Positions 1-64,000 of a stretch of 64,000 nucleotides of DNA are shown one piece after another. Every line of letters begins with the position of its first letter. Position 1 is the stretch's first letter. The DNA comes from Myxococcales bacterium 68-20. GTDB lineage: Bacteria; Myxococcota_A; Polyangia; Polyangiales; Polyangiaceae. The translations under genes and the position numbers were made by a program. The notes under the pieces are model-generated. The model was not told where the DNA came from. It saw only the letters and a list, made by a program, of their open reading frames with translations, and did not search any database. Location: NCBI GenBank assembly GCA_001899635.1, contig MKVQ01000002.1, positions 64,198 to 128,197 on the forward strand. Reading direction: 5' to 3'.

Positions 1-1
1 G

Positions 2-871
2 GTCGTGTTCGAGAAGCGCGCCTACTCGGGCGGGCTCAACACGACCGGCATCGCGCCGTACAAGCTCCACGCGCACGACGCCCTGCACGAGGTCGCGTGG
101 GTCGAAGGCTTCGGGGTCGAGGTGAAGACCGGCATCGAGGTCGGCCACGACGACGGCCCCGGGCGCATCTCCGGGAAGAAGCTCCTCGAGACCTACGACG
201 CGGTGTTCATCGGCGTGGGGCTCGGCGCGGACTCGAAGCTCGGGATCCCCGGCGAGGATGGCCCGGGCGTCTACGGCGCCACCGAGTGGATCGAGAAGAT
301 GAAGCTCGAGATGAGCAAGGCGCATCGCGAGGAGATCGCGGGCAAGCGCGTCCTCGTCGTCGGCGGCGGCAACACCGCCATCGACGTCGCGCGCGAGTGC
401 GCCCTCCTCGGCGCTGCCGACGTCGCCATGTGCTACCGCCGCGGCGTGCCCGAGATGAGCGGCTACGCCCACGAGATGAGCGGCGGCCGCAAGGAAGGCG
501 TCCGCCTGGTCGGCCACGTGCAGCCGGTCGCCTTCATCCGCGACGCGCACGGCAAGCTCACCGGGCTGCGCGTCGCGAAGACCGATGCGAACGCGAAGCC
601 GATCGCCGGCACGGAGCACGATCTCCCGTGCGACCTGGTCGCGCTCGCGATTGGCCAGTCGAAACTGCGCGACATCGCGAAAGAGCTGCCGGGGGTCGAT
701 CTCGACAAGCGCGGCTGCGTCGTCATCACGGACACCGCCACGTGCGTCACCGGCAACCCGAAGGTCTTCGCCGGCGGCGACTGCATCAACGGTGGCAAGG
801 AAGTCGTCAACGCCGTCGCCGACGGTCGCAACGCCGCGCGCGCTCTTCTCGAGCGCTGGGCCACCAAGTAG
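2..871 (+). CDS. preT: PreT-like NAD(P)-linked FAD oxidoreductase subunit, 5' truncated
   Basis: The gene enters from the left edge; its N-terminal Fe-S region and first FAD-binding strand lie outside the window. The visible 289 residues begin just before a GGL motif typical of the glutamate-synthase-small-subunit/PreT family. A second Rossmann motif (GGGNTAIDVARE) follows, and near the C-terminus VFAGGDC plus a conserved GGKEVVNAV segment, which bind FAD. This subunit passes electrons from NAD(P)H to PreA for reduction of uracil or thymine to the dihydro forms, in the cytoplasm. preA starts 23 bp downstream, which fixes the identity better than the sequence alone, because GltD paralogs look alike. 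Confidence 0.85.
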   Translation, partial: VVFEKRAYSGGLNTTGIAPYKLHAHDALHEVAWVEGFGVEVKTGIEVGHDDGPGRISGKKLLETYDAVFIGVGLGADSKLGIPGEDGPGVYGATEWIEKMKLEMSKAHREEIAGKRVLVVGGGNTAIDVARECALLGAADVAMCYRRGVPEMSGYAHEMSGGRKEGVRLVGHVQPVAFIRDAHGKLTGLRVAKTDANAKPIAGTEHDLPCDLVALAIGQSKLRDIAKELPGVDLDKRGCVVITDTATCVTGNPKVFAGGDCINGGKEVVNAVADGRNAARALLERWATK

Positions 872-894
872 CGGAAGGACTCGAGGAGAAGAAC

Positions 895-2244
895 ATGGCG
901 GATCTCAGCATCGAGTTCGCGGGCATCAAGAGCCCGAACCCCTTCTGGCTCGCGTCGGCGCCTCCGGCCAACAGCGGCGAGCAGGTCATGCGCGCGTTCG
1001 ACGCGGGCTGGGGCGGCGCCGTCTGGAAGACGCTCGGCGACCCCATCATGAACGTCACGAGTCGCTTCGGCGGCGTCGACTACGACGGCCGCAAGCTGAT
1101 GGGGCTCAACAACATCGAGCTCATCACCGATCGCCCGCTCGAGGTGAACCTGCGCGAGATCCGCGAGGTCAAGAAGCGCTACCCGAAGAACGTCGTCATC
1201 GCCTCGCTCATGACCGAGACGAAGAACGACTGGAAGGTCCTCATCCGGAAGTGCGAGGACGCAGGCGTCGACGGCCTGGAGCTGAACTTCGGCTGCCCGC
1301 ACGGCATGTGCGAGCGCGGCATGGGCTCGAGCGTCGGCCAGGAGCCGAAGCTGCTCCAGGAGATCACGAGCTGGGCGAAGGAGTTCGCGAAGACGCCCGT
1401 CCTCGTGAAGCTGACGCCGAACACCGGCGACATCGTCGAGGCCGGGATGGCTGCGGTCGCGGGCAAGGCCGACGGCATCGCGCTCATCAACACGATCAAG
1501 AGCATCGTCGGCGTCGATCTCGATCGGCTCGTCCCCCTCCCCCGCGTCGGGAGCGCTTCGACCAACGGCGGCTACTGCGGCCCGGCGGTGAAGCCGATCG
1601 CGCTCCACATGGTCGCCGCCCTCGCGCGCGAGCCGGGGATGATTCCGATTTCGGGCATCGGCGGGATCGCCACCTGGCGCGACGCCGCCGAGTTCATCGC
1701 GCTCGGCGCGACGAGCGTGCAGGTCTGCACCGCCGTGATGCACTACGGCTACCGCATCGTCCGCGACATGATCGAGGGCCTCTCCGAGTATCTCGACTCG
1801 CAGGGCATGAAGAGCGTCAACGAGCTCCGCGGGCGCGCCGTCGGCGGCTACAAGGAGTGGGGCGACCTCGATCTCTCCTACAAGCTCGTCGCGAGCATCG
1901 ACCCGAAGACGTGCATCGGCTGCCAGCTGTGCATGACGGCGTGCCACGACGGCGCACACCAGTGCATCTTCACCGGGCCCGACGACCGCCCGCGCCCGCC
2001 GCACGCTCACGCCCATGGCCCGGCGAAGGCGCCGAAGCCCTTGCCCATCGGAGCGATCGCCGGTGACCGCGTGCCGTGGATCGACGAGCCCGAGTGCGTC
2101 GGCTGCAACCTCTGTCAGCTGGTTTGCCCCGTCCCGGGCTGCATCTCGATGGTCGAGGTCCCCGGCGGCAAGTCGGAGACCTGGAACGACCGCGTTGCCG
2201 ACGGGCGCCACAAGCTCCCTGGCGGCATCCACGACGACGCCTGA
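895..2244 (+). CDS. preA: NAD-dependent dihydropyrimidine dehydrogenase subunit PreA
   Basis: This 449-residue protein has an N-terminal dihydroorotate-dehydrogenase-type TIM barrel (about residues 1-310) with the family loop NFGCPHGM. Two 4Fe-4S ferredoxin motifs follow: CIGCQLCMTAC from residue 340 and CVGCNLCQLVC from residue 401, separated by a His/Pro-rich linker. It catalyses the reductive first step of pyrimidine catabolism, with electrons supplied by PreT. The loop GMGSSVGQ has Ser where, as I recall, mammalian dihydropyrimidine dehydrogenase carries its catalytic Cys. A strong Shine-Dalgarno (GAGGAGAAG) sits just upstream of the ATG. It forms an operon with the preceding gene. Confidence 0.92.
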   Translation: MADLSIEFAGIKSPNPFWLASAPPANSGEQVMRAFDAGWGGAVWKTLGDPIMNVTSRFGGVDYDGRKLMGLNNIELITDRPLEVNLREIREVKKRYPKNVVIASLMTETKNDWKVLIRKCEDAGVDGLELNFGCPHGMCERGMGSSVGQEPKLLQEITSWAKEFAKTPVLVKLTPNTGDIVEAGMAAVAGKADGIALINTIKSIVGVDLDRLVPLPRVGSASTNGGYCGPAVKPIALHMVAALAREPGMIPISGIGGIATWRDAAEFIALGATSVQVCTAVMHYGYRIVRDMIEGLSEYLDSQGMKSVNELRGRAVGGYKEWGDLDLSYKLVASIDPKTCIGCQLCMTACHDGAHQCIFTGPDDRPRPPHAHAHGPAKAPKPLPIGAIAGDRVPWIDEPECVGCNLCQLVCPVPGCISMVEVPGGKSETWNDRVADGRHKLPGGIHDDA

Positions 2245-2328
2245 GTGACGACGCGGTGTCGGCCGCCCTCTTCGCTCCGCGACGTGGACATCGACAGTCG
2301 CCGCACTAGCCGATACGACTGACAAACC

Positions 2329-3900
2329 GTGGAAACGAGATCGCGCCCCTTCGGAACCGCCGCCGACGCGGCGAACGTCGACGAGCGCGCGACTCTCGAG
2401 CACCGCGCGAACCTCGTGCGCGTCATCCTCGATGCCGTCCCCGGCGGGGTCATCCACGTCGCCCTGGACGGCTCCGTCGTCGAGGCGAACGCCGAGGCGA
2501 TCCGGCTCCTGGGCTATCGCTTCGACGAGCTCACGCATCGCTTCACGATGAGCCTCGAGACGACGGCCCTTCGCGAGGACGGCTCCCCCTACCCCATCTC
2601 CGAGTACCCGGCGACGAAGGTGCTCGCGACGGGCGAGCCACAAGCGCCGATCACGATCGGGGTCCGTCGTCCGAACGGTGAGACGTTCTGGGCCGTCTTC
2701 CGCGCGGTCCCCGCGAGGGACACGGCCGGCACCCTCACGGGCGCCGTGGTCTCGTTCATCGACATCACGGAGCGAAAGCGCGCCGAGGAGGAGCTTCGGC
2801 GAAGCGAGGCGAAGTGGCGCTCGCTCGTCGAAAACCTCCCCGACTGCGTGCTCATCATGGACCGCGAGGGGCGCATCGAGTGGGTCAGCCGCTCGCTCCC
2901 CGACCTCGAGCACCAGCAGTTCATCGGGACGCCCAGCCACGCGTACGTCGCGCCGAACTACCTCGACGAGTGGGTGGCACGGTTCGCGGCCGTGCTCGAG
3001 ACCCGCGCCGTCACCCGGTTCGAGACGCGCGGGTTCGGGAGAAGGGGCCCCTCCGTCTGGTACGAGACGACCCTCGTTCCGATCGTCGAGGCCCCGGACG
3101 TCCCTGTCGAGCGGGTGCTGCTCCTCGTACGCGACATCACCGAGCGGCGCGAGATGATCGCCGGCCTCGCCGAGAAGGAGCGCCTCGCGAGCATCGGCAT
3201 GCTTTCGGCGAGTGTCGCGCACGAGATCATGAACCCGCTGACCTACGTCCTCGCGAACCTCGACTTCGCGCTGAGCGAGCGCTGTCCGCCGGGCGCGCGC
3301 AAGACGAAGGCTCTCATCGACGCGCGAGATGGCGCAGGGCGGATGCAACAGATCGTCTGGGACCTCCGCGCGCTCGGTCGCACGGGCTCGGAGGAGCTGT
3401 TCTACGTCGACGTTCGCTCCGTCATCGAGACGGCGCTTCGACTCGCCGGGCCGGAAGTCGCGAAGAACGTCAGGGTGAGCGTCGAGCTCACGGAGGTGCC
3501 CGGAGTGCTCGCGAGCGAATCGCGCCTCTGCCAGGTGTTCATCAACCTCCTCATCAACGCCGGCCATGCGATGGCCGACCTTCCGACGGGTGAACGCTCC
3601 ATCCGCATCCGCACGCGAAGCGACGAGGGCGCAAACCTGGTCGGCGTCGAGGTCTCCGACACGGGCATCGGGATCGAGGCGGAGAACATGGGGCGCATCT
3701 TCGACCCCTTCTTCACCACGAAGGCGACCGGCACCGGGATCGGCCTGTCGATCGCGAAAGAGCACATCGAGCGCATGGGCGGCCGGATCGCCGTCGAGAG
3801 CGAGCCGGGCCGCGGCACGACCTTCACCGTCTGGCTCTCGACGACGCGCGTGCTGCCCCCACGCGCCGAGGCGTCGGCTCCTCGGTGCGGATCGCGCTGA
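2329..3900 (+). CDS. PAS-PAS sensor histidine kinase
   Basis: The protein has 523 residues and starts at GTG. Two PAS domains (about 20-145 and 155-280) are followed by a HisKA domain with the H-box SVAHEIMNP, phospho-acceptor His298. The HATPase_c domain then shows an N-box (FINLLINAGHAM), G1 (DTGIGI), F-box (FDPFFTTK) and G2 (GTGIGLSI). There are no membrane segments or signal peptide, so it is probably a cytoplasmic sensor. No receiver domain is fused and no response regulator lies nearby, so its partner is unknown. The gene is monocistronic: an 84-bp gap precedes it and a convergent gene follows 17 bp later. Confidence 0.9.
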   Translation: METRSRPFGTAADAANVDERATLEHRANLVRVILDAVPGGVIHVALDGSVVEANAEAIRLLGYRFDELTHRFTMSLETTALREDGSPYPISEYPATKVLATGEPQAPITIGVRRPNGETFWAVFRAVPARDTAGTLTGAVVSFIDITERKRAEEELRRSEAKWRSLVENLPDCVLIMDREGRIEWVSRSLPDLEHQQFIGTPSHAYVAPNYLDEWVARFAAVLETRAVTRFETRGFGRRGPSVWYETTLVPIVEAPDVPVERVLLLVRDITERREMIAGLAEKERLASIGMLSASVAHEIMNPLTYVLANLDFALSERCPPGARKTKALIDARDGAGRMQQIVWDLRALGRTGSEELFYVDVRSVIETALRLAGPEVAKNVRVSVELTEVPGVLASESRLCQVFINLLINAGHAMADLPTGERSIRIRTRSDEGANLVGVEVSDTGIGIEAENMGRIFDPFFTTKATGTGIGLSIAKEHIERMGGRIAVESEPGRGTTFTVWLSTTRVLPPRAEASAPRCGSR

Positions 3901-3917
3901 TCGCCGCCGGAACCTGG

Positions 3918-4478
3918 TCAGCCGCGTGACGACGGCACGCTGACCGGATCGATGAGCGAATCCCGCACGCGCCGCTCGCGGAGCTGCGCCAGGTTCCCGT
4001 ACGCCCACGCAGGCAGGATGGCCGCGAGCAGCGCACCGACGACCGCCGCGATCGACGGAGCACCCGGCTCCTCGATCACGTGAGCGAAGAGCCACGAGAG
4101 GCCGCCGCCGACCCCGGCGACCGCGAGCGTCCCGAACGACGCGGCGATCCACACCGTGAGCCGGTGCACGAGCGCTCCACGAAGCAGGATGAACCCGAGG
4201 ATCGACAGCACAACCGCCAGCGGCCACGAGCGCGCCCCAAGGTACACGCTCGCGCCGAGGCCGAGACTCGCGACCGCGTTCGACCAGGCGGCGATCTCGG
4301 AGGATCGGCCTGCACGCGACGTGTCGAGCATCGCGTGCCGGACGCCGCGCACGAGCCGCGCGACCCACGAGCGCGCCTTCTTCGATCGCGTCCCGCAGCC
4401 TCGACGTTCGCTCGACCAGTGGTGGCGTCCGGTCGTCGCCGGAGCTCCATCCGTCGGGCTGGGAAGGCGCGTGCTCAT
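3918..4478 (-). CDS. hypothetical multi-pass membrane protein
   Basis: I do not recognise this 186-residue protein. The first 65 residues are basic and Ser-rich. Three or four hydrophobic stretches follow (about 68-82, 86-104, 108-132 and 143-160), ending in a charged tail with LRERRVRDS. That pattern resembles small inner-membrane proteins of the ATP-synthase-I or phage-holin type, but no diagnostic motif is present. The ATG at 4478 is chosen because the frame upstream is a low-complexity shadow of panB. It lies 112 bp downstream of panB on the same strand, beyond a strong hairpin, so it is probably transcribed separately. Confidence 0.6.
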   Translation of the reverse strand: MSTRLPSPTDGAPATTGRHHWSSERRGCGTRSKKARSWVARLVRGVRHAMLDTSRAGRSSEIAAWSNAVASLGLGASVYLGARSWPLAVVLSILGFILLRGALVHRLTVWIAASFGTLAVAGVGGGLSWLFAHVIEEPGAPSIAAVVGALLAAILPAWAYGNLAQLRERRVRDSLIDPVSVPSSRG

Positions 4479-4510
4479 GGATGGATCGACGGAGCTCGAG
4501 CCGCGCGCTT

Positions 4511-4542
4511 TCCATTTGTCACCCGTTGGGGGGACAAATGGA
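4511..4542 (-). terminator. perfect hairpin downstream of panB
   Basis: Arms TCCATTTGTC (4511-4520) and GACAAATGGA (4533-4542) pair perfectly over 10 bp with a 12-nt loop. GCGCGC tracts flank the stem on both sides and could extend it. It lies about 50 bp past the panB stop codon. There is no T-run, as is common at this G+C. Terminator function is inferred from position and structure. Confidence 0.6.
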
Positions 4543-4590
4543 GCCAAGCGCGCGCTCGAGCTCGTGAGGATGCCTGCCGCGCACACTGCG

Positions 4591-5532
4591 TCAGTGCCAG
4601 TGATCGAGCGGCAGCGGCGTGTCGAGATCGCCGAGCTCGACGCCAAGCTCGCTGCGAAGCCCCTCGCCGCTCTCCGAGCGACTCGTCCGCGGCGTGGCCG
4701 CGTTCGGCTTGTACGTCTGCGCGGCGGCGGGGAACGCTCCGGAGCGGACGTGCGCCACGTACGTGCCGATCGCCTCGACCGCCTCGTCGCCGAGGTTGGC
4801 GAAGCGCTTGGCGAACTTCGGCTGATGGCCGCGAGCGAGCCCGAGGAGATCGGTGCAGACGAGCACCTGGCCGTCGCAAGCGATACCCGCACCGATGCCG
4901 ATCGTGGGGACCGAGACGACGCTCGTGATCCGCTCGGCGAGATCCGGAGGAATGGCCTCGAGGACGATGGCGAACGCGCCGGCCTGCTCGATGGCGATCG
5001 CGTCGGCGAGGATCTTGTCGGCGGCGGCGTCCCCGCGGCCCTGCACCTTGAAGCCGCCGAACGCATGGACGCTCTGCGGGGTGAGCCCGACGTGACCGAC
5101 GACTGGGATGCCGACGCGGACGATGCGATGCACGTGCTCGGCGATCTCCTGACCGCCCTCGAGCTTCACGCTCTCGCACGCCCCTTCTTTCATCAGCTTG
5201 CCGGAGCTCTCGACCGCCTGCGCGGGCGAGACCTGGTAGCTCATGAACGGCAGATCACCGACGAGATGAGCCCTCGTGAGCCCGCGCGCGACGGCGCGCG
5301 AGTGATAGGCCATCTCGTCGAGCGTGACCGGAATGGTCGTCGAGAGGCCTTGGACCACCATCCCGAGCGAGTCACCGACGAGGACCATGTCCACGCCGGC
5401 TTCGTCGATGAGGCGAGCCATCGTGAAGTCGTAGGCCGTCACCATCGCGATCTTCTCGCCGCCGTCACGGGACTTGCGTGCGCGTAGATCGGGGACGGTC
5501 ACCTTCTTCGGAGCACCGTTTGAACCGTACAT
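4591..5532 (-). CDS. panB: 3-methyl-2-oxobutanoate hydroxymethyltransferase PanB
   Basis: PanB adds a hydroxymethyl group from methylene-tetrahydrofolate to 2-oxoisovalerate, giving ketopantoate, the first committed step of pantothenate and CoA synthesis. The 313-residue product shows the family signatures KIAMVTAYDF near the N-terminus, LVGDSLGMV, GHVGLTPQ and TIGIGAG, in the right order for the TIM-barrel enzyme. It is about 40 residues longer than usual: after the barrel a Ser/Arg-rich tail ends in His-Trp-His. The start is the first ATG, and homologs begin close to it. No panC or panD is visible, so this is a stand-alone pan gene. Confidence 0.93.
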   Translation of the reverse strand: MYGSNGAPKKVTVPDLRARKSRDGGEKIAMVTAYDFTMARLIDEAGVDMVLVGDSLGMVVQGLSTTIPVTLDEMAYHSRAVARGLTRAHLVGDLPFMSYQVSPAQAVESSGKLMKEGACESVKLEGGQEIAEHVHRIVRVGIPVVGHVGLTPQSVHAFGGFKVQGRGDAAADKILADAIAIEQAGAFAIVLEAIPPDLAERITSVVSVPTIGIGAGIACDGQVLVCTDLLGLARGHQPKFAKRFANLGDEAVEAIGTYVAHVRSGAFPAAAQTYKPNAATPRTSRSESGEGLRSELGVELGDLDTPLPLDHWH

Positions 5533-5651
5533 GTTGGTTGGTCGCGGCCGGCACGCCGGTCCACGCCTTTCTTGGGCTGAACCTAGCGCTGAGATGCCTG
5601 TGCGACAAGGTTGGTTCCGGGGAGGGTCCGCGGTAAGAAGGCCCCAAGCCC

Positions 5652-6101
5652 GTGATCAGCCGCCAGATTCCTCGCTGTACGCTTCTGTTCGCTGTGGTCG
5701 GCATGGCCGCGCTCTCGAGCGCCTGCGATCGTCCGCCCTCCGTCGAGCTCAAGGAGTGGTCGCCTGCGGACCACGAGGGAGAGAAGAAGGCGGGCGAGAA
5801 CGCGAAGCAGGGCGCGCGCGGAGAGAGCAGCGAGACTGGACGCGGCGCAGCTTCCCTCGTCGACATCACCTGGCGGAACCAGTGCGCGAGCTGCCACGGT
5901 CCGCAGGGCAAGGGCGACGGCCCGCAGGGTCCGATGTTCAAGGCGCCCGACCTCGGGCGCGCGGACTGGCAAGCCAGGGTCAAGGACGACGAGATCGCGG
6001 CGACGATCCAGAACGGCAAGGGCCGGATGCCGAAGTTCGATTTGCCGGACGAGATCGTTCGCGGCCTCGTCACGCGCGTGCGGTCGTTCCGTGAGCAGTG
6101 A
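5652..6101 (+). CDS. lipoprotein c-type cytochrome
   Basis: This 149-residue monoheme cytochrome begins with a signal sequence and lipobox ending SSAC at about residue 25, so it should be anchored to a membrane on the periplasmic face. A charged Lys/Glu/Gly linker (30-65) leads to the heme motif CASCH (Cys78, Cys81, His82). GRMPKFD downstream offers the likely Met axial ligand. The fold matches small class I cytochromes of the cbb3/alcohol-dehydrogenase type. It starts at GTG and overlaps the next gene by 11 bp, so it is probably co-transcribed with the membrane protein and the FHA regulator. Its electron partners are unknown. Confidence 0.85.
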   Translation: MISRQIPRCTLLFAVVGMAALSSACDRPPSVELKEWSPADHEGEKKAGENAKQGARGESSETGRGAASLVDITWRNQCASCHGPQGKGDGPQGPMFKAPDLGRADWQARVKDDEIAATIQNGKGRMPKFDLPDEIVRGLVTRVRSFREQ

Positions 6102-6608
6102 CGAGAGCAGCTCCTCCGTCCCGAGCAACGACCCCGAGAAGAAGGACGAGCAGCCGGCCGCGCCCGGCGGCGGCGAAGGCTCCTCCGAGACCGCGAGCAC
6201 GAGCCGTACACCGGGCCGGAAGCGCCAGATCTCGCGCCTCCTGTTCCTCGTGTTCGGGCTCCTCGTCGCCGTCTATCTCGGCACGCTGAAGCCCCAGGAG
6301 CAGCACGTCCGGGTGGTGCTCGGAGCGGCCGCGCCCGAGGTCATCGGGGTCGAGCTCCAGTACATCGGGGAGGACGGCGAGATCGCCCGCCAGACGCGGT
6401 TCACCTATCCGCCAGGGGCTGCGCCTCGGATCGTGGCGCACGAGCCCGAGCTGCCGAACGGCGAGTATCGCCTCCAGATCGAGGTCGACACACGCGATGG
6501 TCGCCGTGGGACACAAAGCCAGGTTACGCTCGGGGGCGGAAGCACCCAGGTCGACGTCTCCAGCGCGCTGACGCGCGAGCAGCCTCCCCCCAGCAATGAG
6601 GGTCCCCG

Positions 6609-6612
<4 letters not shown>
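6091..6612 (+). CDS. hypothetical single-pass membrane protein
   Basis: The protein has 173 residues. A polar Ser/Glu/Pro-rich N-terminus (1-45) is followed by one membrane helix (about 48-66, LLFLVFGLLVAVYLGTL) and a C-terminal domain of roughly 100 residues with alternating hydrophobic residues, which looks beta-rich and extracytoplasmic. I do not recognise the domain. The GTG start overlaps the cytochrome gene by 11 bp, and the stop overlaps the FHA regulator start (GTGA). Translation of the three is therefore likely coupled. The pairing suggests an envelope component whose state is linked to the cytochrome or the regulator; that is inference. Confidence 0.7.
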
Positions 6613-8042
<1,430 letters not shown>

Positions 8043-8215
8043 CCGACGCCCGCGCGGCGCGGCGGTGACGCCCCCGCAGTAGTGATGAGTCGATCTCGAG
8101 TAGGCAGCGGCAGAGCGCGCGGCTCATCCGTCCCTGCTCGGCCGTAGCGGCAACGAGTCGCAAAGCGACGGCAAGGCTTGAGAGAGCTCGCTCCGAGTGC
8201 GAAATTCCCTCGCCC

Positions 8216-9753
8216 GTGAGTGTGCCTACCCTCCGCGAACGAACGAGCGGCGTGCTTCTGCACCTTTCGAGCCTCCCTGGGCCGCATGGCATCGGGGACC
8301 TCGGTCTCGAGGCGCGCTCGTTCGCCGACTTCCTCGCACGCGCCGGCCAGCGCTGGTGGCAGATGCTCCCGGTCGGCCCCGTCGGCTACGGGGACTCGCC
8401 GTACTCCGCGCTCTCGGCGTTTGCGGGCAACCCGCTCTTCGTCGATCTCGATGCCTTCGGGATCGACGTGGCTCGCGCGGCGTTCCCGGAGGACACCGTC
8501 GACTACCCGGCGGCCGCGGCGCTCCGCACGCGCCACCTCCGGCAGGCGTTCGAGACGCTCGATGCTAGCGCCCGGAGGCGGCTCGACGAGTTCTGCGAGC
8601 GCGAGTCGAGCTGGCTCGACGACTTCGCGCTCTTCGATGCCCTCAAGCGAGCTCACGACGGCCGCCCGTGGTGGCGCTGGGACGAGAACGTGCGAGAGCG
8701 CCAGCCCGATGCACTCGAGCGCGCGCGGAGAGAGCTCGCCTCGGACATCGCGTTCGCGAAGACGGCGCAGTGGGCCTTCGACGAGCAGTGGACCTCCTTT
8801 CGTGCATACTGCAAGGACCGAGGAATCGGGCTCATCGGAGACATGCCGATCTTCGTCGCGCACGACAGCGCGGACGTCTGGCAGCACCGCGAGCTGTTCG
8901 ATCTCGACGCGGCGGGTCTGCCGAACAACATCGCCGGCGTCCCGCCCGACTACTTCAGCGCCACCGGTCAGCGCTGGGGCAATCCGCTCTACCGCTGGCG
9001 CGTAGTCGCGAAATCGGGCTACCGCTGGTGGGTCGACCGCTTCAAAGCTGCGCTACGGCGCTTCGACGCCGTCAGGCTCGACCACTTCATCGGCTTCGTT
9101 CGCTACTGGCGAATTCCGGCGCACGAGCCCACGGCGATGAACGGTACGTGGATGAAGGGGCCCGGCCGCGCGCTCTTCGATGCCGTCGCGGCCGAGGTGG
9201 GCAGCCCGCTCCCGCTGATCGCCGAGGACCTGGGGGCGGTGACGCCGAAGGTGACGCGCCTCCGTCGTGAGCTCGGCCTACCCGGGATCCGACTCGTGCA
9301 GTTCGCGTTCGGGACCGACCCCCAGGCGCCCGCGTTCAAGCCCTACAACCACGACAAGAACGCCGTCGTCTACACCGGCACGCACGACAACGACACGTCG
9401 GTCGGCTGGTTCACCGACCCTGGCGGAACGCCGACGAGCTCACGGACGCGCACGGAGGCCGAGCGCGAGCGCCATCATGCGCTGACGTACATGGGCCGCG
9501 ATCACGGCGAGGCCGTCGACGTGAGCCTCGAGATGATGCGCCTCGCGATGGCAAGCGTTGCGCGCACGTGCATCGTCCCGCTGCAGGACGTGCTCGGGCT
9601 CGGCACCGAAGCACGCATGAACCGCCCGGGGATCGCCGAGGGGAACTGGCAGTGGCGAGTCCGCGCCCACGCGCTAGACGACCGGGCGGAGGGCCGCTTG
9701 CTTTCCCTCGCGCGCACGTACGGACGAGCAACTTCAGGAGAGACGGAGACGAA

Positions 9754-9757
<4 letters not shown>
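8216..9757 (+). CDS. malQ: 4-alpha-glucanotransferase MalQ
   Basis: MalQ (amylomaltase, GH77) transfers alpha-1,4-glucan segments between maltodextrins and releases glucose. The 513-residue product has family landmarks throughout: LLHLSSLPGPHGIGDLG near the N-terminus, DSPYSALSAFAGNP, IGDMPIFVAHDSADVW, the nucleophile region in AVRLDHFIGF, LIAEDLG with the acid/base Glu, and YTGTHDNDT. The length is normal for the family. It starts at GTG and overlaps treS by 4 bp (ATGA). The pair acts on maltose and maltodextrin, linking glycogen turnover to trehalose and maltose interconversion. Confidence 0.95.
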
Positions 9758-13080
<3,323 letters not shown>

Positions 13081-13100
13081 GCGCGGCGCATCGCCCACCA

Positions 13101-13134
13101 CGCACGCAGCGCCCGTGCCTGGGCGCTGCGTGCG
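13101..13134. terminator. perfect 14-bp hairpin between convergent treS and DUF3570 gene
   Basis: Arms 13101-13114 (CGCACGCAGCGCCC) and 13121-13134 are exact reverse complements with a 6-nt loop GTGCCT. It sits 20 bp after the treS stop and 16 bp before the end of the convergent gene, so it can terminate both transcripts. No T-run is present. Confidence 0.7.
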
Positions 13135-13149
13135 CTTCGGCGCGACGTA

Positions 13150-14472
13150 CTAGAACGCTGCGCCGGCCGTCGCGCCGATGATGTACGCGCGGGCGTTCGT
13201 GATCGGAACGCCCGCGAGCGTGTACTCGTCGTACGAGAACTGCATCACGTCGGCCGAGGAGCCGAGCTTGGCATTCGTGAAGATCCCGAGCAGACGCGCG
13301 GTGCCGCCCTCGGGCTTCGCCGTCGGGTGAATCGTGTACGTGACCCGCGCCCCGAGCCCGAGGCTCCAGAACGGAGAGAGCTCGCGATCGCCGGTGAAGT
13401 ACTGCCCCTTGGGGCCGAGCGGGGGCTCGCCTCCCGTGTAGTCGTCGCTCCAGAACAGCGCGCCGGTCTGGCGGTAGAAGCGACCGCGAGCCGCGAGCCG
13501 GAGGCCCTCGACCAGATAGCGCTCCGCCTCGAGCTCTCCGGTCCCGCTCGTGATGTCCCAGGTGTCTCGGTAGACGCGCCCGGTCAGTCGCAGCGCGACC
13601 TTGATCGGACGGAGATACCAGTTGAAGCGCAGCGCCAGCGCCTGCCGGACGCGCACGTCGGGGTGATGCTCCTGCGCCTTGAGCCCCTGCGCGACGATGA
13701 TGCTGCGGTACGGGTTCGACTGGAAGCCATCGAGGAGCTGCGCCGTATAGACGAGCTGCGAGGCGAACGTCGGCGTCCACGCCTGCGTCCAGCTCGCCTG
13801 GAAGCCGTCGATCGACAGGGCGCGACGGCGCCTTCGTTCTTCGCTCGTGAAGCAGCCGCTCGAATCCTCGAGCGCGCGGAAGCGAGGGGGTGTGTCCTCG
13901 ACCGCCTGGACGCGATCGCAGACGGAGTCGAAATTACGCGCGTAGGAGAGCTCGAACTGCGTGTTGTGATCGAACGCGTCGGTGCGCGCCCCGACGAAGA
14001 TCGAATGAGATTTGTAGTCGTTCTCCGTCCCGTACGTATACGAGGCGGTATAGGCGACGTCGCCCTTGCGAAGCGTGAACCCACCGCGCGGCGAGTGGCG
14101 GAAGTCCTTCACGCTCGCCGTCGTGATGACGTCGACCCCCGGGTTCACGCTCTGATAGGCAGAGCCCGCCTTCGTCGCGACGCTCGCGCCCGAGACGATA
14201 TCGGCCTCGTAGCCGCCGCGAACGGTGACCCACTCCGCCGGCGTGACCGCGACGTCGACACCGGGCGTGTAGACGGTCATGTTCGTGCGGGTCGGGGCCT
14301 CGTGATAGAACGTGTGCGCGGTGTCGACCTGCGCGACCTGCGCGCTCGCAACCCGCGCGAACGCGAGGACGAGCGACGCCGCTCCCGCGATCAGCGCGGA
14401 CCTCGTACGGCGATGCGCGGGCCGGCCGAGAGAGCCGAGCACGCGAGCGGGCGCTCTCAATTGCAGCCGCAT
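13150..14472 (-). CDS. DUF3570-type outer-membrane beta-barrel protein
   Basis: The protein has 440 residues: a long basic n-region, a hydrophobic core and a signal cleavage near VASA|QV (about residue 44). The rest has alternating beta-strand character and ends in Phe, the usual C-terminal signature for outer-membrane barrel insertion. It matches the DUF3570 family as I know it, and the preceding DUF4266 lipoprotein is that family's usual companion. A hydrophilic insertion with two Cys (CDR ... GCF) and an Arg-rich stretch lies near the middle. The start overlaps the end of the DUF4266 gene by 16 bp, so the two are translationally coupled. The transported or bound substrate is unknown. Confidence 0.8.
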   Translation of the reverse strand: MRLQLRAPARVLGSLGRPAHRRTRSALIAGAASLVLAFARVASAQVAQVDTAHTFYHEAPTRTNMTVYTPGVDVAVTPAEWVTVRGGYEADIVSGASVATKAGSAYQSVNPGVDVITTASVKDFRHSPRGGFTLRKGDVAYTASYTYGTENDYKSHSIFVGARTDAFDHNTQFELSYARNFDSVCDRVQAVEDTPPRFRALEDSSGCFTSEERRRRRALSIDGFQASWTQAWTPTFASQLVYTAQLLDGFQSNPYRSIIVAQGLKAQEHHPDVRVRQALALRFNWYLRPIKVALRLTGRVYRDTWDITSGTGELEAERYLVEGLRLAARGRFYRQTGALFWSDDYTGGEPPLGPKGQYFTGDRELSPFWSLGLGARVTYTIHPTAKPEGGTARLLGIFTNAKLGSSADVMQFSYDEYTLAGVPITNARAYIIGATAGAAF

Positions 14473-14678
14473 CCTCCGCCCGCGACGCCGCCGCCGCCGT
14501 AAGAGCCCTCACGGTTGTCGATCGCGTGCCTGAGCTGCGCGCTCGCCTGAGGGTCACCCTCGAACTGCATGATCGGATCGGCGAGCACGGAGCGCTGCTG
14601 CGGCTTCACGGTGACGCATCCCGCGGCGAAGACGAGGAGCGTTGCGAGCAGGACTTGCGCGAGCTTGTGGCCTTCCAT
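14457..14678 (-). CDS. DUF4266-domain small lipoprotein
   Basis: This 73-residue lipoprotein has the lipobox FAAGC at about residue 21 and a core with LADPIMQFEGD typical of DUF4266. It ends in Gly-rich sequence terminating Cys-Gly-Cys-Asn, also a family hallmark. In other bacteria the DUF4266-DUF3570 pair occurs with thioredoxin-like and ApbE flavinylation genes, suggesting a redox-linked outer-membrane unit. None of those are visible here. Its ribosome binding region lies inside a tandem TCCTAGA heptamer array (14687-14714). Confidence 0.8.
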   Translation of the reverse strand: MEGHKLAQVLLATLLVFAAGCVTVKPQQRSVLADPIMQFEGDPQASAQLRHAIDNREGSYGGGGVAGGGCGCN

Positions 14679-14686
14679 TCGCTGGC

Positions 14687-14714
14687 TCCTAGATCCTAGA
14701 TCCTAGATCTTAGA
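14687..14714 (-). repeat. four tandem heptamers spanning the DUF4266 ribosome binding region
   Basis: Three exact copies of TCCTAGA (14687-14693, 14694-14700, 14701-14707) are followed by TCTTAGA (14708-14714). On the coding minus strand each full copy reads TCTAGGA, and the copy nearest the start gives AGGAG about 7 nt before the ATG at 14678. The array also contains the TAA stop of the SH3-domain gene. Confidence 0.85.
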
Positions 14715-15513
14715 AATAGACGCCGAAACCGCCGGCGTACGTCTGCGCGTTCTTGAAGCTCTCCGAGTCGAACAACGTCAGGTTCGTCACCTCGAGGCGC
14801 ACGAGGATCCTCCCGCGGAGCGCCATCAAGATGCCTCCGCCGGCGCGCGCCATCCAGAGGTCCTCGCGCTTCAGTACGAAGGAGTCCGCATTCGGGCGCA
14901 CGCTGAGCCCGCCGCCGCCGATCCCGAGGAACGGACAGATCGCCCAGCTCGGCGCGAAGTGCACCGTCGCGCCGCCGCCGTAGAGGATCTGCGAGCCGTC
15001 GGCGGTCAGCGCATTGGCGATGTATCCGTCGAGCGTGACCGTGCGATGCACGACGATCGACGGACGCCCCTCGAGGTAGCCGAACGCGCGCGTGGTCTGG
15101 TCACGTACGGGGATCGCGAGGACGCCGCCGAGGATCGCGAAGCCTCCGTTCGCGCCTTCGAGCGGAGGAGTGGCGAAGAGGCCCGGCCGCGACGGCGCTT
15201 CGGGCTCGCCCGGACGCACGGCGAAGACCTGCATCTCGTCGCCGAGCCCGTACGCGACGCGACCGTCCGGGAGGACGACGCGAAGCCAGAAGCCCGTGCC
15301 CAGGCGTCCGTCGACCCCGAACGTCTCGCCGCGATGTGCGGTGTAGATCACACGCGACGAGATGCTCGGGCCGGTCCTGAGCTCCGCGGAGTCGACGACG
15401 ACACGCGCGAACGCGTCGTGCTCCTCTGCCGCCTGAGCTACGCCGGGCGCGCCGAGGATGACGGCGGCGGGCGCCACGAGCGCGAGAGCGGCAAGGAGCG
15501 CGAGACGCTTCAT
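14710..15513 (-). CDS. SH3-domain outer-membrane barrel-like protein
   Basis: The 267-residue product has a signal peptide (cleavage near AQA|AEE, about 29). A bacterial SH3 domain follows (about 35-100; DSAELRTGPSISSRVIYTAHRGE), a module that often binds peptidoglycan peptides. A C-terminal domain rich in Gly and alternating hydrophobics ends GGFGVYF, consistent with a small outer-membrane barrel closing on Phe. It may tether or anchor the neighbouring DUF3570/DUF4266 pair to the cell wall; that is inference. The ATG at 15513 is preferred over one four codons upstream because it overlaps the previous stop (ATGA). Confidence 0.75.
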   Translation of the reverse strand: MKRLALLAALALVAPAAVILGAPGVAQAAEEHDAFARVVVDSAELRTGPSISSRVIYTAHRGETFGVDGRLGTGFWLRVVLPDGRVAYGLGDEMQVFAVRPGEPEAPSRPGLFATPPLEGANGGFAILGGVLAIPVRDQTTRAFGYLEGRPSIVVHRTVTLDGYIANALTADGSQILYGGGATVHFAPSWAICPFLGIGGGGLSVRPNADSFVLKREDLWMARAGGGILMALRGRILVRLEVTNLTLFDSESFKNAQTYAGGFGVYF

Positions 15514-15974
15514 CGCTTGGCCCACTCGCGGAGGACCTCGAGGAACGGGTCCTCGCGCGGGAAGATCGCGCGCGGGTGGTTCTGTCCGGTCGGCCGGAGA
15601 TACAGCGGCGCGGTGAGCACGTCACGGCTCATCACGAGCGTGACCGCCTGCAGGTTTCCCTGGGCGGCGCCGCCCGAGTTGAGCAGCGCGCGATTCGTCG
15701 GCCGATCACCCTCGCACGGAATCGGATCGTGGTTGCGCAGCGCCATGCCGCTGACCGCGCTCGAATTGAAGTGGCAGCCGTTGGCCGCGTCGCCCGCGCC
15801 GGGGTCGCCCGAACCGCACTTCTTCGTCACGAGGAGCTCGGGCTCGACGCGGCAGAAGAAGAAATCCGCGTCGAACTGCTCGTCGGGGACGACGAAATTC
15901 GGTCCAGGATCGACCGTCGTGCAGCCCGTCACGCCGAGGAGCGCGGGCGCCAGCGCGGCGATCAAGCGCGACAT
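15510..15974 (-). CDS. lipoprotein with cytochrome-like C-X13-CH motif
   Basis: The protein has 154 residues and starts at the ATG at 15974, which is followed by a signal sequence and lipobox VTGC (about residue 18). An upstream in-frame start adds only basic, unlikely sequence. The segment LLVTKKCGS...GCHFNSSAVSGMAL resembles myxobacterial periplasmic cytochrome-like lipoproteins, with a Cys 13 residues before a Cys-His pair instead of CXXCH. Whether heme is bound is unclear. It is the first gene of a four-gene minus-strand operon and overlaps the SH3-domain gene by 4 bp. Confidence 0.65.
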   Translation of the reverse strand: MSRLIAALAPALLGVTGCTTVDPGPNFVVPDEQFDADFFFCRVEPELLVTKKCGSGDPGAGDAANGCHFNSSAVSGMALRNHDPIPCEGDRPTNRALLNSGGAAQGNLQAVTLVMSRDVLTAPLYLRPTGQNHPRAIFPREDPFLEVLREWAKR

Positions 15975-16390
15975 TCCGGCCTTGCACAGCAAGCCGGCAC
16001 CGCCTCGTGGCTGACGCCGTACAGGCACGCGCCGACGATAAACGCGACCTGTAGGCACTGTCTATTCGATCGCCGCGCTCGACTGCGAACGTCCACGGCG
16101 GGCCGCTCGTGTCCCCTCGCCCACGCGCCGCGGACGGCTGAACGCAAGTTTTCGGCGGCCGGGATCCCTCCGAGACAGCGAAAATGTCGAGAATCGTTTT
16201 CCTAAGTGGGTCAGAGCACTTGGGCGCGAACATGGAACGTGCCGTGCGAGCTGTGGCGGGAATGCCAACGCCGTTTTGGGTTGATCCACCGAGGTCGGTC
16301 CGAATAGAAGTTTTCCCCGCCCCGAGGAATGTCGTAGCTTGCCTTACATGTAGGGTGCAGCTGGCCCGAAGCCCCCTCGGAGAGTAAGGA
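15975..16390. other. 416-bp intergenic region between divergent transcription units
   Basis: This gap separates the minus-strand lipoprotein operon from the small plus-strand lipoprotein at 16391. Its right half (about 16180-16360) is noticeably lower in G+C than the surroundings, as expected for promoters. I could not identify a convincing -35/-10 pair. Short reading frames here lack coding character. Confidence 0.5.
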
Positions 16391-16579
16391 ATGAAGCTCA
16401 CCCCCTGGTACCTCGCAGCGCTCGCTCCCATTGCCATCGCCGGTTGTTCGGGCGCGCTCATGGGCCATGTCGCTGTCCTCGCCGTCACCATCGGAATCTT
16501 CATCGGGACGCTGTCCCTCGGGCGCGCGCAGACGCAGAATACGTCTGCACCCGAAGTCGCTCAGGTCGACAAGGCCTGA
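16391..16579 (+). CDS. small hypothetical lipoprotein
   Basis: This 62-residue product has a lipobox IAGC at about residue 19 and then a second hydrophobic stretch (about 24-42, HVAVLAVTIGIFIGTLSLG), ending in a short polar tail. It may be a lipoprotein or a two-segment membrane peptide. The start is well supported by GGAGAGTAAGGA immediately upstream of the ATG. I do not recognise it. Confidence 0.65.
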   Translation: MKLTPWYLAALAPIAIAGCSGALMGHVAVLAVTIGIFIGTLSLGRAQTQNTSAPEVAQVDKA

Positions 16580-16685
16580 CGCCCGCTCGTCGGGGAGAGG
16601 CTCTACCTCGTCCTCCCCCCGACGGCAGCGCCAGATGGGCCGCGACGGTGCTTCGGGGGGTCTGGACAGCTCCAGCGCCCCAACC

Positions 16686-16982
16686 ATGAAGATGACCTGC
16701 CGCTTCTCCCTCCTGGTCCTGTTCGCGTTCACAGCCGTCGTGCTCGCGGGATGCGATAGCCCGGGCTTCCGATCTCGTGGCGGCCAGCCCGCTGCACAGC
16801 CGACCTCGGAGACGCCGCGCCGATCGCCGACCGGAACGGGACACGGCACGTCGCGTCCGCCGTCGCGCACCGCGCCCTCGAGCTCGAGCACGAGCGCGCC
16901 GACGTTCCAGCCCGCGCCCTCGCCGAACCCGCTTCCGCCGCCGCCCCCTCCTCCGATGTCGGGCTCGACCGGGAAGTCCTGA
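16686..16982 (+). CDS. Pro/Ser-rich small lipoprotein
   Basis: The 98-residue product has a clear lipoprotein signal with lipobox VLAGC (about residue 22). The remainder is disordered: Arg, Ser, Thr and Pro-rich, with an eight-residue proline run near the C-terminus. No folded domain is visible. Two Met codons sit close together at the start (16686 and 16692), and neither has a clear Shine-Dalgarno. It is probably a wall-spanning or surface linker lipoprotein, with unknown role. Confidence 0.55.
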   Translation: MKMTCRFSLLVLFAFTAVVLAGCDSPGFRSRGGQPAAQPTSETPRRSPTGTGHGTSRPPSRTAPSSSSTSAPTFQPAPSPNPLPPPPPPPMSGSTGKS

Positions 16983-17075
16983 TCGACGCCCCAGCGAGGC
17001 GATGATCGCGTAAGGTCCTTCCCAGCGTTCGAGCGGCGCAAAGCCCTCGAGCTCCGGAAAGGAGAGCGATCATCG

Positions 17076-18266
17076 ATGCCGACCCGCGATCGCCTCAAGG
17101 CTCTCGACGAGTTCACCCTCGCCGACCTCGAGGCTGTCCGACTCGTCCTTCGCGGTGACTCGGTCATCGACTGGCACCGCCTGAACTTCGAGGGCGACCG
17201 AGAAGTCCGGGATTTCTGCGTCGCGCAGGAGTTCAACCCGGACGAGCCCGCGGATCGCGCGCGCATGAACGCGATCAAGTCGGAGGCGATCAACTACCTG
17301 CGGCGGCACTTCGAGTATCCGATCCCGAAGCCGGTCGAGCAGGCGAGCATCGAGGAGCTCTTCTCGCTCGCGGCGGGTCGCGGTCACCGCCAGACGTGCG
17401 CGTGCACGATCTTGAAGTGCATGCACATCATCCATCACCTGGATGGTCGTGAGCTGCTCTTCATGCTCCCGATGTCGGACCAGGAGATCTTCCACCTCGT
17501 CGAGGAGAAGGTCTACCGGGTGATCGGCAGCATGCTCGCCGAGGGCTTCCCCATCACCGAGTTCGTCGGTGGTCGGAAGAACAAGGACTCGCTCTACACC
17601 AAGCTCTTGTCGAAACGCGACGCGGTCTCCGCGCAGATCTTCGACAAGCTCCGCTTCCGGATCGTCGCTCGCGAGCGCGAGGACATCATCCCGATCATCC
17701 AGTACCTGACGAAGAAGCTCTTCCCGTTCAACTACGTCATCCCCGCGCAGAGCATCAACTCGATGTTCCACTTCAAGCGGTTCTGTCAGAAGAACGACCA
17801 CTTGAAGAAGTTCTTGAGCGAGATGCAGGCCGGCGCGGACGAGGAGTTCACGCCGACCGACAACATCTTCTCGGCGGACAACTACCGGGTCATCCACTTC
17901 GTCGTCGACATGCCGGTGCGCTTGCCGCGCAAGCTGCTCGAGCGCGCGCCGTCGACTGCCTGGGCGCTCGGCCCCGTCGTCTTCGTCATCTGCGAGTTCC
18001 AGGTGATCGACCGCGAGACCGAGGCCGCGAACGAGCAGGGCGAGGCATCGCATGCAAAGTACAAGGAGCGGCAGAAGAAGGCCGTCATGCGCCGGCTGCA
18101 GGTCGGCATGCGCGAGCTGAGGACGCCGCCGCGTCGCACGGAGGAGCCGGCACCGGTGAGCCGGCGCCCGGAGCGCACGATGGCGCCGCCCACGTCCGAG
18201 CGCGAAGCGCCGGCCGAGCAGCCGCGCCAAGGCCGCCGACGCCCCGGCCCACGCAGTCAACGATGA
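17076..18266 (+). CDS. RelA/SpoT-synthetase-like protein of unknown function
   Basis: This 396-residue cytoplasmic protein keeps, in order, the landmarks of the RelA/SpoT synthetase fold: KDSLYTKLLSKR (like KxxSIYRKMxRK), IFDKLRFRIVA with Asp190, DNYRVIHF with Tyr270 and His274 (like NGYQSIH), CEFQVID with Glu307 (like VEIQIRT), and QGEASHAKYK (like GVAAHWKYK). In RSH enzymes the Asp and Glu bind Mg and activate the acceptor, and the Tyr stacks on guanine. No hydrolase, TGS or ACT domain is present. The C-terminal 70 residues are Pro/Arg-rich and disordered. I believe it belongs to a myxobacterial uncharacterised family (TIGR04552). AGGAGAG precedes the ATG. Confidence 0.7.
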   Translation: MPTRDRLKALDEFTLADLEAVRLVLRGDSVIDWHRLNFEGDREVRDFCVAQEFNPDEPADRARMNAIKSEAINYLRRHFEYPIPKPVEQASIEELFSLAAGRGHRQTCACTILKCMHIIHHLDGRELLFMLPMSDQEIFHLVEEKVYRVIGSMLAEGFPITEFVGGRKNKDSLYTKLLSKRDAVSAQIFDKLRFRIVAREREDIIPIIQYLTKKLFPFNYVIPAQSINSMFHFKRFCQKNDHLKKFLSEMQAGADEEFTPTDNIFSADNYRVIHFVVDMPVRLPRKLLERAPSTAWALGPVVFVICEFQVIDRETEAANEQGEASHAKYKERQKKAVMRRLQVGMRELRTPPRRTEEPAPVSRRPERTMAPPTSEREAPAEQPRQGRRRPGPRSQR

Positions 18267-18267
18267 G

Positions 18268-18288
18268 CGGGCGACGGCGCCCCGCCCG
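18268..18288. terminator. weak hairpin between convergent genes
   Basis: Arms CGGGCG (18268-18273) and CGCCCG (18283-18288) flank a 9-nt loop in the 36-bp gap between two convergent genes. The stem is only 6 bp, so the assignment rests mainly on position. Confidence 0.3.
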
Positions 18289-18302
18289 TCACCGGACCGC
18301 GC

Positions 18303-19208
18303 TCAGCTCGGGTCGCGCACGAAACGAAGGATGACGGGAAGGAAGAAGATGAGGCTCGCGAGCGCGAGACCCGCGCACGTGATGGCGAGGCCGAGCGCGA
18401 ACGTCTTCGTGTCGTACGCCCGGAGCGCCCGCTCGTAGAGCGGAACGTCGGGGGAGCGCCGGTTCCGGAGCGAGGTCAGGTCCTGGCGGAGCTCGAACTG
18501 CCGCCACAGCACTTTCATCGCGTAGCCAGGCGCCTCCCAGACCTTCGCGGGCGGCGGAGGAAAGCGCGCGATGATCGCGGCAGGATCCGGCGGAGGCGGA
18601 GGTCCCGGTGCCACGGAGACCTGCGGCGCCGGCATCGGGGGTTGGCCGAGCGAGGGATCGCCCGCGTGGCCCGGCGGGAGCGACGGGTCGACCGGACGGG
18701 CCGGTCGGAGCGAGGGATCGCTCGCGTGGCTCGGCGGCAGTGACGGGTCCACGCGCGGCGAAGGCACAGACGGGCTCGAGGCCGGCCCCGCGAGCGAAAG
18801 CCCGAGATCGGGCACGGGGCCCGGCGGAGGCGGCGCGCCATAGGCCGGGGGAGCCGGCTGCGCGGGGCTCGCCACCGGCATCGACCGAGGCGTGTGGGCC
18901 GTGTGGGACGAGGGCAGATCGAGCTCGAGCGCTCCCTGAGGGACCTCCTCGGCGAACGGGTCGTCGTCGTCCCCGAACGCGATGCCGCCGCCGGCATACG
19001 CGCTCGGGCCCGCCGGATGGCTCGCCATCGAGCCGCCACGCGTGAGGTCGAGGCCCCCATCGCCGAGGTCATCATCGCCCCAGCCGCCACCTCCTCCCGC
19101 ACCGGCCGAGGGACCGCTGGCTCCGCGGCCGCAGCTCCGGCACGGGGATTGGGGGGATTGGGGGGTGAGACCAGTGCTCTTGCAGAAGGGGCAGACGCTG
19201 CTGCTCAT
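18303..19208 (-). CDS. zinc-ribbon, Pro-rich, C-terminally membrane-anchored protein
   Basis: The 301-residue product starts with a zinc-ribbon-like motif (Cys6-x2-Cys9 and Cys23-x2-Cys26). A long disordered Gly/Asp/Pro/Ser region (30-220) follows, including four DPSL-type repeats encoded by a 60-bp tandem duplication. The C-terminal domain carries one or two membrane helices (about 265-290). This plan, ribbon plus low-complexity linker plus tail anchor, is frequent among uncharacterised myxobacterial proteins. The ATG at 19208 is chosen because the ribbon starts directly after it. Function is unknown; cytoplasmic zinc sensing or protein docking at the membrane would fit. Confidence 0.7.
   Translation of the reverse strand: MSSSVCPFCKSTGLTPQSPQSPCRSCGRGASGPSAGAGGGGGWGDDDLGDGGLDLTRGGSMASHPAGPSAYAGGGIAFGDDDDPFAEEVPQGALELDLPSSHTAHTPRSMPVASPAQPAPPAYGAPPPPGPVPDLGLSLAGPASSPSVPSPRVDPSLPPSHASDPSLRPARPVDPSLPPGHAGDPSLGQPPMPAPQVSVAPGPPPPPDPAAIIARFPPPPAKVWEAPGYAMKVLWRQFELRQDLTSLRNRRSPDVPLYERALRAYDTKTFALGLAITCAGLALASLIFFLPVILRFVRDPS
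18648..18749 (-). repeat. 60-bp tandem duplication inside the zinc-ribbon gene
   Basis: The sequence GAGCGAGGGATCG recurs exactly 60 bp apart (18648 and 18708), with the flanks matching at most positions until about 18749. The period is 20 codons, so the frame is kept, and it yields the DPSL repeats of the protein. Confidence 0.8.
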
Positions 19209-19311
19209 CGGAATGGGGCGGCACGGTCGAGTGCCGGAAACGGCAGAATACGCTACTCCCCCCGGCAACGTCCCTTCGCATTTCGCCCCTGCTAAGGTAC
19301 GGTCCGCCTGA

Positions 19312-19824
19312 ATGAGGCTCTATGGCGCCAAGGTTGGTCCGGTCGCGCAGGAAGTCGTCCGCACGCTCGTCACCTCGAAGGCCATAGAGACCGAAGCGCA
19401 GCGCGAGGTCATCGCCGACATCGAAGCGGTCCTCAAGAGTTACCTCGACACGGAGCGCGTGGTCGACGACAAGACGCGGGACCTCCTCCAGCGCACGGGC
19501 CGCGGAACGTCGGAGTTCTCCAGGGTCCGCCAGCAGGTCGCGGAGCACCACGGGATCAAGGTCGGCGACGAGGCGCTCGACTATCTCCTCGATCAGGTCG
19601 TCGAGATGCTCCTTCACTCCGCGCATGTCGACGAGGTGTTCGCGGAGGATGTCGAGCTGCGCCGAAAGATGGCGCCGATCTTCAAGCGGTACATGGGCGC
19701 CGACGCCGAGCTCGAAGCGGAAGTCCGCGCGCAGCTCAAGCACGTGAAGGAAGGCACCGCGCAGTGGGACATCGAACATGCCCGCGTGCTCGAGGCCGTG
19801 AAACGCAGGCGCGGACTGTCGTGA
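19312..19824 (+). CDS. DUF507 family protein
   Basis: The protein has 170 residues, is soluble and mostly alpha-helical, with N-terminal MRLYGAKVGPVAQEVVRTL and a C-terminal ERVVDDKT...RRKMAPIFKRY arrangement characteristic of DUF507. The family is common in Deltaproteobacteria and Aquificae and often neighbours housekeeping genes. No biochemical function is known to me. It lies about 100 bp upstream of the yicC-type gene, and gmk follows, so the three may be co-expressed. Confidence 0.85.
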   Translation: MRLYGAKVGPVAQEVVRTLVTSKAIETEAQREVIADIEAVLKSYLDTERVVDDKTRDLLQRTGRGTSEFSRVRQQVAEHHGIKVGDEALDYLLDQVVEMLLHSAHVDEVFAEDVELRRKMAPIFKRYMGADAELEAEVRAQLKHVKEGTAQWDIEHARVLEAVKRRRGLS

Positions 19825-19930
19825 GACCAGGTGGACGGAGTCCAGTTCCGCTGGATGGAGTCCACGGCGTCGACGCGACGCCGGCGAACACGACGACCAC
19901 TGCACCTCGGCTGAGTGGGAGGGCCGGCCC

Positions 19931-20827
19931 ATGCGTAGCATGACGGGATTCGGCGTCGGCGAGGCCTTGCTCGCCGCGACCACGGATGCGCCCTTCTCCG
20001 GCGACAAGGTCACGATCGAGATCCGTGGGGTCAACCATCGGTTCCTCGACGTCCGGGTCCGCGGCCCGAGTCAGCTGCCGGATCTCGCGAATGTGGTCGA
20101 GTCGCTCGCCCGCGAGCGCCTGAGCCGCGGACGATTCGACATCAACGTTCGCCTCGACGGCAGCGTGCTCGGCGCGATGGTGATCGACACGGACCGCGCC
20201 CGAAGTGTGTTCGCCGCGCTGAGGACGCTGCGGGACGAGCTCGCGCCGAACGCCGACGTCCCTCTCTCTCTGCTCGCTTCCGTCCCCGATCTCTTCGTGC
20301 CGTCGATCGAACGCGAAGGAGAGGCGCTCCACGCGGCCCTCACGACCGCATTCGACGCTGCGCTGAAGTCGCTCGACACGATGCGCCTTCGCGAGGGGCT
20401 GGCCTTGGCGCAAGACCTCATCCGCCGACTCGCGACGATCCGCCGGCTGATGCAGACCGTCACCGAGCGCGCCCCTCAGGTCGTCGAGGTCTACAAGAAG
20501 CGCCTGAAGGAGCGGGCCGATCGGCTTCGTGTCGCGTCGGACGTCGAGATCGACGCGGGGCGTCTCGAGCAGGAGCTCGCGCTCTTCGCCGATCGGATCG
20601 ACATCGCCGAGGAGCTCACGCGCCTCGAGAGTCACTGCGCTCACCTCGAGACGCTCCTCCTCAGCGCCGAGGCGGTCGGGCGTCGCCTCGACTTCCTCCT
20701 GCAGGAGATGGCGCGAGAGGCCAACACGATCGGGGCGAAGAGCCAGGACGTCGCCATCGCGCATGCGGTCGTCGAGCTGAAGGCCGAGATCGAGCGGATG
20801 CGCGAGCAGGTCCAGAACGTCGAGTGA
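19931..20827 (+). CDS. YicC/YloC-family endoribonuclease
   Basis: This 298-residue protein begins MRSMTGFG, the invariant start of the YicC family, and carries the matching IEIRGVNHRFLDVRVR, the central SLLASVPDL and the C-terminal RRLDFLLQEMAREANTIGAK. Family members are metal-dependent RNases, shown in E. coli to act on small RNA. Length is normal. It is followed closely by gmk, a gene order seen in many bacteria. Confidence 0.93.
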   Translation: MRSMTGFGVGEALLAATTDAPFSGDKVTIEIRGVNHRFLDVRVRGPSQLPDLANVVESLARERLSRGRFDINVRLDGSVLGAMVIDTDRARSVFAALRTLRDELAPNADVPLSLLASVPDLFVPSIEREGEALHAALTTAFDAALKSLDTMRLREGLALAQDLIRRLATIRRLMQTVTERAPQVVEVYKKRLKERADRLRVASDVEIDAGRLEQELALFADRIDIAEELTRLESHCAHLETLLLSAEAVGRRLDFLLQEMAREANTIGAKSQDVAIAHAVVELKAEIERMREQVQNVE

Positions 20828-20996
20828 TCCCGGGCGGAAGCGCCCGCGGCCCGGACAGCCCATCGCCCTGGAAGCGTCGGGAAACGCTGCGCGTCGAGTC
20901 GCGTCGACTCGACGAAATCGTCGAGCTCACCTCCGCTCCCGCACGCAGAGATTACCGTCGTTTCGATGGACTCGATGAACTAGGATGGGCCCTCCG

Positions 20997-21620
20997 ATGA
21001 GCGACCCCTTCTTGCTCCTCATCCTTTCTTCCCCCAGCGGCGCTGGGAAGACGACGCTCACGCGCAAGCTGCGCGAGAAGTTCCCCACGCTACGCTTCAG
21101 CATCTCGCACACGACGCGCAAGCCGCGCGCGAACGAGGCGGACGGCAAGGACTACCACTTCATCGACCGCACGCAGTTCGACGAGCTGGTCGAGCGTGAG
21201 GCCTTCCTGGAGTGGGCGCACGTTCACGAGAACTGCTACGGCACGTCGCTCGCCGAGATCGAGCGCGCCAAGTCGGACCCGAGCTGCAGCGGCATCATCT
21301 TCGACATCGACTACCAGGGCGCACGCCAGATCCGAGCGAAGGTGCCCGAGGCGGTGTCGGTCTTCATTCTCCCGCCGTCGATGGTCGAGCTCGAACGTCG
21401 CCTTCGCGGTCGCGCTAGCGAGAGCGAGGACGCCGTGCGCAAGCGCTTCGCCGCCGCTCGCGTCGAGATCGAGCACTACGGATTCTTCGACTACCTCGTC
21501 GTGAACGACGACGTCGACAGTGCCTTCCGCCACCTGGAGGGGGTCATCCTCGCCGAGCGTTCCCGTCGCTTCCGCCGGGCCGAGCTCGCGGAGCGCCTAC
21601 TCCGAGCCGGCACGCTCTGA
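20997..21620 (+). CDS. gmk: guanylate kinase
   Basis: Gmk phosphorylates GMP (and dGMP) to GDP with ATP. The P-loop SSPSGAGKTT, the GMP-binding SHTTRKPR and GKDYHF motifs, and FDIDYQGARQI are all present in about 207 residues, typical for the family. Two Met codons are possible starts (20985 and 20997). The second is preferred because homologs begin a few residues before the first strand and an AGGATGGG lies upstream at reasonable spacing. A strong hairpin immediately follows the stop. Confidence 0.93.
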   Translation: MSDPFLLLILSSPSGAGKTTLTRKLREKFPTLRFSISHTTRKPRANEADGKDYHFIDRTQFDELVEREAFLEWAHVHENCYGTSLAEIERAKSDPSCSGIIFDIDYQGARQIRAKVPEAVSVFILPPSMVELERRLRGRASESEDAVRKRFAAARVEIEHYGFFDYLVVNDDVDSAFRHLEGVILAERSRRFRRAELAERLLRAGTL

Positions 21621-21650
21621 CGAGTGCTTCGCCTTCAGGCGAAGCGCTCG
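21621..21650 (+). terminator. 13-bp hairpin after gmk
   Basis: CGAGTGCTTCGCC (21621-21633), loop TTCA, then GGCGAAGCGCTCG (21638-21650) form a 13-bp stem with one G-T pair directly after the gmk stop. No T-run follows. It likely ends the DUF507-yicC-gmk unit. Confidence 0.7.
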
Positions 21651-21856
21651 TGACTGCAGTCGACAGGCTCCAGTCCGTCGCCGCACGTCGCGACCGTCGT
21701 CGGACGACGTCCCGACGATCTCGTCGTCGAAGCCGACCTGCGCTTTCCGGTCGAGCATCGTGACGACGTCGCGCGGCGCTACCCGAACGCGGAAGCCTGA
21801 TCGATCGAGCCTCGCGCCGTTCACCTACCGGCGAACGGCCCGGCGCGCCTCGAATC

Positions 21857-22804
21857 TCAGGCCTTCGGCTGAGCGCTGGCGTCGTCCGCGGGCGCGACGT
21901 CGCCTTCGACGACCGGCATCGCCGGATCGGTGGCGACGACGGCATCGCCGGCCACCGAGGAGAGCGCAGCGCCCTCACCAGCCGGGAGCGGCTCGAGGGC
22001 CGGCTCGATCGGTACGTCGGCCTCGATGGGCGGCTTGCTGCCCCGGCGCGACGTGAGCATGTCGATCGCCATGAGCGCGACGCCGACGCAGATCGCGATG
22101 TCGGCCACGTTGAACGTGGGCCAGTGATCCGTCACGACGTGCCGCGGGTAGTACTTGCCGATCAGCTCGTTGAACGACCTGATCCAGTCGGCGCGGTAGT
22201 CGATGAAGTCGATGACGTAGCCGTAGCGGACACGGTCGAAGACGTTGCCGAGCGCGCCACCGAGCACGAGCGGGAGGCCCCACTTCAGCGCGTACTGGCG
22301 CGGCTGGAGCCGGCGGTAGAGCGTGACGATGAACGCGATCGCGGCCACCGACACGAGGAGGAAGAACGGCCGGCGGACGTTCTCGCTCTCGCCCTGCAAG
22401 AGCCCCCATGCGCCGCCCTTGTTCTTGGCGAGCACGAACATGAGGTGGTTTTCGATGACGGTGACGTAGCCCGGGTAGTCCGCGAGCTTCTGCTCCGCCC
22501 AGAGCTTCGTCCCCACGTCCGAGACCAGGGACACGAGCGCGACGACGACGAGGAACATCGGCGACGGACGGTGTCCGAGCATCGTCTCCGGGATGGCCTG
22601 CGACGTGCCCGCCGGGCGACCGAGACGCTCGACGCCAGGCGCGATCGGAGGCTCCTCCACGGCCGGCGGGTCCGCCGGCAGCGCGGCGGCCGCGCTCGTG
22701 GTGGATCCCTCCCCTGAAACCGCACCCTCCGTTTCGGTCGAGGTGGGTGTCGCGGTGGTGCTGGCCTCGTCGGGCGCTGCGTCTTGTCTCGAGCTCTCGT
22801 TCAT
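21857..22804 (-). CDS. lspA: lipoprotein signal peptidase LspA with long terminal extensions
   Basis: LspA is the inner-membrane aspartyl protease that cleaves prolipoprotein signal peptides; the many lipoproteins in this window are its expected substrates. The core (about 80-245) has four hydrophobic segments and both catalytic regions, GNVFDRVRYGYVIDFID and FNVADIAI, each with its Asp. At 315 residues it is nearly twice the usual 160. An N-terminal Thr/Ala/Pro-rich extension of about 80 residues and a C-terminal acidic Pro/Ala-rich tail of about 65 are appended. It is divergent from the helicase gene. Confidence 0.92.
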   Translation of the reverse strand: MNESSRQDAAPDEASTTATPTSTETEGAVSGEGSTTSAAAALPADPPAVEEPPIAPGVERLGRPAGTSQAIPETMLGHRPSPMFLVVVALVSLVSDVGTKLWAEQKLADYPGYVTVIENHLMFVLAKNKGGAWGLLQGESENVRRPFFLLVSVAAIAFIVTLYRRLQPRQYALKWGLPLVLGGALGNVFDRVRYGYVIDFIDYRADWIRSFNELIGKYYPRHVVTDHWPTFNVADIAICVGVALMAIDMLTSRRGSKPPIEADVPIEPALEPLPAGEGAALSSVAGDAVVATDPAMPVVEGDVAPADDASAQPKA

Positions 22805-23140
22805 CGGTCGATGTTGCGCGGATGTTCAGCCTGTGAAGCTTCTCGACGACGGAGCGAGAGGCGCCTTGCTGGCGTACGCCAACGGCAAGAGGGCGAGAAC
22901 GGAGCGCGAACCCTACTCAATCCAGGGCATCGTGTCACGCACTCCCCCCTGGTCTGCCGTCCGTTCGACCCGCTTCGAGCCGCTGGCGCCTGCCGTCTGC
23001 CTTGTCCGGGCGACCGGCACCTGTTTATATGTTCAGCGCCAGGCGTTCGCTACGCCTCCCTTCGCCGCCCGTCTTCGACGAGCGCGCGGACCGGTGGACG
23101 GAGCGCGCCGCACCTCGGGTCTACCAGGGAGCATCATCGG
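22805..23140. other. 336-bp divergent intergenic region
   Basis: This gap separates lspA (minus) from the MrfA-like helicase (plus). It contains a candidate sigma-70 promoter facing the helicase at 23002-23031. No structured RNA or coding frame is convincing. Confidence 0.5.
23002..23031 (+). promoter_or_regulatory. candidate sigma-70 promoter for the helicase gene
   Basis: TTGTCC (23002-23007) and TATATG (23026-23031) are separated by 18 bp, matching 4 of 6 consensus positions each, in a locally A+T-richer stretch. The start codon lies 110 bp downstream. Confidence 0.4.
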
Positions 23141-25678
23141 ATGAGCAAGCGCAGAAGCAAGGGCGTTGCCGCGCCGTGGGAGTCGGCTCGAGGGGTGGAG
23201 GCCGTGCTCGACGGCTGGCTCGAGAGCAGGATCGTGCGGCCGTGCGTGATGGCCGACGAGACCGTGCCGGGCAAGTCGCCGCGCATGGCTCCGTTCCCCC
23301 GCACGCTGCCGACGCAGCTCGCGTTTGCGCTGCGCGGCCGCGGTGTCGAAGAGCTCTACGAGCATCAGGCGCGCGCGTTCGAGGCGATCGAGGGCGGCGC
23401 TCGAGGCATCGTCGTCGCCACCCCGACCGCGAGCGGCAAGAGCTACTGCTTCCACCTCCCCGTCCTCGCGACGCAGATCCGGGATCCGGACGCGCGGGCT
23501 ATCTACGTCTACCCGACGAAGGCGCTCTCCCGCGACCAGGAGTCGAGCCTGCGCGAGCTGATGCGTTCGGCCGGGCTCGATCGAGGCGCGGTCGTCTACG
23601 ACGGCGACACGCCCGGTGACGCGCGACGCGCCGCTCGGGAGCGCTCCGGCATCGTGCTCACGAATCCGGACATGCTCCATGCGGGGATCCTTCCCCATCA
23701 CACCGCGTGGGCGCGGACGTTCCAGAACCTACGCTACGTCGTCATCGACGAGCTCCACACGTACAAGGGCGTCTTCGGCTCGCACGTCGCGAACGTGATC
23801 CGGCGGCTCATGCGCGTCGCGAAGTTCCACGGCTCCGAGCCGGTCCTCGTCGGGGCCACGGCGACGATCGGCAACCCGCGCGAGCACGCGGCGCGGATGT
23901 TCTCGCTCGACGAGGCCGAGCTCGCCGCGATCACCGAGAGCGGCGCGCCCCAGGGCGAACGCCGCGTCTTCCTCTACAACCCGCCCGTCGTGAACGCCGA
24001 GCTCGGCATCCGTGCGAGCTACGTGAAGCAAGCCGTGATGCTCGCGACCGATCTCGTGAAGGCCCGCGTGCCCACGATCGTGTTCGGACAGTCGCGCAAC
24101 AACGTCGAGGTGATGCTTCGCTACCTCCGCGACAAGGTCGCGCCCGAGGTCGACGCCTCGAAGGTCATGGGATACCGCGGCGGCTACCTGCCGGAGCAGC
24201 GCCGCGAGATCGAGCGCAAGCTCCGCGAAGGCGAGATCCTCTGCGTCGTCGCGACGAACGCGCTCGAGCTCGGGATCGACATCGGCGCGCTCGATGCCGT
24301 CGTCTGCGCCGGCTACCCGGGCTCGGTCGCAGCGACCTGGCAGCGCTTCGGCCGCGCGGGCCGCCGCAAGGGACGGAGCATCTGCGTCCTCGTCACCTCG
24401 AGCGCGCCGCTCGACCAGTACCTCGCGCGCGAGCCGTCGTACCTGCTCGGCGCGCCGGTCGAGGAGGCACGCGTCGATCCGGACAACCCCGAGATCCTCG
24501 TCCAGCACGTCAAGTGCGCCGCCTTCGAGCTGCCGTTCAAGCGGGGCGAGAAGTTCGGCTCGCTCGACGAGGCGAGTACGGGCGCGGCGCTCGAGTTCCT
24601 CCAGCAGCACTCGGTCGTGCACGAGAACGCGGGCACCTTCCACTGGGCGGCCGACGCTTATCCGGCGAACAACGTTTCGCTACGGAGCATCGGCTGGGAC
24701 AACGTCGTCATCATCGACGCGGAGCACGACAAGACGCTCGCGGAGATCGACTGGCGCGGCGCGCACACGATGGTGCACGAGCAGGCGATCTACCAGCACG
24801 ACGGCGAGTGCTGGCAGGTCGAGAAGTTCGACTACGAGAACCACAAGGCCTTCGTCCGCAAGGTGAAGCCCGACTACTGGACCGACGCGATGACGTACAC
24901 GACGGTGAACGTCCTCGAGGAGTTCGGCGCCGGCTTCGTCGTTCCCCTCGCCGACGCTACGCCCGGGGGCACTCCGCTCGAGGGCGCGGCCCCGGAGTCG
25001 TGGCCGGCCGGCTGGGGCGAGGTCTCCGTCGTCGAGAAGGTGGTCGGCTACAAGAAGATCAAGTTCTACACGCACGAGAACGCGGGCTACGGCGACGTCC
25101 GTCTTCCCGAGATGCAGATGCATACGACGGCCGTCTGGCTGACGGTGCCCGAGGAGGTCTGCGAGCAGATGCCCGAGGGCCGCGCCGCCGCCATCGACGG
25201 GCTGCGCGGCGTCGGCGTCGCGCTCGAGACGGTCGCCACGCTCGCGCTCATGTGCGACCCGCGCGATCTCGGCACCACGCTGGGCGACACGTCGCTGGAC
25301 CCTGCGGCCATGACCGACGACGAGGACGCCCCAGTCCCGATCCCGCGGCGCGTGCGCGGTGGGCCGGCGCCGGGGTACAGCCCGACGCTCTTCCTCTACG
25401 AGCACACGCCGGGCGGCATCGGGCTCGCGGAGCGCATCTTCGTCCAGCGCGATCTCCTGCTGGCGCGAGCGCTTCGACTCGTCGAAGGGTGTCCCTGCGT
25501 CTCCGGGTGTCCGGGCTGCGTCGGCCCAGCGATCGAAGGGACGGCGACAGCGACGAGCGCTGTGCCCCCCGTCCCGCCACAGCGAGCGATGGCGAAGCAA
25601 GCGAGTGGGCGGAAGGCGATCGCGATCGAGCTCATGCGCCGCGCCCTCGGCGGGATTCGAGCGATCGCCTCCGGCTGA
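23141..25678 (+). CDS. MrfA-like DEAD/DEAH helicase with C-terminal Cys cluster (DUF1998)
   Basis: This 845-residue superfamily 2 helicase has motif I ATPTASGKS, motif II DELH, motif III GATATI and motif VI QRFGRAGRR in its N-terminal 430 residues. The long C-terminal half resembles DUF1998 and ends in a Cys cluster CPCVSGCPGC, likely Zn-binding. This layout is that of Bacillus MrfA (YprA), a 3'-5' helicase that repairs mitomycin-type lesions with the exonuclease MrfB. No MrfB-like gene is adjacent. The frame extends upstream without coding character, and the ATG at 23141 fits the homologs. Confidence 0.9.
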   Translation: MSKRRSKGVAAPWESARGVEAVLDGWLESRIVRPCVMADETVPGKSPRMAPFPRTLPTQLAFALRGRGVEELYEHQARAFEAIEGGARGIVVATPTASGKSYCFHLPVLATQIRDPDARAIYVYPTKALSRDQESSLRELMRSAGLDRGAVVYDGDTPGDARRAARERSGIVLTNPDMLHAGILPHHTAWARTFQNLRYVVIDELHTYKGVFGSHVANVIRRLMRVAKFHGSEPVLVGATATIGNPREHAARMFSLDEAELAAITESGAPQGERRVFLYNPPVVNAELGIRASYVKQAVMLATDLVKARVPTIVFGQSRNNVEVMLRYLRDKVAPEVDASKVMGYRGGYLPEQRREIERKLREGEILCVVATNALELGIDIGALDAVVCAGYPGSVAATWQRFGRAGRRKGRSICVLVTSSAPLDQYLAREPSYLLGAPVEEARVDPDNPEILVQHVKCAAFELPFKRGEKFGSLDEASTGAALEFLQQHSVVHENAGTFHWAADAYPANNVSLRSIGWDNVVIIDAEHDKTLAEIDWRGAHTMVHEQAIYQHDGECWQVEKFDYENHKAFVRKVKPDYWTDAMTYTTVNVLEEFGAGFVVPLADATPGGTPLEGAAPESWPAGWGEVSVVEKVVGYKKIKFYTHENAGYGDVRLPEMQMHTTAVWLTVPEEVCEQMPEGRAAAIDGLRGVGVALETVATLALMCDPRDLGTTLGDTSLDPAAMTDDEDAPVPIPRRVRGGPAPGYSPTLFLYEHTPGGIGLAERIFVQRDLLLARALRLVEGCPCVSGCPGCVGPAIEGTATATSAVPPVPPQRAMAKQASGRKAIAIELMRRALGGIRAIASG

Positions 25679-25890
25679 TCGAGCGCTGGACCGAGACACC
25701 GCACGAGCGAGGCGTGGGTGTGCGGCCGATCGCGCGGGTGAGGCAGCGCGTGCGCGCGCGCTCGTCGCTCCTATCGCGGCGTCCCATTCGCGACGCGATC
25801 GATCGGGTCGTCTTCGCGGCGCAGAGCGTCGCTCGTCTGCGCCGGCCGATCCGAGCGTGGATGGAATCGCCCGTGCACCCGGGCGAAAAC

Positions 25891-26478
25891 ATGTTTGCGC
25901 TAAAGACTATGTGTGTCGCGCTCGGGCTCGGAATCGTTGCTTGTTCTTCGGCATCGTCTCCCAGCCCCTCGAGCTCGGAAGACAACACCGTGAAGGTCCC
26001 CCCCTTCAGCAAAGAGAAGCCGGTGCAGGCACCGCCGAGCACGGCGCCGTCGGCCGCACCGGACAAGAACGTCGAGGCCAAGCCGGACGACAAGCCGCCG
26101 GCCTCCAAGCCGCCGGAGTGCACGAAGGAGGTGGAGCCGAACAACGAAACGGCTGAGGCAACCGAGTTCAAGGACTGCATCGCCGGCGAGCTCTCCTCCC
26201 GGTCGGACAGCGACTACCTCAAGATCACGGCGCCTCAGAACGTGACCGACATGATCATCGAGCACACCGAGCCGAACGGAAAGATCACCTATACGGTCAC
26301 GATCCCGCAGGCCGGCAGCACCGCGAGCGGCTCGAGCAATTTCAACATGTCGTTCACCGACCAGGCCCCGAAGACCAAGATCAAGGCGGGGCAGACGTAC
26401 CTCTTCCAGCTGAAGGCCGAGGCCGGCAGCACCTCCGACGAGGCGCGGCCGTACGAGGTCAAGGTCACCTTCCAGTAG
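25891..26478 (+). CDS. lipoprotein with PPC-like beta domain
   Basis: The 195-residue product has a signal with lipobox IVAC (about residue 18) and a Ser/Pro/Lys-rich linker (20-75). The C-terminal domain begins ECTKEVEPNNETAEATEF, the usual opening of bacterial pre-peptidase C-terminal (PPC) domains, and continues with SDSDYLKIT and a Tyr-rich beta strand pattern. PPC domains are carried by secreted proteins and are often removed or used for binding. An ATG 10 codons upstream is possible but would weaken the signal peptide. Function is unknown. Confidence 0.7.
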   Translation: MFALKTMCVALGLGIVACSSASSPSPSSSEDNTVKVPPFSKEKPVQAPPSTAPSAAPDKNVEAKPDDKPPASKPPECTKEVEPNNETAEATEFKDCIAGELSSRSDSDYLKITAPQNVTDMIIEHTEPNGKITYTVTIPQAGSTASGSSNFNMSFTDQAPKTKIKAGQTYLFQLKAEAGSTSDEARPYEVKVTFQ

Positions 26479-26485
26479 TGCGGTC

Positions 26486-26511
26486 CCGGCCGTCGTTCAT
26501 TCGGCGGCCGG
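26486..26511 (+). terminator. hairpin after the PPC lipoprotein gene
   Basis: CCGGCCG (26486-26492) and CGGCCGG (26505-26511) pair across a 12-nt loop 8 bp after the stop codon at 26478, with a partly matching outer GGT/AACC pair. Confidence 0.4.
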
Positions 26512-26552
26512 AACCACGTGCCCCGAGGCCGCTTAGAGCGTAGTCTCGATGC

Positions 26553-28631
26553 GTGACTTCTGCGAAGCGTCGCCTCGTCTCCGTCCTGCTGGGGCCCCTC
26601 GCCTTCGGCGTGACGGCGGCATGCTTCTCGGGCACGGGGCCGGCGCTCTTGCCGGAGGGCGACGCGGGCGGTGGCTCGATCGACCTCTCCGGCGACGCGG
26701 GCTTCGTCCGTAGCGACGCGGACATTGGCGACCCATTCGCGATCGACGGGCTCACGCCGTCGCACGGACCGTTCAGCGGCGGCACTCGGACACGCATCGA
26801 CGGCCGCGGCTTCTCCTCGAAGCTGCGTGTCTTCATCGGCGGCGTCGAGGTCGAAGCCGGGTCGCTCCTCGCGAGCGACCCGACCCGCGCCGCGATCGTA
26901 ACGCCCCCCGGGCCACCCGGCTTCGTGGACGTGACGATCCGGGACGAGGCCACCGCCAAGGAGCGGGTCCTCAAGAACGGCTTCTACTACGACGCGTTCG
27001 TGGTGGTCCCCGACAGCGGCGCGACGAGCGGCGGGACGCGCATCGCGATCACCGGCAGCGGCACCAACTGGGGCGCCGGGACGACGGTCTCGATCGACGG
27101 GGTCGCCTGCAAGGAGGTCGTCGTCGAGTCGCCGACGAAGCTCGAGTGTGTGAGCCCCACGGGCACTCCGGGCTCGAAGGACGTCGTGGTGACGCCGCAA
27201 GGCGGTGTGCCCATCCAGGCGCGCGACGCGTTCACGTATTCGGACTCCGTCGACGGCTATCGCGGCGGCCTGTCCGGCGGCGCTCTCGCCGGCCGCGTCA
27301 AGGTGCTCGCATACGACCAGCTCGTCGGCACTCCGCTGCCGGGCGCCTTCGCGATCGCCGGCGGCGATCTCGCGACCGCGAAGGTCGCGAAGACGACGGC
27401 CAACGGCGTCGTCGAGATCGACGGGATCACCGGCGACAAGGTCACGATCACCGTCGCCGCGAAGTGCCACCAGCCGGTCACGTTCGTCGACGTCCCGGTC
27501 GACACGGTCACCGCATACCTCGCCCCGGTGATGGATCCCTCGTGCGCCGACGGCGATCCGCCGTCGATCCCGCCGAGGCAGCGCTATGGCGGCTTCATCG
27601 AGGGCCAGCTCGTCTTCCCGGGCGCGCGCGAGTTCGAGCGCGCGGGCTGGAGCACGGTACCGGCGCCGACCAAGCCGACCGAGCGCCGCGCCGCCTACGT
27701 CTTCGAGGCGGCGTCGAGCCCGAATCAGCGCTTCACGCTTCCCCCGGCGAGCGCGGCCATCACGCCGGAGGCGAACGGGACGACCGGCTACGAGTACTCG
27801 CTGCTCGTGTTCCCCGGGAACTCGACGCTCTACGTCGTCGCCGGCATCGAGGATCGCAGCGAGACGCCGCCCAAGTTCGTTCCGTATTCGATGGGCGTCG
27901 CGCGCGGCGTCGCTGTCCCCGCGCAGACGCGCGTGCAGGGCGTCGACGTGAAGATGGACATCCTCTTCGATCATCAGGTCACGATCAGCGCGGCGCCGCC
28001 TGCGCCCGGACCGCGCGGACCGGATCGATTCACCGCGTCGCTCTCGACCACGCTCGGCGCGGCCGGCTACGCCATCCTTCCGCGAGGGACGCGCTCGACG
28101 ACGCTGCCCGCCCCGGAAGCCCTCCCGTTCATCGGAGCCCCCTCGCTCGACAAGGCGATGGCCGGCGAGCAGTACGTCCTCGGCGGCATCGCTGCGACGG
28201 GCCCGGATCAACAGCTCCCGGCGAGCGTCGTCGCACGGGTGCGGACCACGAACGCGAACACCCCCGTGTCCCTCGGCGGATTCCTCGGGGTCCCGGTGCT
28301 CGGACAACCAGGCTCCGGCGTGTGGAGCGGCAGGCGCGTAGAGTTCTCCGGGGCGACCGGGCCGGCCGACCTGTCCGTGACGCAGGTCTCGTCCGGCGGC
28401 GGGCTCGTCGTCTGGACGATCGTGGCGCCGGGCGGCACGACGTCGTTCGACGTCCCCGACCTCGCCGCCCTCCCCGGCCCCGATCCCGTGGGTCTCATGT
28501 CAGGCGCCCTCTCCACGACCGTGTATGTTGCAAGGATCGAGCAGTTCCAGTACGGGCGCCTCCGCTGGGGCCAGCTGAGCACGGGGGCCTGGAGCGCGTA
28601 TGCGTTCGACAGCCTCGGCGGCGTCTATTGA
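26553..28631 (+). CDS. lipoprotein with IPT/TIG domains
   Basis: The product has 692 residues and starts at GTG. Its signal sequence has a lipobox-like TAAC (about 24). Two IPT/TIG immunoglobulin-like domains follow (about 63-135 and 136-218), recognised by the repeated pattern GLTPSHGPFSGGTRTRIDGRGF and by VPDSGATSGGTRIAITGSG. The remaining 470 residues are beta-rich; one part resembles carboxypeptidase-regulatory-like repeats (VKVLAYDQLVGTPLPGA). It is a surface or periplasmic scaffold of unknown binding target. The following gene starts only 7 bp after its stop, so the two form an operon. Confidence 0.75.
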   Translation: MTSAKRRLVSVLLGPLAFGVTAACFSGTGPALLPEGDAGGGSIDLSGDAGFVRSDADIGDPFAIDGLTPSHGPFSGGTRTRIDGRGFSSKLRVFIGGVEVEAGSLLASDPTRAAIVTPPGPPGFVDVTIRDEATAKERVLKNGFYYDAFVVVPDSGATSGGTRIAITGSGTNWGAGTTVSIDGVACKEVVVESPTKLECVSPTGTPGSKDVVVTPQGGVPIQARDAFTYSDSVDGYRGGLSGGALAGRVKVLAYDQLVGTPLPGAFAIAGGDLATAKVAKTTANGVVEIDGITGDKVTITVAAKCHQPVTFVDVPVDTVTAYLAPVMDPSCADGDPPSIPPRQRYGGFIEGQLVFPGAREFERAGWSTVPAPTKPTERRAAYVFEAASSPNQRFTLPPASAAITPEANGTTGYEYSLLVFPGNSTLYVVAGIEDRSETPPKFVPYSMGVARGVAVPAQTRVQGVDVKMDILFDHQVTISAAPPAPGPRGPDRFTASLSTTLGAAGYAILPRGTRSTTLPAPEALPFIGAPSLDKAMAGEQYVLGGIAATGPDQQLPASVVARVRTTNANTPVSLGGFLGVPVLGQPGSGVWSGRRVEFSGATGPADLSVTQVSSGGGLVVWTIVAPGGTTSFDVPDLAALPGPDPVGLMSGALSTTVYVARIEQFQYGRLRWGQLSTGAWSAYAFDSLGGVY

Positions 28632-28638
28632 GCGAATC

Positions 28639-30603
28639 GTGAAGCGCGTGCGTACGAAGTGGCTCGAGCTCGGAGCCGGGGTGACTGCACTGGTCGGCGT
28701 TCTCGCGATCGCCCCGTCGTGCCGCTTCGACCCCGCCTACCGCGACCTGCCGGAGCCGACGTCGACCATCTGCATCGACGGCGTCGTCGAGTGTCGCGGC
28801 TCGTCGCTCACGCGGTGCGAAGCAAACGCGATCGTCGTCCTGGACGACTGTGGCGCACGCGGCGAGGCGTGCGCTCCCCAGTTCCTGAAGTGCACGCCCT
28901 GCCTTCCCGGCGCGCGCACCTGCGAGAATGCAGACGTCTTCGAGTGCGACGCCGACGGGCAGAAGCAGGCGAAGGTCGAGACCTGCGACGGTGACCACGG
29001 CTACGCCTGCCGTGGAGGGTTCTGCACCCAACTCTGTCAGGAGGCGACGCGGAAGAAGTCGAACATCGGCTGCGAGTACTGGCCTGTCGATCTCGACAAT
29101 GCCGTCACCAGCCAGGGCAACGCGGCGCTCCAGCAGTTCGCCGTGATCGTGTCGAACCCGCAACCCGACCTCGCCGCACGCGTCACGATCGAAGAAGACG
29201 TGGCGAAGCCCGGCGAGCCGCCGAACGTGCGCATCGTCGGCACGGCGAGCGTGGGGGTGCGGCGGCTCGAGATCTTCAAGCTCGGCCCCAAGGAGGTCGA
29301 CGGCTCCGAGCCCGACCTCCCGAACGGCGGGACGCACACCGCCCTCACGCGCGGCGCGTACCGCATCCGCTCGGACGTCCCCATCGTCGCCTACCAGTTC
29401 AACCCGCTCGAGAACGTGAACGTCTTCTCGAACGAGGCGGCGCTCTTGCTCCCCACGGCGGCGCTCGGCGATCGCGGACGCGCCTACGTCGTCGCGGGAT
29501 GGCCGCAGACGATCGCGCGAAGCGAGGATCCCAACACCAACTTCGGCTCCGACCTCCGCGCCTTCCTCTCGATCGTCGGGACGGCGCCGGACACGAAGAT
29601 CCGCCTGAAGACGACCGCGCGGATCGTCCCGGGCGGCCCCTTCCCGAACGGCGTTCCGAAGGGCGCCGAGGTCGACGCCGTCCTTCAGCCGTTCGAGGTC
29701 CTGAACCTCGAGACCGGCGACTTCAACGCGGACTTCACGGGCTCGATCATCGACACGAACGCGCCGATTGCCGTCTACGTCGGGAGTGAGGCGAGCGACG
29801 CGCCGTTCTTCAACACGCTCGCCTCGCGATCGTGCTGCGCCGATCACCTCGAGGAGCAGGTCACTCCGCTCCGCGCCGTCGGCAAGAGCTACGTCCTCGG
29901 CCGCATGCCGAACCGCTCCCGTGCGCTCGCGGCGGCGGGCGCCGTGATCTCGGCCTTCCCTGAGCCCGAGCTGTACCGCGTCGTCGCCACCGTGGCTGGA
30001 CCGACGCAGGTGACCACGACGCTCCCCGCGCCCTGGAATGCCTTCACGCTCGATGGCGTGGGCGCGAACGTCACGATCCCCGCGCTCCAGGACTTCACGC
30101 TCTCGGCCGACAACGCGGTCATCGTCGCCGACGTCCAGGTCAGCCAGGAGGCCGCCGGCGTCGCGCGGAGTCTGCCGGGCGGCGATCCGAGCCTCACCTT
30201 CGTCCCGCCGGTCGAGCAGTGGAGGAACGACTACATCCTCCTCACCCCGGACAAATACGCGTTCGACTTCCTCGTCATCACGGCACCGTTCGGAGCGAGC
30301 GTCTACCTCGACGGGCTCCCGATCGACGGCAAGATCTGCGAGACGGCGCCGGGCGACGGCCTCGACGAAAAGACACGCAAGGCCAAGGATCCGCCGTTCA
30401 CCGTGTACCGGTGCCAGCTGTCGTTCCCCGTCGTCGATCCGCAAGGAACCGCTCCGAACAACGTCACCCCGGGCCGGCAGAACGACGGCGTCCACCGCGT
30501 CCAGTCCGACTACCCCATCGGCGTCCTCGTCTACGGCTTCGACTCCTTCGTGAGCTACGCCTACGCCGGCGGTACCGAGCTCGTCGACCTCACCGCCGAC
30601 TGA
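28639..30603 (+). CDS. IgGFc-binding-like surface lipoprotein
   Basis: This 654-residue lipoprotein has a signal with the Cys in IAPSC (about residue 28). A Cys-rich region (about 40-150, some 15 cysteines in EGF/Stig1-like spacing) follows, then a large domain resembling the IgGFc-binding protein N-terminal domain: DVPIVAYQFNP, SNEAALLLP, and the late DYPIGVLVYGFDSFVSYAY. Such proteins are expanded in myxobacteria and are presumed adhesive; binding is not proven. The GTG start at 28639 is preferred because it follows the previous stop and gives a proper signal; an ATG at 28600 would overlap the upstream gene by 32 bp. Confidence 0.75.
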   Translation: MKRVRTKWLELGAGVTALVGVLAIAPSCRFDPAYRDLPEPTSTICIDGVVECRGSSLTRCEANAIVVLDDCGARGEACAPQFLKCTPCLPGARTCENADVFECDADGQKQAKVETCDGDHGYACRGGFCTQLCQEATRKKSNIGCEYWPVDLDNAVTSQGNAALQQFAVIVSNPQPDLAARVTIEEDVAKPGEPPNVRIVGTASVGVRRLEIFKLGPKEVDGSEPDLPNGGTHTALTRGAYRIRSDVPIVAYQFNPLENVNVFSNEAALLLPTAALGDRGRAYVVAGWPQTIARSEDPNTNFGSDLRAFLSIVGTAPDTKIRLKTTARIVPGGPFPNGVPKGAEVDAVLQPFEVLNLETGDFNADFTGSIIDTNAPIAVYVGSEASDAPFFNTLASRSCCADHLEEQVTPLRAVGKSYVLGRMPNRSRALAAAGAVISAFPEPELYRVVATVAGPTQVTTTLPAPWNAFTLDGVGANVTIPALQDFTLSADNAVIVADVQVSQEAAGVARSLPGGDPSLTFVPPVEQWRNDYILLTPDKYAFDFLVITAPFGASVYLDGLPIDGKICETAPGDGLDEKTRKAKDPPFTVYRCQLSFPVVDPQGTAPNNVTPGRQNDGVHRVQSDYPIGVLVYGFDSFVSYAYAGGTELVDLTAD

Positions 30604-30643
30604 CGCACGCCCGCAGCCACGGCGCCCGTTCTCGAGGGCTCTG

Positions 30644-32641
30644 CTACCGCGTCGGGTACTTCAGTGGCGACAGCTTCCACTCGGTGAGGAGCGGGATCCG
30701 CGAGCCGGGGCCCGACTGCCTCACCGCGCGTACGCAGTCGTCGACGGTCAAGCGCCGCGGGCCGAACGGCGAGCCGTCGGAGGCATCGGAGTCCATGAGG
30801 AGCGTGGGCGTGTCGATCCCGTAGTCGTCGGGGTGGCCGGGCTCGTCGAGAATGACGTGGCCGAGCTCGTGCGCGAGCGTCAGGCTCGTGCGCCGCGCGC
30901 GGACCCCGGCGCGATCGATGATGACGACGTTGCGCATGCTCGAGCCGTCGCTGCCGATGAAGGACTCGCCGATGCGGCCGCCGCCGCCGAAGAACGGGAC
31001 GACGATGACCTCGATCGTCCGCGGGTCGCCGTCGTCGACCGACTTCACGAGCGTCCGCTCCTCGATCGTCCCCGCGACCGAGTCGGTGTCGCCGAAGTGC
31101 TGGAGGCCATCGCTCAGGTCCACGGCGCCGACGCTGACGCTCATCGTCGGGTCCGAAGACGAGACGAGCTCGGCGGTCGCGAGCTGGCCGTCGGCGCGCC
31201 GGAGCGCGACGTCGACGCTCGGAGCCGCGCCAGAGGAGATGCGAGCGTTCTCGGAGATCGCCGCCTTGAGGCCGGCCTTCTCGGCGACCCGCGCGAGCTC
31301 GAGCGCCGCCTGACGCGTCGACCAGCCCTTCTTCGTCGAGAACGACAGCGGCTTGCCCTCGACGCGGAGGCGCACTTCACCGCCGCTCGCAGGCAGGCCG
31401 ACGTCGTCGCCGAGCGCGACCAGGTAGGGCGGCGGCGGGTTCACGACCTTCACGTCCATCTGCGAGAGGGGGCCGAACGAGATCCCGCACTGCCCCCAAA
31501 TCCCCGAGGCCACGGCGAGCTCCTGCCTGAGCGCAGCGATCGCGCCGGCGTCGGTCCCGCCGACCGACGGAGCGCCGCCGGGCGAGAGGCGCATCACGAT
31601 CGGGCGAATCGCGAGCCGGTAGCGTCCGATCGGCCCCGCCTCCGTTCGGCGCGGTCCCGCGACGCGAATCGCCTGGAGCTTCTTCCCCTTCGCATCGCGC
31701 ACGACGATCGCCCCACCGACCTCGGCCTTGATCGACCGAGCGGCGATGAGCGGATGCCGGCGATCGACGTCGTCGACCACGAAGCGGAGCGGCGCGGTCG
31801 CGACGCAGGCGAGCTCGCTCGACGCTTCGGGGCCGCACGACGTGCGGAGGAGGCGGAGGTCGGCCGTCGTGTCGAGCGGCGCGCCCTCGGCGCTGACCGA
31901 CTCGACGGTGATCGGTCCGAGCGGTGTGCCTTCAGGGGAGCGGAGGACGACCCGGAGCACGTCCGGATCGTCGATGACCTGATCGACGTCGTCGAGGTCG
32001 ACGCGCGCGGGCGGCGTGCGCTGGAGCGATGCCCGCTGGCTCGCCATGTCGACAGGGCGCCTCTGACCGTCGCGCATGGTGACGCCGTGGACGTCGACGG
32101 AGATGCCGGTCTCACGTCCGTTCGGCCACCGCGCGACGAGCACCGTCCGCCCCGGCGAAAGGCCCTGGAGCTGGACGCCTGGCGGGAGGCGCTCGCCCCA
32201 GCCGAACAGCTTGCCGTTCGCGACGAGCCGCGCGTGCTCGCGTCCTCGCGTCGGGCTGAGCGTCGCCCCCGTGAAGCGCGCGTCGAGGGTGACGAGGTCG
32301 ACGCGTGCCGCCGGGCTGACGAACGCGCCCTCCCCGTCGGGACGATCGTCGGCGTCGTCGTCATCGAGGTCGGCGATGAGCGAGATCCGCTCCGTGACCT
32401 GCGGTTGCGTCGCCGACCCTCCGAGCGAGAGGTCCGAGCGCACGTTCTTGGCGCCCCTCTCCTGGGCAGACGCAATCCCTTGGACCGAGACGCCGCTCGC
32501 GGCGACGGCGAGGAGCGCAAACGCGAAACGGCTCGCGGCGCGCCGGAGCGAGCTGGACGGAGCGCGACCTTGCCGGACGGCATCCAGGGAGATCCTCGAG
32601 GATCCGGCGGACGCCGAACGGCGTCGAAGGCGCGGGGACAA
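30644..32641 (-). CDS. secreted zinc metallopeptidase
   Basis: The 665-residue product has a long basic n-region and a hydrophobic core (about 35-57) with likely cleavage at ASA|QE. The catalytic site is HELGHVILDEPGH with the HExxH at residues 591-595 and a third His seven residues after the second, a metzincin-like spacing. The sequence before the site (VVIIDRAGVRARRTSLTLAHE) fits the helix and strand of zincins. The 500 residues upstream have beta-rich Ig-like segments. It ends WKLSPLKYPTR. Substrate is unknown. It is convergent with the IgGFc-type gene. Confidence 0.78.
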   Translation of the reverse strand: MSPRLRRRSASAGSSRISLDAVRQGRAPSSSLRRAASRFAFALLAVAASGVSVQGIASAQERGAKNVRSDLSLGGSATQPQVTERISLIADLDDDDADDRPDGEGAFVSPAARVDLVTLDARFTGATLSPTRGREHARLVANGKLFGWGERLPPGVQLQGLSPGRTVLVARWPNGRETGISVDVHGVTMRDGQRRPVDMASQRASLQRTPPARVDLDDVDQVIDDPDVLRVVLRSPEGTPLGPITVESVSAEGAPLDTTADLRLLRTSCGPEASSELACVATAPLRFVVDDVDRRHPLIAARSIKAEVGGAIVVRDAKGKKLQAIRVAGPRRTEAGPIGRYRLAIRPIVMRLSPGGAPSVGGTDAGAIAALRQELAVASGIWGQCGISFGPLSQMDVKVVNPPPPYLVALGDDVGLPASGGEVRLRVEGKPLSFSTKKGWSTRQAALELARVAEKAGLKAAISENARISSGAAPSVDVALRRADGQLATAELVSSSDPTMSVSVGAVDLSDGLQHFGDTDSVAGTIEERTLVKSVDDGDPRTIEVIVVPFFGGGGRIGESFIGSDGSSMRNVVIIDRAGVRARRTSLTLAHELGHVILDEPGHPDDYGIDTPTLLMDSDASDGSPFGPRRLTVDDCVRAVRQSGPGSRIPLLTEWKLSPLKYPTR

Positions 32642-32718
32642 CAGAGGAAGTGTATTTGACGCGCGCCGCGTGGGCCAGCGGAGCGCGCCACTTTAAAGGA
32701 CCGCCGAAGGCGTACCTC

Positions 32719-32743
32719 TGCGGGTGGCTGGGGCGCGAGCCCC
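32719..32743 (+). repeat. dispersed palindrome-containing repeat, copy A
   Basis: The element reads TGCGGGTGGCTGGGGC, then GCGA, then GCCCC, ending in a small hairpin (GGGGC/GCCCC). It closely matches 62822-62845 (TGCGGGTAGTTGGGGC plus GCA plus GCCCC). It lies in the 166-bp gap between two minus-strand genes. Confidence 0.6.
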
Positions 32744-32807
32744 GAATTCGTCCCCGCTCCCGGGCCGCTGTTCGCTTCCGGAGAGGTCGTGCGGTGGCGC
32801 TAGCGCG

Positions 32808-34118
32808 TCACTCGAGCCAGCCCCACTGGATCCAGCGGAGCGGCGTCTCGGTCACGACGACGAAGTCGGCGTCTCGATGGCTTGCGTGCGCCGCGCGGAC
32901 GAGCGCTCCCCACGCGACGCTGGAGAGGCAACGCGAGGTGACGAGCTCGTCCGATAGCTCGCGCGCCCTTTCGCGCGTCGCGGCGCGGGTCGGGCCGGAC
33001 CCGGAGTCCCAGAGCGCGGCCACGGCGAGCCCGCGAAGCTCGTCGCGCTTGCCGTTGAGCGCACAGTCGACCAGCGCGTCCCTCATCTCCTCACGGCCAT
33101 GGTCCCGCGCGAGGTACGACGCTGCACGGACCGCAATCTCGTCCGTGAGGGGGACGCTCTTCACGAGGGCGTCGAGCATGGGCTTGCAGCTCAGTGCGCG
33201 CGCCTGTGCCATACGGAACAGGAAGGTCGTGTCCCGATCGGCGCTCGGCCGATCGGAGAGCCGAGCAACGAGCTCCACCGTGGGACGCGTGGTGGGTGAC
33301 GCCACCGGCGACGCGTTCGGGTCGACGCTCGCCTTCGTCTCCGCGAGCGCCCACGCCACGAGCGCCCACGCGGCGCGCGCGCTCGTCGGACCGACCTGCG
33401 CCTTTTGCATGGCTTCGAGGAGCGGACCGTCGTCCCCCGCCTTCGTCGCGACGTCCGCGAGAACGAGCCAGCGACCGAGATGCCGCTCCGCCCCGCGGAG
33501 AACGCCGAGCGCGGGCGCGACATGCACCGGAATCGGGGCGCTGCGAGCGAGCGGAACGAAGAGGTCCACGCACAGCGAGATGCGGTGGCTCTCCTTGATC
33601 ATCGGCGCGATCGCCGTCAGGTGCGCGCCGTTCGACTCGCGGCGGCACACGCGCGCGGTCTCGGCGCCGAACGCGAGATGCGACTGCCGGCTGGCGGCGA
33701 GCTTCGCGAGCGGAGCGGCGAGCGACGAGTCACGGCAGAACGAGGCTGCGCTCAGGGTCGCGGTGCCGCCGGCGTCGTCGGAGGCGAGCGCGGACTTGAG
33801 CAGCGCCGGGAGGTGCTTCTCTTCCGACTCGCCGAGCGTTCGGATCGTCGCGCCGTACAGCTCACGCGCGTAAGAGCCGCGGCGCACCATGACCTGCGCG
33901 GCGTCGACGAGCGTACCGCGAAGTGCGGGGCTGAGCCGACCGACGGCGCGCAGCGCGCCGCCGAGCTTCACCTCGCTCGTGGGCTTTCGCTTGAGCGCGG
34001 CATCGAGCTCCGCCTCGAAGCGACCACGCGTCGCCTTGTCGACGATCTCCGCGCGCGCCACCGATGGCTTCTTCGGCAGGACGTCGATGCGTTTCGCTTT
34101 GCTGGTCTGCGTCGCCAT
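32808..34118 (-). CDS. hypothetical helical-repeat protein
   Basis: The 436-residue protein has no signal peptide or membrane segment. Almost the whole length is predicted helix pairs rich in Ala/Leu (for example LPALLKSALASDD, LVDAAQVMVRRG, REEMRDALVDCALNGK), suggesting HEAT- or ARM-like repeats, though the repeat consensus is weak. The ATG at 34118 is preceded by GGGGGA; an ATG ten codons further upstream is less likely. No functional call is possible; scaffold or adaptor roles are typical of such folds. Confidence 0.65.
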   Translation of the reverse strand: MATQTSKAKRIDVLPKKPSVARAEIVDKATRGRFEAELDAALKRKPTSEVKLGGALRAVGRLSPALRGTLVDAAQVMVRRGSYARELYGATIRTLGESEEKHLPALLKSALASDDAGGTATLSAASFCRDSSLAAPLAKLAASRQSHLAFGAETARVCRRESNGAHLTAIAPMIKESHRISLCVDLFVPLARSAPIPVHVAPALGVLRGAERHLGRWLVLADVATKAGDDGPLLEAMQKAQVGPTSARAAWALVAWALAETKASVDPNASPVASPTTRPTVELVARLSDRPSADRDTTFLFRMAQARALSCKPMLDALVKSVPLTDEIAVRAASYLARDHGREEMRDALVDCALNGKRDELRGLAVAALWDSGSGPTRAATRERARELSDELVTSRCLSSVAWGALVRAAHASHRDADFVVVTETPLRWIQWGWLE

Positions 34119-34377
34119 TCCCCCGGACTCTCCGTGGAGCTGGTGCATGCCACGTACTCGGCACCCCCCGCTCCGTGCACGTCGACCCCAGGTATATCAG
34201 AGCGCCTCCGGTCGTGGCCTCCGATCGAACGCAGCGGTCGAAAAAAGGAGGCCAGCGCGACGGACGGTCCGCCGCGCAAGGATCATGCTTGACCGAAGCG
34301 TGCTGTCTGGCGCCTGTTTCCGCGCGCTCGCGCGATCACGCGACCACGCGAAAAGACGGCGCGCGGTGCACGGACGA

Positions 34378-37300
34378 TCAGGCGCGCGTGATCGCGAGAC
34401 GAACGGCGTCGCCGTCGACGTCGACCTCTCGCACGGCGTCGCCGAGGCCGGATGCGTCGTCGGCATACGTGACCGACACCGCGAGGCACTCGGAGCCGAT
34501 CGTCTTCTCGTTCGCAGCGACGACGCGCTTGCTGCGCTCCGTCCCCGAGACCGCGACCTTGATTCGATCGACGAAGTCGAGGCCCATCTCCTTGCGCGCC
34601 GTCTGGATCCGGTTCAAGAGCTCGCGCAGGTAGCCGAGATCGCGGAGCGCGTCGTCGAGACGCGTATCGAGCACCACGACGCCGACGCGGTCGCCGGCAG
34701 CCGCATAGCCTTCCTTGGCATCGAACGCGACCTCGACGTCCTCGCGATCGACGTCGACGCCATGGACGGTCGCCTTGCCATTCGCGAGGAGCGTCGCGAC
34801 GAGCGCCTGGGCTTCGGACGGCGCCATCGTCCCCATCGACTTCTTCAGGTCCTGGGCCTGCTTGCCCATCCCCTTCTGGCCGAGCGTCCGGAAATTCGGC
34901 TTCACCTTGTAGGAGACGTATTGGTCGGCGTCGGTGACGAGCACCTCGACGTTCAGCACGTTGAGCTCGTCCGCCACCATCGACAGGTACGGCGCGAGAC
35001 GGTCGGCCATCGTCGCATCGGCGAGGATCAGCTTCGCGACCGAGAGCGGCTGACGCACCTTGAGCTTCGCCTGGGTACGCACCTGGAGACCGAGGCTGAC
35101 GAGGTCGCGCACCGTCTTGATCGTGCGCGAGAGCCCGGCGTCGACCAGCGACGCATCGGACGACGGCCAGTCGGCGAGGTGGACGCTCTCGGCGTCCGTC
35201 TTCGCCTGCCCCTTCACGACGAGGTTCCGCCACATCGCGTCCGCCAGATACGGCGTGAACGGAGCCATCACCTTCGCGAGCGTCGTCAGGCACTCGAAGA
35301 GCGTCTCGTACGCGGCGCGCTTGTCTGCGCCCGGCTTGCCGTTCGACTCGAGCGGCGCCCAGAAGCGATCGCGCGACCGGCGGACGTACCAGTTCGACAG
35401 AGCATCGACGAACGACGTGATGCGCCCGGTCGCGGTGTAGAGATCGTAGCCGTCGAGGTCCTTCGTGACGGCGTCGACGAGGAGGTGGAGCTCGGAGAGG
35501 ATCCAGCCGTCGATCTCGGACCGCTTCTTCGGATCGCTCGGGGCCTCGGACGCGTCGAAGCCGTCGATGTTCGCGTAGATGGTGAAGAACGAGTAGACGT
35601 TCCTCAGCTTCACCAGCGTCTCCTTCTGGAGCGCGCGGACGTTCGAGAGCGAGTGACGCGTGTTCGACCACGGCGGGTTCGACGCGAAGAAGAACCAGCG
35701 GAACGCGTCGGCGCCGGGCGCGGGCGTCGTCGGATCGACGATCGACACGCGCTCGGCGTTCGGCAGGCGCGGCACCTCGACGGGCTTCACGTCCTTCGTG
35801 CTCGTCGGCACGGCCCCCACTGCCTTGCGGTCGCCCTCGTGGAGGACGACGACGCGGCGGCGGAGCTTCTTGTGCGGCTGGAGCGTCAGGTCACGCGACG
35901 CTCCGCTCGTGCCGGGCACCGAGACGCGGATCTTCGCGCCCTCCTGGAGGTCGAGCCCCTCCATGTCCTCACGCGCGATGAAGGCGACGCCCTCCTTCGC
36001 CGGGACACCCTCGACGTCCGTCTCGTCGAGGACGGCGAAGTCCATCCGGACCTCGTCGAGGATCACGTCGGGCGGCGTGTAGTTGCCCTTCGACTTCGAC
36101 TCCTTCTTGCCTTCCTTGTCCGAGACGTGACCGAGGACGATGCACGTCTTGTAGGGATACGGCATCGGCCGCGCGGGCGAGAGGCCGTAGCGCTTCTGCG
36201 TCTCCTCGTCGAAGACGAGCGTCGAGACCATGAGCAGCGAGTAGAACCAGCCACGCGTCTGGTCGATCGCCTCGCTGATGAAGTCGGCGGGGAAGCTCTT
36301 CTTGAACTCTTCCTGCCCGCGATGCGGGAAGCCCCACTGGGCGAACGGCATGCAGCCGGAGTCGAACCAGCAGTCGATCACCTCGGACACGCGGCGATAG
36401 GTCCCCTCTTCACCGGGGTTCTGCCAGGTGACCTGATCGATCCACGGCTTGTGGACCATGAGGTGATCGCTGAGCGTCGGGTCGATCTTCTTCGCCTCGT
36501 GCCAGTGATCGAATGCCTTCGGGTTCTTCGCGAGGATCTCGTCGACGCTGGCGGGCGCCTCCATCTTCCCGCTCACGTCGTTGACCCAGACGTTGAGCGG
36601 CGTACCCCAGTAGCGCTCGCGTGACAGCGCCCAGTCGACGTTGTTCGCGAGGAAGTCGCCCATGCGACCTTCCTTGATGTGCTCGGGCAGCCACTGGACG
36701 GACCGGTTGTTCGCGATCGCCTGGTCCTTCTTCTCCGTCGTGCGGATGTACCAGGCCGGGCGCGCGAGCTGGATCAGCGGGTCGTTGTCCGAGCGCCAGC
36801 AGAACGGGTACGGGTGGCGGTACGTCTCGGCGTGGACGAGGACGCCCTTCTCCTTCAGCTCCTCGATGAGGTCCTTGTCGGCGTCCTTGACCCAGCGGCC
36901 CTCGTACTTGCCCATCTCGGGGCCGAACGTGCCGTCCGACCGCACCGCGCAGAAGACCGGCGCGTCCGCTCCGTAGAGCTTGCGGTGCGCCTGGAAGTCG
37001 ACCTCGCCGAACGCAGGCGCGGCGTGGACGATGCCGGTCGCCGACAGCTCGACGAAGTCGGCGCCGATCACGCGCCAGACGGTGTCCGGAGCGTTCTTCG
37101 CGAACGTCTCGAACGGCGGGACGTACTTCTTGCCGATGAGGTCCTTGGCCGCGATCGTCTTCTCGACCGTGAGCGTCGTGCCGAGCTTCTTGGCGACCGC
37201 GTCGACGAGACCGGCGGCGATCACGAGCTTCTTCTCGAGCGCGCGCTTCGCCCAGCCCGCCTTCACCTTCTCGGGATCGCCCTTGACGACGGCGTACTCG

Positions 37301-38037
37301 AACGTCGGGTTGACCGCCGCGTACATGTTGGACGGCAGCGTCCACGGCGTGGTCGTCCACACCGCGAGCACCGTCTCCGGATCGTCGACCAGCGGGAACG
37401 CGACGAAGACCGAGGGGTCGTCGACCTCCTTGTACCCGAGGCCGACCTCGGCCGAGCTCAGCGCGGTGCCGCCCTGCGCCCACCACCAGACGACCTTGTT
37501 GCCCTGGTAGAGGAGCCCCTTCTTGAAGAGCTCCGAGAGCGCCCACCACACGCTCTCGACGTAGGAGCGGTGATAGGTGACGTACGCGCTCTCGAGGTCG
37601 ACCCAGAAGGCGACGCGATCGGTGAGCTCTTCCCACTCCTTCGTGTAGCGGAAGACCGACTCGATGCACTTCTTCGCGAAGGGCTCGACGCCGTACGCCT
37701 CGATCGCGGCCTTGCCGTGGATGCGGAGCTCCTTCTCGACCTCGACCTCGACCGGAAGGCCGTGGGTGTCCCAGCCGGCCTTTCGCGCGACGTGGTAGCC
37801 GCGCATCGTCTTGTACCGGGGGAAGAGGTCCTTGATGACGCGCGTGAGGACGTGGCCGTTGTGCGGGAGGCCGTTCGCCGTCGGCGGGCCCTCGTAGAAG
37901 ACGAACGGCGCGCCGCTCGACGTCTTGGCGAGCGACTTCTCGAAAATGCGCGACTCCTTCCAGAAGGAGAGGATCTCGCGCTCGTCGCGCGGGAAGTCGA
38001 GCTCGGTACGGACCTTGTCGAAGCGGGGCGTGGTCAT
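34378..38037 (-). CDS. ileS: isoleucine-tRNA ligase with insertion after the KMSKS-type motif
   Basis: IleRS charges tRNA-Ile. The 1219-residue product has the class I signature HNGH (59-62) in GPPTANGLPHNGH, the WDTHGLPVE motif, the editing domain (about 200-420), and the C-terminal anticodon-binding helices with RPLSVAKL-type segments. It resembles the long eukaryote-like IleRS type. The KMSKS loop reads KESKS (645-649), and about 115 residues separate it from the ADAFRWFF segment, which normally follows within about 20. The ATG at 38037 starts just before the first conserved block; the frame upstream is low complexity. Confidence 0.95.
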   Translation of the reverse strand: MTTPRFDKVRTELDFPRDEREILSFWKESRIFEKSLAKTSSGAPFVFYEGPPTANGLPHNGHVLTRVIKDLFPRYKTMRGYHVARKAGWDTHGLPVEVEVEKELRIHGKAAIEAYGVEPFAKKCIESVFRYTKEWEELTDRVAFWVDLESAYVTYHRSYVESVWWALSELFKKGLLYQGNKVVWWWAQGGTALSSAEVGLGYKEVDDPSVFVAFPLVDDPETVLAVWTTTPWTLPSNMYAAVNPTFEYAVVKGDPEKVKAGWAKRALEKKLVIAAGLVDAVAKKLGTTLTVEKTIAAKDLIGKKYVPPFETFAKNAPDTVWRVIGADFVELSATGIVHAAPAFGEVDFQAHRKLYGADAPVFCAVRSDGTFGPEMGKYEGRWVKDADKDLIEELKEKGVLVHAETYRHPYPFCWRSDNDPLIQLARPAWYIRTTEKKDQAIANNRSVQWLPEHIKEGRMGDFLANNVDWALSRERYWGTPLNVWVNDVSGKMEAPASVDEILAKNPKAFDHWHEAKKIDPTLSDHLMVHKPWIDQVTWQNPGEEGTYRRVSEVIDCWFDSGCMPFAQWGFPHRGQEEFKKSFPADFISEAIDQTRGWFYSLLMVSTLVFDEETQKRYGLSPARPMPYPYKTCIVLGHVSDKEGKKESKSKGNYTPPDVILDEVRMDFAVLDETDVEGVPAKEGVAFIAREDMEGLDLQEGAKIRVSVPGTSGASRDLTLQPHKKLRRRVVVLHEGDRKAVGAVPTSTKDVKPVEVPRLPNAERVSIVDPTTPAPGADAFRWFFFASNPPWSNTRHSLSNVRALQKETLVKLRNVYSFFTIYANIDGFDASEAPSDPKKRSEIDGWILSELHLLVDAVTKDLDGYDLYTATGRITSFVDALSNWYVRRSRDRFWAPLESNGKPGADKRAAYETLFECLTTLAKVMAPFTPYLADAMWRNLVVKGQAKTDAESVHLADWPSSDASLVDAGLSRTIKTVRDLVSLGLQVRTQAKLKVRQPLSVAKLILADATMADRLAPYLSMVADELNVLNVEVLVTDADQYVSYKVKPNFRTLGQKGMGKQAQDLKKSMGTMAPSEAQALVATLLANGKATVHGVDVDREDVEVAFDAKEGYAAAGDRVGVVVLDTRLDDALRDLGYLRELLNRIQTARKEMGLDFVDRIKVAVSGTERSKRVVAANEKTIGSECLAVSVTYADDASGLGDAVREVDVDGDAVRLAITRA

Positions 38038-38706
38038 CGGGTCGATCGGTAGTGGGGCCGCGTCGCGCGGGGCCAGCGTTCTACCAGGGGACTCTCGCCG
38101 CTGGTAGCGTCGGGCGATCGGAGAGCAGCACGCTCTCTTCGGCTCGAAGATGCGCACGAGAGCGGCGCCCTGCACGCCTCGCGCGCAGACGACTCTCCGG
38201 CTCCCGCCCTCGCCGGAGTCGCCGCGGCGCTCGCGTCGCCCTCGAGCTCGACCGTCGGCCGGAGGAGCCGCCTCTCGCGCTTCGAGCCGCCGCGGAGCCG
38301 ACTCGCTCGAGCTCGATCCCGTCCCTGGCCCCGCGGACGCCGGGCTGGGACGCGGCGCGACGAGAGCGAGCAGACCGCCCTCGTACGCCGGACGCTCCAG
38401 TTTCATCCGGGCGCGCCGGCGCCTCGGTTGCGCGATTGGGGCGTCGTCCCTCTCGCTACATGCATGTTGCACGCGTTACCCCGAGGCTTCATCGGGCTCG
38501 CTCGCAGGCAGGACGTCCGCTCCGATCCGGCTCAGCAAGCTGCTCGAACCAGGTTCGGCCGTGCGGGAGGGCTCCCTCGCCTGGTGGTTCGTCGATCCGG
38601 TGCGTGAGTGTAGGTTCCCTCACTACTGGCCCCGATTGCCCTTGAATTCGCGGGAATTTGGCGGTGCGGACGCTGGTACGCGGCGTGCTGGTTGTTCGAT
38701 GCCTCC
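38038..38706. other. 669-bp region without a supported gene upstream of ileS
   Basis: The sequence holds several Arg/Ser-rich open frames in both directions that look like shadows of high G+C composition. The part next to ileS (38040-38115) contains GC-rich inverted repeats that may form leader structure. I found no tRNA-like or T-box consensus. Confidence 0.45.
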
Positions 38707-39435
38707 ATGTCCTTTGTCCTCCCCGGCAACGCACGCGAGCTCCGGTTCACGGGTGAAGTGAAGGCGCGTCCCCCCGCGAGAGCCGACGGCGCGGGAGCGC
38801 TCGCGCTCGGAAAGCCTCGCCTTCGGAAGCCGCCGCCGCCGCCGGCCCCCGCGGCGCGCGCCCACCATGCGCCCGCGCCCGCAGCCAAGTCCCGCGTGCC
38901 GACGCCGGCGCCGTCGGGACCGCTCCCGCCTCCGGCCCCGGCGGCGCGCGCCCACCATGCGCCCGTGCCCGCAGCCGCCACATCCCGCGTGCCGACGCCG
39001 GCGCCGTCGGGACCGCTCCCGACGCTGGCGAGCCGCGGCGAGATCGCTCGGCGCCCCTACGCCGGCCCGTTCGACCCGCCCACCGCCCGTCGACACGACG
39101 ACAGCGTCGTCGACGACGAGAGCCCGACGACGTGGATGGAGCGCGACGCGCTCGACGTCCTCCCAGGCGCAAAGGCGATCCGGGCCCCGAAGCCCTCGCC
39201 GGCTTTCGCCGCGCCGATCCCGCATTTCCGCGCGGCGCCGCTCGCCGCGTCCGAGCCGAAGATGATCATCATTCCGGGCGGCACGGCATCGAGCAAGGTG
39301 AAGACCACCACGAGCGGCGCTCCCCTCGCCGTGTGGCTCCTCGCGGCCGTCGTCGCCGGGGTCGTGAGCTACTTCGTCGCCCCTGAGCTCGTCGCGCGCC
39401 TCGAGTCGCCCGCCCACGCGGCCAGCCAGCGCTGA
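38707..39435 (+). CDS. Pro/Ala-rich protein with C-terminal membrane anchor
   Basis: The product has 242 residues. A short N-terminal motif (MSFVLPGNARELRFTGEV) leads to a disordered Pro/Ala/His-rich region (20-110) built on a 30-residue tandem duplication. A polar segment (110-200) is followed by one membrane helix near the C-terminus (about 210-230, PLAVWLLAAVVAGVVSYFVA). It is likely a tail-anchored or single-pass inner-membrane protein. I do not recognise it. The ATG is preferred to an in-frame TTG five codons earlier. No clear Shine-Dalgarno is visible. Confidence 0.6.
   Translation: MSFVLPGNARELRFTGEVKARPPARADGAGALALGKPRLRKPPPPPAPAARAHHAPAPAAKSRVPTPAPSGPLPPPAPAARAHHAPVPAAATSRVPTPAPSGPLPTLASRGEIARRPYAGPFDPPTARRHDDSVVDDESPTTWMERDALDVLPGAKAIRAPKPSPAFAAPIPHFRAAPLAASEPKMIIIPGGTASSKVKTTTSGAPLAVWLLAAVVAGVVSYFVAPELVARLESPAHAASQR
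38842..39021 (+). repeat. 90-bp tandem duplication in the Pro/Ala-rich gene
   Basis: Two copies with a 90-bp period (38842-38931 and 38932-39021) share nearly all bases apart from a short indel-like difference around the AAK/AAAT codons. Each encodes a PAPAARAHHAP ... RVPTPAPSGPLP unit, so the frame is preserved. Confidence 0.85.
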
Positions 39436-39674
39436 ACGCGCGGCGCCATCGCACGCTCCTCGCGTGCACGTGAGGACCGCCGGTGCGAGGGCCACGCCGA
39501 GCAGCAGCAAACGCCGACGCCTCTCTCGAGGCGATGCGGGGACGATCCCGTCGCGTGCATTCGCCATCACGCGCGCGCGACGCTCATGCGAGCAACGTCG
39601 ATCGCGGACAAAGCGAGAGCGGCCAGGTCGCTCGGGGCGAACAGGGCCGCTCGTCGCTCATCGGTGAGGAGGCT

Positions 39675-39710
39675 CGAGCGAGACGCTCGGCCTCCCTCGT
39701 TCCTCGCTCG
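39675..39710 (-). terminator. possible hairpin after the ACP gene
   Basis: CGAGCGAG (39675-39682) and CTCGCTCG (39703-39710) are complementary across a 20-nt spacer, 4 bp past the end of the minus-strand ACP gene. The long loop makes this uncertain. Confidence 0.3.
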
Positions 39711-39714
39711 CTCG

Positions 39715-39981
39715 CTATTCGGCGGCGCTGACGGCGGCTTCGGCCGTCGCGCTCGAACCGAGCTTCTTCTGAACGAGCGCCATCGAGTTGTTGAGCGTCG
39801 TGACCTCCACGAGCTCGGCGTCCTCGATCTTCACCTGATACTTCCGCTCGATTGCGGCGACGATCTCGACGCCCATCATCGAGTCGATGCCGAGGTCCTT
39901 GAACGCGACGTCATCGGGGACATCGTCCTTCTCGGCGATCTCGGCGATCAACGCACGGAGCTCTTCTTTCAGATTCGTCAT
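39715..39981 (-). CDS. acyl carrier protein (second of the FAAL operon)
   Basis: This 88-residue carrier protein has the phosphopantetheine site GIDSMMGVEI with Ser34. Helix 2 and the ERKYQVKIEDAEL segment match ACPs used by acyl-AMP ligases and polyketide systems. The ATG at 39981 follows GGGAGAGCG; an upstream in-frame Met would overlap the neighbouring ACP. It lies 10 bp after the other ACP and is the last gene of the FAAL-ACP-ACP unit. Having two different ACPs suggests one is loaded by the ligase and the other serves elongation or transfer; that is inference. Confidence 0.9.
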   Translation of the reverse strand: MTNLKEELRALIAEIAEKDDVPDDVAFKDLGIDSMMGVEIVAAIERKYQVKIEDAELVEVTTLNNSMALVQKKLGSSATAEAAVSAAE

Positions 39982-39991
39982 CGCTCTCCCT

Positions 39992-40246
39992 CTACGAAGT
40001 AACGCTCTGCCGTGATTCGACGGCATTGAGCAAGTCTTTGACGGTCACGATGCCCGCGAGCGACTCGTCGGGGATCTGGATCCGGAGCTCTCGCTCGAGC
40101 GAGCCGATGATCTCCAGCATGCCCAGGGAATCGATGCCGAGCTCCGCGATCGTCGACGTCTCGGCGACCGCGTTGAAGTCCTTCTCGGCGACCTCGGTGG
40201 CCGTCGCACGAAAGGCATCCAAAAGCTCGGTTCTGTTGCGCGCCAT
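39992..40246 (-). CDS. acyl carrier protein (first of the FAAL operon)
   Basis: The 84-residue carrier protein has GIDSLGMLEI with the phosphopantetheine Ser40. It sits 42 bp after the fatty acyl-AMP ligase, the usual position for the carrier that receives the activated acyl group. It differs clearly from the following ACP in helices 1 and 3, so the pair is not a recent duplication. Confidence 0.9.
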   Translation of the reverse strand: MARNRTELLDAFRATATEVAEKDFNAVAETSTIAELGIDSLGMLEIIGSLERELRIQIPDESLAGIVTVKDLLNAVESRQSVTS

Positions 40247-40288
40247 ATCGAATTGACCTCGATTACGAGCCTTCCGCCGCGAAGCGAG

Positions 40289-42040
40289 CTACGCGCTCGC
40301 CCCTGCGTCGTCGGGCTTTCCGTCCTTGCCTTGCACGGACCGTGCGCGGCTGAGTGTGCCGTCCAGATACAGCTGGCGGGTCTTCCGTCGCTGGGGTTTT
40401 CCGCTCGACGTCCGCGGCAACGTCCCCTGCGGAACGATCACCACGTCGTGGGTCGCCAGCGAGAAGCTGGCGAGGATCGCCTGCGAGATCGCTTGCTTGA
40501 GCGCCTCGGCGTCCGACTGGAACGCCTCGGCGGCGATGACGAGCTGCTCCTCGCCGTCGACGACCGTCCCGAAGGCCACCACGTTGCCGCGGCGCACACT
40601 GGGAAGCTCGCTCACTACCCACTCGAGGTCGTTCGGGTAGAAGTTGCGCCCCCGGACGATGATCATGTCCTTGAGGCGACCGCAGATGAAGACCTCGCCG
40701 TCGACCGTGTAGCCGAGGTCACCCGTGTAGAGCCACGTCTCGCCGTCAGGCCCCGCCTTGAAGGCCTCGGCCGTCAGCTCCGGCTCCTGGTAGTACCCGG
40801 CCGAGACGCTCGGTCCACGCGTGATGATGTGACCGACCTGGCGATCTCCGAGGCGGTTGCCGGCTTCGTCCACGATGGCCACGTCATGCTCCGGGAACGG
40901 GCGCCCGCAATTCACGAGCTCCTGCGCCCCGTCGTCTTCGATGCTCGCCGCCGGCTTCGCGTCGCCGCCCTCGAGGCTCTTCTTCTCGATCACGTCCGTG
41001 CGCACGCCGGTCGAGAGCGGGACGAACGTGATCGCAAGCGTGGCCTCGGCCATGCCGTACGACGGCAGGAACGCCTTCGGGTCGAACTTCGCAGGCGCGA
41101 GCTTGGCCGCGAAATCCCGGAGCGTCTTCGCCTGGATCGGCTCGGCTCCGCAGCCGGCCCGGCGCAGGCTCGACAGGTCGAGGTCGGCGACGTCCTTGTC
41201 CTTCAGGCGCTTGGCGACGAGCGCGTATGCGAAGTTCGGCGCGTACGTGATCGTCCCGCGGTGCTGATGGATCTTGTCGAGCCACACGCGCGGGTTGCGA
41301 ACGAAGCTCGCCGTCGGGAGGAAGACGACGGGGATGTCCGTGAAGATCGTACCGACGACGAAGCCGATGAGGCCCATGTCGTGGAAGAGCGGAAGCCACG
41401 TGACGCCCTTGTCGAAGGAGGAGTCCTTCTCGAGGCCGTGGATCATGAAGCTCTCGCTGTTCCAGGCGAGGTTCCGGTGCGAGACCATCACGCCCTTCGG
41501 CCGCGAGGTGCTGCCGGACGTGAACTGGAGGAACGCGAGGTCCGTCGGATCGATCCGGACGTCGACCTTGCCGTGGTCTTCCTTCCCGAGCTCGTCGACG
41601 GTCACCACGCAGCGGAGCTGCGGGGCACGCGGCACGATCGGATCGACGAACTGCCGTGTGGAGGTGGTCGTGAGGAGCAGCTTCGCGCCCGACGCGTTCG
41701 CGATGTGCGCGACCGTGTCGTGGTAGCTCTCGATGTTCTTGAACGAGAGCTGCGGCGAGATCGGCACGGGGACGATGCCCCCCATGACCGCGCCGAGGAA
41801 CGAGAGGACGAACTCGTCCGGATCGGGCACTGCGATCGCGAGACGGTCGCCCTTCACGAGGCCGCGGGCGTGGAAGTCCGCCGCGCGACGCTCGGCCTCG
41901 ATACCGAGCTCGCGGAACGAGCAGAATCGCTCGGTTCCGTCGGGACGGACGAAGACGAAGCCGCGCTGGTCGCGGTCCGCGAGCTGGCGGAGCGCCTCGC
42001 TCAGGGTCGGGGGAACGTGCCTCGGATCGAGCCCGCTCAT
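40289..42040 (-). CDS. fatty acyl-AMP ligase (FAAL)
   Basis: The 583-residue member of the ANL adenylating superfamily has the ATP loop FTSGSTSRPKGV, the aromatic motif PSYGMAEATL, the TGDLGY motif and the hinge GRLKDMIIVRGRNFYPNDLE. These forms are closer to FAALs (FadD32-like), which make acyl-adenylates and pass them to an ACP, than to CoA ligases. The two following ACP genes support this. It begins a minus-strand operon and diverges from the ketosynthase gene across a 259-bp region with a perfect dyad. Confidence 0.88.
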   Translation of the reverse strand: MSGLDPRHVPPTLSEALRQLADRDQRGFVFVRPDGTERFCSFRELGIEAERRAADFHARGLVKGDRLAIAVPDPDEFVLSFLGAVMGGIVPVPISPQLSFKNIESYHDTVAHIANASGAKLLLTTTSTRQFVDPIVPRAPQLRCVVTVDELGKEDHGKVDVRIDPTDLAFLQFTSGSTSRPKGVMVSHRNLAWNSESFMIHGLEKDSSFDKGVTWLPLFHDMGLIGFVVGTIFTDIPVVFLPTASFVRNPRVWLDKIHQHRGTITYAPNFAYALVAKRLKDKDVADLDLSSLRRAGCGAEPIQAKTLRDFAAKLAPAKFDPKAFLPSYGMAEATLAITFVPLSTGVRTDVIEKKSLEGGDAKPAASIEDDGAQELVNCGRPFPEHDVAIVDEAGNRLGDRQVGHIITRGPSVSAGYYQEPELTAEAFKAGPDGETWLYTGDLGYTVDGEVFICGRLKDMIIVRGRNFYPNDLEWVVSELPSVRRGNVVAFGTVVDGEEQLVIAAEAFQSDAEALKQAISQAILASFSLATHDVVIVPQGTLPRTSSGKPQRRKTRQLYLDGTLSRARSVQGKDGKPDDAGASA

Positions 42041-42134
42041 CGGAGGCCTCGCGGGTCGAATGCCACGGGATACGTCATGGGCGCGCGCGTCTTACTGCGG
42101 CGTTCCACGTCGCGCAAGGCGTCGAGAGCTGATC

Positions 42135-42164
42135 ACGCGTTGCGTAATTCGTGGCGCAACGCGT
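42135..42164. promoter_or_regulatory. 10+10-bp dyad, candidate operator between FAAL and ketosynthase genes
   Basis: ACGCGTTGCG (42135-42144) and CGCAACGCGT (42155-42164) are exact inverted copies with a 10-bp spacer (centre-to-centre about two helical turns). The site lies in the divergent control region, about 95 bp before the FAAL start and 136 bp before the ketosynthase start. This looks like a homodimeric repressor site. No regulator gene is adjacent. Confidence 0.55.
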
Positions 42165-42299
42165 ACCGTTCTACGCGGCCTCAAAGTGGTTCAACCATGC
42201 GATGAATCACGCAAAATCCCGAAATCGCATCCGCCTCTCAGCTCGTTGCTCCGGCGAAGCGACGCGGGGTATAAGCACCCCCAGCAGGGAGCTCATCGC

Positions 42300-43535
42300 G
42301 TGCGTGTCTTCATCACCGGGGTTGGCGTCATCAGCTCGATTGGGCTGGGGAAGGATGCCTTCTGGAAGGCCCTTGCGGAGGGAAAGAGCGGCATCTCGCC
42401 CGTCGAGGCCTTCGACACATCGAACCTCGGGCGCTCGAACGCCGGCGAGGTGAAGGCGTTCCATCCGCGCGACCATCTATCCGCGGCCGAGGTCCGCCGG
42501 ATGGGTCGTTGCTCGCAGATGGCGCTCGCCGCCGCGCGGATGGCGATCACCGACGCGGCGCTGCCGGAGGGTGCGCTCAGCGGGCCGCGCGCGTCGGTCG
42601 TGCTCGGCACCACGATGGGTGAGGCCGGCGTGCTCGAGGACCTCGATCATGCGTGGATCGCGAAGGGCCTGCCGGGGGTGCGCCGCGCGTGGATCCCGAA
42701 GTACGGCTCGACGCTCCTCCCCATTCATGTCGCGCGCGCCATCGGCGCCGAGGGATCGGTGCTCACCCTCCCCGCCGCGTGCGCCGCCGGCAACTACGCC
42801 ATCGGGCTCGCGTGCGATCTGATCCGCGCCGGCAAGGCCGACGTGATCGTCACCGGCGCTGCCGAGATGCTCCAGGAGCTCCAGTACTCCGGCTTCGTCC
42901 GCCTCGCCGCGATGGCGCCGACGAAGTGCCAGCCCTTCGATCTGAACCGCCAGGGTCTCATCCTCGGTGAGGGCGCAGGCATCCTCGTCGTCGAGTCCGA
43001 AGCTCACGCGGTCCGCCGCAACGCACGCGTCCTCGCGGAGGTCGGCGGTCACGGCATGACCTGCGACGCCTATCACATCACCCGCCCGCACCCCGAGGCG
43101 GCCGGCAGCATCGGCGCGATGCGCCAGGCGATCGAGCGCTCCGGCCTCCAGCCCGACGCGGTCGACTTCGTCAACGCGCATGGAACCGGGACGAAGCACA
43201 ACGACGCCGCCGAGTCGAAGGTGATGCGCGACGTCTTCGGCGATCGCAAGGTCCCGATCTCGAGCATGAAGAGCATGCTCGGTCACTGCATGGGCGCCGC
43301 GAGCGCGCTCGAGGCGATCGGGTGCCTGATGACGCTCGAGACGGGGATCTACCCGCCGACGATCGGCTACGAGACGCCCGATCCCGAGTGCGACGTCGAC
43401 GTCGTCGCGAACGAGGCGCGCAAGGGCAAGGCGGACATCGTGCTCAACAACTCGCTGGCTTTCGGTGGCTACAACTCGGTCACCTGCCTCGCCCGCCCCG
43501 GCAAGCTGCCGGCCCCGAAGGAGACGACAGCGTGA
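42300..43535 (+). CDS. beta-ketoacyl-ACP synthase (KS)
   Basis: This 411-residue FabF-type condensing enzyme has the full Cys-His-His triad: Cys161 in LPAACAAGNYAIG, His294 in NAHGTGTKHND and His329 in MLGHCMGAAS. It should carry out decarboxylative Claisen condensation of acyl- and malonyl-ACP. The start is GTG at 42300, nine bases after AGGGAG. It overlaps the following KS-like gene by 4 bp (GTGA), the arrangement of KS-alpha/chain-length-factor pairs in type II polyketide and aryl-polyene systems. Confidence 0.92.
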   Translation: MRVFITGVGVISSIGLGKDAFWKALAEGKSGISPVEAFDTSNLGRSNAGEVKAFHPRDHLSAAEVRRMGRCSQMALAAARMAITDAALPEGALSGPRASVVLGTTMGEAGVLEDLDHAWIAKGLPGVRRAWIPKYGSTLLPIHVARAIGAEGSVLTLPAACAAGNYAIGLACDLIRAGKADVIVTGAAEMLQELQYSGFVRLAAMAPTKCQPFDLNRQGLILGEGAGILVVESEAHAVRRNARVLAEVGGHGMTCDAYHITRPHPEAAGSIGAMRQAIERSGLQPDAVDFVNAHGTGTKHNDAAESKVMRDVFGDRKVPISSMKSMLGHCMGAASALEAIGCLMTLETGIYPPTIGYETPDPECDVDVVANEARKGKADIVLNNSLAFGGYNSVTCLARPGKLPAPKETTA

Positions 43536-44701
43536 AGCCCCGCGCGATCACTGGCCTCGGCATCACGAGCGCGCTCGGCACCGGATCGACGGAGACGCTC
43601 GCCGCGCTGGCGGCCCCGTCTTCGCCCGCCACTGCCACTGCGCGCACGCCGATCGCGAGCTTCGACGCCTCCTCTTACGAGGACCCGCCGATCGTCGAGG
43701 TGCCCGGCTTCGACCCGACGAAGTACCTCGGCGACAAGGGCCTCCGCACGCTCGATCGGCTGACGAAGCTCCTGGTCGTCGCGGCCCGCCTCTCGCTCCA
43801 CGACGCCGGCCTGAAGAAGGACGGCCAGTGGGCGGCGCTCGCGCCCGAGCGCGTCGGCGTGTGCTGCTCGAACGCGTACGGCAGCCTCGAGGCGATCACG
43901 GAGCTCGATCGCGTCGCCGTCCTCGAGGACGCGCGCTACATCAACCCGGCGAAGTTCCCGAACACGGTCTCGAACAGCGCGAGCGGCTACGTCAGCATCT
44001 GGGAAGATCTGCGGGCGCTCAACGTCAGCGTGTCGGACGGCAACTGCGGTGCGCTCGACGCGATCGCGTGCGCCGACATCTTCCTCGAGACCGGCCGCGC
44101 GGAGGCGATCCTCACCGGCGGCGGCGAGGCGATGAGCGAGGCGCTCTTCCTCGCGTTCGACAAGCTCCGGGTGCTCGGCACGAACGGCACCGGCGCGCGC
44201 ATCGGCGAGGGCGCAGCGTTCCTCGTCCTCGAGCCGCTAGAGCTAGCCAAGGCGCGAGGCGCGAAGGTGCTCGCGACGATCACGGGCTACGGCACGTCGT
44301 TCATCGCTCCGAAGGACGACGTCACGCTGCTCTTCTCCTCGAGCGAGGCGCTCGAGCGCGCGATCAAGAACGCGCTCGACGACGCCGGCATCACGGCGAG
44401 CGACGTCGACCTCGTCGTGTCCGGCGTCTCGGGGATCGCGCGCTTCGACGACGAGGAGCGCACGGCCATCGGCAAGGTCCTCGGCTCCTCCGTGCCGGTC
44501 ACCGCCCCGAAGCAGGTCTTCGGCGAGACGCTGGGCGCCGGCGGCGCCCTCGGGATGGCGGCTGCCCTCGCCTGCCTCGACGGGTCGGCGCCCGCGTGCC
44601 TCGTCTCCGGGAGCGCCCCCGCGAAGGTCGATACCGTGCTGGTCACATCGGTCGGCTATTACGGCAACGCATCCGCCGTCGTCGTGACGCGCGGGTCGTG
44701 A
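43532..44701 (+). CDS. KS-like chain-length-factor-type partner lacking both catalytic His
   Basis: The 389-residue thiolase-fold protein is related to KAS II. A Cys is retained in SDGNCGALD (Cys172), but the two His motifs are gone: the first region reads GVSGIARFDDEE and the second GETLGAGG (Glu332 where His is expected). It cannot act as a normal KS. By analogy with chain length factors it would dimerise with the preceding KS and shape the acyl pocket. The GTG start overlaps the KS stop, so stoichiometric translation is likely. Confidence 0.85.
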   Translation: MKPRAITGLGITSALGTGSTETLAALAAPSSPATATARTPIASFDASSYEDPPIVEVPGFDPTKYLGDKGLRTLDRLTKLLVVAARLSLHDAGLKKDGQWAALAPERVGVCCSNAYGSLEAITELDRVAVLEDARYINPAKFPNTVSNSASGYVSIWEDLRALNVSVSDGNCGALDAIACADIFLETGRAEAILTGGGEAMSEALFLAFDKLRVLGTNGTGARIGEGAAFLVLEPLELAKARGAKVLATITGYGTSFIAPKDDVTLLFSSSEALERAIKNALDDAGITASDVDLVVSGVSGIARFDDEERTAIGKVLGSSVPVTAPKQVFGETLGAGGALGMAAALACLDGSAPACLVSGSAPAKVDTVLVTSVGYYGNASAVVVTRGS

Positions 44702-44718
44702 ACGGAGGGAGGGGGGCT

Positions 44719-45441
44719 TTGAAGACGACGGTTCGCATGCTCCTGATCGGCGCGTGCTGCGCAGGCGTGGCTTCGACGGCGGCGTGTTCCTCGAGCTCCA
44801 GCAGCCCGAGCCCCTCGCCGACCGACGTGGCAGACGCGGGCGTCCTCCCCGAGGAGGAGACACCGGACTCCGGCGCCGACGCGGCGCTTGCCGACGAAGA
44901 CAGCGGGCTCACCGGCAAGTGTGCCGACACCTTCGGCGACAAGCTCACCGAGGGCTTCGGTCGCATCGACGGGACCGTCTATGCGGTGCAGAAGCCGAGC
45001 GACACCCAGTGCACGATGCCGAACGACGATCACGTCGTCGTTCAGGTCCTCATGAGCGGGGCTGTCTATCGACTCGTCACGAACGTGCTCAGCAACGGCG
45101 CCGATCCGAACGTCCGCTTCGCCGTCGTACCGCACGCCCTCCCTGCCCCGGCGTTCGCCGAGGGATGGCACGCAGGCGCCGGGCTCGACTACCCGACGAC
45201 GCTGGGCGCTCACAACGACGACTTTACGCCGTTCCCGATGGACGAGCTCGTCTCGAAGGTCGCGGCCGAGCTGAGTGTCGGCGCCAAGGTCTCGCTCTAC
45301 GCGGAGAGCGGCAAGGGACGCCCCGAGAGCGCGCACAAGATCCATCGGACGTCGGCCGCAAATCAGGACGGCGCGATTGTCGTAGATCCGACAGGGGCGC
45401 CGAAGTTCCTTCTCTTCCACTTCGACGGACAGGCGTTCTGA
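44719..45441 (+). CDS. lipoprotein encoded within the KS/AOS operon
   Basis: The 240-residue product has a signal sequence with a lipobox near residue 23 (TAAC), then a Ser/Pro/Asp linker typical of outer-membrane lipoproteins in this window. A globular domain of about 180 residues follows (DGTVYAVQKPSDTQC, DDHVVVQVLMSG, FAVVPHALPAPAFAEGWHAG). I do not recognise the domain. The TTG at 44719 is chosen because GGAGGGAGG lies just upstream; a GTG overlapping the previous stop is the alternative. Its position suggests a role in handling the lipid product, but this is only positional. Confidence 0.65.
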   Translation: MKTTVRMLLIGACCAGVASTAACSSSSSSPSPSPTDVADAGVLPEEETPDSGADAALADEDSGLTGKCADTFGDKLTEGFGRIDGTVYAVQKPSDTQCTMPNDDHVVVQVLMSGAVYRLVTNVLSNGADPNVRFAVVPHALPAPAFAEGWHAGAGLDYPTTLGAHNDDFTPFPMDELVSKVAAELSVGAKVSLYAESGKGRPESAHKIHRTSAANQDGAIVVDPTGAPKFLLFHFDGQAF

Positions 45442-45452
45442 CGTCGGATCGA

Positions 45453-45467
45453 CACGGTGCGACCGTG
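45453..45467 (+). terminator. small hairpin after the lipoprotein gene
   Basis: CACGGT and ACCGTG flank a 3-nt loop GCG, 12 bp after the stop at 45441. The stem is short, so it may only attenuate transcription before the alpha-oxoamine synthase gene. Confidence 0.25.
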
Positions 45468-45654
45468 CGACCACGACCGTTCACCGCCGACGCGCGAAGC
45501 CGACTTCGCAACGACGCTCCACTCGCGTGGCGCGTAACGTTTGGCGCGGAGTGCGTAGCGCGTGAGCTCGCCCTCGACTTCCTGCAGTCGAGGGCTCGAT
45601 CGACATCGCTCTCCGCTGGAAGCGCGAGGGCTGCTGTGCAAAAAGGGCGTGGTC

Positions 45655-46890
45655 ATGAGCTGGATCGACGACAAGGCCCGTACCGAGCTCGCCCGCGTCC
45701 GTGAGGCGAAGGAAAAGCAGGTCTACCCCTACTTCCGAGAGTTCGAGGCCGGTGGTCTCCACACCAGCATCGGCGGCAAGCCGATCATCAACTTCAGCTC
45801 GAACGACTACCTCGGCCTCACGAATCACCCGCGCGTGAAGGAGGCCTCGAAGAAGGCGATCGACAAGTACGCGTGCGGCCTCTCGAGCTCGCGCCCGCAG
45901 GCGACGACGTCCGAGCACGTGGAGCTCGAGAAGCGCCTCGCGAAGTGGTTCGGCTTCGAGACCTGCCTCACGTTCACGACCGGCTACCAGGCCATGCTCG
46001 GGACGATCGCGGCGCTCGCCGACAAGGACACGACGCTCATCCTCGACAGCTACAGCCACGCCTGCATCCTCGACGGCACGTTCCTCGCGGCCGGCGTGCC
46101 CGGGCGCGCGCCCGAGGTCCGGTTCTTCAACCACAACTCGGCGAAGAGCCTCGAGCGCATCCTCAAGACGCGCGAGCGGAAGAACGCGCTCGTCCTCGTC
46201 GAAGGCGTCTACTCGCTCGACGGCGACAAGGCGCACCTCGCCGAGTTCGTCGAGATCTGCGACCGCTACGACGCCGTCCTCGTCGTCGACGACGCGCACG
46301 GTACGGGCACGCTCGGCGAGCGCGGCACCGGCATCCTGGAGGAGACCGGCCTTCGCGACCGCGTCCCGGTCGTCGTCTCGACCTTCTCCAAGACGTTCGG
46401 CGGCATCGGCGGCATCCTCCTCGGCAAGAGCGAGGTCGTCGAACTCATCAAGCACAACGCGCGGAGCTTCCTCTTCAGCGCGTCCCTTCCCGTCCCCGTC
46501 GTCGCCGCGGCCTCGACGATCCTCGACATGCTCGAGGAGGACGGGCCGAAGATGGTGCGCGAGCTCCACCAGAAGGCGGACTACTTCCGCGGCAAGCTGA
46601 ACGAGATCGGGTTCGAGCTCGGCACGAGCAACACGCACATCATGCCGGTCATGTGCCGCGAGGAGCGCAAGACGCTCTTCATGCACGTCGCGCTACTCGA
46701 GTGCGGAGTCCTCATGGTCCCGCTCACCTACCCGTCCGTGAAGCACGGCGAGGAGCGTCTCCGCGTGAACATCACGCGCGGCCATTCCCAGGAAGACATG
46801 GATACGGCGCTCGAGCACCTCAAGACGTACGGCGAGGCCTTCTTCGTCCTCTCGGGCGACGAGATCGGCCCGATGGAAGCCGACGCCTGA
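45655..46890 (+). CDS. alpha-oxoamine synthase (serine palmitoyltransferase/KBL/BioF family)
   Basis: This 411-residue PLP enzyme condenses an acyl thioester with an amino acid and releases CO2, giving an amino ketone. Family signatures are INFSSNDYLGL, TTGYQAMLG, DSYSHACILDG, EGVYSLDGD, VVDDAHGTGTLG and the PLP lysine Lys246 in STFSKTFGGIGG. The TFSKT form and the HNSAKSLERIL segment are nearer to serine palmitoyltransferase-like enzymes than to glycine acetyltransferase or BioF. With carrier proteins on both sides, the acyl donor is probably acyl-ACP. AAAAGGG precedes the ATG. The amino acid used cannot be read from the sequence. Confidence 0.88.
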   Translation: MSWIDDKARTELARVREAKEKQVYPYFREFEAGGLHTSIGGKPIINFSSNDYLGLTNHPRVKEASKKAIDKYACGLSSSRPQATTSEHVELEKRLAKWFGFETCLTFTTGYQAMLGTIAALADKDTTLILDSYSHACILDGTFLAAGVPGRAPEVRFFNHNSAKSLERILKTRERKNALVLVEGVYSLDGDKAHLAEFVEICDRYDAVLVVDDAHGTGTLGERGTGILEETGLRDRVPVVVSTFSKTFGGIGGILLGKSEVVELIKHNARSFLFSASLPVPVVAAASTILDMLEEDGPKMVRELHQKADYFRGKLNEIGFELGTSNTHIMPVMCREERKTLFMHVALLECGVLMVPLTYPSVKHGEERLRVNITRGHSQEDMDTALEHLKTYGEAFFVLSGDEIGPMEADA

Positions 46891-46904
46891 TCCCGTCTTT
46901 CGTG

Positions 46905-46924
46905 AGCGCGCGGTAGCGCGCGCT
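46905..46924. terminator. GC hairpin between convergent AOS and ACP genes
   Basis: AGCGCGC (46905-46911) and GCGCGCT (46918-46924) pair with a short loop, between two convergent genes. A further self-complementary GGCGCGCGCGCC follows at about 46933. Bidirectional termination is likely. Confidence 0.45.
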
Positions 46925-46957
46925 TGGCCTCAGGCGCGCGCGCCGATTTTGGCAGCC

Positions 46958-47215
46958 TCAGGCGGGGGTGTTGGCTTCCTGGAGCTTCACGACGGCGCGG
47001 ACGATGTCCTCGACCGTCGAAATGCTGCTGAGCACCTCGTTCGGGACGGTGACCGAGAAGCGATCCTCGACGTCGGCGACGAGCTCCATCACGCCGAGGC
47101 TGTCGAGCCCGAGATCGTTCTGGATGTGATCGTTGGGGCGGATCGTGCGGTCGCCGTCGACATGCTTCTGGAGGATCTCAGTCGTGATCTTGAGGGTCTC
47201 GTCGTACGTCGCCAT
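46958..47215 (-). CDS. acyl carrier protein (third)
   Basis: The 85-residue carrier has GLDSLGVMEL with phosphopantetheine Ser39 and the typical four-helix pattern. It is convergent with the alpha-oxoamine synthase gene 68 bp away. Serine palmitoyltransferase-associated ACPs are known beside spt genes in other bacteria. The ATG at 47215 is preferred over a further upstream Met inside Arg-rich sequence. It lies 66 bp downstream of thiE on the same strand and might share its transcript. Confidence 0.9.
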   Translation of the reverse strand: MATYDETLKITTEILQKHVDGDRTIRPNDHIQNDLGLDSLGVMELVADVEDRFSVTVPNEVLSSISTVEDIVRAVVKLQEANTPA

Positions 47216-47281
47216 GGCAGCCCGACTGTACACCCCGTGAGGCCGCCCCGCCATGGGGCGAGGGGCGACTCCAGCGGCGGT

Positions 47282-48025
47282 TCAGCCTCGCGTCGGGCGC
47301 TCGATCCGGCCGCGGAACGGGGCGTCGAGAGCTCGGGCCATCGCGGCCGGATCATCCGCATCGAGGAGCGCGCGAATCACCGCGACGCCATGCGCCCCGG
47401 CCGCGGCGCACGCCGCGACGCGTGAAGCCTCCACACCGCCGAGCGCGAGCACGACGAGCTCACGCGAGGGCGAGGGCGAGGGCGAGAGCGAGAGCGAGAG
47501 CGAGCGCGCGGCGGTGAGCGCGTCCACGCCGCGCGGCGGTCCCTTGCCGGGCGTCTCGAAGATCGGGCTCACCAGAACGCTCGTCGCACCGGCGTCCTTC
47601 GCGAGTGCGACCGCATCGTCCGTGTGCGCCGGGGTCGAAATCCACGACGCTGCGCCGAGCTGAGTGCGCGCCTCCGCGATGTGCTCCGGAGCGCACGGCA
47701 CGTGCACCCCGTCAGCGCCGGTCTCGACGGCGACACGGAGCGCGGGCGTCCCCGGAGCGTTGACGAGGAGGAGCGCACCGACGCGCGCCGTCACGGCGCG
47801 AAGCGCCCGCGCCGTCCGCGCGAGGTCGACGAGCGACGCTGTCTTGTCGCGGAGCTGAACGCCGAGCGCGCCCGGGCCGAGCGCGTGCCCTGCCCTCTCG
47901 ATCACGTCCTCCGTTCGGGCGAGCGACCAGCGCGGATCGGTGACGAGGAAGACGGACGGCGCACGGCGCGCTTCGAGCGGCGTGCGCGTCGAGCGGTCGA
48001 CGTCGGACTCGCTTCGCTCGCTCAC
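47282..48025 (-). CDS. thiE: thiamine-phosphate synthase / TenI-type protein
   Basis: ThiE joins the thiazole and pyrimidine phosphates to thiamine phosphate. The 247-residue TIM barrel has VFLVTDP, GVQLRDK, GALLLVN, GADGVHVP, VLVSPIFETPGKG and LALGGV, the family order. Between the last two a low-complexity Ser-Leu/Ser-Pro stretch is inserted, encoded by a hexanucleotide repeat. The GTG at 48025 is the best start: it follows the preceding gene by 26 bp, and sequence further upstream overlaps that gene. It is grouped with thiG. The TenI (isomerase) alternative cannot be excluded. Confidence 0.85.
   Translation of the reverse strand: MSERSESDVDRSTRTPLEARRAPSVFLVTDPRWSLARTEDVIERAGHALGPGALGVQLRDKTASLVDLARTARALRAVTARVGALLLVNAPGTPALRVAVETGADGVHVPCAPEHIAEARTQLGAASWISTPAHTDDAVALAKDAGATSVLVSPIFETPGKGPPRGVDALTAARSLSLSLSPSPSPSRELVVLALGGVEASRVAACAAAGAHGVAVIRALLDADDPAAMARALDAPFRGRIERPTRG
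47464..47505 (-). repeat. in-frame hexanucleotide microsatellite in thiE
   Basis: Seven tandem hexamers GCGAGG x3, GCGAGA x3, GCGAGC run from 47464 to 47505. On the coding strand they encode alternating Ser-Leu and Ser-Pro dipeptides in a loop of the barrel. Changes in copy number would alter loop length without shifting the frame. Confidence 0.9.
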
Positions 48026-48050
48026 TAGACGGGCGGCGCCGCGGGTGAGG

Positions 48051-48344
48051 TCATTGCTCGGAGGCCGTCGCGCTCTTCGCAGGCGCCGTGGGCGCGCCCT
48101 GCTCGAGCTCCTCGCGGACCGCCGGCACGTGGCGATTCGACGGGTAGTGCTCGACGAGGTAGCGGAGCGTGTCCTTCGCAGCCTGCTCGTTGCCCTTCGC
48201 GCGGAAGTCCATCGCGAGGGCGTAGAGCGCGTCTCCGGCGGAGTCCTCCCGCCGCACGGCGGGGTCCGACGATCCGCCACCACACTGGAGCGGCGCGCCG
48301 AGATACGCCACCAGAAGGCCGGTGCCGACGAGCCGGGAGATCAC
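48051..48344 (-). CDS. small exported protein between thiG and thiE
   Basis: The 97-residue product has a short hydrophobic N-terminus with Cys near residue 21 (PLQC, a poor lipobox). A single TPR-like helix pair follows ([42 protein letters not shown]), resembling BamD/YbgF-type repeats, then an Ala/Ser-rich tail. The GTG start overlaps the thiG stop by 4 bp. It probably lies in the periplasm, so its place between thiamine genes looks incidental rather than functional. Confidence 0.65.
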
Positions 48345-49114
48345 TCGATGAGCCCCGCGTTCGGGCTCGACGCGTTTGCATAACGCGTCTTCTCCATGCG
48401 GCCGGCGATGCGGGCCATACGTCCCGCGCGGACGCCATCGCGCATCGCGGTCGCCATGAGCACGGGATCCTTCGCGTGGGCGATCGCCGTGTTCATGAGG
48501 ACGGCGTCGCAACCGAGCTCCATCGCAACGGCGGCGTCGCTCGCGGTGCCGACGCCGGCGTCGACGATCACGGGAACCTTCGCATGCTCGAGGATGATGG
48601 AGAGGTTGTGCGGATTGCGGATGCCGAGGCCGCTGCCGATCGGCGCAGCGAGCGGCATCACCGCGGCGCAGCCGATATCCTCGAGCTTGCGGCACACGAT
48701 GGGGTCGTCGATGCAGTACGGGAGGACGACGAAGCCCTCCTTCACCAGAATCTTCGCGGCTTCGAGGGTCTGCTCGTTGTCCGGATAGAGCGTCTTCGGA
48801 TCGCCGATGACCTCGAGCTTGACCATGCTCGCGATGCCGAGCTCGCGCGCGAGACGGAGCGTCCGCACCGCCTCGTCGGCCGTGTAGCAGCCCGCCGTGT
48901 TCGGCAGGAGCGTCCAGCTCTTCCGCTGGAGGAGCGCCATCAGCGAGCCGCTCGACTTGTCGTTGAGGTCGACGCGACGAAGCGCGACCGTGACGATCTC
49001 GGCGCCCGACGCGTCGAGCGCGCGCTCGGTCTCCTCGACGTTCTTGTACTTACCGGTGCCGACGATCAGGCGGCTCTGAAAGCGCTTGCCGGCGATGACG
49101 AGGGCGTCGTCCAT
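48341..49114 (-). CDS. thiG: thiazole synthase ThiG
   Basis: ThiG forms the thiazole phosphate of thiamine from deoxyxylulose phosphate, an imino acid and ThiS thiocarboxylate. The 257-residue TIM barrel has [10 protein letters not shown] near the Schiff-base region, [53 protein letters not shown] and LMNTAIA, all diagnostic. Length is normal. ThiS and ThiO/ThiH are not visible in the window. It follows the acyltransferase gene by 12 bp, and no TPP riboswitch fits in that gap. Confidence 0.95.
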
Positions 49115-49126
49115 GGTGAAGACGAA

Positions 49127-50047
49127 CTAGCCCGCCTGCCGCGTCGCCACAAGCGGCGGCGCCGATCGCGGCGCCCGCCATCGCCGATGCAGCCAGAGCC
49201 ACGACTGCGGTGAGCGACGGACGAATTCCTCGAGCGCCGCCGTCGCGCGTTTCGTGGTCGCGTCGACCCAGACGCGGGAACGCGTAACCCCGCCGCGCGA
49301 TGGCGCCGGGATCACGTCGAGCAGACGAACGCGGTGCTCCCCACCGTCGCGCTCCGCGGCCACGACGAGCACCGTCGCCTTCGCACGCCATGCGAGCATC
49401 GCGGGTGCACGATCGGCGAGCGCCGAGTCGCAGAGGAACGGCACCGCTACGCCGTGCGACGCGCGGTCGGGGACCTGATCGATCGGCATGACGACGACGT
49501 CGCCGGCGTGGAGCGCACGCCTCGCGGCGCCGAACGCGCCGACCGGCGAGAGCACGCGGACCCCGAGGTGCCGGCGGAGGCGCACGAGGAACGCGTCGAC
49601 GCCGCGCGCGTGCATCGCCTTGGCGACCACCGCGAGCCCCCGGCCCTGCCCCGAGAGATGCTGCGCCGCGGCCGCCGCCGCGAGCTCCCAGTTGCCGGTG
49701 TGGGAGGCGAACAAGACGACGGGCCCGCGCGCCATCGCCTCGCCGAGCGCCGTTACCGCCTCCGCGTCGATCGCGACGCGCGCAACCTCATCCGCACGAA
49801 CGGCCGGCCGCGCGCCCGCGAGCCAGAGCAGCTCGAAGACGCCGTGCCCCAGCGCGCGATACATCCTGGCAGCGGCCGACGCCGGATCGCGTACGCCGGA
49901 GCGCTCCATCGCCGACTCCACGAGCCGGCGCCGGATTCGGAGAATCGAGCCTACGAAGAAGCCGAGCGCGCCGCCGAGCGCTGCGAGCGCTGCACGGGGA
50001 AGCCGTGCGACCAGCGCCGCGAGGAGCGAGAGCGCGGCGTACGTCAT
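49127..50047 (-). CDS. LpxL/HtrB-type lauroyl acyltransferase
   Basis: The 306-residue membrane-associated enzyme belongs to the lipid A late-acyltransferase family. An N-terminal hydrophobic helix (about 5-35) is followed by the catalytic HTGNWE motif (His116, Glu121) and further blocks VVMPIDQVPD, VPFLCDSA and the terminal SWLWLHRRW. It transfers an acyl chain to lipid A precursors or another lipid on the inner leaflet. Length matches the family. It precedes thiG by 12 bp and may be in one transcription unit with it. Its proximity to the lipid-type locus at 39715-47215 is worth noting. Confidence 0.9.
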   Translation of the reverse strand: MTYAALSLLAALVARLPRAALAALGGALGFFVGSILRIRRRLVESAMERSGVRDPASAAARMYRALGHGVFELLWLAGARPAVRADEVARVAIDAEAVTALGEAMARGPVVLFASHTGNWELAAAAAAQHLSGQGRGLAVVAKAMHARGVDAFLVRLRRHLGVRVLSPVGAFGAARRALHAGDVVVMPIDQVPDRASHGVAVPFLCDSALADRAPAMLAWRAKATVLVVAAERDGGEHRVRLLDVIPAPSRGGVTRSRVWVDATTKRATAALEEFVRRSPQSWLWLHRRWRAPRSAPPLVATRQAG

Positions 50048-50083
50048 CGGCTCCGGAGAGTTCGCTGGGCGAGCGTGCCCGGA

Positions 50084-50368
50084 TCAGGACGCTGAGAAGC
50101 CGGCGGGCCGACGCGCCTGACCGCCTGCGCCCTCGACGGCCACGGCGAAGACGTCCGAGACGACGATCGCGACGGTCTGCTTGGCGCCCTTCGCGTAGAT
50201 CAGCTCGCCGTCGAACCGCACGGCCTCGAGCTTCTGGAACGACAGGCTCGCGCCGTCGTGCGCGACGTGCAGCGTCACGTTCGAGCCGTCGGGGAGGATG
50301 TACCCGTTCTCCTTGTCCAGCTTGGCCTGGGAGCTCTTGAGGACCGCCTCGATCTGTTCGCGCGTCAT
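50084..50368 (-). CDS. small conserved hypothetical protein
   Basis: The 94-residue soluble protein opens MTREQIEAVLKSSQAKLDKENGY and continues with alternating strands (NVTLHVAHDGASLSFQKLEAV, ELIYAKGAKQTVAIV), a compact alpha/beta fold I cannot name. The ATG at 50368 is chosen because the upstream frame is Pro/Gly-rich and lies over the divergent promoter of the ABC gene. It precedes the acyltransferase by 36 bp. Confidence 0.65.
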   Translation of the reverse strand: MTREQIEAVLKSSQAKLDKENGYILPDGSNVTLHVAHDGASLSFQKLEAVRFDGELIYAKGAKQTVAIVVSDVFAVAVEGAGGQARRPAGFSAS

Positions 50369-50459
50369 GGCCCCACGTTTAGCTTGCGCCGGCCCGCCGC
50401 GAAAGGGACATTTCGGAATGAGCCCGGCTCCGGCCGGGAGTAGGAGACCCGAGGAAGCG

Positions 50460-51377
50460 ATGCTGCCCAACGGCCCCAGATCGTCTGGGCGCACCCTCGA
50501 GCCCAGCAGCCACCGGGACGCTCAGAGCCCGCCCGCCCCGGCCGCACCACGCGGCGACGGCGAGCGCCCGCGCGGCAACGGAGACAGCGGGCGGCCTCCG
50601 CTCCCCGACGAGATCGTCGTCCTCAGGGACATCCGGAAGAAGTTCGGGGACCAGGAGATCCTGAAGGGCATCGACCTCGTCGCTCGCCGGCGGGAGACCA
50701 CCGTCATCATCGGCGGATCGGGCGCAGGCAAGACCACCCTCCTCCGGCTCATCGTCGCCCTCGAACGCGCGACGAGCGGTCACATCTTCGTCGACGGCGA
50801 AGACGTCACGAACCTCTCCGAGCGCGAGCTCAACCGCGTGCGGAAGAAGTTCGGGATGGTCTACCAATATGCCGCCCTCCTCGACTCGATCTCCGTCTTC
50901 GACAACGTCGCCTTCCCGCTCGTCGAGCACACGAAGCTCACGAAGAAGGAGATCGCCGAGCGCGTGATGGGCAAGCTCGAGATCCTCGGGCTCGATCCGA
51001 AGGTCGTCGCGCCGAAGTTCCCCTCCGAGCTCTCGGGCGGCATGAGAAAGCGCGTGGGCCTCGCGCGGGCGCTCATGCTCGAGCCGCCGATCCTGGTCTA
51101 CGACGAGCCCACGAGCGGTCTCGATCCGCTGACGAGCCGGCTCGTCGACGATCTGATCGAAGAGATGCGCCAGCGCTTCGGCGTCACCAGCATCGTCATC
51201 TCGCACGACATCGCGAGCTGTTTCCGGATCGCGCATCAGGCCGTGCTGCTCATCAAGGGCCGCATCGAGGCGAGCGGCCCACCCGACGAGCTCCTCGAAG
51301 GAGACAGCGACGTCGCACGCGAGTTCATCCGGAATTCGGCCGTCGACGTCGAGAGCATCGGACGCGTCACGCGCTGA
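50460..51377 (+). CDS. MlaF-like ABC transporter ATPase
   Basis: This 305-residue ATPase has Walker A GGSGAGKTT, signature LSGGMRKR and Walker B ILVYDEPTSGLDP followed by the H-loop SHD. The LSGGMRKRVGLARAL form and the YQYAALLDSISVFDNV segment are typical of MlaF/Ttg2A ATPases, which drive phospholipid or mammalian-cell-entry-type transport between the membranes. The first 45 residues are a disordered Pro/Arg/Gly extension. No MlaE permease or MCE protein is adjacent, so partners are elsewhere. GAGGAAGCG precedes the chosen ATG. Confidence 0.88.
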   Translation: MLPNGPRSSGRTLEPSSHRDAQSPPAPAAPRGDGERPRGNGDSGRPPLPDEIVVLRDIRKKFGDQEILKGIDLVARRRETTVIIGGSGAGKTTLLRLIVALERATSGHIFVDGEDVTNLSERELNRVRKKFGMVYQYAALLDSISVFDNVAFPLVEHTKLTKKEIAERVMGKLEILGLDPKVVAPKFPSELSGGMRKRVGLARALMLEPPILVYDEPTSGLDPLTSRLVDDLIEEMRQRFGVTSIVISHDIASCFRIAHQAVLLIKGRIEASGPPDELLEGDSDVAREFIRNSAVDVESIGRVTR

Positions 51378-51379
51378 AG

Positions 51380-51409
51380 CGCAACTCACGTCTCCAATCG
51401 TGAGTTGCG
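51380..51409 (+). terminator. 11-bp hairpin after the MlaF-like gene
   Basis: CGCAACTCACG (51380-51390) and CGTGAGTTGCG (51399-51409) pair perfectly around an 8-nt loop, 3 bp after the stop codon. Confidence 0.65.
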
Positions 51410-51604
51410 GAGATCGGACCTCGCCGCTTCGACCGGAGGTCACGAGAGCCGTTCACCGCCTTCGTGTCCCGGCCGAGACATCTCGGGCGGAACATTCGAC
51501 GCCCACATCTGCGGCGCGAGCAATCGAAGGGTCGCCGTTGCGGGTCGACCAAAAACGCAGGACGCACGTGCGCCTTCACGGAGTCGCGGTAAGCTTGTGC
51601 ACAG

Positions 51605-52411
51605 ATGGGCCCGTTCCATCCGCATCCTCTTCGGCCCCCGCCGCGCATCGAGCGAACGGAGGAGAAGGCGATCATCGCTCTCGTGCTCGGCATCCTGAGC
51701 ATGGGATGCGCGGGCCCCATCGCGGGTGTCCCGGCGATCATCCTCGGCTCGCTCGCACGACGTGACATCGATCAATCGAGCGGCACGCGCACCGGGCGCG
51801 CGATCGCCGCCGCGGGGATCGCCTCCGGGCTCTTCGGCACCGGTCTCGGTTTCGTGATCATGCTGTGCGTCGTTGGTGCGGTGCTCGCGCCGGACAGCCC
51901 GGAGGACACGGCCTCGCTCCCGCCGACCGCCGAGCCGGCGAGCGTAGCGACCGACGAGCCGCTGCCGCCCCCCATCCCGGTGACGCCGGCTCCCGCCCCG
52001 GCCGGCACCCGCTCGTACGGATCCCTCGAGGTGATCGATCTCGACGACACCCGCGGCCTCCGCGCACAGCTCGTCGAGATCACGCAGCGCTCCGGTGGCC
52101 GCAAGATCGTCCTGCAGACATACGCGAAGGCGAGCGCCATCTGCGAGGCGGTGGACGCCGCGCTCCCCGACAAGCGGATGCAGGGCGCCCTCGCGAACGT
52201 CACCCTCGTCCGCGTCGACGTCGACGAGTACGACACCGAGCTCCGTCAGATGAAGATCGAGACGGCCACCGCGCCGTGGTTCTACAAGCTCGACGCCAAG
52301 GGCAATCCCACCGATGCGCTCAGCGCCGAAGCCTGGGAGACCGACGCTCCCGAGAACATGGCTCCCGTCCTCCGTCGCTTCATCCACCGCGCGGCCCCGC
52401 GCCGTCGCTGA
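51605..52411 (+). CDS. DUF4190-type membrane protein with thioredoxin-like domain
   Basis: The 268-residue protein has two membrane helices in a DUF4190-like hairpin (about 20-50 and 60-95: AIIALVLGILSMGCAGPIAG, RAIAAAGIASGLFGTGLGFV). A Pro/Ala linker (100-140) leads to a C-terminal domain with the thioredoxin-fold strand VTLVRVDVDEYD and the cis-Pro-like TAPWFYKLDAKG. Only one Cys (in KASAICEAV) is near where CXXC would be, so it is probably not a disulfide oxidoreductase. The domain should lie outside the cytoplasm. Function is unknown. Confidence 0.7.
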   Translation: MGPFHPHPLRPPPRIERTEEKAIIALVLGILSMGCAGPIAGVPAIILGSLARRDIDQSSGTRTGRAIAAAGIASGLFGTGLGFVIMLCVVGAVLAPDSPEDTASLPPTAEPASVATDEPLPPPIPVTPAPAPAGTRSYGSLEVIDLDDTRGLRAQLVEITQRSGGRKIVLQTYAKASAICEAVDAALPDKRMQGALANVTLVRVDVDEYDTELRQMKIETATAPWFYKLDAKGNPTDALSAEAWETDAPENMAPVLRRFIHRAAPRRR

Positions 52412-52465
52412 GCATCTGGCGCGAGCCCGCGCGCAGGCTCGCTCGCGGCACGTACGCGTTACGCG

Positions 52466-53335
52466 CTACGCGCTCCGGTCATCTGCCCGCGTCGCGAGGC
52501 GGCGGAGCAGCGCGACGCGCTCGACCGGAAGGAGCGCCGCGAACGCGACGCCCGACAGCGGGTAGAAGAAGCCGATCGCCATCGTTGCGAGGATCCCGAC
52601 GTGGAAGAGCCACGCGAGGAGCCCCCAGGCGCGAGCAAGCCGGCGCGAGACGAGAGCGACAGGGGCGCCGAGCTCCACCAGCAGCGTGTAGAGCGACAGC
52701 CCCTGGAGGAGCGCGGGGCTCTCTGCCACTCGCGCGGCGAGCGGAGAATGAAGGCTGCCGAGCTCGATCTTGCGGAGCGCGTCCCACGCGACCCAGCTTC
52801 CGAGCGCGTCGCCCGAGAGCCACGCGGTCCCGCCGCTCCGAAGCTTCGTCACGCCGGCGACGACGTATCCGAGCACCGTCGCGATCGCCGCCGCACGGAG
52901 CGCCCAGCCGGCGACACGCTCGTCCCGCACCTCCCCCGCAAGGGCGAAGACGCCGAGATGGAGCACCAGCAGGTTCTCCGAATGCATGATCTTCCCCCAC
53001 GAGCTCGCGTAGGAGAGGATCCAGAGCAGCCCGGCGAAGAACGCCGGTCCGGCGACGCGGATGCGGAAGCCCGTGGTGAACGCGATCCCCGCCGTCGCCG
53101 TCACGATCGCGATCGCCCACGTGGCGCTGGCCGCGATCGGCGCGGTCAGCACCGAGCAGACGCCCACTGGCGCGAAGTCGGCGGCCACATGGCGCGACGC
53201 ATCCGCAAGATAGCGGAAGCGCGCCAGGAGGTAGATCGTCGCGAATGCGCCGACGAGCATCCTCGTGACGACGGCTCGCTCGCGCGGCGCCTCCGGGGCG
53301 AGCCAGCCGGCAACCGCGCGTGCCACGCCCGTCAT
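52466..53335 (-). CDS. HTTM-family multi-pass membrane protein
   Basis: The 289-residue protein has about seven hydrophobic helices and matches HTTM-domain (vitamin K-dependent gamma-carboxylase-related) bacterial proteins: the ARFRYL start, SYASSWGKIMHSENLLVLHL with its charged residues in a helix, and GVTKLRSGGTAWLSGDAL. No enzymatic C-terminal domain is present. The ATG overlaps the stop of the upstream gene (ATGA), as in many HTTM pairs where a small partner protein precedes. The substrate is unknown. Confidence 0.8.
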   Translation of the reverse strand: MTGVARAVAGWLAPEAPRERAVVTRMLVGAFATIYLLARFRYLADASRHVAADFAPVGVCSVLTAPIAASATWAIAIVTATAGIAFTTGFRIRVAGPAFFAGLLWILSYASSWGKIMHSENLLVLHLGVFALAGEVRDERVAGWALRAAAIATVLGYVVAGVTKLRSGGTAWLSGDALGSWVAWDALRKIELGSLHSPLAARVAESPALLQGLSLYTLLVELGAPVALVSRRLARAWGLLAWLFHVGILATMAIGFFYPLSGVAFAALLPVERVALLRRLATRADDRSA

Positions 53336-53802
53336 CGCGCGACCTCGCACCGCGCGTGGACGACACGCTCGAGCGGCGTTCGTGCATCGGGACGTCCGGA
53401 GAAGTAGCGTCGAGCATCGAAGCTGCTCGTGACGATCTCGATCGCGACGGCGCTGATCCTCGCATCATGCGCGCGCGACGCGATGCTCGCGCAGAGCTCC
53501 GCCGCGCTGCCTCGCTCGACATGCGTCCGGACGATCGTCATCGCGATCATCGGCTCGGGCGTTCCGACCAGGGAGGGCGCGGCCGGCGCGCGACCGCCGT
53601 CCGGGTCGACGAGCAAGACGTGCGCGAGCTCGTTCACCGTGCCGAGGTCGCCACGGGCGAACATCGGGTAGCTCGAGATCGGAAAGCTGTCCCAGCCTCG
53701 CTCCCGCGCGAGCGGCGAGAGGATCAGGGCGCCCAGCAACGGGGTGACGACGACGAGCTTCGAGGAGGGCGCAGGCGACGCAGGGCCGGCGCCCTCCGTC
53801 AC
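53332..53802 (-). CDS. small membrane-anchored partner of the HTTM protein
   Basis: The 156-residue product has one N-terminal hydrophobic segment (about 13-32, KLVVVTPLLGALILSPLA), then SFPISSYPMFARGD, a motif I associate with proteins encoded beside HTTM genes, and a soluble extracytoplasmic domain. The GTG start overlaps the stop of the deacetylase gene and its own stop overlaps the HTTM start, so all three are translationally coupled. Function is unknown. Confidence 0.7.
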   Translation of the reverse strand: MTEGAGPASPAPSSKLVVVTPLLGALILSPLARERGWDSFPISSYPMFARGDLGTVNELAHVLLVDPDGGRAPAAPSLVGTPEPMIAMTIVRTHVERGSAAELCASIASRAHDARISAVAIEIVTSSFDARRYFSGRPDARTPLERVVHARCEVAR

Positions 53803-54719
53803 GGAGCGGCCCCGAACGCCTCGGCCGCCTCCCGCATCGTCACGAAGGTATAGCCCGCGCTCCGGAGCACCTCGACCGCGGCGAGGATCGACTCCGTCTT
53901 GCGTCCGTGCGGGACCTTCACGTCCGGCTGGTGCGGGCGGAGCGCCTCGAGACCGTCGGTCACGTCGAGGACGTCGATCCCGTGCAGCTCGAGGTTCACG
54001 AGCGGCTCGCCCACGCACATCTTCGCGAGCCAGCGCGCACGCGACGGCCCTGCGAGCGTGACCGACGTACCGATGAACGGCAGGCGAAGCCCCCGCGTCA
54101 CCTGCACCGGGATCTCGAGCACCCCGTTCCCGCGCTTCCAGTACGGCTTGCCCACGCGATAGGGCCGTGTCGGCGCGCGGAGCACGCTCGGCGTATCGAC
54201 GATCGACTGGCTCTTTCGCCCCCGAAGGGAGATGAGCCCGATCGCGGCCGTCTTCGCCGTCCAGTACGCAGGGCACGGAAACACGGACGCGTCGTAGGCG
54301 ACCCCGAGGTCCGAGAGGACATCGAAGACCTCATCGGTGATCGTATAGCCCGGCGCACGGAAGCCGACCGGCCTCGTCCCGCAAGCCGCCGCGATGACCG
54401 AGGCGCCGTCGTCGATCTGGCGCTCGATCTCCTCGCGGCCGAGGCGCACGAGATCGTAGCGATGGTCGAGCGAGTGGTTGGCGATCTCGTGCCCCTCCTC
54501 GGCGGCCGCCTTGAGCCGGTCGCGCGACGCCTGGCGGTCGAGGTCACGCCCGATCGCGAAGAGCGTCAGGGGAAATCGCCCCGCGTCGGCAAGGCCGCGC
54601 AGGCGATCGATCGCCGCGTCGTACACGAGCGTTCCGGACTCGCCCGGCGCGGTCAGCCCGTGGATTTCGAAGTAGTGGTGGATCTCGTCGAGGTCGACGC
54701 TGACGGCGGCAAGACGCAC
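53799..54719 (-). CDS. polysaccharide deacetylase (NodB homology)
   Basis: The 306-residue member of carbohydrate esterase family 4 has the catalytic Asp in SVDLDE near the N-terminus, the metal-binding HSLDH in HEIANHSLDH, and GFRAPGY. It removes N- or O-acetyl groups from polysaccharides, possibly peptidoglycan or an exported glycan. The GTG at 54719 is chosen because longer starts run into the mechanosensitive channel gene. There is no signal peptide, so it may act on a lipid-linked cytoplasmic glycan. It forms an overlapping operon with the two following genes. Confidence 0.88.
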   Translation of the reverse strand: MRLAAVSVDLDEIHHYFEIHGLTAPGESGTLVYDAAIDRLRGLADAGRFPLTLFAIGRDLDRQASRDRLKAAAEEGHEIANHSLDHRYDLVRLGREEIERQIDDGASVIAAACGTRPVGFRAPGYTITDEVFDVLSDLGVAYDASVFPCPAYWTAKTAAIGLISLRGRKSQSIVDTPSVLRAPTRPYRVGKPYWKRGNGVLEIPVQVTRGLRLPFIGTSVTLAGPSRARWLAKMCVGEPLVNLELHGIDVLDVTDGLEALRPHQPDVKVPHGRKTESILAAVEVLRSAGYTFVTMREAAEAFGAAP

Positions 54720-54765
54720 GCGCCGGACCGTAGCACGGTCCGGTCCACCGTCGGAGATGCGACGA

Positions 54766-56352
54766 TCAGTCGGTTGCGCCGGCGGCCGCGGCACGCGCGG
54801 CGTCGTCCCCTTCGACCCGCACCCGCGGAAGGTACTTGCCGCCCTCGAGGTCGCGGAGCCAGGCCACGATCCGCTCGCGAATGTCGACGCGCAGCGCGAA
54901 AAGATCGCTCGCGTTCGGCGCCGAGACGAGCACGCGGACCTCGATCGTACGATCGGTGGTGTTGGTGACGGCGACCGTTTTGGTGCGCCCGTCCCAGAGC
55001 ACGTGGTTCTCGAGGATACGATCGAGCTCGCGCCGCAGATCGCCGATCGGCAAGCGCCAGTCGACGTAGAAGAAGACCGTCCCGTGGAGCGCGGGCGAGA
55101 CCTTGGTCCAGTTCTCGAACGGCTGCTCGAGGAAGCGCGTCATCGGAATGACCAGGCGTCGCTCGTCCCAGACGCGAACCACGACATACGTGAGCGTGAT
55201 CTCCTCGATCGTGCCCCACTCCTTCTCGACGATGACCACGTCGCCGATGCGGATCGGCTGCGTGAACGAGAGCTGGATCCCGGCGATCAAGCTGCCGATC
55301 GTCCGCTGGGCCGCGAAGCCAAGGACCACGCCGGCGACACCCGCGGAGGCGAGGAGCGACATGCCGAAGGTCCGGACGACCTCGAACTGCATGAGCATCA
55401 GCGCGACGGCGAGGACCCCGATCGCGATGTTGACGACGCGACGGAGGACGCTCACCTGCGTCCGGATCCCGCGCGCGCGGAGGGCCTTGTCGCCTCCGCC
55501 GTCGACCGCTGCGATGGTGCTACGCTCTACCCCCCGCGAGACGACCTCGACGACGCCGATCGCCGCCCACGCGACGGCGCCGATCGTGATCATCCCGAGG
55601 ATCCGTGCGATGACGTGTGCGGCCGCCGCCGAGAGCGCGAGCAGCTCGAGCAGCTCGTTGAACGCGATCACGCCGATAAGGAACCTTGACGGACGGCGAA
55701 GCGCGATGACGAGCTCGTCGTCCCACGTCGCCTCCGTACGCCGCGCGAGCCTGGCGGCGATCTTGGTCCCGACGTACGCGAGCGCGCGACCGATGATGGT
55801 CGCGACCACGATCGCGAACAGCGCGCCGAGCCACTGCCACGCGGCCAGGCCCCAGGCCTTCACCCGGAGCGCCGCCGGCACCCGCGATTCGAGGTACCCA
55901 GGCGCGACCTCCTCGTAGAGCCGGGGAACGCGAGCGACCGTGGACGCCGAGATCGCCCAGCCGCGGTCCTTCGAGATCCGGCGCAGCGTGATCGGCACGT
56001 CCGCGTCGGCGCTCTTCACGACGCCGATGCGCTCGATGCCGGAGCCGTCCGTGGCGCTCCCCTGCGGGTCGTCGGAGAGCAGCTCGGGCTCGATCCTCAG
56101 CTTGCGCTCGAGGACATGGTGGAGTTGCTCGGCGATCTCGGGAGCGCGACGGCGCGCGTCGGCCGGGAGCGAGCTCAGGTCCATGAGCGTCGCCGCGCTC
56201 GCGTAGTCCTGCGCAAAGGCCGCGCCCAGGAACGCGGCCATCGTCCGTCGAGGAGTCGAGCGATCGATGTCGGGCTCGGCCGCCGCCGCCGAAGAGAGCG
56301 CGACGAGCAGCGAAACCAGAAGCGAGAAGAAGAAGACGCGGAGCTTCACCAC
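54766..56352 (-). CDS. MscS-family mechanosensitive ion channel
   Basis: The 528-residue protein has a signal peptide (cleavage near AAA|EP, about 25) and a periplasmic domain (about 30-155). Four to five membrane helices follow, including the pore-lining, Gly/Ala-rich TM3 (SLLASAGVAGVVLGFAAQ), and the beta domain with RIGDVVIVEKEWGTIEEI. These are hallmarks of MscS-type channels that open under hypo-osmotic stress. The C-terminal about 100 residues form the usual alpha/beta cage. It is 47 bp upstream of the deacetylase gene on the same strand. Confidence 0.9.
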   Translation of the reverse strand: MVKLRVFFFSLLVSLLVALSSAAAAEPDIDRSTPRRTMAAFLGAAFAQDYASAATLMDLSSLPADARRRAPEIAEQLHHVLERKLRIEPELLSDDPQGSATDGSGIERIGVVKSADADVPITLRRISKDRGWAISASTVARVPRLYEEVAPGYLESRVPAALRVKAWGLAAWQWLGALFAIVVATIIGRALAYVGTKIAARLARRTEATWDDELVIALRRPSRFLIGVIAFNELLELLALSAAAAHVIARILGMITIGAVAWAAIGVVEVVSRGVERSTIAAVDGGGDKALRARGIRTQVSVLRRVVNIAIGVLAVALMLMQFEVVRTFGMSLLASAGVAGVVLGFAAQRTIGSLIAGIQLSFTQPIRIGDVVIVEKEWGTIEEITLTYVVVRVWDERRLVIPMTRFLEQPFENWTKVSPALHGTVFFYVDWRLPIGDLRRELDRILENHVLWDGRTKTVAVTNTTDRTIEVRVLVSAPNASDLFALRVDIRERIVAWLRDLEGGKYLPRVRVEGDDAARAAAAGATD

Positions 56353-56510
56353 CCGGACAAGCTAGGCCGAACGCAGCACGAGTTCGAGCAACGAGACTGC
56401 ATATTCGACGCTCACCGCTGCGGAGCTCGACGCGGCAGTGGCCTGATGAACTCATCCAAAACATGCTCGCGTCGGAGCTCACCGACACGACGAGCCGAGC
56501 GCCGCTACCT

Positions 56511-58688
56511 CTATTTCGCAGCGTGCGCAGCCTTCGCGTCGGGCCGATCGAGCGTGAGATCGGCGACACCGGACTGGAACTGCACGCGAGCGACCATGAG
56601 CTTCTCCTGGAGCGCGACGAGATCCACCGTCGCCCTCGACATCTTCTCGCTGATCTCCTGGAGCTTCTTCTCGAGGTGGGTCATCAGCGGCCCGGCCGTC
56701 TTCACCGCCTTGAGCGTGACGAGCTGCGCGTGGAGCTCGTCCATCCGCAGCCGGTACTCGCTCATCTGATCGCGGCTCGTCGCGATCTGCTGCTCGAGCT
56801 TGACCATGTCCGAGTTGAGCTCGAGGAGCTTCTCGACGTGCGCCTTGAGCGGCCCCTCCACCGCAGCATGCGAGAGATAGACGCGGACGAGGTCGAGCCC
56901 CGCAGGCGACCGGATGTCGGTCGTTCGGAAGACGGGCGTCGCCTCCTCGATCTCGATGTCGGCGCGGGCGTTCGGCTCGAGATCGACCCGGAACAAGTTG
57001 GCGCCGGCGAGATGATCGCTCGAGTCGCCTGCTCCCGGGACGGGGCTCCTCGTGTCCGGGAACTTGGTGAGCTTGTAGCCCGGCGCGACCGAGTGCTTGA
57101 TGTATACGGTCGCCTTCTCGCCCATCCGATTGAAGAGCGTGAAGGTCGCCTTCTTCGTGTGCCGGAGCTCGGTCGAGAACACGCCGCGATTGACGGTGAT
57201 GATCCGCGCGATCTCGTCGCGCTCGGCGTCCTTCCGCTCGACGACGATCTGGCGATCGAGCGCGAAGGGGACGAAGGCAACGGACCGCGCCGGGATCGGC
57301 TCGGCGAGCCCTTCACCGACGAACTTCCCTTCCCCGAAGACGCTCACGGGGCCGCTCTCGAGGGCGCTGTCGGTCGGATTGCGGAACCGCAGCGTGCGGA
57401 ACGGGAACTGCGTGTTCCCGCGCGGGCTCTCGGGATCGAAGAGGTAGACGACCTCGCCTTCGGTCTCGGAGCGCAGGATCGAGACCATCGCGGACGTGCC
57501 CTTGGGGACGGTCATCGCCGACGCCGACTCGAAGTGCGAAGTGCCGATCGGCTCGCTCGTGGGTTTGACGCCACCCGCCCCGCCCTTCGAATCATCGCCC
57601 CTCCCGCCGCCCGCGTCGACCTGCGGAGGCGGCGCCGGCGCTTCGGCCTCCACGACCCGCGCGCCGCCGCTCCGCCCCACCTGCTCGCCCCTCCCGAGCG
57701 CGACGATGCGGCTCGGGTCGACGCCGTTGCGCACGAGCTGGTCGCGAAGGCGATTCGCACGCTCGAGCGAGGCGGACGACTTGTCCTTGTCGCCGGCGGC
57801 AGCGTAGCCCTCGACGACGATCTGGTTTCGGCCGTTGCCTCGAAGCGAGCTCGCCATCCGCGTGACAGCGTCGGCCGCAGCGCTTTCGCGTGGGCTCACC
57901 ACCGCGGCGGGCCTGCTCGCCGTCGCCACTGAGCTCGGCGACGCACTCTTGATGGGCGGCGCCGCATTCGCCTCGCTCTTCTTCCGGTCCTCGTTCTCGG
58001 CCATCGCCAGCGTGTCGTCGCTGAAGTCGCCGACGATGCGACGCGCGCCTGCCGGGCCGTTCGCCTGCCCGTAGGAGGCTCCTCCCATCGGCGGAGCCTG
58101 CGCGAACAGGTCGTTCTCTTGAAGCGTCTCGCGCTCGACGAGGCGGAGGCCCTTGAGGTCGAAGCGGAACGACATCGCCGAGCTCGCACCGACGCCGAGA
58201 CGAACGTCCTTCCAGTCTTCACCCGACGTGTTGTCGACGATCGCCCACCCCTGGAGCTCGACCTTGCCCGTCTTGCCCACGACGACGCGGTAGCTCGGCT
58301 TCCACGACGGCGCCTCGGTGACGTAGGAGAGCCGCAACTTGTGCGTGCCGCCCGCTTTGCCCCCGGTCGAGGACGAAGCAGCCCCGACGCCGATCTTCAT
58401 GTCGATCGTGCCGCCCGACGTCGGCGTCGAAGGGTACGAGATCGGCGCGGGCTCGCCGGTCGTCGCATCGACCACCGTGAGCGACTTGAGGAAGTCGTCG
58501 ACCTTGTCGTGCGGGACGTTCAGCTTCAGGCTGTCTCCCTGGACCTCGGCGTAGCGCTCGAAGTAGGCGACGCCGTTCCGGTACACGACGACGCGGCCGA
58601 GCGTCGTGTCGCTCTTCACGTAGCTCGTGGTCGTCTGGCCGCAGCCGACGAGCGCGATCGCGGCCGCACAAAGGAGATACGTTCGCAT
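56511..58688 (-). CDS. DUF4139 lipoprotein with OmpA-like insertion and coiled-coil tail
   Basis: The 725-residue lipoprotein (lipobox ALVGC, about 16) has an N-terminal DUF4140/4139-like region: TLGRVVVYRNGVAYFERYAEV, then SWKPSYRVVVGK and the remaining DUF4139 strands after residue 400. Between them (about 260-345) lies an OmpA-like block, VVEGYAAAGDKDKSSA and RDQLVRNGVDPSRI. The HTD motif that contacts peptidoglycan is replaced by YAA. The C-terminal 100 residues form a coiled coil. It is probably an envelope protein; its function is unknown. GGAGGAGCTCC precedes the ATG. Confidence 0.78.
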   Translation of the reverse strand: MRTYLLCAAAIALVGCGQTTTSYVKSDTTLGRVVVYRNGVAYFERYAEVQGDSLKLNVPHDKVDDFLKSLTVVDATTGEPAPISYPSTPTSGGTIDMKIGVGAASSSTGGKAGGTHKLRLSYVTEAPSWKPSYRVVVGKTGKVELQGWAIVDNTSGEDWKDVRLGVGASSAMSFRFDLKGLRLVERETLQENDLFAQAPPMGGASYGQANGPAGARRIVGDFSDDTLAMAENEDRKKSEANAAPPIKSASPSSVATASRPAAVVSPRESAAADAVTRMASSLRGNGRNQIVVEGYAAAGDKDKSSASLERANRLRDQLVRNGVDPSRIVALGRGEQVGRSGGARVVEAEAPAPPPQVDAGGGRGDDSKGGAGGVKPTSEPIGTSHFESASAMTVPKGTSAMVSILRSETEGEVVYLFDPESPRGNTQFPFRTLRFRNPTDSALESGPVSVFGEGKFVGEGLAEPIPARSVAFVPFALDRQIVVERKDAERDEIARIITVNRGVFSTELRHTKKATFTLFNRMGEKATVYIKHSVAPGYKLTKFPDTRSPVPGAGDSSDHLAGANLFRVDLEPNARADIEIEEATPVFRTTDIRSPAGLDLVRVYLSHAAVEGPLKAHVEKLLELNSDMVKLEQQIATSRDQMSEYRLRMDELHAQLVTLKAVKTAGPLMTHLEKKLQEISEKMSRATVDLVALQEKLMVARVQFQSGVADLTLDRPDAKAAHAAK

Positions 58689-58821
58689 GGAGCTCCTCCC
58701 GTCCGCGAACGCCGCTCGTCGACGTGCGTCCACGACGAAGACCCCGCGGGCAGTCCGCAGAGGTCGCCCGACCTGATACGCAGCTCGGGCGCGGAGGATC
58801 TGACGACGCGCACCAGAACGA

Positions 58822-58857
58822 CGAAGGGCCGGTACGCCGCGGCGCACCGACCCTTCG
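58822..58857 (-). terminator. second hairpin downstream of tsf
   Basis: CGAAGGG (58822-58828) pairs with CCCTTCG (58851-58857), and CGGT (58830-58833) with ACCG (58846-58849), giving an 11-bp stem with one mismatch. It lies about 40 bp past the tsf stop. Confidence 0.55.
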
Positions 58858-58859
58858 CT

Positions 58860-58879
58860 GTCTTCCGGGACCGGAAGAC
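58860..58879 (-). terminator. first hairpin downstream of tsf
   Basis: GTCTTCCGG (58860-58868) and CCGGAAGAC (58871-58879) form a perfect 9-bp arm pair around GA, 17 bp past the tsf stop. Together with the second hairpin it makes a tandem terminator for the rpsB-tsf operon. Confidence 0.6.
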
Positions 58880-58896
58880 GTCCTAGACGACTCGGC

Positions 58897-59934
58897 TCAG
58901 TTGCCGATCGTCTTCGCGACCTCGGCGGCGAGGTCTTCCGTCTTCTTCTCGATGCCCTCGCCGAGACCGAAGCGGAGGAACGTATCGAGCTTCACGTCCC
59001 CACCGAGCCTCTTCGAGAGCTCGCCGCGGACCTTGTCGATCGAGCCCGCACCGGGCTCCCAGACGTTGTCCTGACCGAGGAGCGTGACCTCGGTGTACCA
59101 CTTGGAGATCTTGCCCTCGACGACCTTCGGCCACATGGCCTCGGGCGGACCCTTCTTCTGCTCGGCCGCCTTCAGCTCGGCCGCGAGGTCCTTCTCGTTG
59201 AGGTCGTGACCGCCCGCCTTGAGCTCCGCGATCCGAGCGACCGCGTTGTCGAGCTCTTCCTTGAGCTGCGCAGAGTAGATGTCCTTCTGCTTCGCGATGG
59301 CGGCCGCGTCGACCTGGCTCTTGTCGACGACGATCGGGCTCATCGCCGCGACCTGCATCGCGCAGTTCTCGACGAACGCCTTGAAGTCACCGTCGCTCTT
59401 CTTGTCCGCAGAGGGAGCCTGCGCGGCGAGAAGAACAGCGAGCTTGCCGCCCATGTGGACGTAGGCCTGGACGACGCCGTTGTCACCCGTCGCTTCGAGC
59501 GAGTCCCAGCGGCGCACGACGATGTTCTCGCCGATGCGGCCGACGAGCTCCTGGCGGATCTCGTCGATCGACTTGTCCGAGCCCGGGTACTTCTCGGCGC
59601 CGAGGTCCTTGCCCTTCGCGAGGTTCTGGGCGACCGAGACGACGTCGTTGACGAACTTCTTGAAGTCGTCGCCGCGGGCGACGAAGTCAGTCTGGCAGTT
59701 GACCTCGACGATCACGCCCTTCTTGCCGTCGGCGCTCACCCACGTGGCGACCTCACCCTCGGCGGCGACCTTGCCGGCGCGGGAAGCGGCCTTGACGATG
59801 CCCTTCTTGAGAATGACCTCGACGGCCTTCTCGAGATCGCCTTCGGCTTCGACGAGGGCGTTCTTGCAGTCGCTCATGCCCGCGGACGTGCGGTCACGGA
59901 GCTCCTTGATCAATGCGGGAGTAACAGCAGCCAT
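58897..59934 (-). CDS. tsf: translation elongation factor Ts
   Basis: EF-Ts exchanges GDP on EF-Tu. The 345-residue product has the N-terminal UBA-like domain (VTPALIKELRDRTSAGMSDCK), the EF-Tu-contacting TDFVAR (about 82-87) and core repeats with HVAAMSP-like sequence. It is longer than the 283-residue E. coli protein because of an extended C-terminal subdomain with a KWYTEVTLLGQD segment. An AAAGGAG lies ahead of the ATG. It follows rpsB by 42 bp, the near-universal gene order. Confidence 0.96.
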   Translation of the reverse strand: MAAVTPALIKELRDRTSAGMSDCKNALVEAEGDLEKAVEVILKKGIVKAASRAGKVAAEGEVATWVSADGKKGVIVEVNCQTDFVARGDDFKKFVNDVVSVAQNLAKGKDLGAEKYPGSDKSIDEIRQELVGRIGENIVVRRWDSLEATGDNGVVQAYVHMGGKLAVLLAAQAPSADKKSDGDFKAFVENCAMQVAAMSPIVVDKSQVDAAAIAKQKDIYSAQLKEELDNAVARIAELKAGGHDLNEKDLAAELKAAEQKKGPPEAMWPKVVEGKISKWYTEVTLLGQDNVWEPGAGSIDKVRGELSKRLGGDVKLDTFLRFGLGEGIEKKTEDLAAEVAKTIGN

Positions 59935-59976
59935 GGTGGTGCTCCTTTCAAGTCTTGGTGCCGCGGCGCTGCGCGG

Positions 59977-60831
59977 TCAGTTGGCGGGCTCGGCCTTGGG
60001 CGCCTCGGAGGAAACCTCCGCCGCGTCGGCCTGCGGACGACGGCGTCCGTAGGAGACCTCCGCCTGCGGGCCACGGCCACCGCCGCCCTCGCCCTCACGC
60101 GCGCCATGATCCTTGCGGCGCTGCATGCCTTCGATGACCGCGTCGCCGATGCGCTGCGTGATGAGCTTGATCGAGCGGATCGCGTCGTCGTTGCCGGGGA
60201 TGACGTAGTCGACGAGGTCCGGATCGCAGTTCGTATCCGTGATCGCGATGATCGGGATGCCGAGCTTCTTCGCCTCGCTGACCGCGATCGTCTCCATGGC
60301 GGGGTCGATGATGAAGACCGCCGCGGGGAGCGCGTTCATGTTCTTGAGACCGCCGACGTACTTCTCGAAGCGCTCACGCTCCTTCTCGAGGCGCGAGACT
60401 TCCTTCTTCGGAAGCTGGAGGTACGTGCCGTCCTCCTTCATGCGCTCGAGCTGGCGCATGCGGTCGAGGCCCTGCTTGATCGTGCGGAAGTTCGTCAGCG
60501 TACCGCCGAGCCAGCGGTTGATGACGTAATAGGCGCCCGAGCGAACGGCCTCTTCCTGGCAGATCTCCTGCGCCTGACGCTTCGTTCCGACGAAGAGGAT
60601 GTTGCCGCCGCGGGCGACCGTCTCCTGGACGAAGTGGAACGCGCGCGAGAAGAGGCGCGCCGTCTGGTCGAGGTCGATGATGTGGATGCCGTTGCGCGCG
60701 CCGTAGATGAACGGCCGCATCTTCGGGTTCCAGCGCTTCGTCTGGTGACCGAAGTGGACGCCCGCGTCGAGGAGCGAGCGAAGGGGCAACGGGAAATCGT
60801 TCTTGAGCTGCGGGACTTCGGACTGAGCCAT
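59977..60831 (-). CDS. rpsB: 30S ribosomal protein S2
   Basis: S2 binds the small-subunit head-body junction. The 284-residue product has [62 protein letters not shown] and [15 protein letters not shown] in order. A Gly/Arg-rich C-terminal tail of about 40 residues extends beyond the E. coli protein. The ATG at 60831 fits the family start. A good sigma-70-type promoter lies upstream at 60988-61015. Confidence 0.96.
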
Positions 60832-61207
60832 GGTGCGCTTGCCTTTCGGTTGGGCCTCCGCTTCCCTCCGGGGCCAGCGAAGCTCTCCGAAAAGCGGAGG
60901 AGATTCGCACCGGGCCGCCGGTATTGCGCGTGGGAAGCGTGTGGAATCGTTACGTGGTTTCCCGGCCGGAATTGGACGGGGCCGCGCATCCTACCCACGG
61001 CCGCTCGGCCGTCAAGCGAAGCCATCCTTCGCCACGGCACTCCTATTCTTCTTCGTCAGTCTCGTCTCTGCGTTCGCCGTGCCGGAGCAGAGACTGCCTT
61101 GCACCGGTTGAGGTTTGAGCTAATAGCTCCGCCATCCTACCTGTACCCCCAAGTAAGCGCTGTTCTCGGCCCGCTCGGGCCAGCAGGCCGCTTCAGAGGA
61201 GAGGATC
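60832..61207. other. 376-bp divergent region between rpsB and a lipoprotein gene
   Basis: This region carries the rpsB promoter at 60988-61015 (minus). On the plus side, TTGCAC (61099) and TAATAG (61121), spaced 16 bp, are a weak candidate promoter for the lipoprotein gene at 61208. The 156-nt rpsB leader could hold an S2 autoregulatory structure, but I cannot show one. Confidence 0.45.
60988..61015 (-). promoter_or_regulatory. sigma-70-type promoter of rpsB-tsf
   Basis: Read on the minus strand, TTGACG (61015-61010) and TAGGAT (60993-60988) are separated by 16 bp, matching the consensus at 5 and 4 of 6 positions. The predicted leader to the rpsB ATG is about 150 nt. Confidence 0.6.
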
Positions 61208-62722
61208 GTGAAGTTGGTTCGCTCGACCTCATCATTTGCAGTTCCCGCGGTCCTCGCGCTCGTCGCCGCCGCCTGCAGCGCCGCCGGCACTCCCGGCACG
61301 GAAGGCAAAGCCGGGGCGGACGGCGCCCCCGGCACGCCCGCCGAGGCTCCGCCGCGCGACGCGGCCATCAACCTCGTCGAGCCGCGCGTCGGTCTCGTGG
61401 CGCGCCGCCTCGAGGTGACGATCGCGACCGACGGCAACGTCGATCTCGCGAAGGCGAAGGTCGACTTCGGCGACGGCATCAAGGTGCTCGGCGTCCAGCA
61501 GCAGGGCGCTGCCCTGGTCGCGAGGATCGAGATCGGGGCCAACGCGAAGCTCGGAAAGCGTGACGTCGTCGTCGAAGCGGGCGGCCAGACGCTCACCGCG
61601 AAGCACGGCTTCGTCGTCGCCGTGCATCTCGATGCGAAGATCGGCGCCGGCAAAGCCGAGCAGGGCGGGCTCGTCCGCCTCGACATCTCGAACCGCGACA
61701 CGATCCAGTTCGACACGAAGAACTTCACCCTCTTCCCGCTCGTGGGCCAGAAGGACGCGTCGCTCATCGGTCTCGCCTACCAGAGCTTCACGGCGACGGA
61801 CGGCTCGGTCGTCTTCCTGGGCGATCCGCGCGCGAAGACGGGCGCGCTCGGGTTCCTCGGCTTCAACGATCCGAACGACGAACAGAGCCCGAGCTTCCTC
61901 ACCGCGCAGGACGCCATCACCGTCTCGGCACGCACGCCCACCGCCTTGACGGCGAACACGTCGACCAACGCTGCCTTCGAGAAGGAGCTCGAGACCGGCT
62001 TCTACTCCATCGACCTCGCGCCGGCGGCGAAGGAAGGACTGCTCGTCGACGCATGGGCCCAGGTCCCGGACGACTCGACGATGGCGCCGCTCCTCCTTGC
62101 CTATCCGGAGAGCGGGAGCGCCGCAGACCTGCTCGCTCAGGGAAGCTACGAGCAGGGCATCCCGTTCCTCGGCATCCCGGGCAGCGAGGCGCGCGTCGCC
62201 TATCCGGTGACCGAGGCATCGAAGGGCTACTTCGTCCTCCTCGATGGCGAGCTCGCCCACGGACCGACGACGAAGACGGTGCTCGACTACACCGCCGTCC
62301 GCGCGCAGATCGTCGCGGAGAAGCCCGCGGACCACGCGACCGGCGCCACCGCGCAAAACATCGGCTCGCTCCCCCTCGCGACGAACGCGATCCCCGCGCG
62401 CTTGATCACGGGCGAGCTCAAGACGGCCGAGGAGGTCGACGTCTATTCGTTCGACGGCTTCTCTGCGAGCAATGCGACCGACATCCTCGTGAGCGTCGTC
62501 TCCGACAGCGACGTGCTGGTGCACGTCGACTTCGTCCCCACGTTCGACAGCGATCAGCTCGTCGAGATCTCCCGCGGCGGCAAGGCCGGCATGGGTGTCA
62601 CGGCCGACGTCGTCGGACAGAAGCGCTTCATCAAGGTCGTCTCCGTGCCGGACTCCGGCAAGCCGACCGGCAAGTACACGCTCGGCATCAAGCGCATCGC
62701 GCCAGTCGTCGTGCAGCCCTGA
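61208..62722 (+). CDS. lipoprotein with short collagen-like repeat, paralog 1
   Basis: The 504-residue lipoprotein has a lipobox-like VAAAC (about 23). A short Gly-X-X collagen-like stretch follows (GTPGTEGKAGADGAPG, about 27-42), then an Ig/TIG-like domain beginning LVEPRVGLVARRLEVTI. The remaining 350 residues are beta-rich and end with a PPC-like module (AEEVDVYSFDGFSA). It is 170 bp upstream of a paralog with the same plan. The pair is probably surface-exposed. No function is known. Confidence 0.75.
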   Translation: MKLVRSTSSFAVPAVLALVAAACSAAGTPGTEGKAGADGAPGTPAEAPPRDAAINLVEPRVGLVARRLEVTIATDGNVDLAKAKVDFGDGIKVLGVQQQGAALVARIEIGANAKLGKRDVVVEAGGQTLTAKHGFVVAVHLDAKIGAGKAEQGGLVRLDISNRDTIQFDTKNFTLFPLVGQKDASLIGLAYQSFTATDGSVVFLGDPRAKTGALGFLGFNDPNDEQSPSFLTAQDAITVSARTPTALTANTSTNAAFEKELETGFYSIDLAPAAKEGLLVDAWAQVPDDSTMAPLLLAYPESGSAADLLAQGSYEQGIPFLGIPGSEARVAYPVTEASKGYFVLLDGELAHGPTTKTVLDYTAVRAQIVAEKPADHATGATAQNIGSLPLATNAIPARLITGELKTAEEVDVYSFDGFSASNATDILVSVVSDSDVLVHVDFVPTFDSDQLVEISRGGKAGMGVTADVVGQKRFIKVVSVPDSGKPTGKYTLGIKRIAPVVVQP

Positions 62723-62799
62723 TCGCATCGCGCATCGCGCCGCCCGCTCCGGCCGTTCGCTCGGCGCGGCGATGCGGGCACGATTTGCGGGGCGGCGCC

Positions 62800-62847
62800 T
62801 GCGGGTAGTTGGGGCGGCGATTGCGGGTAGTTGGGGCGCAGCCCCAA
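62800..62847 (+). repeat. dispersed palindrome-containing repeat, copies B and C in tandem
   Basis: TGCGGGTAGTTGGGGCG occurs at 62800-62816 and 62822-62838 (22-bp period). The second continues into GCA/GCCCCAA, forming a 7-bp hairpin (TTGGGGC/GCCCCAA, 62831-62847). The element matches 32719-32743. A second inverted repeat, CGGGC/GCCCG, follows at 62859-62871. Confidence 0.65.
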
Positions 62848-62892
62848 GTTTCGACTATCGGGCAATGCCCGTTGGAAGCAGAGGATTTGTTC

Positions 62893-64000
62893 ATGAAGCT
62901 CGTAAAGCTCTCTTTCTTGGTGGCAGCGGCGCTCGCTGCGCAGGCGTGCGGAGCCGACGGCTCGCCGGGCGTGGACGGCAAGGACGGCAAGGACGGCAAG
63001 CCCGGCGAGGCGCAGGCCTCGGACGAGAACGGGGCGCTCGGCCTCGTCACCCCGACCAAGGGCATCCTCGATCGCGAGCTCGAGGTGAGCATCGGCGGTA
63101 GCGGAACCAAGTTCGCCGACGGCGCGAAGCCGAGCTTCGGTCCCGGCATCGAGGTCCTCGAGGTGACGACGTCGACGGCGTCGCTCATCACCGCGAAGAT
63201 CCGCATCTCGAAGGACGCGCAGATCGGACCGCGCACGCTCACGGTCGGCGACCTCGAGGCGAAGAACGCTTTTACGGTCATCCCCGCGATCAACGTGCTC
63301 GCCGAGGGCGGCAAGGCCGAGATCGAGCAGGGAGGCCTGCTCCAGTTCGCGATCGAGAACAACGACTCGCGCGCGTTCGATCCGGAGAACTTCCAGCTCG
63401 ACGCCGGCGAGCTCATCGATCTCGGCTCGCAAGCCAGCGGGCCTCAGTCCGCGGTGGGTTTCGTCCTCGCTGCTCCGCTAACGAAGGCCGGCTCGAGCCA
63501 GGTGTCGGTCTCGAACCTCGACGCGAGCGGCAAGCCGCGCGTCTCGTTCCTCAGCGCGAACGACGCGCTCACCGTGAAGGCGCGCGCGGCGGACCCGTTC
63601 AAGCTCGGCACTCCGACGGACGCGGCGTTCGCGACCCCGACCGAGACGAAGCTCTTCAAGCTCACCTCCCCCGCAAGCGAGGCTGCGATCGTCGACTACC
63701 GGATCGAGGTCGCCGCGGGCGGCACCGCACGTCCCCTCGCATTCGTGTTCGGCACCGGCGGCGGCAAAGACGACCGCGTCGGCCAGGTCCTCCCCGGCCA
63801 GAACTCCCTCCCCGGACAGTTCAATCCTCCCCCGTACGATCTCCGCGTCGCGCTCCCGATCCCGGCCGGCGCGGCAGCGACCGATCACTACGTCGTCCTC
63901 GCAGACCTCAGCGGCAAGGCCGGGGCGACGGCGAAGGTCACGGCGACGCGCTCGGCAGCGAGCGTCGCGAACGAGTCGGGAGCCGCTCACGGCGCGAACG
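62893..64000 (+). CDS. lipoprotein with short collagen-like repeat, paralog 2, 3' truncated by window
   Basis: The gene runs off the right edge; 369 residues are visible. After a lipobox AQAC (about 19), the Gly-X-X stretch GSPGVDGKDGKDGKPG is followed by GLVTPTKGILDRELEVSIGG. The latter aligns with the first paralog's LVEPRVGLVARRLEVTI, and both then share a FGxGIxVL segment and an EQGGL motif. The translation stays open to the last base. It is the second copy of a tandem surface-lipoprotein pair. Confidence 0.75.
   Translation, partial: MKLVKLSFLVAAALAAQACGADGSPGVDGKDGKDGKPGEAQASDENGALGLVTPTKGILDRELEVSIGGSGTKFADGAKPSFGPGIEVLEVTTSTASLITAKIRISKDAQIGPRTLTVGDLEAKNAFTVIPAINVLAEGGKAEIEQGGLLQFAIENNDSRAFDPENFQLDAGELIDLGSQASGPQSAVGFVLAAPLTKAGSSQVSVSNLDASGKPRVSFLSANDALTVKARAADPFKLGTPTDAAFATPTETKLFKLTSPASEAAIVDYRIEVAAGGTARPLAFVFGTGGGKDDRVGQVLPGQNSLPGQFNPPPYDLRVALPIPAGAAATDHYVVLADLSGKAGATAKVTATRSAASVANESGAAHGAN

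Follow-up and report, generated by a model that had tools for sequence, protein, structure and literature searches.

A conserved locus of Polyangiales combining a fatty acyl-AMP ligase, a KS/CLF-like pair and an alpha-oxoamine synthase: a candidate source of sphingoid bases

Organization of the locus

The locus analyzed here lies in a 64,000-nucleotide stretch of the genome of Myxococcales bacterium 68-20 (contig MKVQ01000002.1), hereafter the window. Gene models built from reading frame, GC3 and Pfam/NCBIfam matches reveal two minus-strand genes for acyl carrier proteins (ACPs) and one for a fatty acyl-AMP ligase (FAAL), which diverge from plus-strand genes for a beta-ketoacyl-ACP synthase (KS), a KS-like partner (KSb) and a PLP-dependent alpha-oxoamine synthase (AOS), with a third, convergent ACP gene on the minus strand. 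ACPb (39715-39981; PF00550, E 7.5e-14), the likely partner of AOS, is followed by ACPa (39992-40246; PF00550, E 7.4e-10) and by FAAL (40289-42040; PF00501, PF23024 and NCBIfam). The genes for KS (42300-43535), in which the catalytic residues are intact, and for KSb (43532-44701), a chain-length-factor (CLF)-like protein that lacks them, overlap by 4 nt, and both products match PF00109/PF02801 (for KSb, E 6.8e-16 and 1.3e-11). AOS (45655-46890) is the proposed sphingoid-base synthase, and the convergent gene encodes the AcpR-like ACPc (46958-47215; PF00550, E 1e-11). These models bear out the gene content and orientations in the initial annotation, which nevertheless missed a lipoprotein-like ORF between KSb and AOS (44737-45441, plus strand). 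Residues 1-218 of this ORF have no Pfam or NCBIfam match, and a homolog is found in one relative only (L062/L098).

The best match of FAAL is the NCBIfam model "fatty acyl-AMP ligase", at 502 bits, below the model cut-off of 600, and the protein aligns with AasR of E. coli BL21 over 551 aa at 34% identity. Among the three ACPs, only ACPc, which is present in just 13 of 80 loci, resembles AcpR of the same strain (40% identity over 53 aa, E 4e-9); ACPa and ACPb show no significant match to it.

An active KS paired with a KS devoid of the catalytic Cys is typical of the KS/CLF heterodimers of ishigamide (Iga11/12, 6kxd) and actinorhodin (1tqy) synthesis. KS and KSb have the same makeup, namely, an active enzyme and a homologous, Cys-less partner encoded next to it. 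The residues Cys161, His294, Lys324 and His329 of KS are invariant wherever each was read (45-48 of 49 loci). In KSb, the position of the Cys is occupied by Asn in 40 of 53 loci and otherwise by another residue, Pro among them, and the position of the second His by Glu in 53 of 54. The top PDB matches come from a further KS/CLF heterodimer, 9s5h: 9s5h_B for KS (389 bits), followed by the ishigamide KS 6kxd_A, and 9s5h_C for KSb. The predicted model of KSb (pTM 0.85) has the KS fold, and a fold search with this model yields FabF and KS/CLF entries all within Z 44.8-48.0, which is informative on the KS fold only; 9s5h is not among the matches listed. What distinguishes the Polyangiales pair from these heterodimers is the AOS encoded beside it. 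KS/KSb probably acts by chain elongation.

Conservation of the gene cluster

KSb is present in 37 of the 38 AOS-bearing genomes in the family to which the window belongs. In 18 ortholog regions, chosen by hand from these 38 genomes, ACPb is invariably divergent from KS-KSb-AOS (18/18), and FAAL, ACPa and ACPc are found in 14, 16 and 10 regions, respectively; all 14 regions with FAAL also contain ACPa. The initial annotation had suggested a search for conserved co-occurrence in related genomes and held that independent scattering of the genes would count against its reading; the cluster genes travel together.

A scan of 80 loci finds both KS and KSb in 50; among the 53 loci with at least 6.5 kb of upstream sequence, 33 have the pair. 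The pair is not, however, a constant neighbor of AOS: it is missing near AOS in 18 of 72 scorable relatives (the short AOS of L175 was dropped, and 7 of the remaining 79 loci had too little upstream sequence), although it may lie elsewhere in those genomes. FAAL, too, is often missing near AOS in relatives. Of the 18 loci with 6.5 kb of upstream sequence but neither KS nor KSb, 11 have ACPb near AOS. In 11 KS-less loci, AOS has an epimerase-family gene at a distance of about 1.3 kb, and in one of the 80 loci (L174), the divergent neighbor of AOS, about 250 bp away, is the ceramide synthase gene bCerS, identified as a homolog of the known bCerS YghO of E. coli. In 14 loci, AOS also has a nearby gene that resembles serine O-acetyltransferase, a name based on L144 alone. 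A FemAB_like gene (PF04339) that adjoins ACPb in two genomes (G005 and G006) was considered as a ceramide synthase and rejected: YghO has no match to PF04339, and no YghO match is found there.

Relationships of the alpha-oxoamine synthase

The closest relative of AOS among solved structures is the serine palmitoyltransferase (SPT) 3a2b of Sphingobacterium (245 bits), and AOS is 35% identical to the SPT of E. coli BL21. Six residues, Asn, His, Asp, His, Lys and Arg, are invariant in all loci read (78-80 of 80), including the SPT catalytic set of Asn, His, Lys and Arg. The position of Lys281, which marks the cysteate-using enzyme SulA according to the passages of PMC9304779 that name the SPT residues, is Ala in 80 of 80 loci, as it is in canonical SPTs. 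At another position, all 79 loci read have a conserved Cys (His-Ala-Cys), where SPT 3a2b and KBL 7v58 have Ser.

Family models are less decisive. The best-scoring NCBIfam model for AOS is bioF, at 328.9 bits versus 321.5 for SPT, whereas for four SPT controls (from Polyangiaceae, Rubrobacter and BL21), an SPT model wins over bioF by 65-266 bits. AOS is under the cut-offs of three SPT models (321.5/640, 290.5/500 and 230.7/670), and also under those of KBL (300.9/460) and bioF (328.9/426). The Polyangiaceae (464-470) and Rubrobacter (444) SPTs are under the 640 cut-off as well, and only the BL21 SPT passes (599/500). The family models do not separate AOS from BioF.

In phylogenetic trees, AOS and the C26 paralog form a clade of their own (support 100/100), and the SPT references together with the Polyangiaceae SPTs form a clade that does not include AOS (97/96 in the fuller tree; 99/96 in the smaller tree, which omits eight references and six of the seventeen orthologs). 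Uniting AOS with the Polyangiaceae SPTs is rejected (AU p 6e-6, smaller tree). The deep position of AOS varies: it groups with SPT in the fuller tree (97/95) and, weakly, with BioF in the smaller one (75/68). Given the cut-offs and the fuller tree, AOS is not favored as an ortholog of KBL, BioF or ALAS; the phylogenetic comparison proposed at the outset sets AOS apart from these families in the fuller tree, contrary to the grouping with BioF that was to count against the initial reading, whereas in the smaller tree BioF is left as a weak neighbor. The genome of the window encodes two further AOS genes, C26 and C39, which score under every BioF and KBL cut-off and could serve bCerS in this organism.

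Complementary distribution of AOS and SPT, and retention of bCerS

Among the 108 genomes of the family, 38 encode an AOS ortholog, 58 a canonical SPT, none both and 12 neither. These counts apply limits of E<=1e-130 for AOS, 1e-100 for SPT and 1e-38 for KSb, with up to 16 candidates scored per genome, and they omit six genomes that have only a 43-50% relative of AOS and one fragmentary SPT (G038). In a phylum-wide sample of 377 genomes (AOS E<=1e-90, SPT E<=1e-84), AOS is found in 49, including two 44-46% relatives outside the order (G321 and G416), SPT in 96, and again no genome has both; because four candidates per genome were scored for AOS and SPT, and five for bCerS, absences in this sample are less sure than those in the family. 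For 16 of the 38 AOS-bearing genomes, the comparison with SPT yields just one gene at 1e-50 or better, which is AOS itself in all 15 listed; nine of the 16 are in the phylum bCerS sample, and seven of these nine encode bCerS.

The AOS/SPT split within the family maps to a single change on a SecA tree that covers 89 of the 108 genomes (94 have a SecA match). The exclusivity therefore amounts to about one event, and Fisher's exact test on co-occurrence was discarded for this reason. The pattern is a clean swap rather than a replicated correlation.

Among the Polyangiales of the phylum sample, bCerS is retained in 45 of the 47 genomes with AOS (the phylum search gave no bCerS match in G016 and G020), in all 20 genomes with SPT and in two with neither. 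Because bCerS is present in 172 of the 377 genomes of the phylum, its retention with AOS is not specific. SPT and bCerS are no more than 1.3 kb apart in at least 6 of the 18 SPT-bearing family genomes sampled. The observation that the window contains no ceramide genes stands for the window itself, but not for the genome, in which bCerS and a CerR-like gene are found elsewhere (C20). There, a BioF-like AOS about 2.5 kb from bCerS was considered as a hidden SPT and disfavored, as it matches BioF best (367 versus 235 bits). A CerR-like gene adjoins bCerS in 2 of 8 regions read. Three genomes of 3.3-4.8 Mb (G001, G002 and G128) still hold bCerS. G001 and G002 each have two AOS matches, the cluster AOS and a BioF-like one; a CerR-like gene is 1.7 kb from bCerS in G001, and an epimerase-family gene adjoins it in G002.

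Relationship to known systems

The AasR-AcpR-SPT tripartite module of Rhodobacteria, described in passages of PMC9386255 (Caulobacter CC_1165/1163/1162; E. coli BL21 ECD_02851/02853/02854), shares with the locus a FAAL-type acyl-ACP synthetase, a dedicated ACP and an AOS, and uses acyl-ACP rather than CoA as the acyl donor, as we propose here. According to the same passages, Myxococcus, Stigmatella and Sorangium have AcpR-AasR operons as well, set in different genomic surroundings. The combination of FAAL, ACP and AOS is accordingly a known one (34% and 35% identity to the BL21 FAAL and AOS, respectively; PMC9386255, in part). Another AOS that acts on acyl-ACP is the cysteate acyl-ACP transferase SulA/CapA (PMC9304779, in part), from which the cluster enzyme differs at the diagnostic Lys281. 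Compared with the module, the locus adds KS/KSb and two more ACPs, bCerS is encoded elsewhere in the genome, and AOS belongs to a separate clade. Given the similarity of the remainder to AasR-AcpR-SPT, the added part is the KS and its partner without catalytic residues. Canonical SPTs, for their part, share the superfamily with the cluster AOS, which is tied to KS/KSb and never found in the same genome as an SPT in the sample.

In prodigiosin synthesis, one step employs PigJ (KS+CLF) and PigH (ACP-ACP-AOS), so that the claim that no described cluster combines a KS/CLF pair with an AOS overlooked a precedent. PigJ/PigH likewise join a KS, a CLF-like KS, ACPs and an AOS on an ACP-bound chain, whereas the locus has separate genes and starter loading by FAAL, the only extra being the unmatched lipoprotein-like ORF. 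No PigH-named record is among 60 of 554 plasmid records listed. No description of a locus of this kind was found in the literature searched, which omits most subscription journals, and in a word search, the terms "oxoamine", "palmitoyltransferase" and "chain length factor" are absent from a FAAL review (PMC11837247).

Proposed pathway and alternatives

AOS and SPT are never found together in the genomes sampled, and bCerS is kept with either; on this ground, AOS appears to replace SPT and to feed bCerS. We consider it somewhat better than an even bet (roughly 0.55) that, as judged from sequence, the locus takes over from canonical SPT in Polyangiales by making the long-chain (sphingoid) base of their ceramide-type lipids; that AOS supplies a base to bCerS is, by itself, likely. 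Confidence in the replacement is tempered on two counts: just 2 of the 8 regions read have a CerR-like gene next to bCerS, and BioF is the top-scoring model for AOS. The sphingoid-like product suggested initially is now the best reading, albeit for reasons that lie outside the window. The computations establish which genes are present, that they are conserved together, the state of their active sites, a distribution complementary to that of SPT and the retention of bCerS; we infer the substrates, transfer order, chain length, amino acid and product as follows. FAAL would activate a free fatty acid and load it onto ACPa; KS and the catalytically dead KSb would extend the chain with malonyl units, and reductions, if any, would presumably be performed by the housekeeping FAS enzymes. 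The extended chain would move to ACPb (or ACPc), and AOS would join it to an amino acid, most likely serine, with loss of CO2, to give a 3-keto base that bCerS and a reductase encoded elsewhere would convert to (dihydro)ceramide.

The same observations can be accommodated differently. SPT could have been lost once in the lineage, with bCerS serving another base and the cluster having an unrelated role; the single change on the SecA tree and the wide spread of bCerS in the phylum fit this scenario, but bCerS persists in the 3.3-4.8 Mb genomes, G001 and G002 have no AOS match beyond the cluster AOS and a BioF-like one, and bCerS neighbors AOS in L174, so that we regard it as unlikely. Alternatively, AOS might make a 1-deoxy, cysteate-derived or other variant base instead of a serine-derived one, with KS/KSb setting the chain length. 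The amino acid does vary among AOS enzymes, the conserved Cys replaces the Ser of SPT and KBL, and the serine O-acetyltransferase-like gene is found in 14 loci; the Ala at the SulA-marking Lys281, as defined in passages of PMC9304779, speaks against a cysteate enzyme, and this option seems to us quite unlikely.

The PigJ/PigH precedent points to yet another product, unrelated to ceramide: after one unreduced KS/KSb extension, AOS would join the beta-ketoacyl-ACP to serine, and the amino-diketone would close to a long-chain hydroxypyrrole, much as PigJ/PigH act in making the bipyrrole of prodigiosin. The locus, which has neither KR nor DH, contains the PigJ/PigH set of a KS, a dead KS, ACPs and an AOS, with FAAL as starter loader, and KS matches a PigJ-named NCBIfam model, although at 84 bits against a cut-off of 900. 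Such a pathway accounts poorly for AOS without nearby KS/KSb in a quarter of the scorable relatives (even if the pair may sit elsewhere), for SPT not being found wherever AOS occurs and for the retention of bCerS, and we deem it improbable. The sphingoid-base reading also has a bolder form, which we offer as speculation and rather doubt: a polyketide-sphingolipid hybrid, in which the KS/CLF working on private ACPs would build a non-ordinary chain (unreduced, unsaturated or of set length), an AOS outside the SPT clade would release it as a base for the ceramide enzymes, and the first step of sphingolipid synthesis would have been exchanged for this route in most of an order.

Implications

SPT serves as a marker gene of bacterial sphingolipid production (e.g., in PMC11334938). 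If AOS does the job of SPT in Polyangiales, SPT-based surveys could miss or misplace producers, and an enzyme linked to a chain-building KS/CLF would have taken over the first committed step on at least one occasion. The origin of the sphingoid base and the control of its chain length would then be directly testable in cultured myxobacteria, and the locus would represent a new bacterial route to ceramide-type lipids, with its own fatty-acid loading and chain building.

Architecture and conservation of the locus

The genes that the initial annotation had named, a fatty acyl-AMP ligase (FAAL), ACPs, a KS, a KS-like partner (KSb) and an alpha-oxoamine synthase (AOS), are all present in the window at 39715-47215, where ACPb-ACPa-FAAL diverges from KS-KSb-AOS and ACPc is convergent. 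The KS and KSb reading frames share 4 nt, and a lipoprotein-like ORF between KSb and AOS has a homolog in one relative only. The genome, 11.9 Mb and GC-rich, has relatives labelled Labilithrix as its closest named ones. The downstream block (window 47282-51377), encoding ThiE, ThiG, an LpxL-like acyltransferase, a small ORF and an MlaF-like ATPase, is syntenic in several relatives too.

Among the 108 family genomes, AOS and KSb are each found in 38, with 37 common to both. In all 18 ortholog regions examined, out of the 38 genomes with AOS, ACPb is divergent from KS-KSb-AOS, accompanied by FAAL in 14, ACPa in 16 and ACPc in 10. A scan of named genomes yielded 80 AOS loci, with both KS and KSb within the stretch examined in 50. 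The gene-content tally was limited to the 53 loci with at least 6.5 kb upstream: KS, KSb, FAAL and ACPb occur together in 17, the same set without FAAL in 14, KS and KSb alone in 2, KSb alone in 2 and ACPb alone in 11, and none of the four was seen near AOS in 7. KS presence mapped on the AOS tree amounts to five changes. In one locus (L139), KS and KSb are inverted, still close to AOS. G001 and G002, two genomes of 4.2-4.8 Mb that share a genus with the window genome (11.9 Mb), retain KS-KSb-AOS and ACPb; FAAL and ACPa were not seen within the locus.

The KS catalytic residues are retained in every locus read. KSb carries Asn (40/53 loci), Pro (9/53) or other residues (4/53) at the Cys position and Glu at the second His position in 53 of 54 loci; judged by these residues, the two proteins display the pattern of a KS/CLF pair. 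All loci read (78-80 of 80) retain Asn50, His135, Asp213, His215, Lys246 and Arg370 of AOS, with Ala276 at the position of the lysine that PMC9304779 describes as diagnostic of SulA.

AOS lies outside the serine palmitoyltransferase clade

In a 39-row tree, AOS and its paralog on contig C26 of the window genome form a clade (100/100) that a 97/95 split places with serine palmitoyltransferase (SPT) and apart from KBL, BioF and ALAS. A second tree, which gained ten Polyangiaceae SPTs and dropped eight references, groups the added SPTs with the reference SPTs (99/96) and keeps AOS separate, the deep neighbour of AOS being uncertain (BioF at 75/68). A constrained AOS-Polyangiaceae SPT grouping is rejected (AU p 6e-6). 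By NCBIfam models, AOS scores 328.9 bits for bioF vs 321.5 for SPT, under both cut-offs, whereas four SPT controls (two from Polyangiaceae) score 65-266 bits higher with an SPT model than with bioF; because three of these four also miss the SPT cut-off, the shortfall of AOS there means little. Trees and scores together show that AOS neither branched locally from the SPT of this family nor belongs to the SPT clade, with its nearest AOS type uncertain. A Black Sea study describes an Spt-like clade broader than the known SPTs (PMC11334938).

Complementary distribution of AOS and SPT, and retention of ceramide synthase

The SPT probe was a Rubrobacter SPT adjoining homologs of bacterial ceramide synthase (bCerS, homologous to E. 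coli YghO) and of the ceramide-pathway reductase CerR. Across the 108 family genomes, 58 encode a close SPT (E<=1e-100), 38 encode AOS, 12 neither and none both. With only four candidates per genome scored, SPT is found in 96 and AOS in 49 of the 377 genomes of the phylum sample, again with no genome found to encode both. A SecA tree covering 89 family genomes needs a single change to separate those with AOS from those with SPT. The pattern in the family is thus one clean swap, to which no p-value can be attached. Elsewhere in the order, SPT turns up again in a single further family (f6). A single gene matches SPT at 1e-50 in 16 of the 38 AOS-encoding genomes, and it is the locus AOS in all 15 with a listed position; in G001 and in G002 the only AOS matches are the locus AOS and a BioF-like one.

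With YghO and its Rubrobacter homolog aligned as the query, bCerS is found in 172 of the 377 genomes, including, within Polyangiales, 45 of 47 with AOS, 20 of 20 with SPT and 2 with neither; being common across the phylum, its retention is not proof by itself. A CerR-like gene adjoins bCerS on contig 20 of the window genome and lies 1.7 kb from it in G001; of the eight bCerS regions read, the remaining six gave no CerR-like call. Identity is 76% between these two CerR-like proteins and 33-36% between them and their Rubrobacter homolog.

One of the 80 loci (L174) has bCerS directly beside AOS, divergent from it at about 250 bp. An epimerase-type gene lies about 1.3 kb from AOS in 11 KS-less loci, just as E. 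coli BL21 has an epimerase beside acp and spt; its product is 31-35% identical to the epimerase of the C26 cluster and more distant from CerR. This context lends a little support to a tie between AOS and ceramide synthesis. A serine O-acetyltransferase-like gene (L144, 7739-8632; 152.6 bits, under the model cut-off) occurs near ACPb/AOS there and in 13 further loci of the KS-less clade. A FemAB_like (PF04339) protein adjoins ACPb in two genomes of one genus (L059, 15455-16600; L060, 13990-15135); in other genomes of the genus its gene is on other contigs.

Other AOS clusters

The second AOS of the window genome (L077, G000:C26:1-12000), 45% identical to the locus AOS, is clustered with an epimerase, two SDRs, an ACP, an HMG-CoA-synthase-like protein, a KS and an acyltransferase, and looks like the last step of a full type II line. 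A third AOS (L240, G000:C39, 6355-9258), nearest among references to the Rubrobacter SPT (38%), adjoins ORFs resembling SDR and KS, judged from their first residues. On a plasmid of Streptomyces sp. NBC_00536 (L199), an AOS is annotated near a KS, ketoacyl-ACP synthase III, SDR, MaoC, an AMP-binding protein and a carrier protein, possibly another AOS-terminated FAS-like line.

Proposed pathway

We infer that FAAL charges ACPa, that KS/KSb lengthen or shape the chain, with reduction by housekeeping FAS genes (no FAS reduction genes are in the locus), and that AOS releases the chain from ACPb, the ACP often retained where KS/KSb are gone, onto an amino acid, by default serine, going by the residues. 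In L069-L071, genes of one family lie between ACPa and ACPb and match FA_desaturase_2 (PF03405) where tested; such proteins occur at this place in two lineages (L069, 3674-4555; L165, 5295-6143), a hint that the chain may be modified at the locus while bound to the ACP. A hydroxypyrrole made by the PigJ/PigH route is a less probable product, as it would leave unexplained why AOS goes with SPT loss and with bCerS. AOS acting in place of SPT, supplying a sphingoid base to bCerS, would account for both.

The module closest to this proposal is that of E. coli BL21(DE3), with the order yghO, FAAL, epimerase, ACP, spt: FAAL is 34% identical to AasR, AOS 35% to the SPT, and ACPc 40% to AcpR over 53 residues. 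According to PMC9386255, AcpR and AasR co-expressed with an SPT yield compounds running like 3-oxo-sphinganine. Given these matches and that result, FAAL, ACP and AOS are a combination already known. Among the papers listed by our literature search, none describes an AOS with KS/CLF in sphingolipid synthesis, and a FAAL review (PMC11837247) does not mention oxoamine, palmitoyltransferase or chain length factor. Compared with the AasR-AcpR-SPT module, KS/KSb is the addition of the Polyangiales locus, in which AOS would take the place of SPT.
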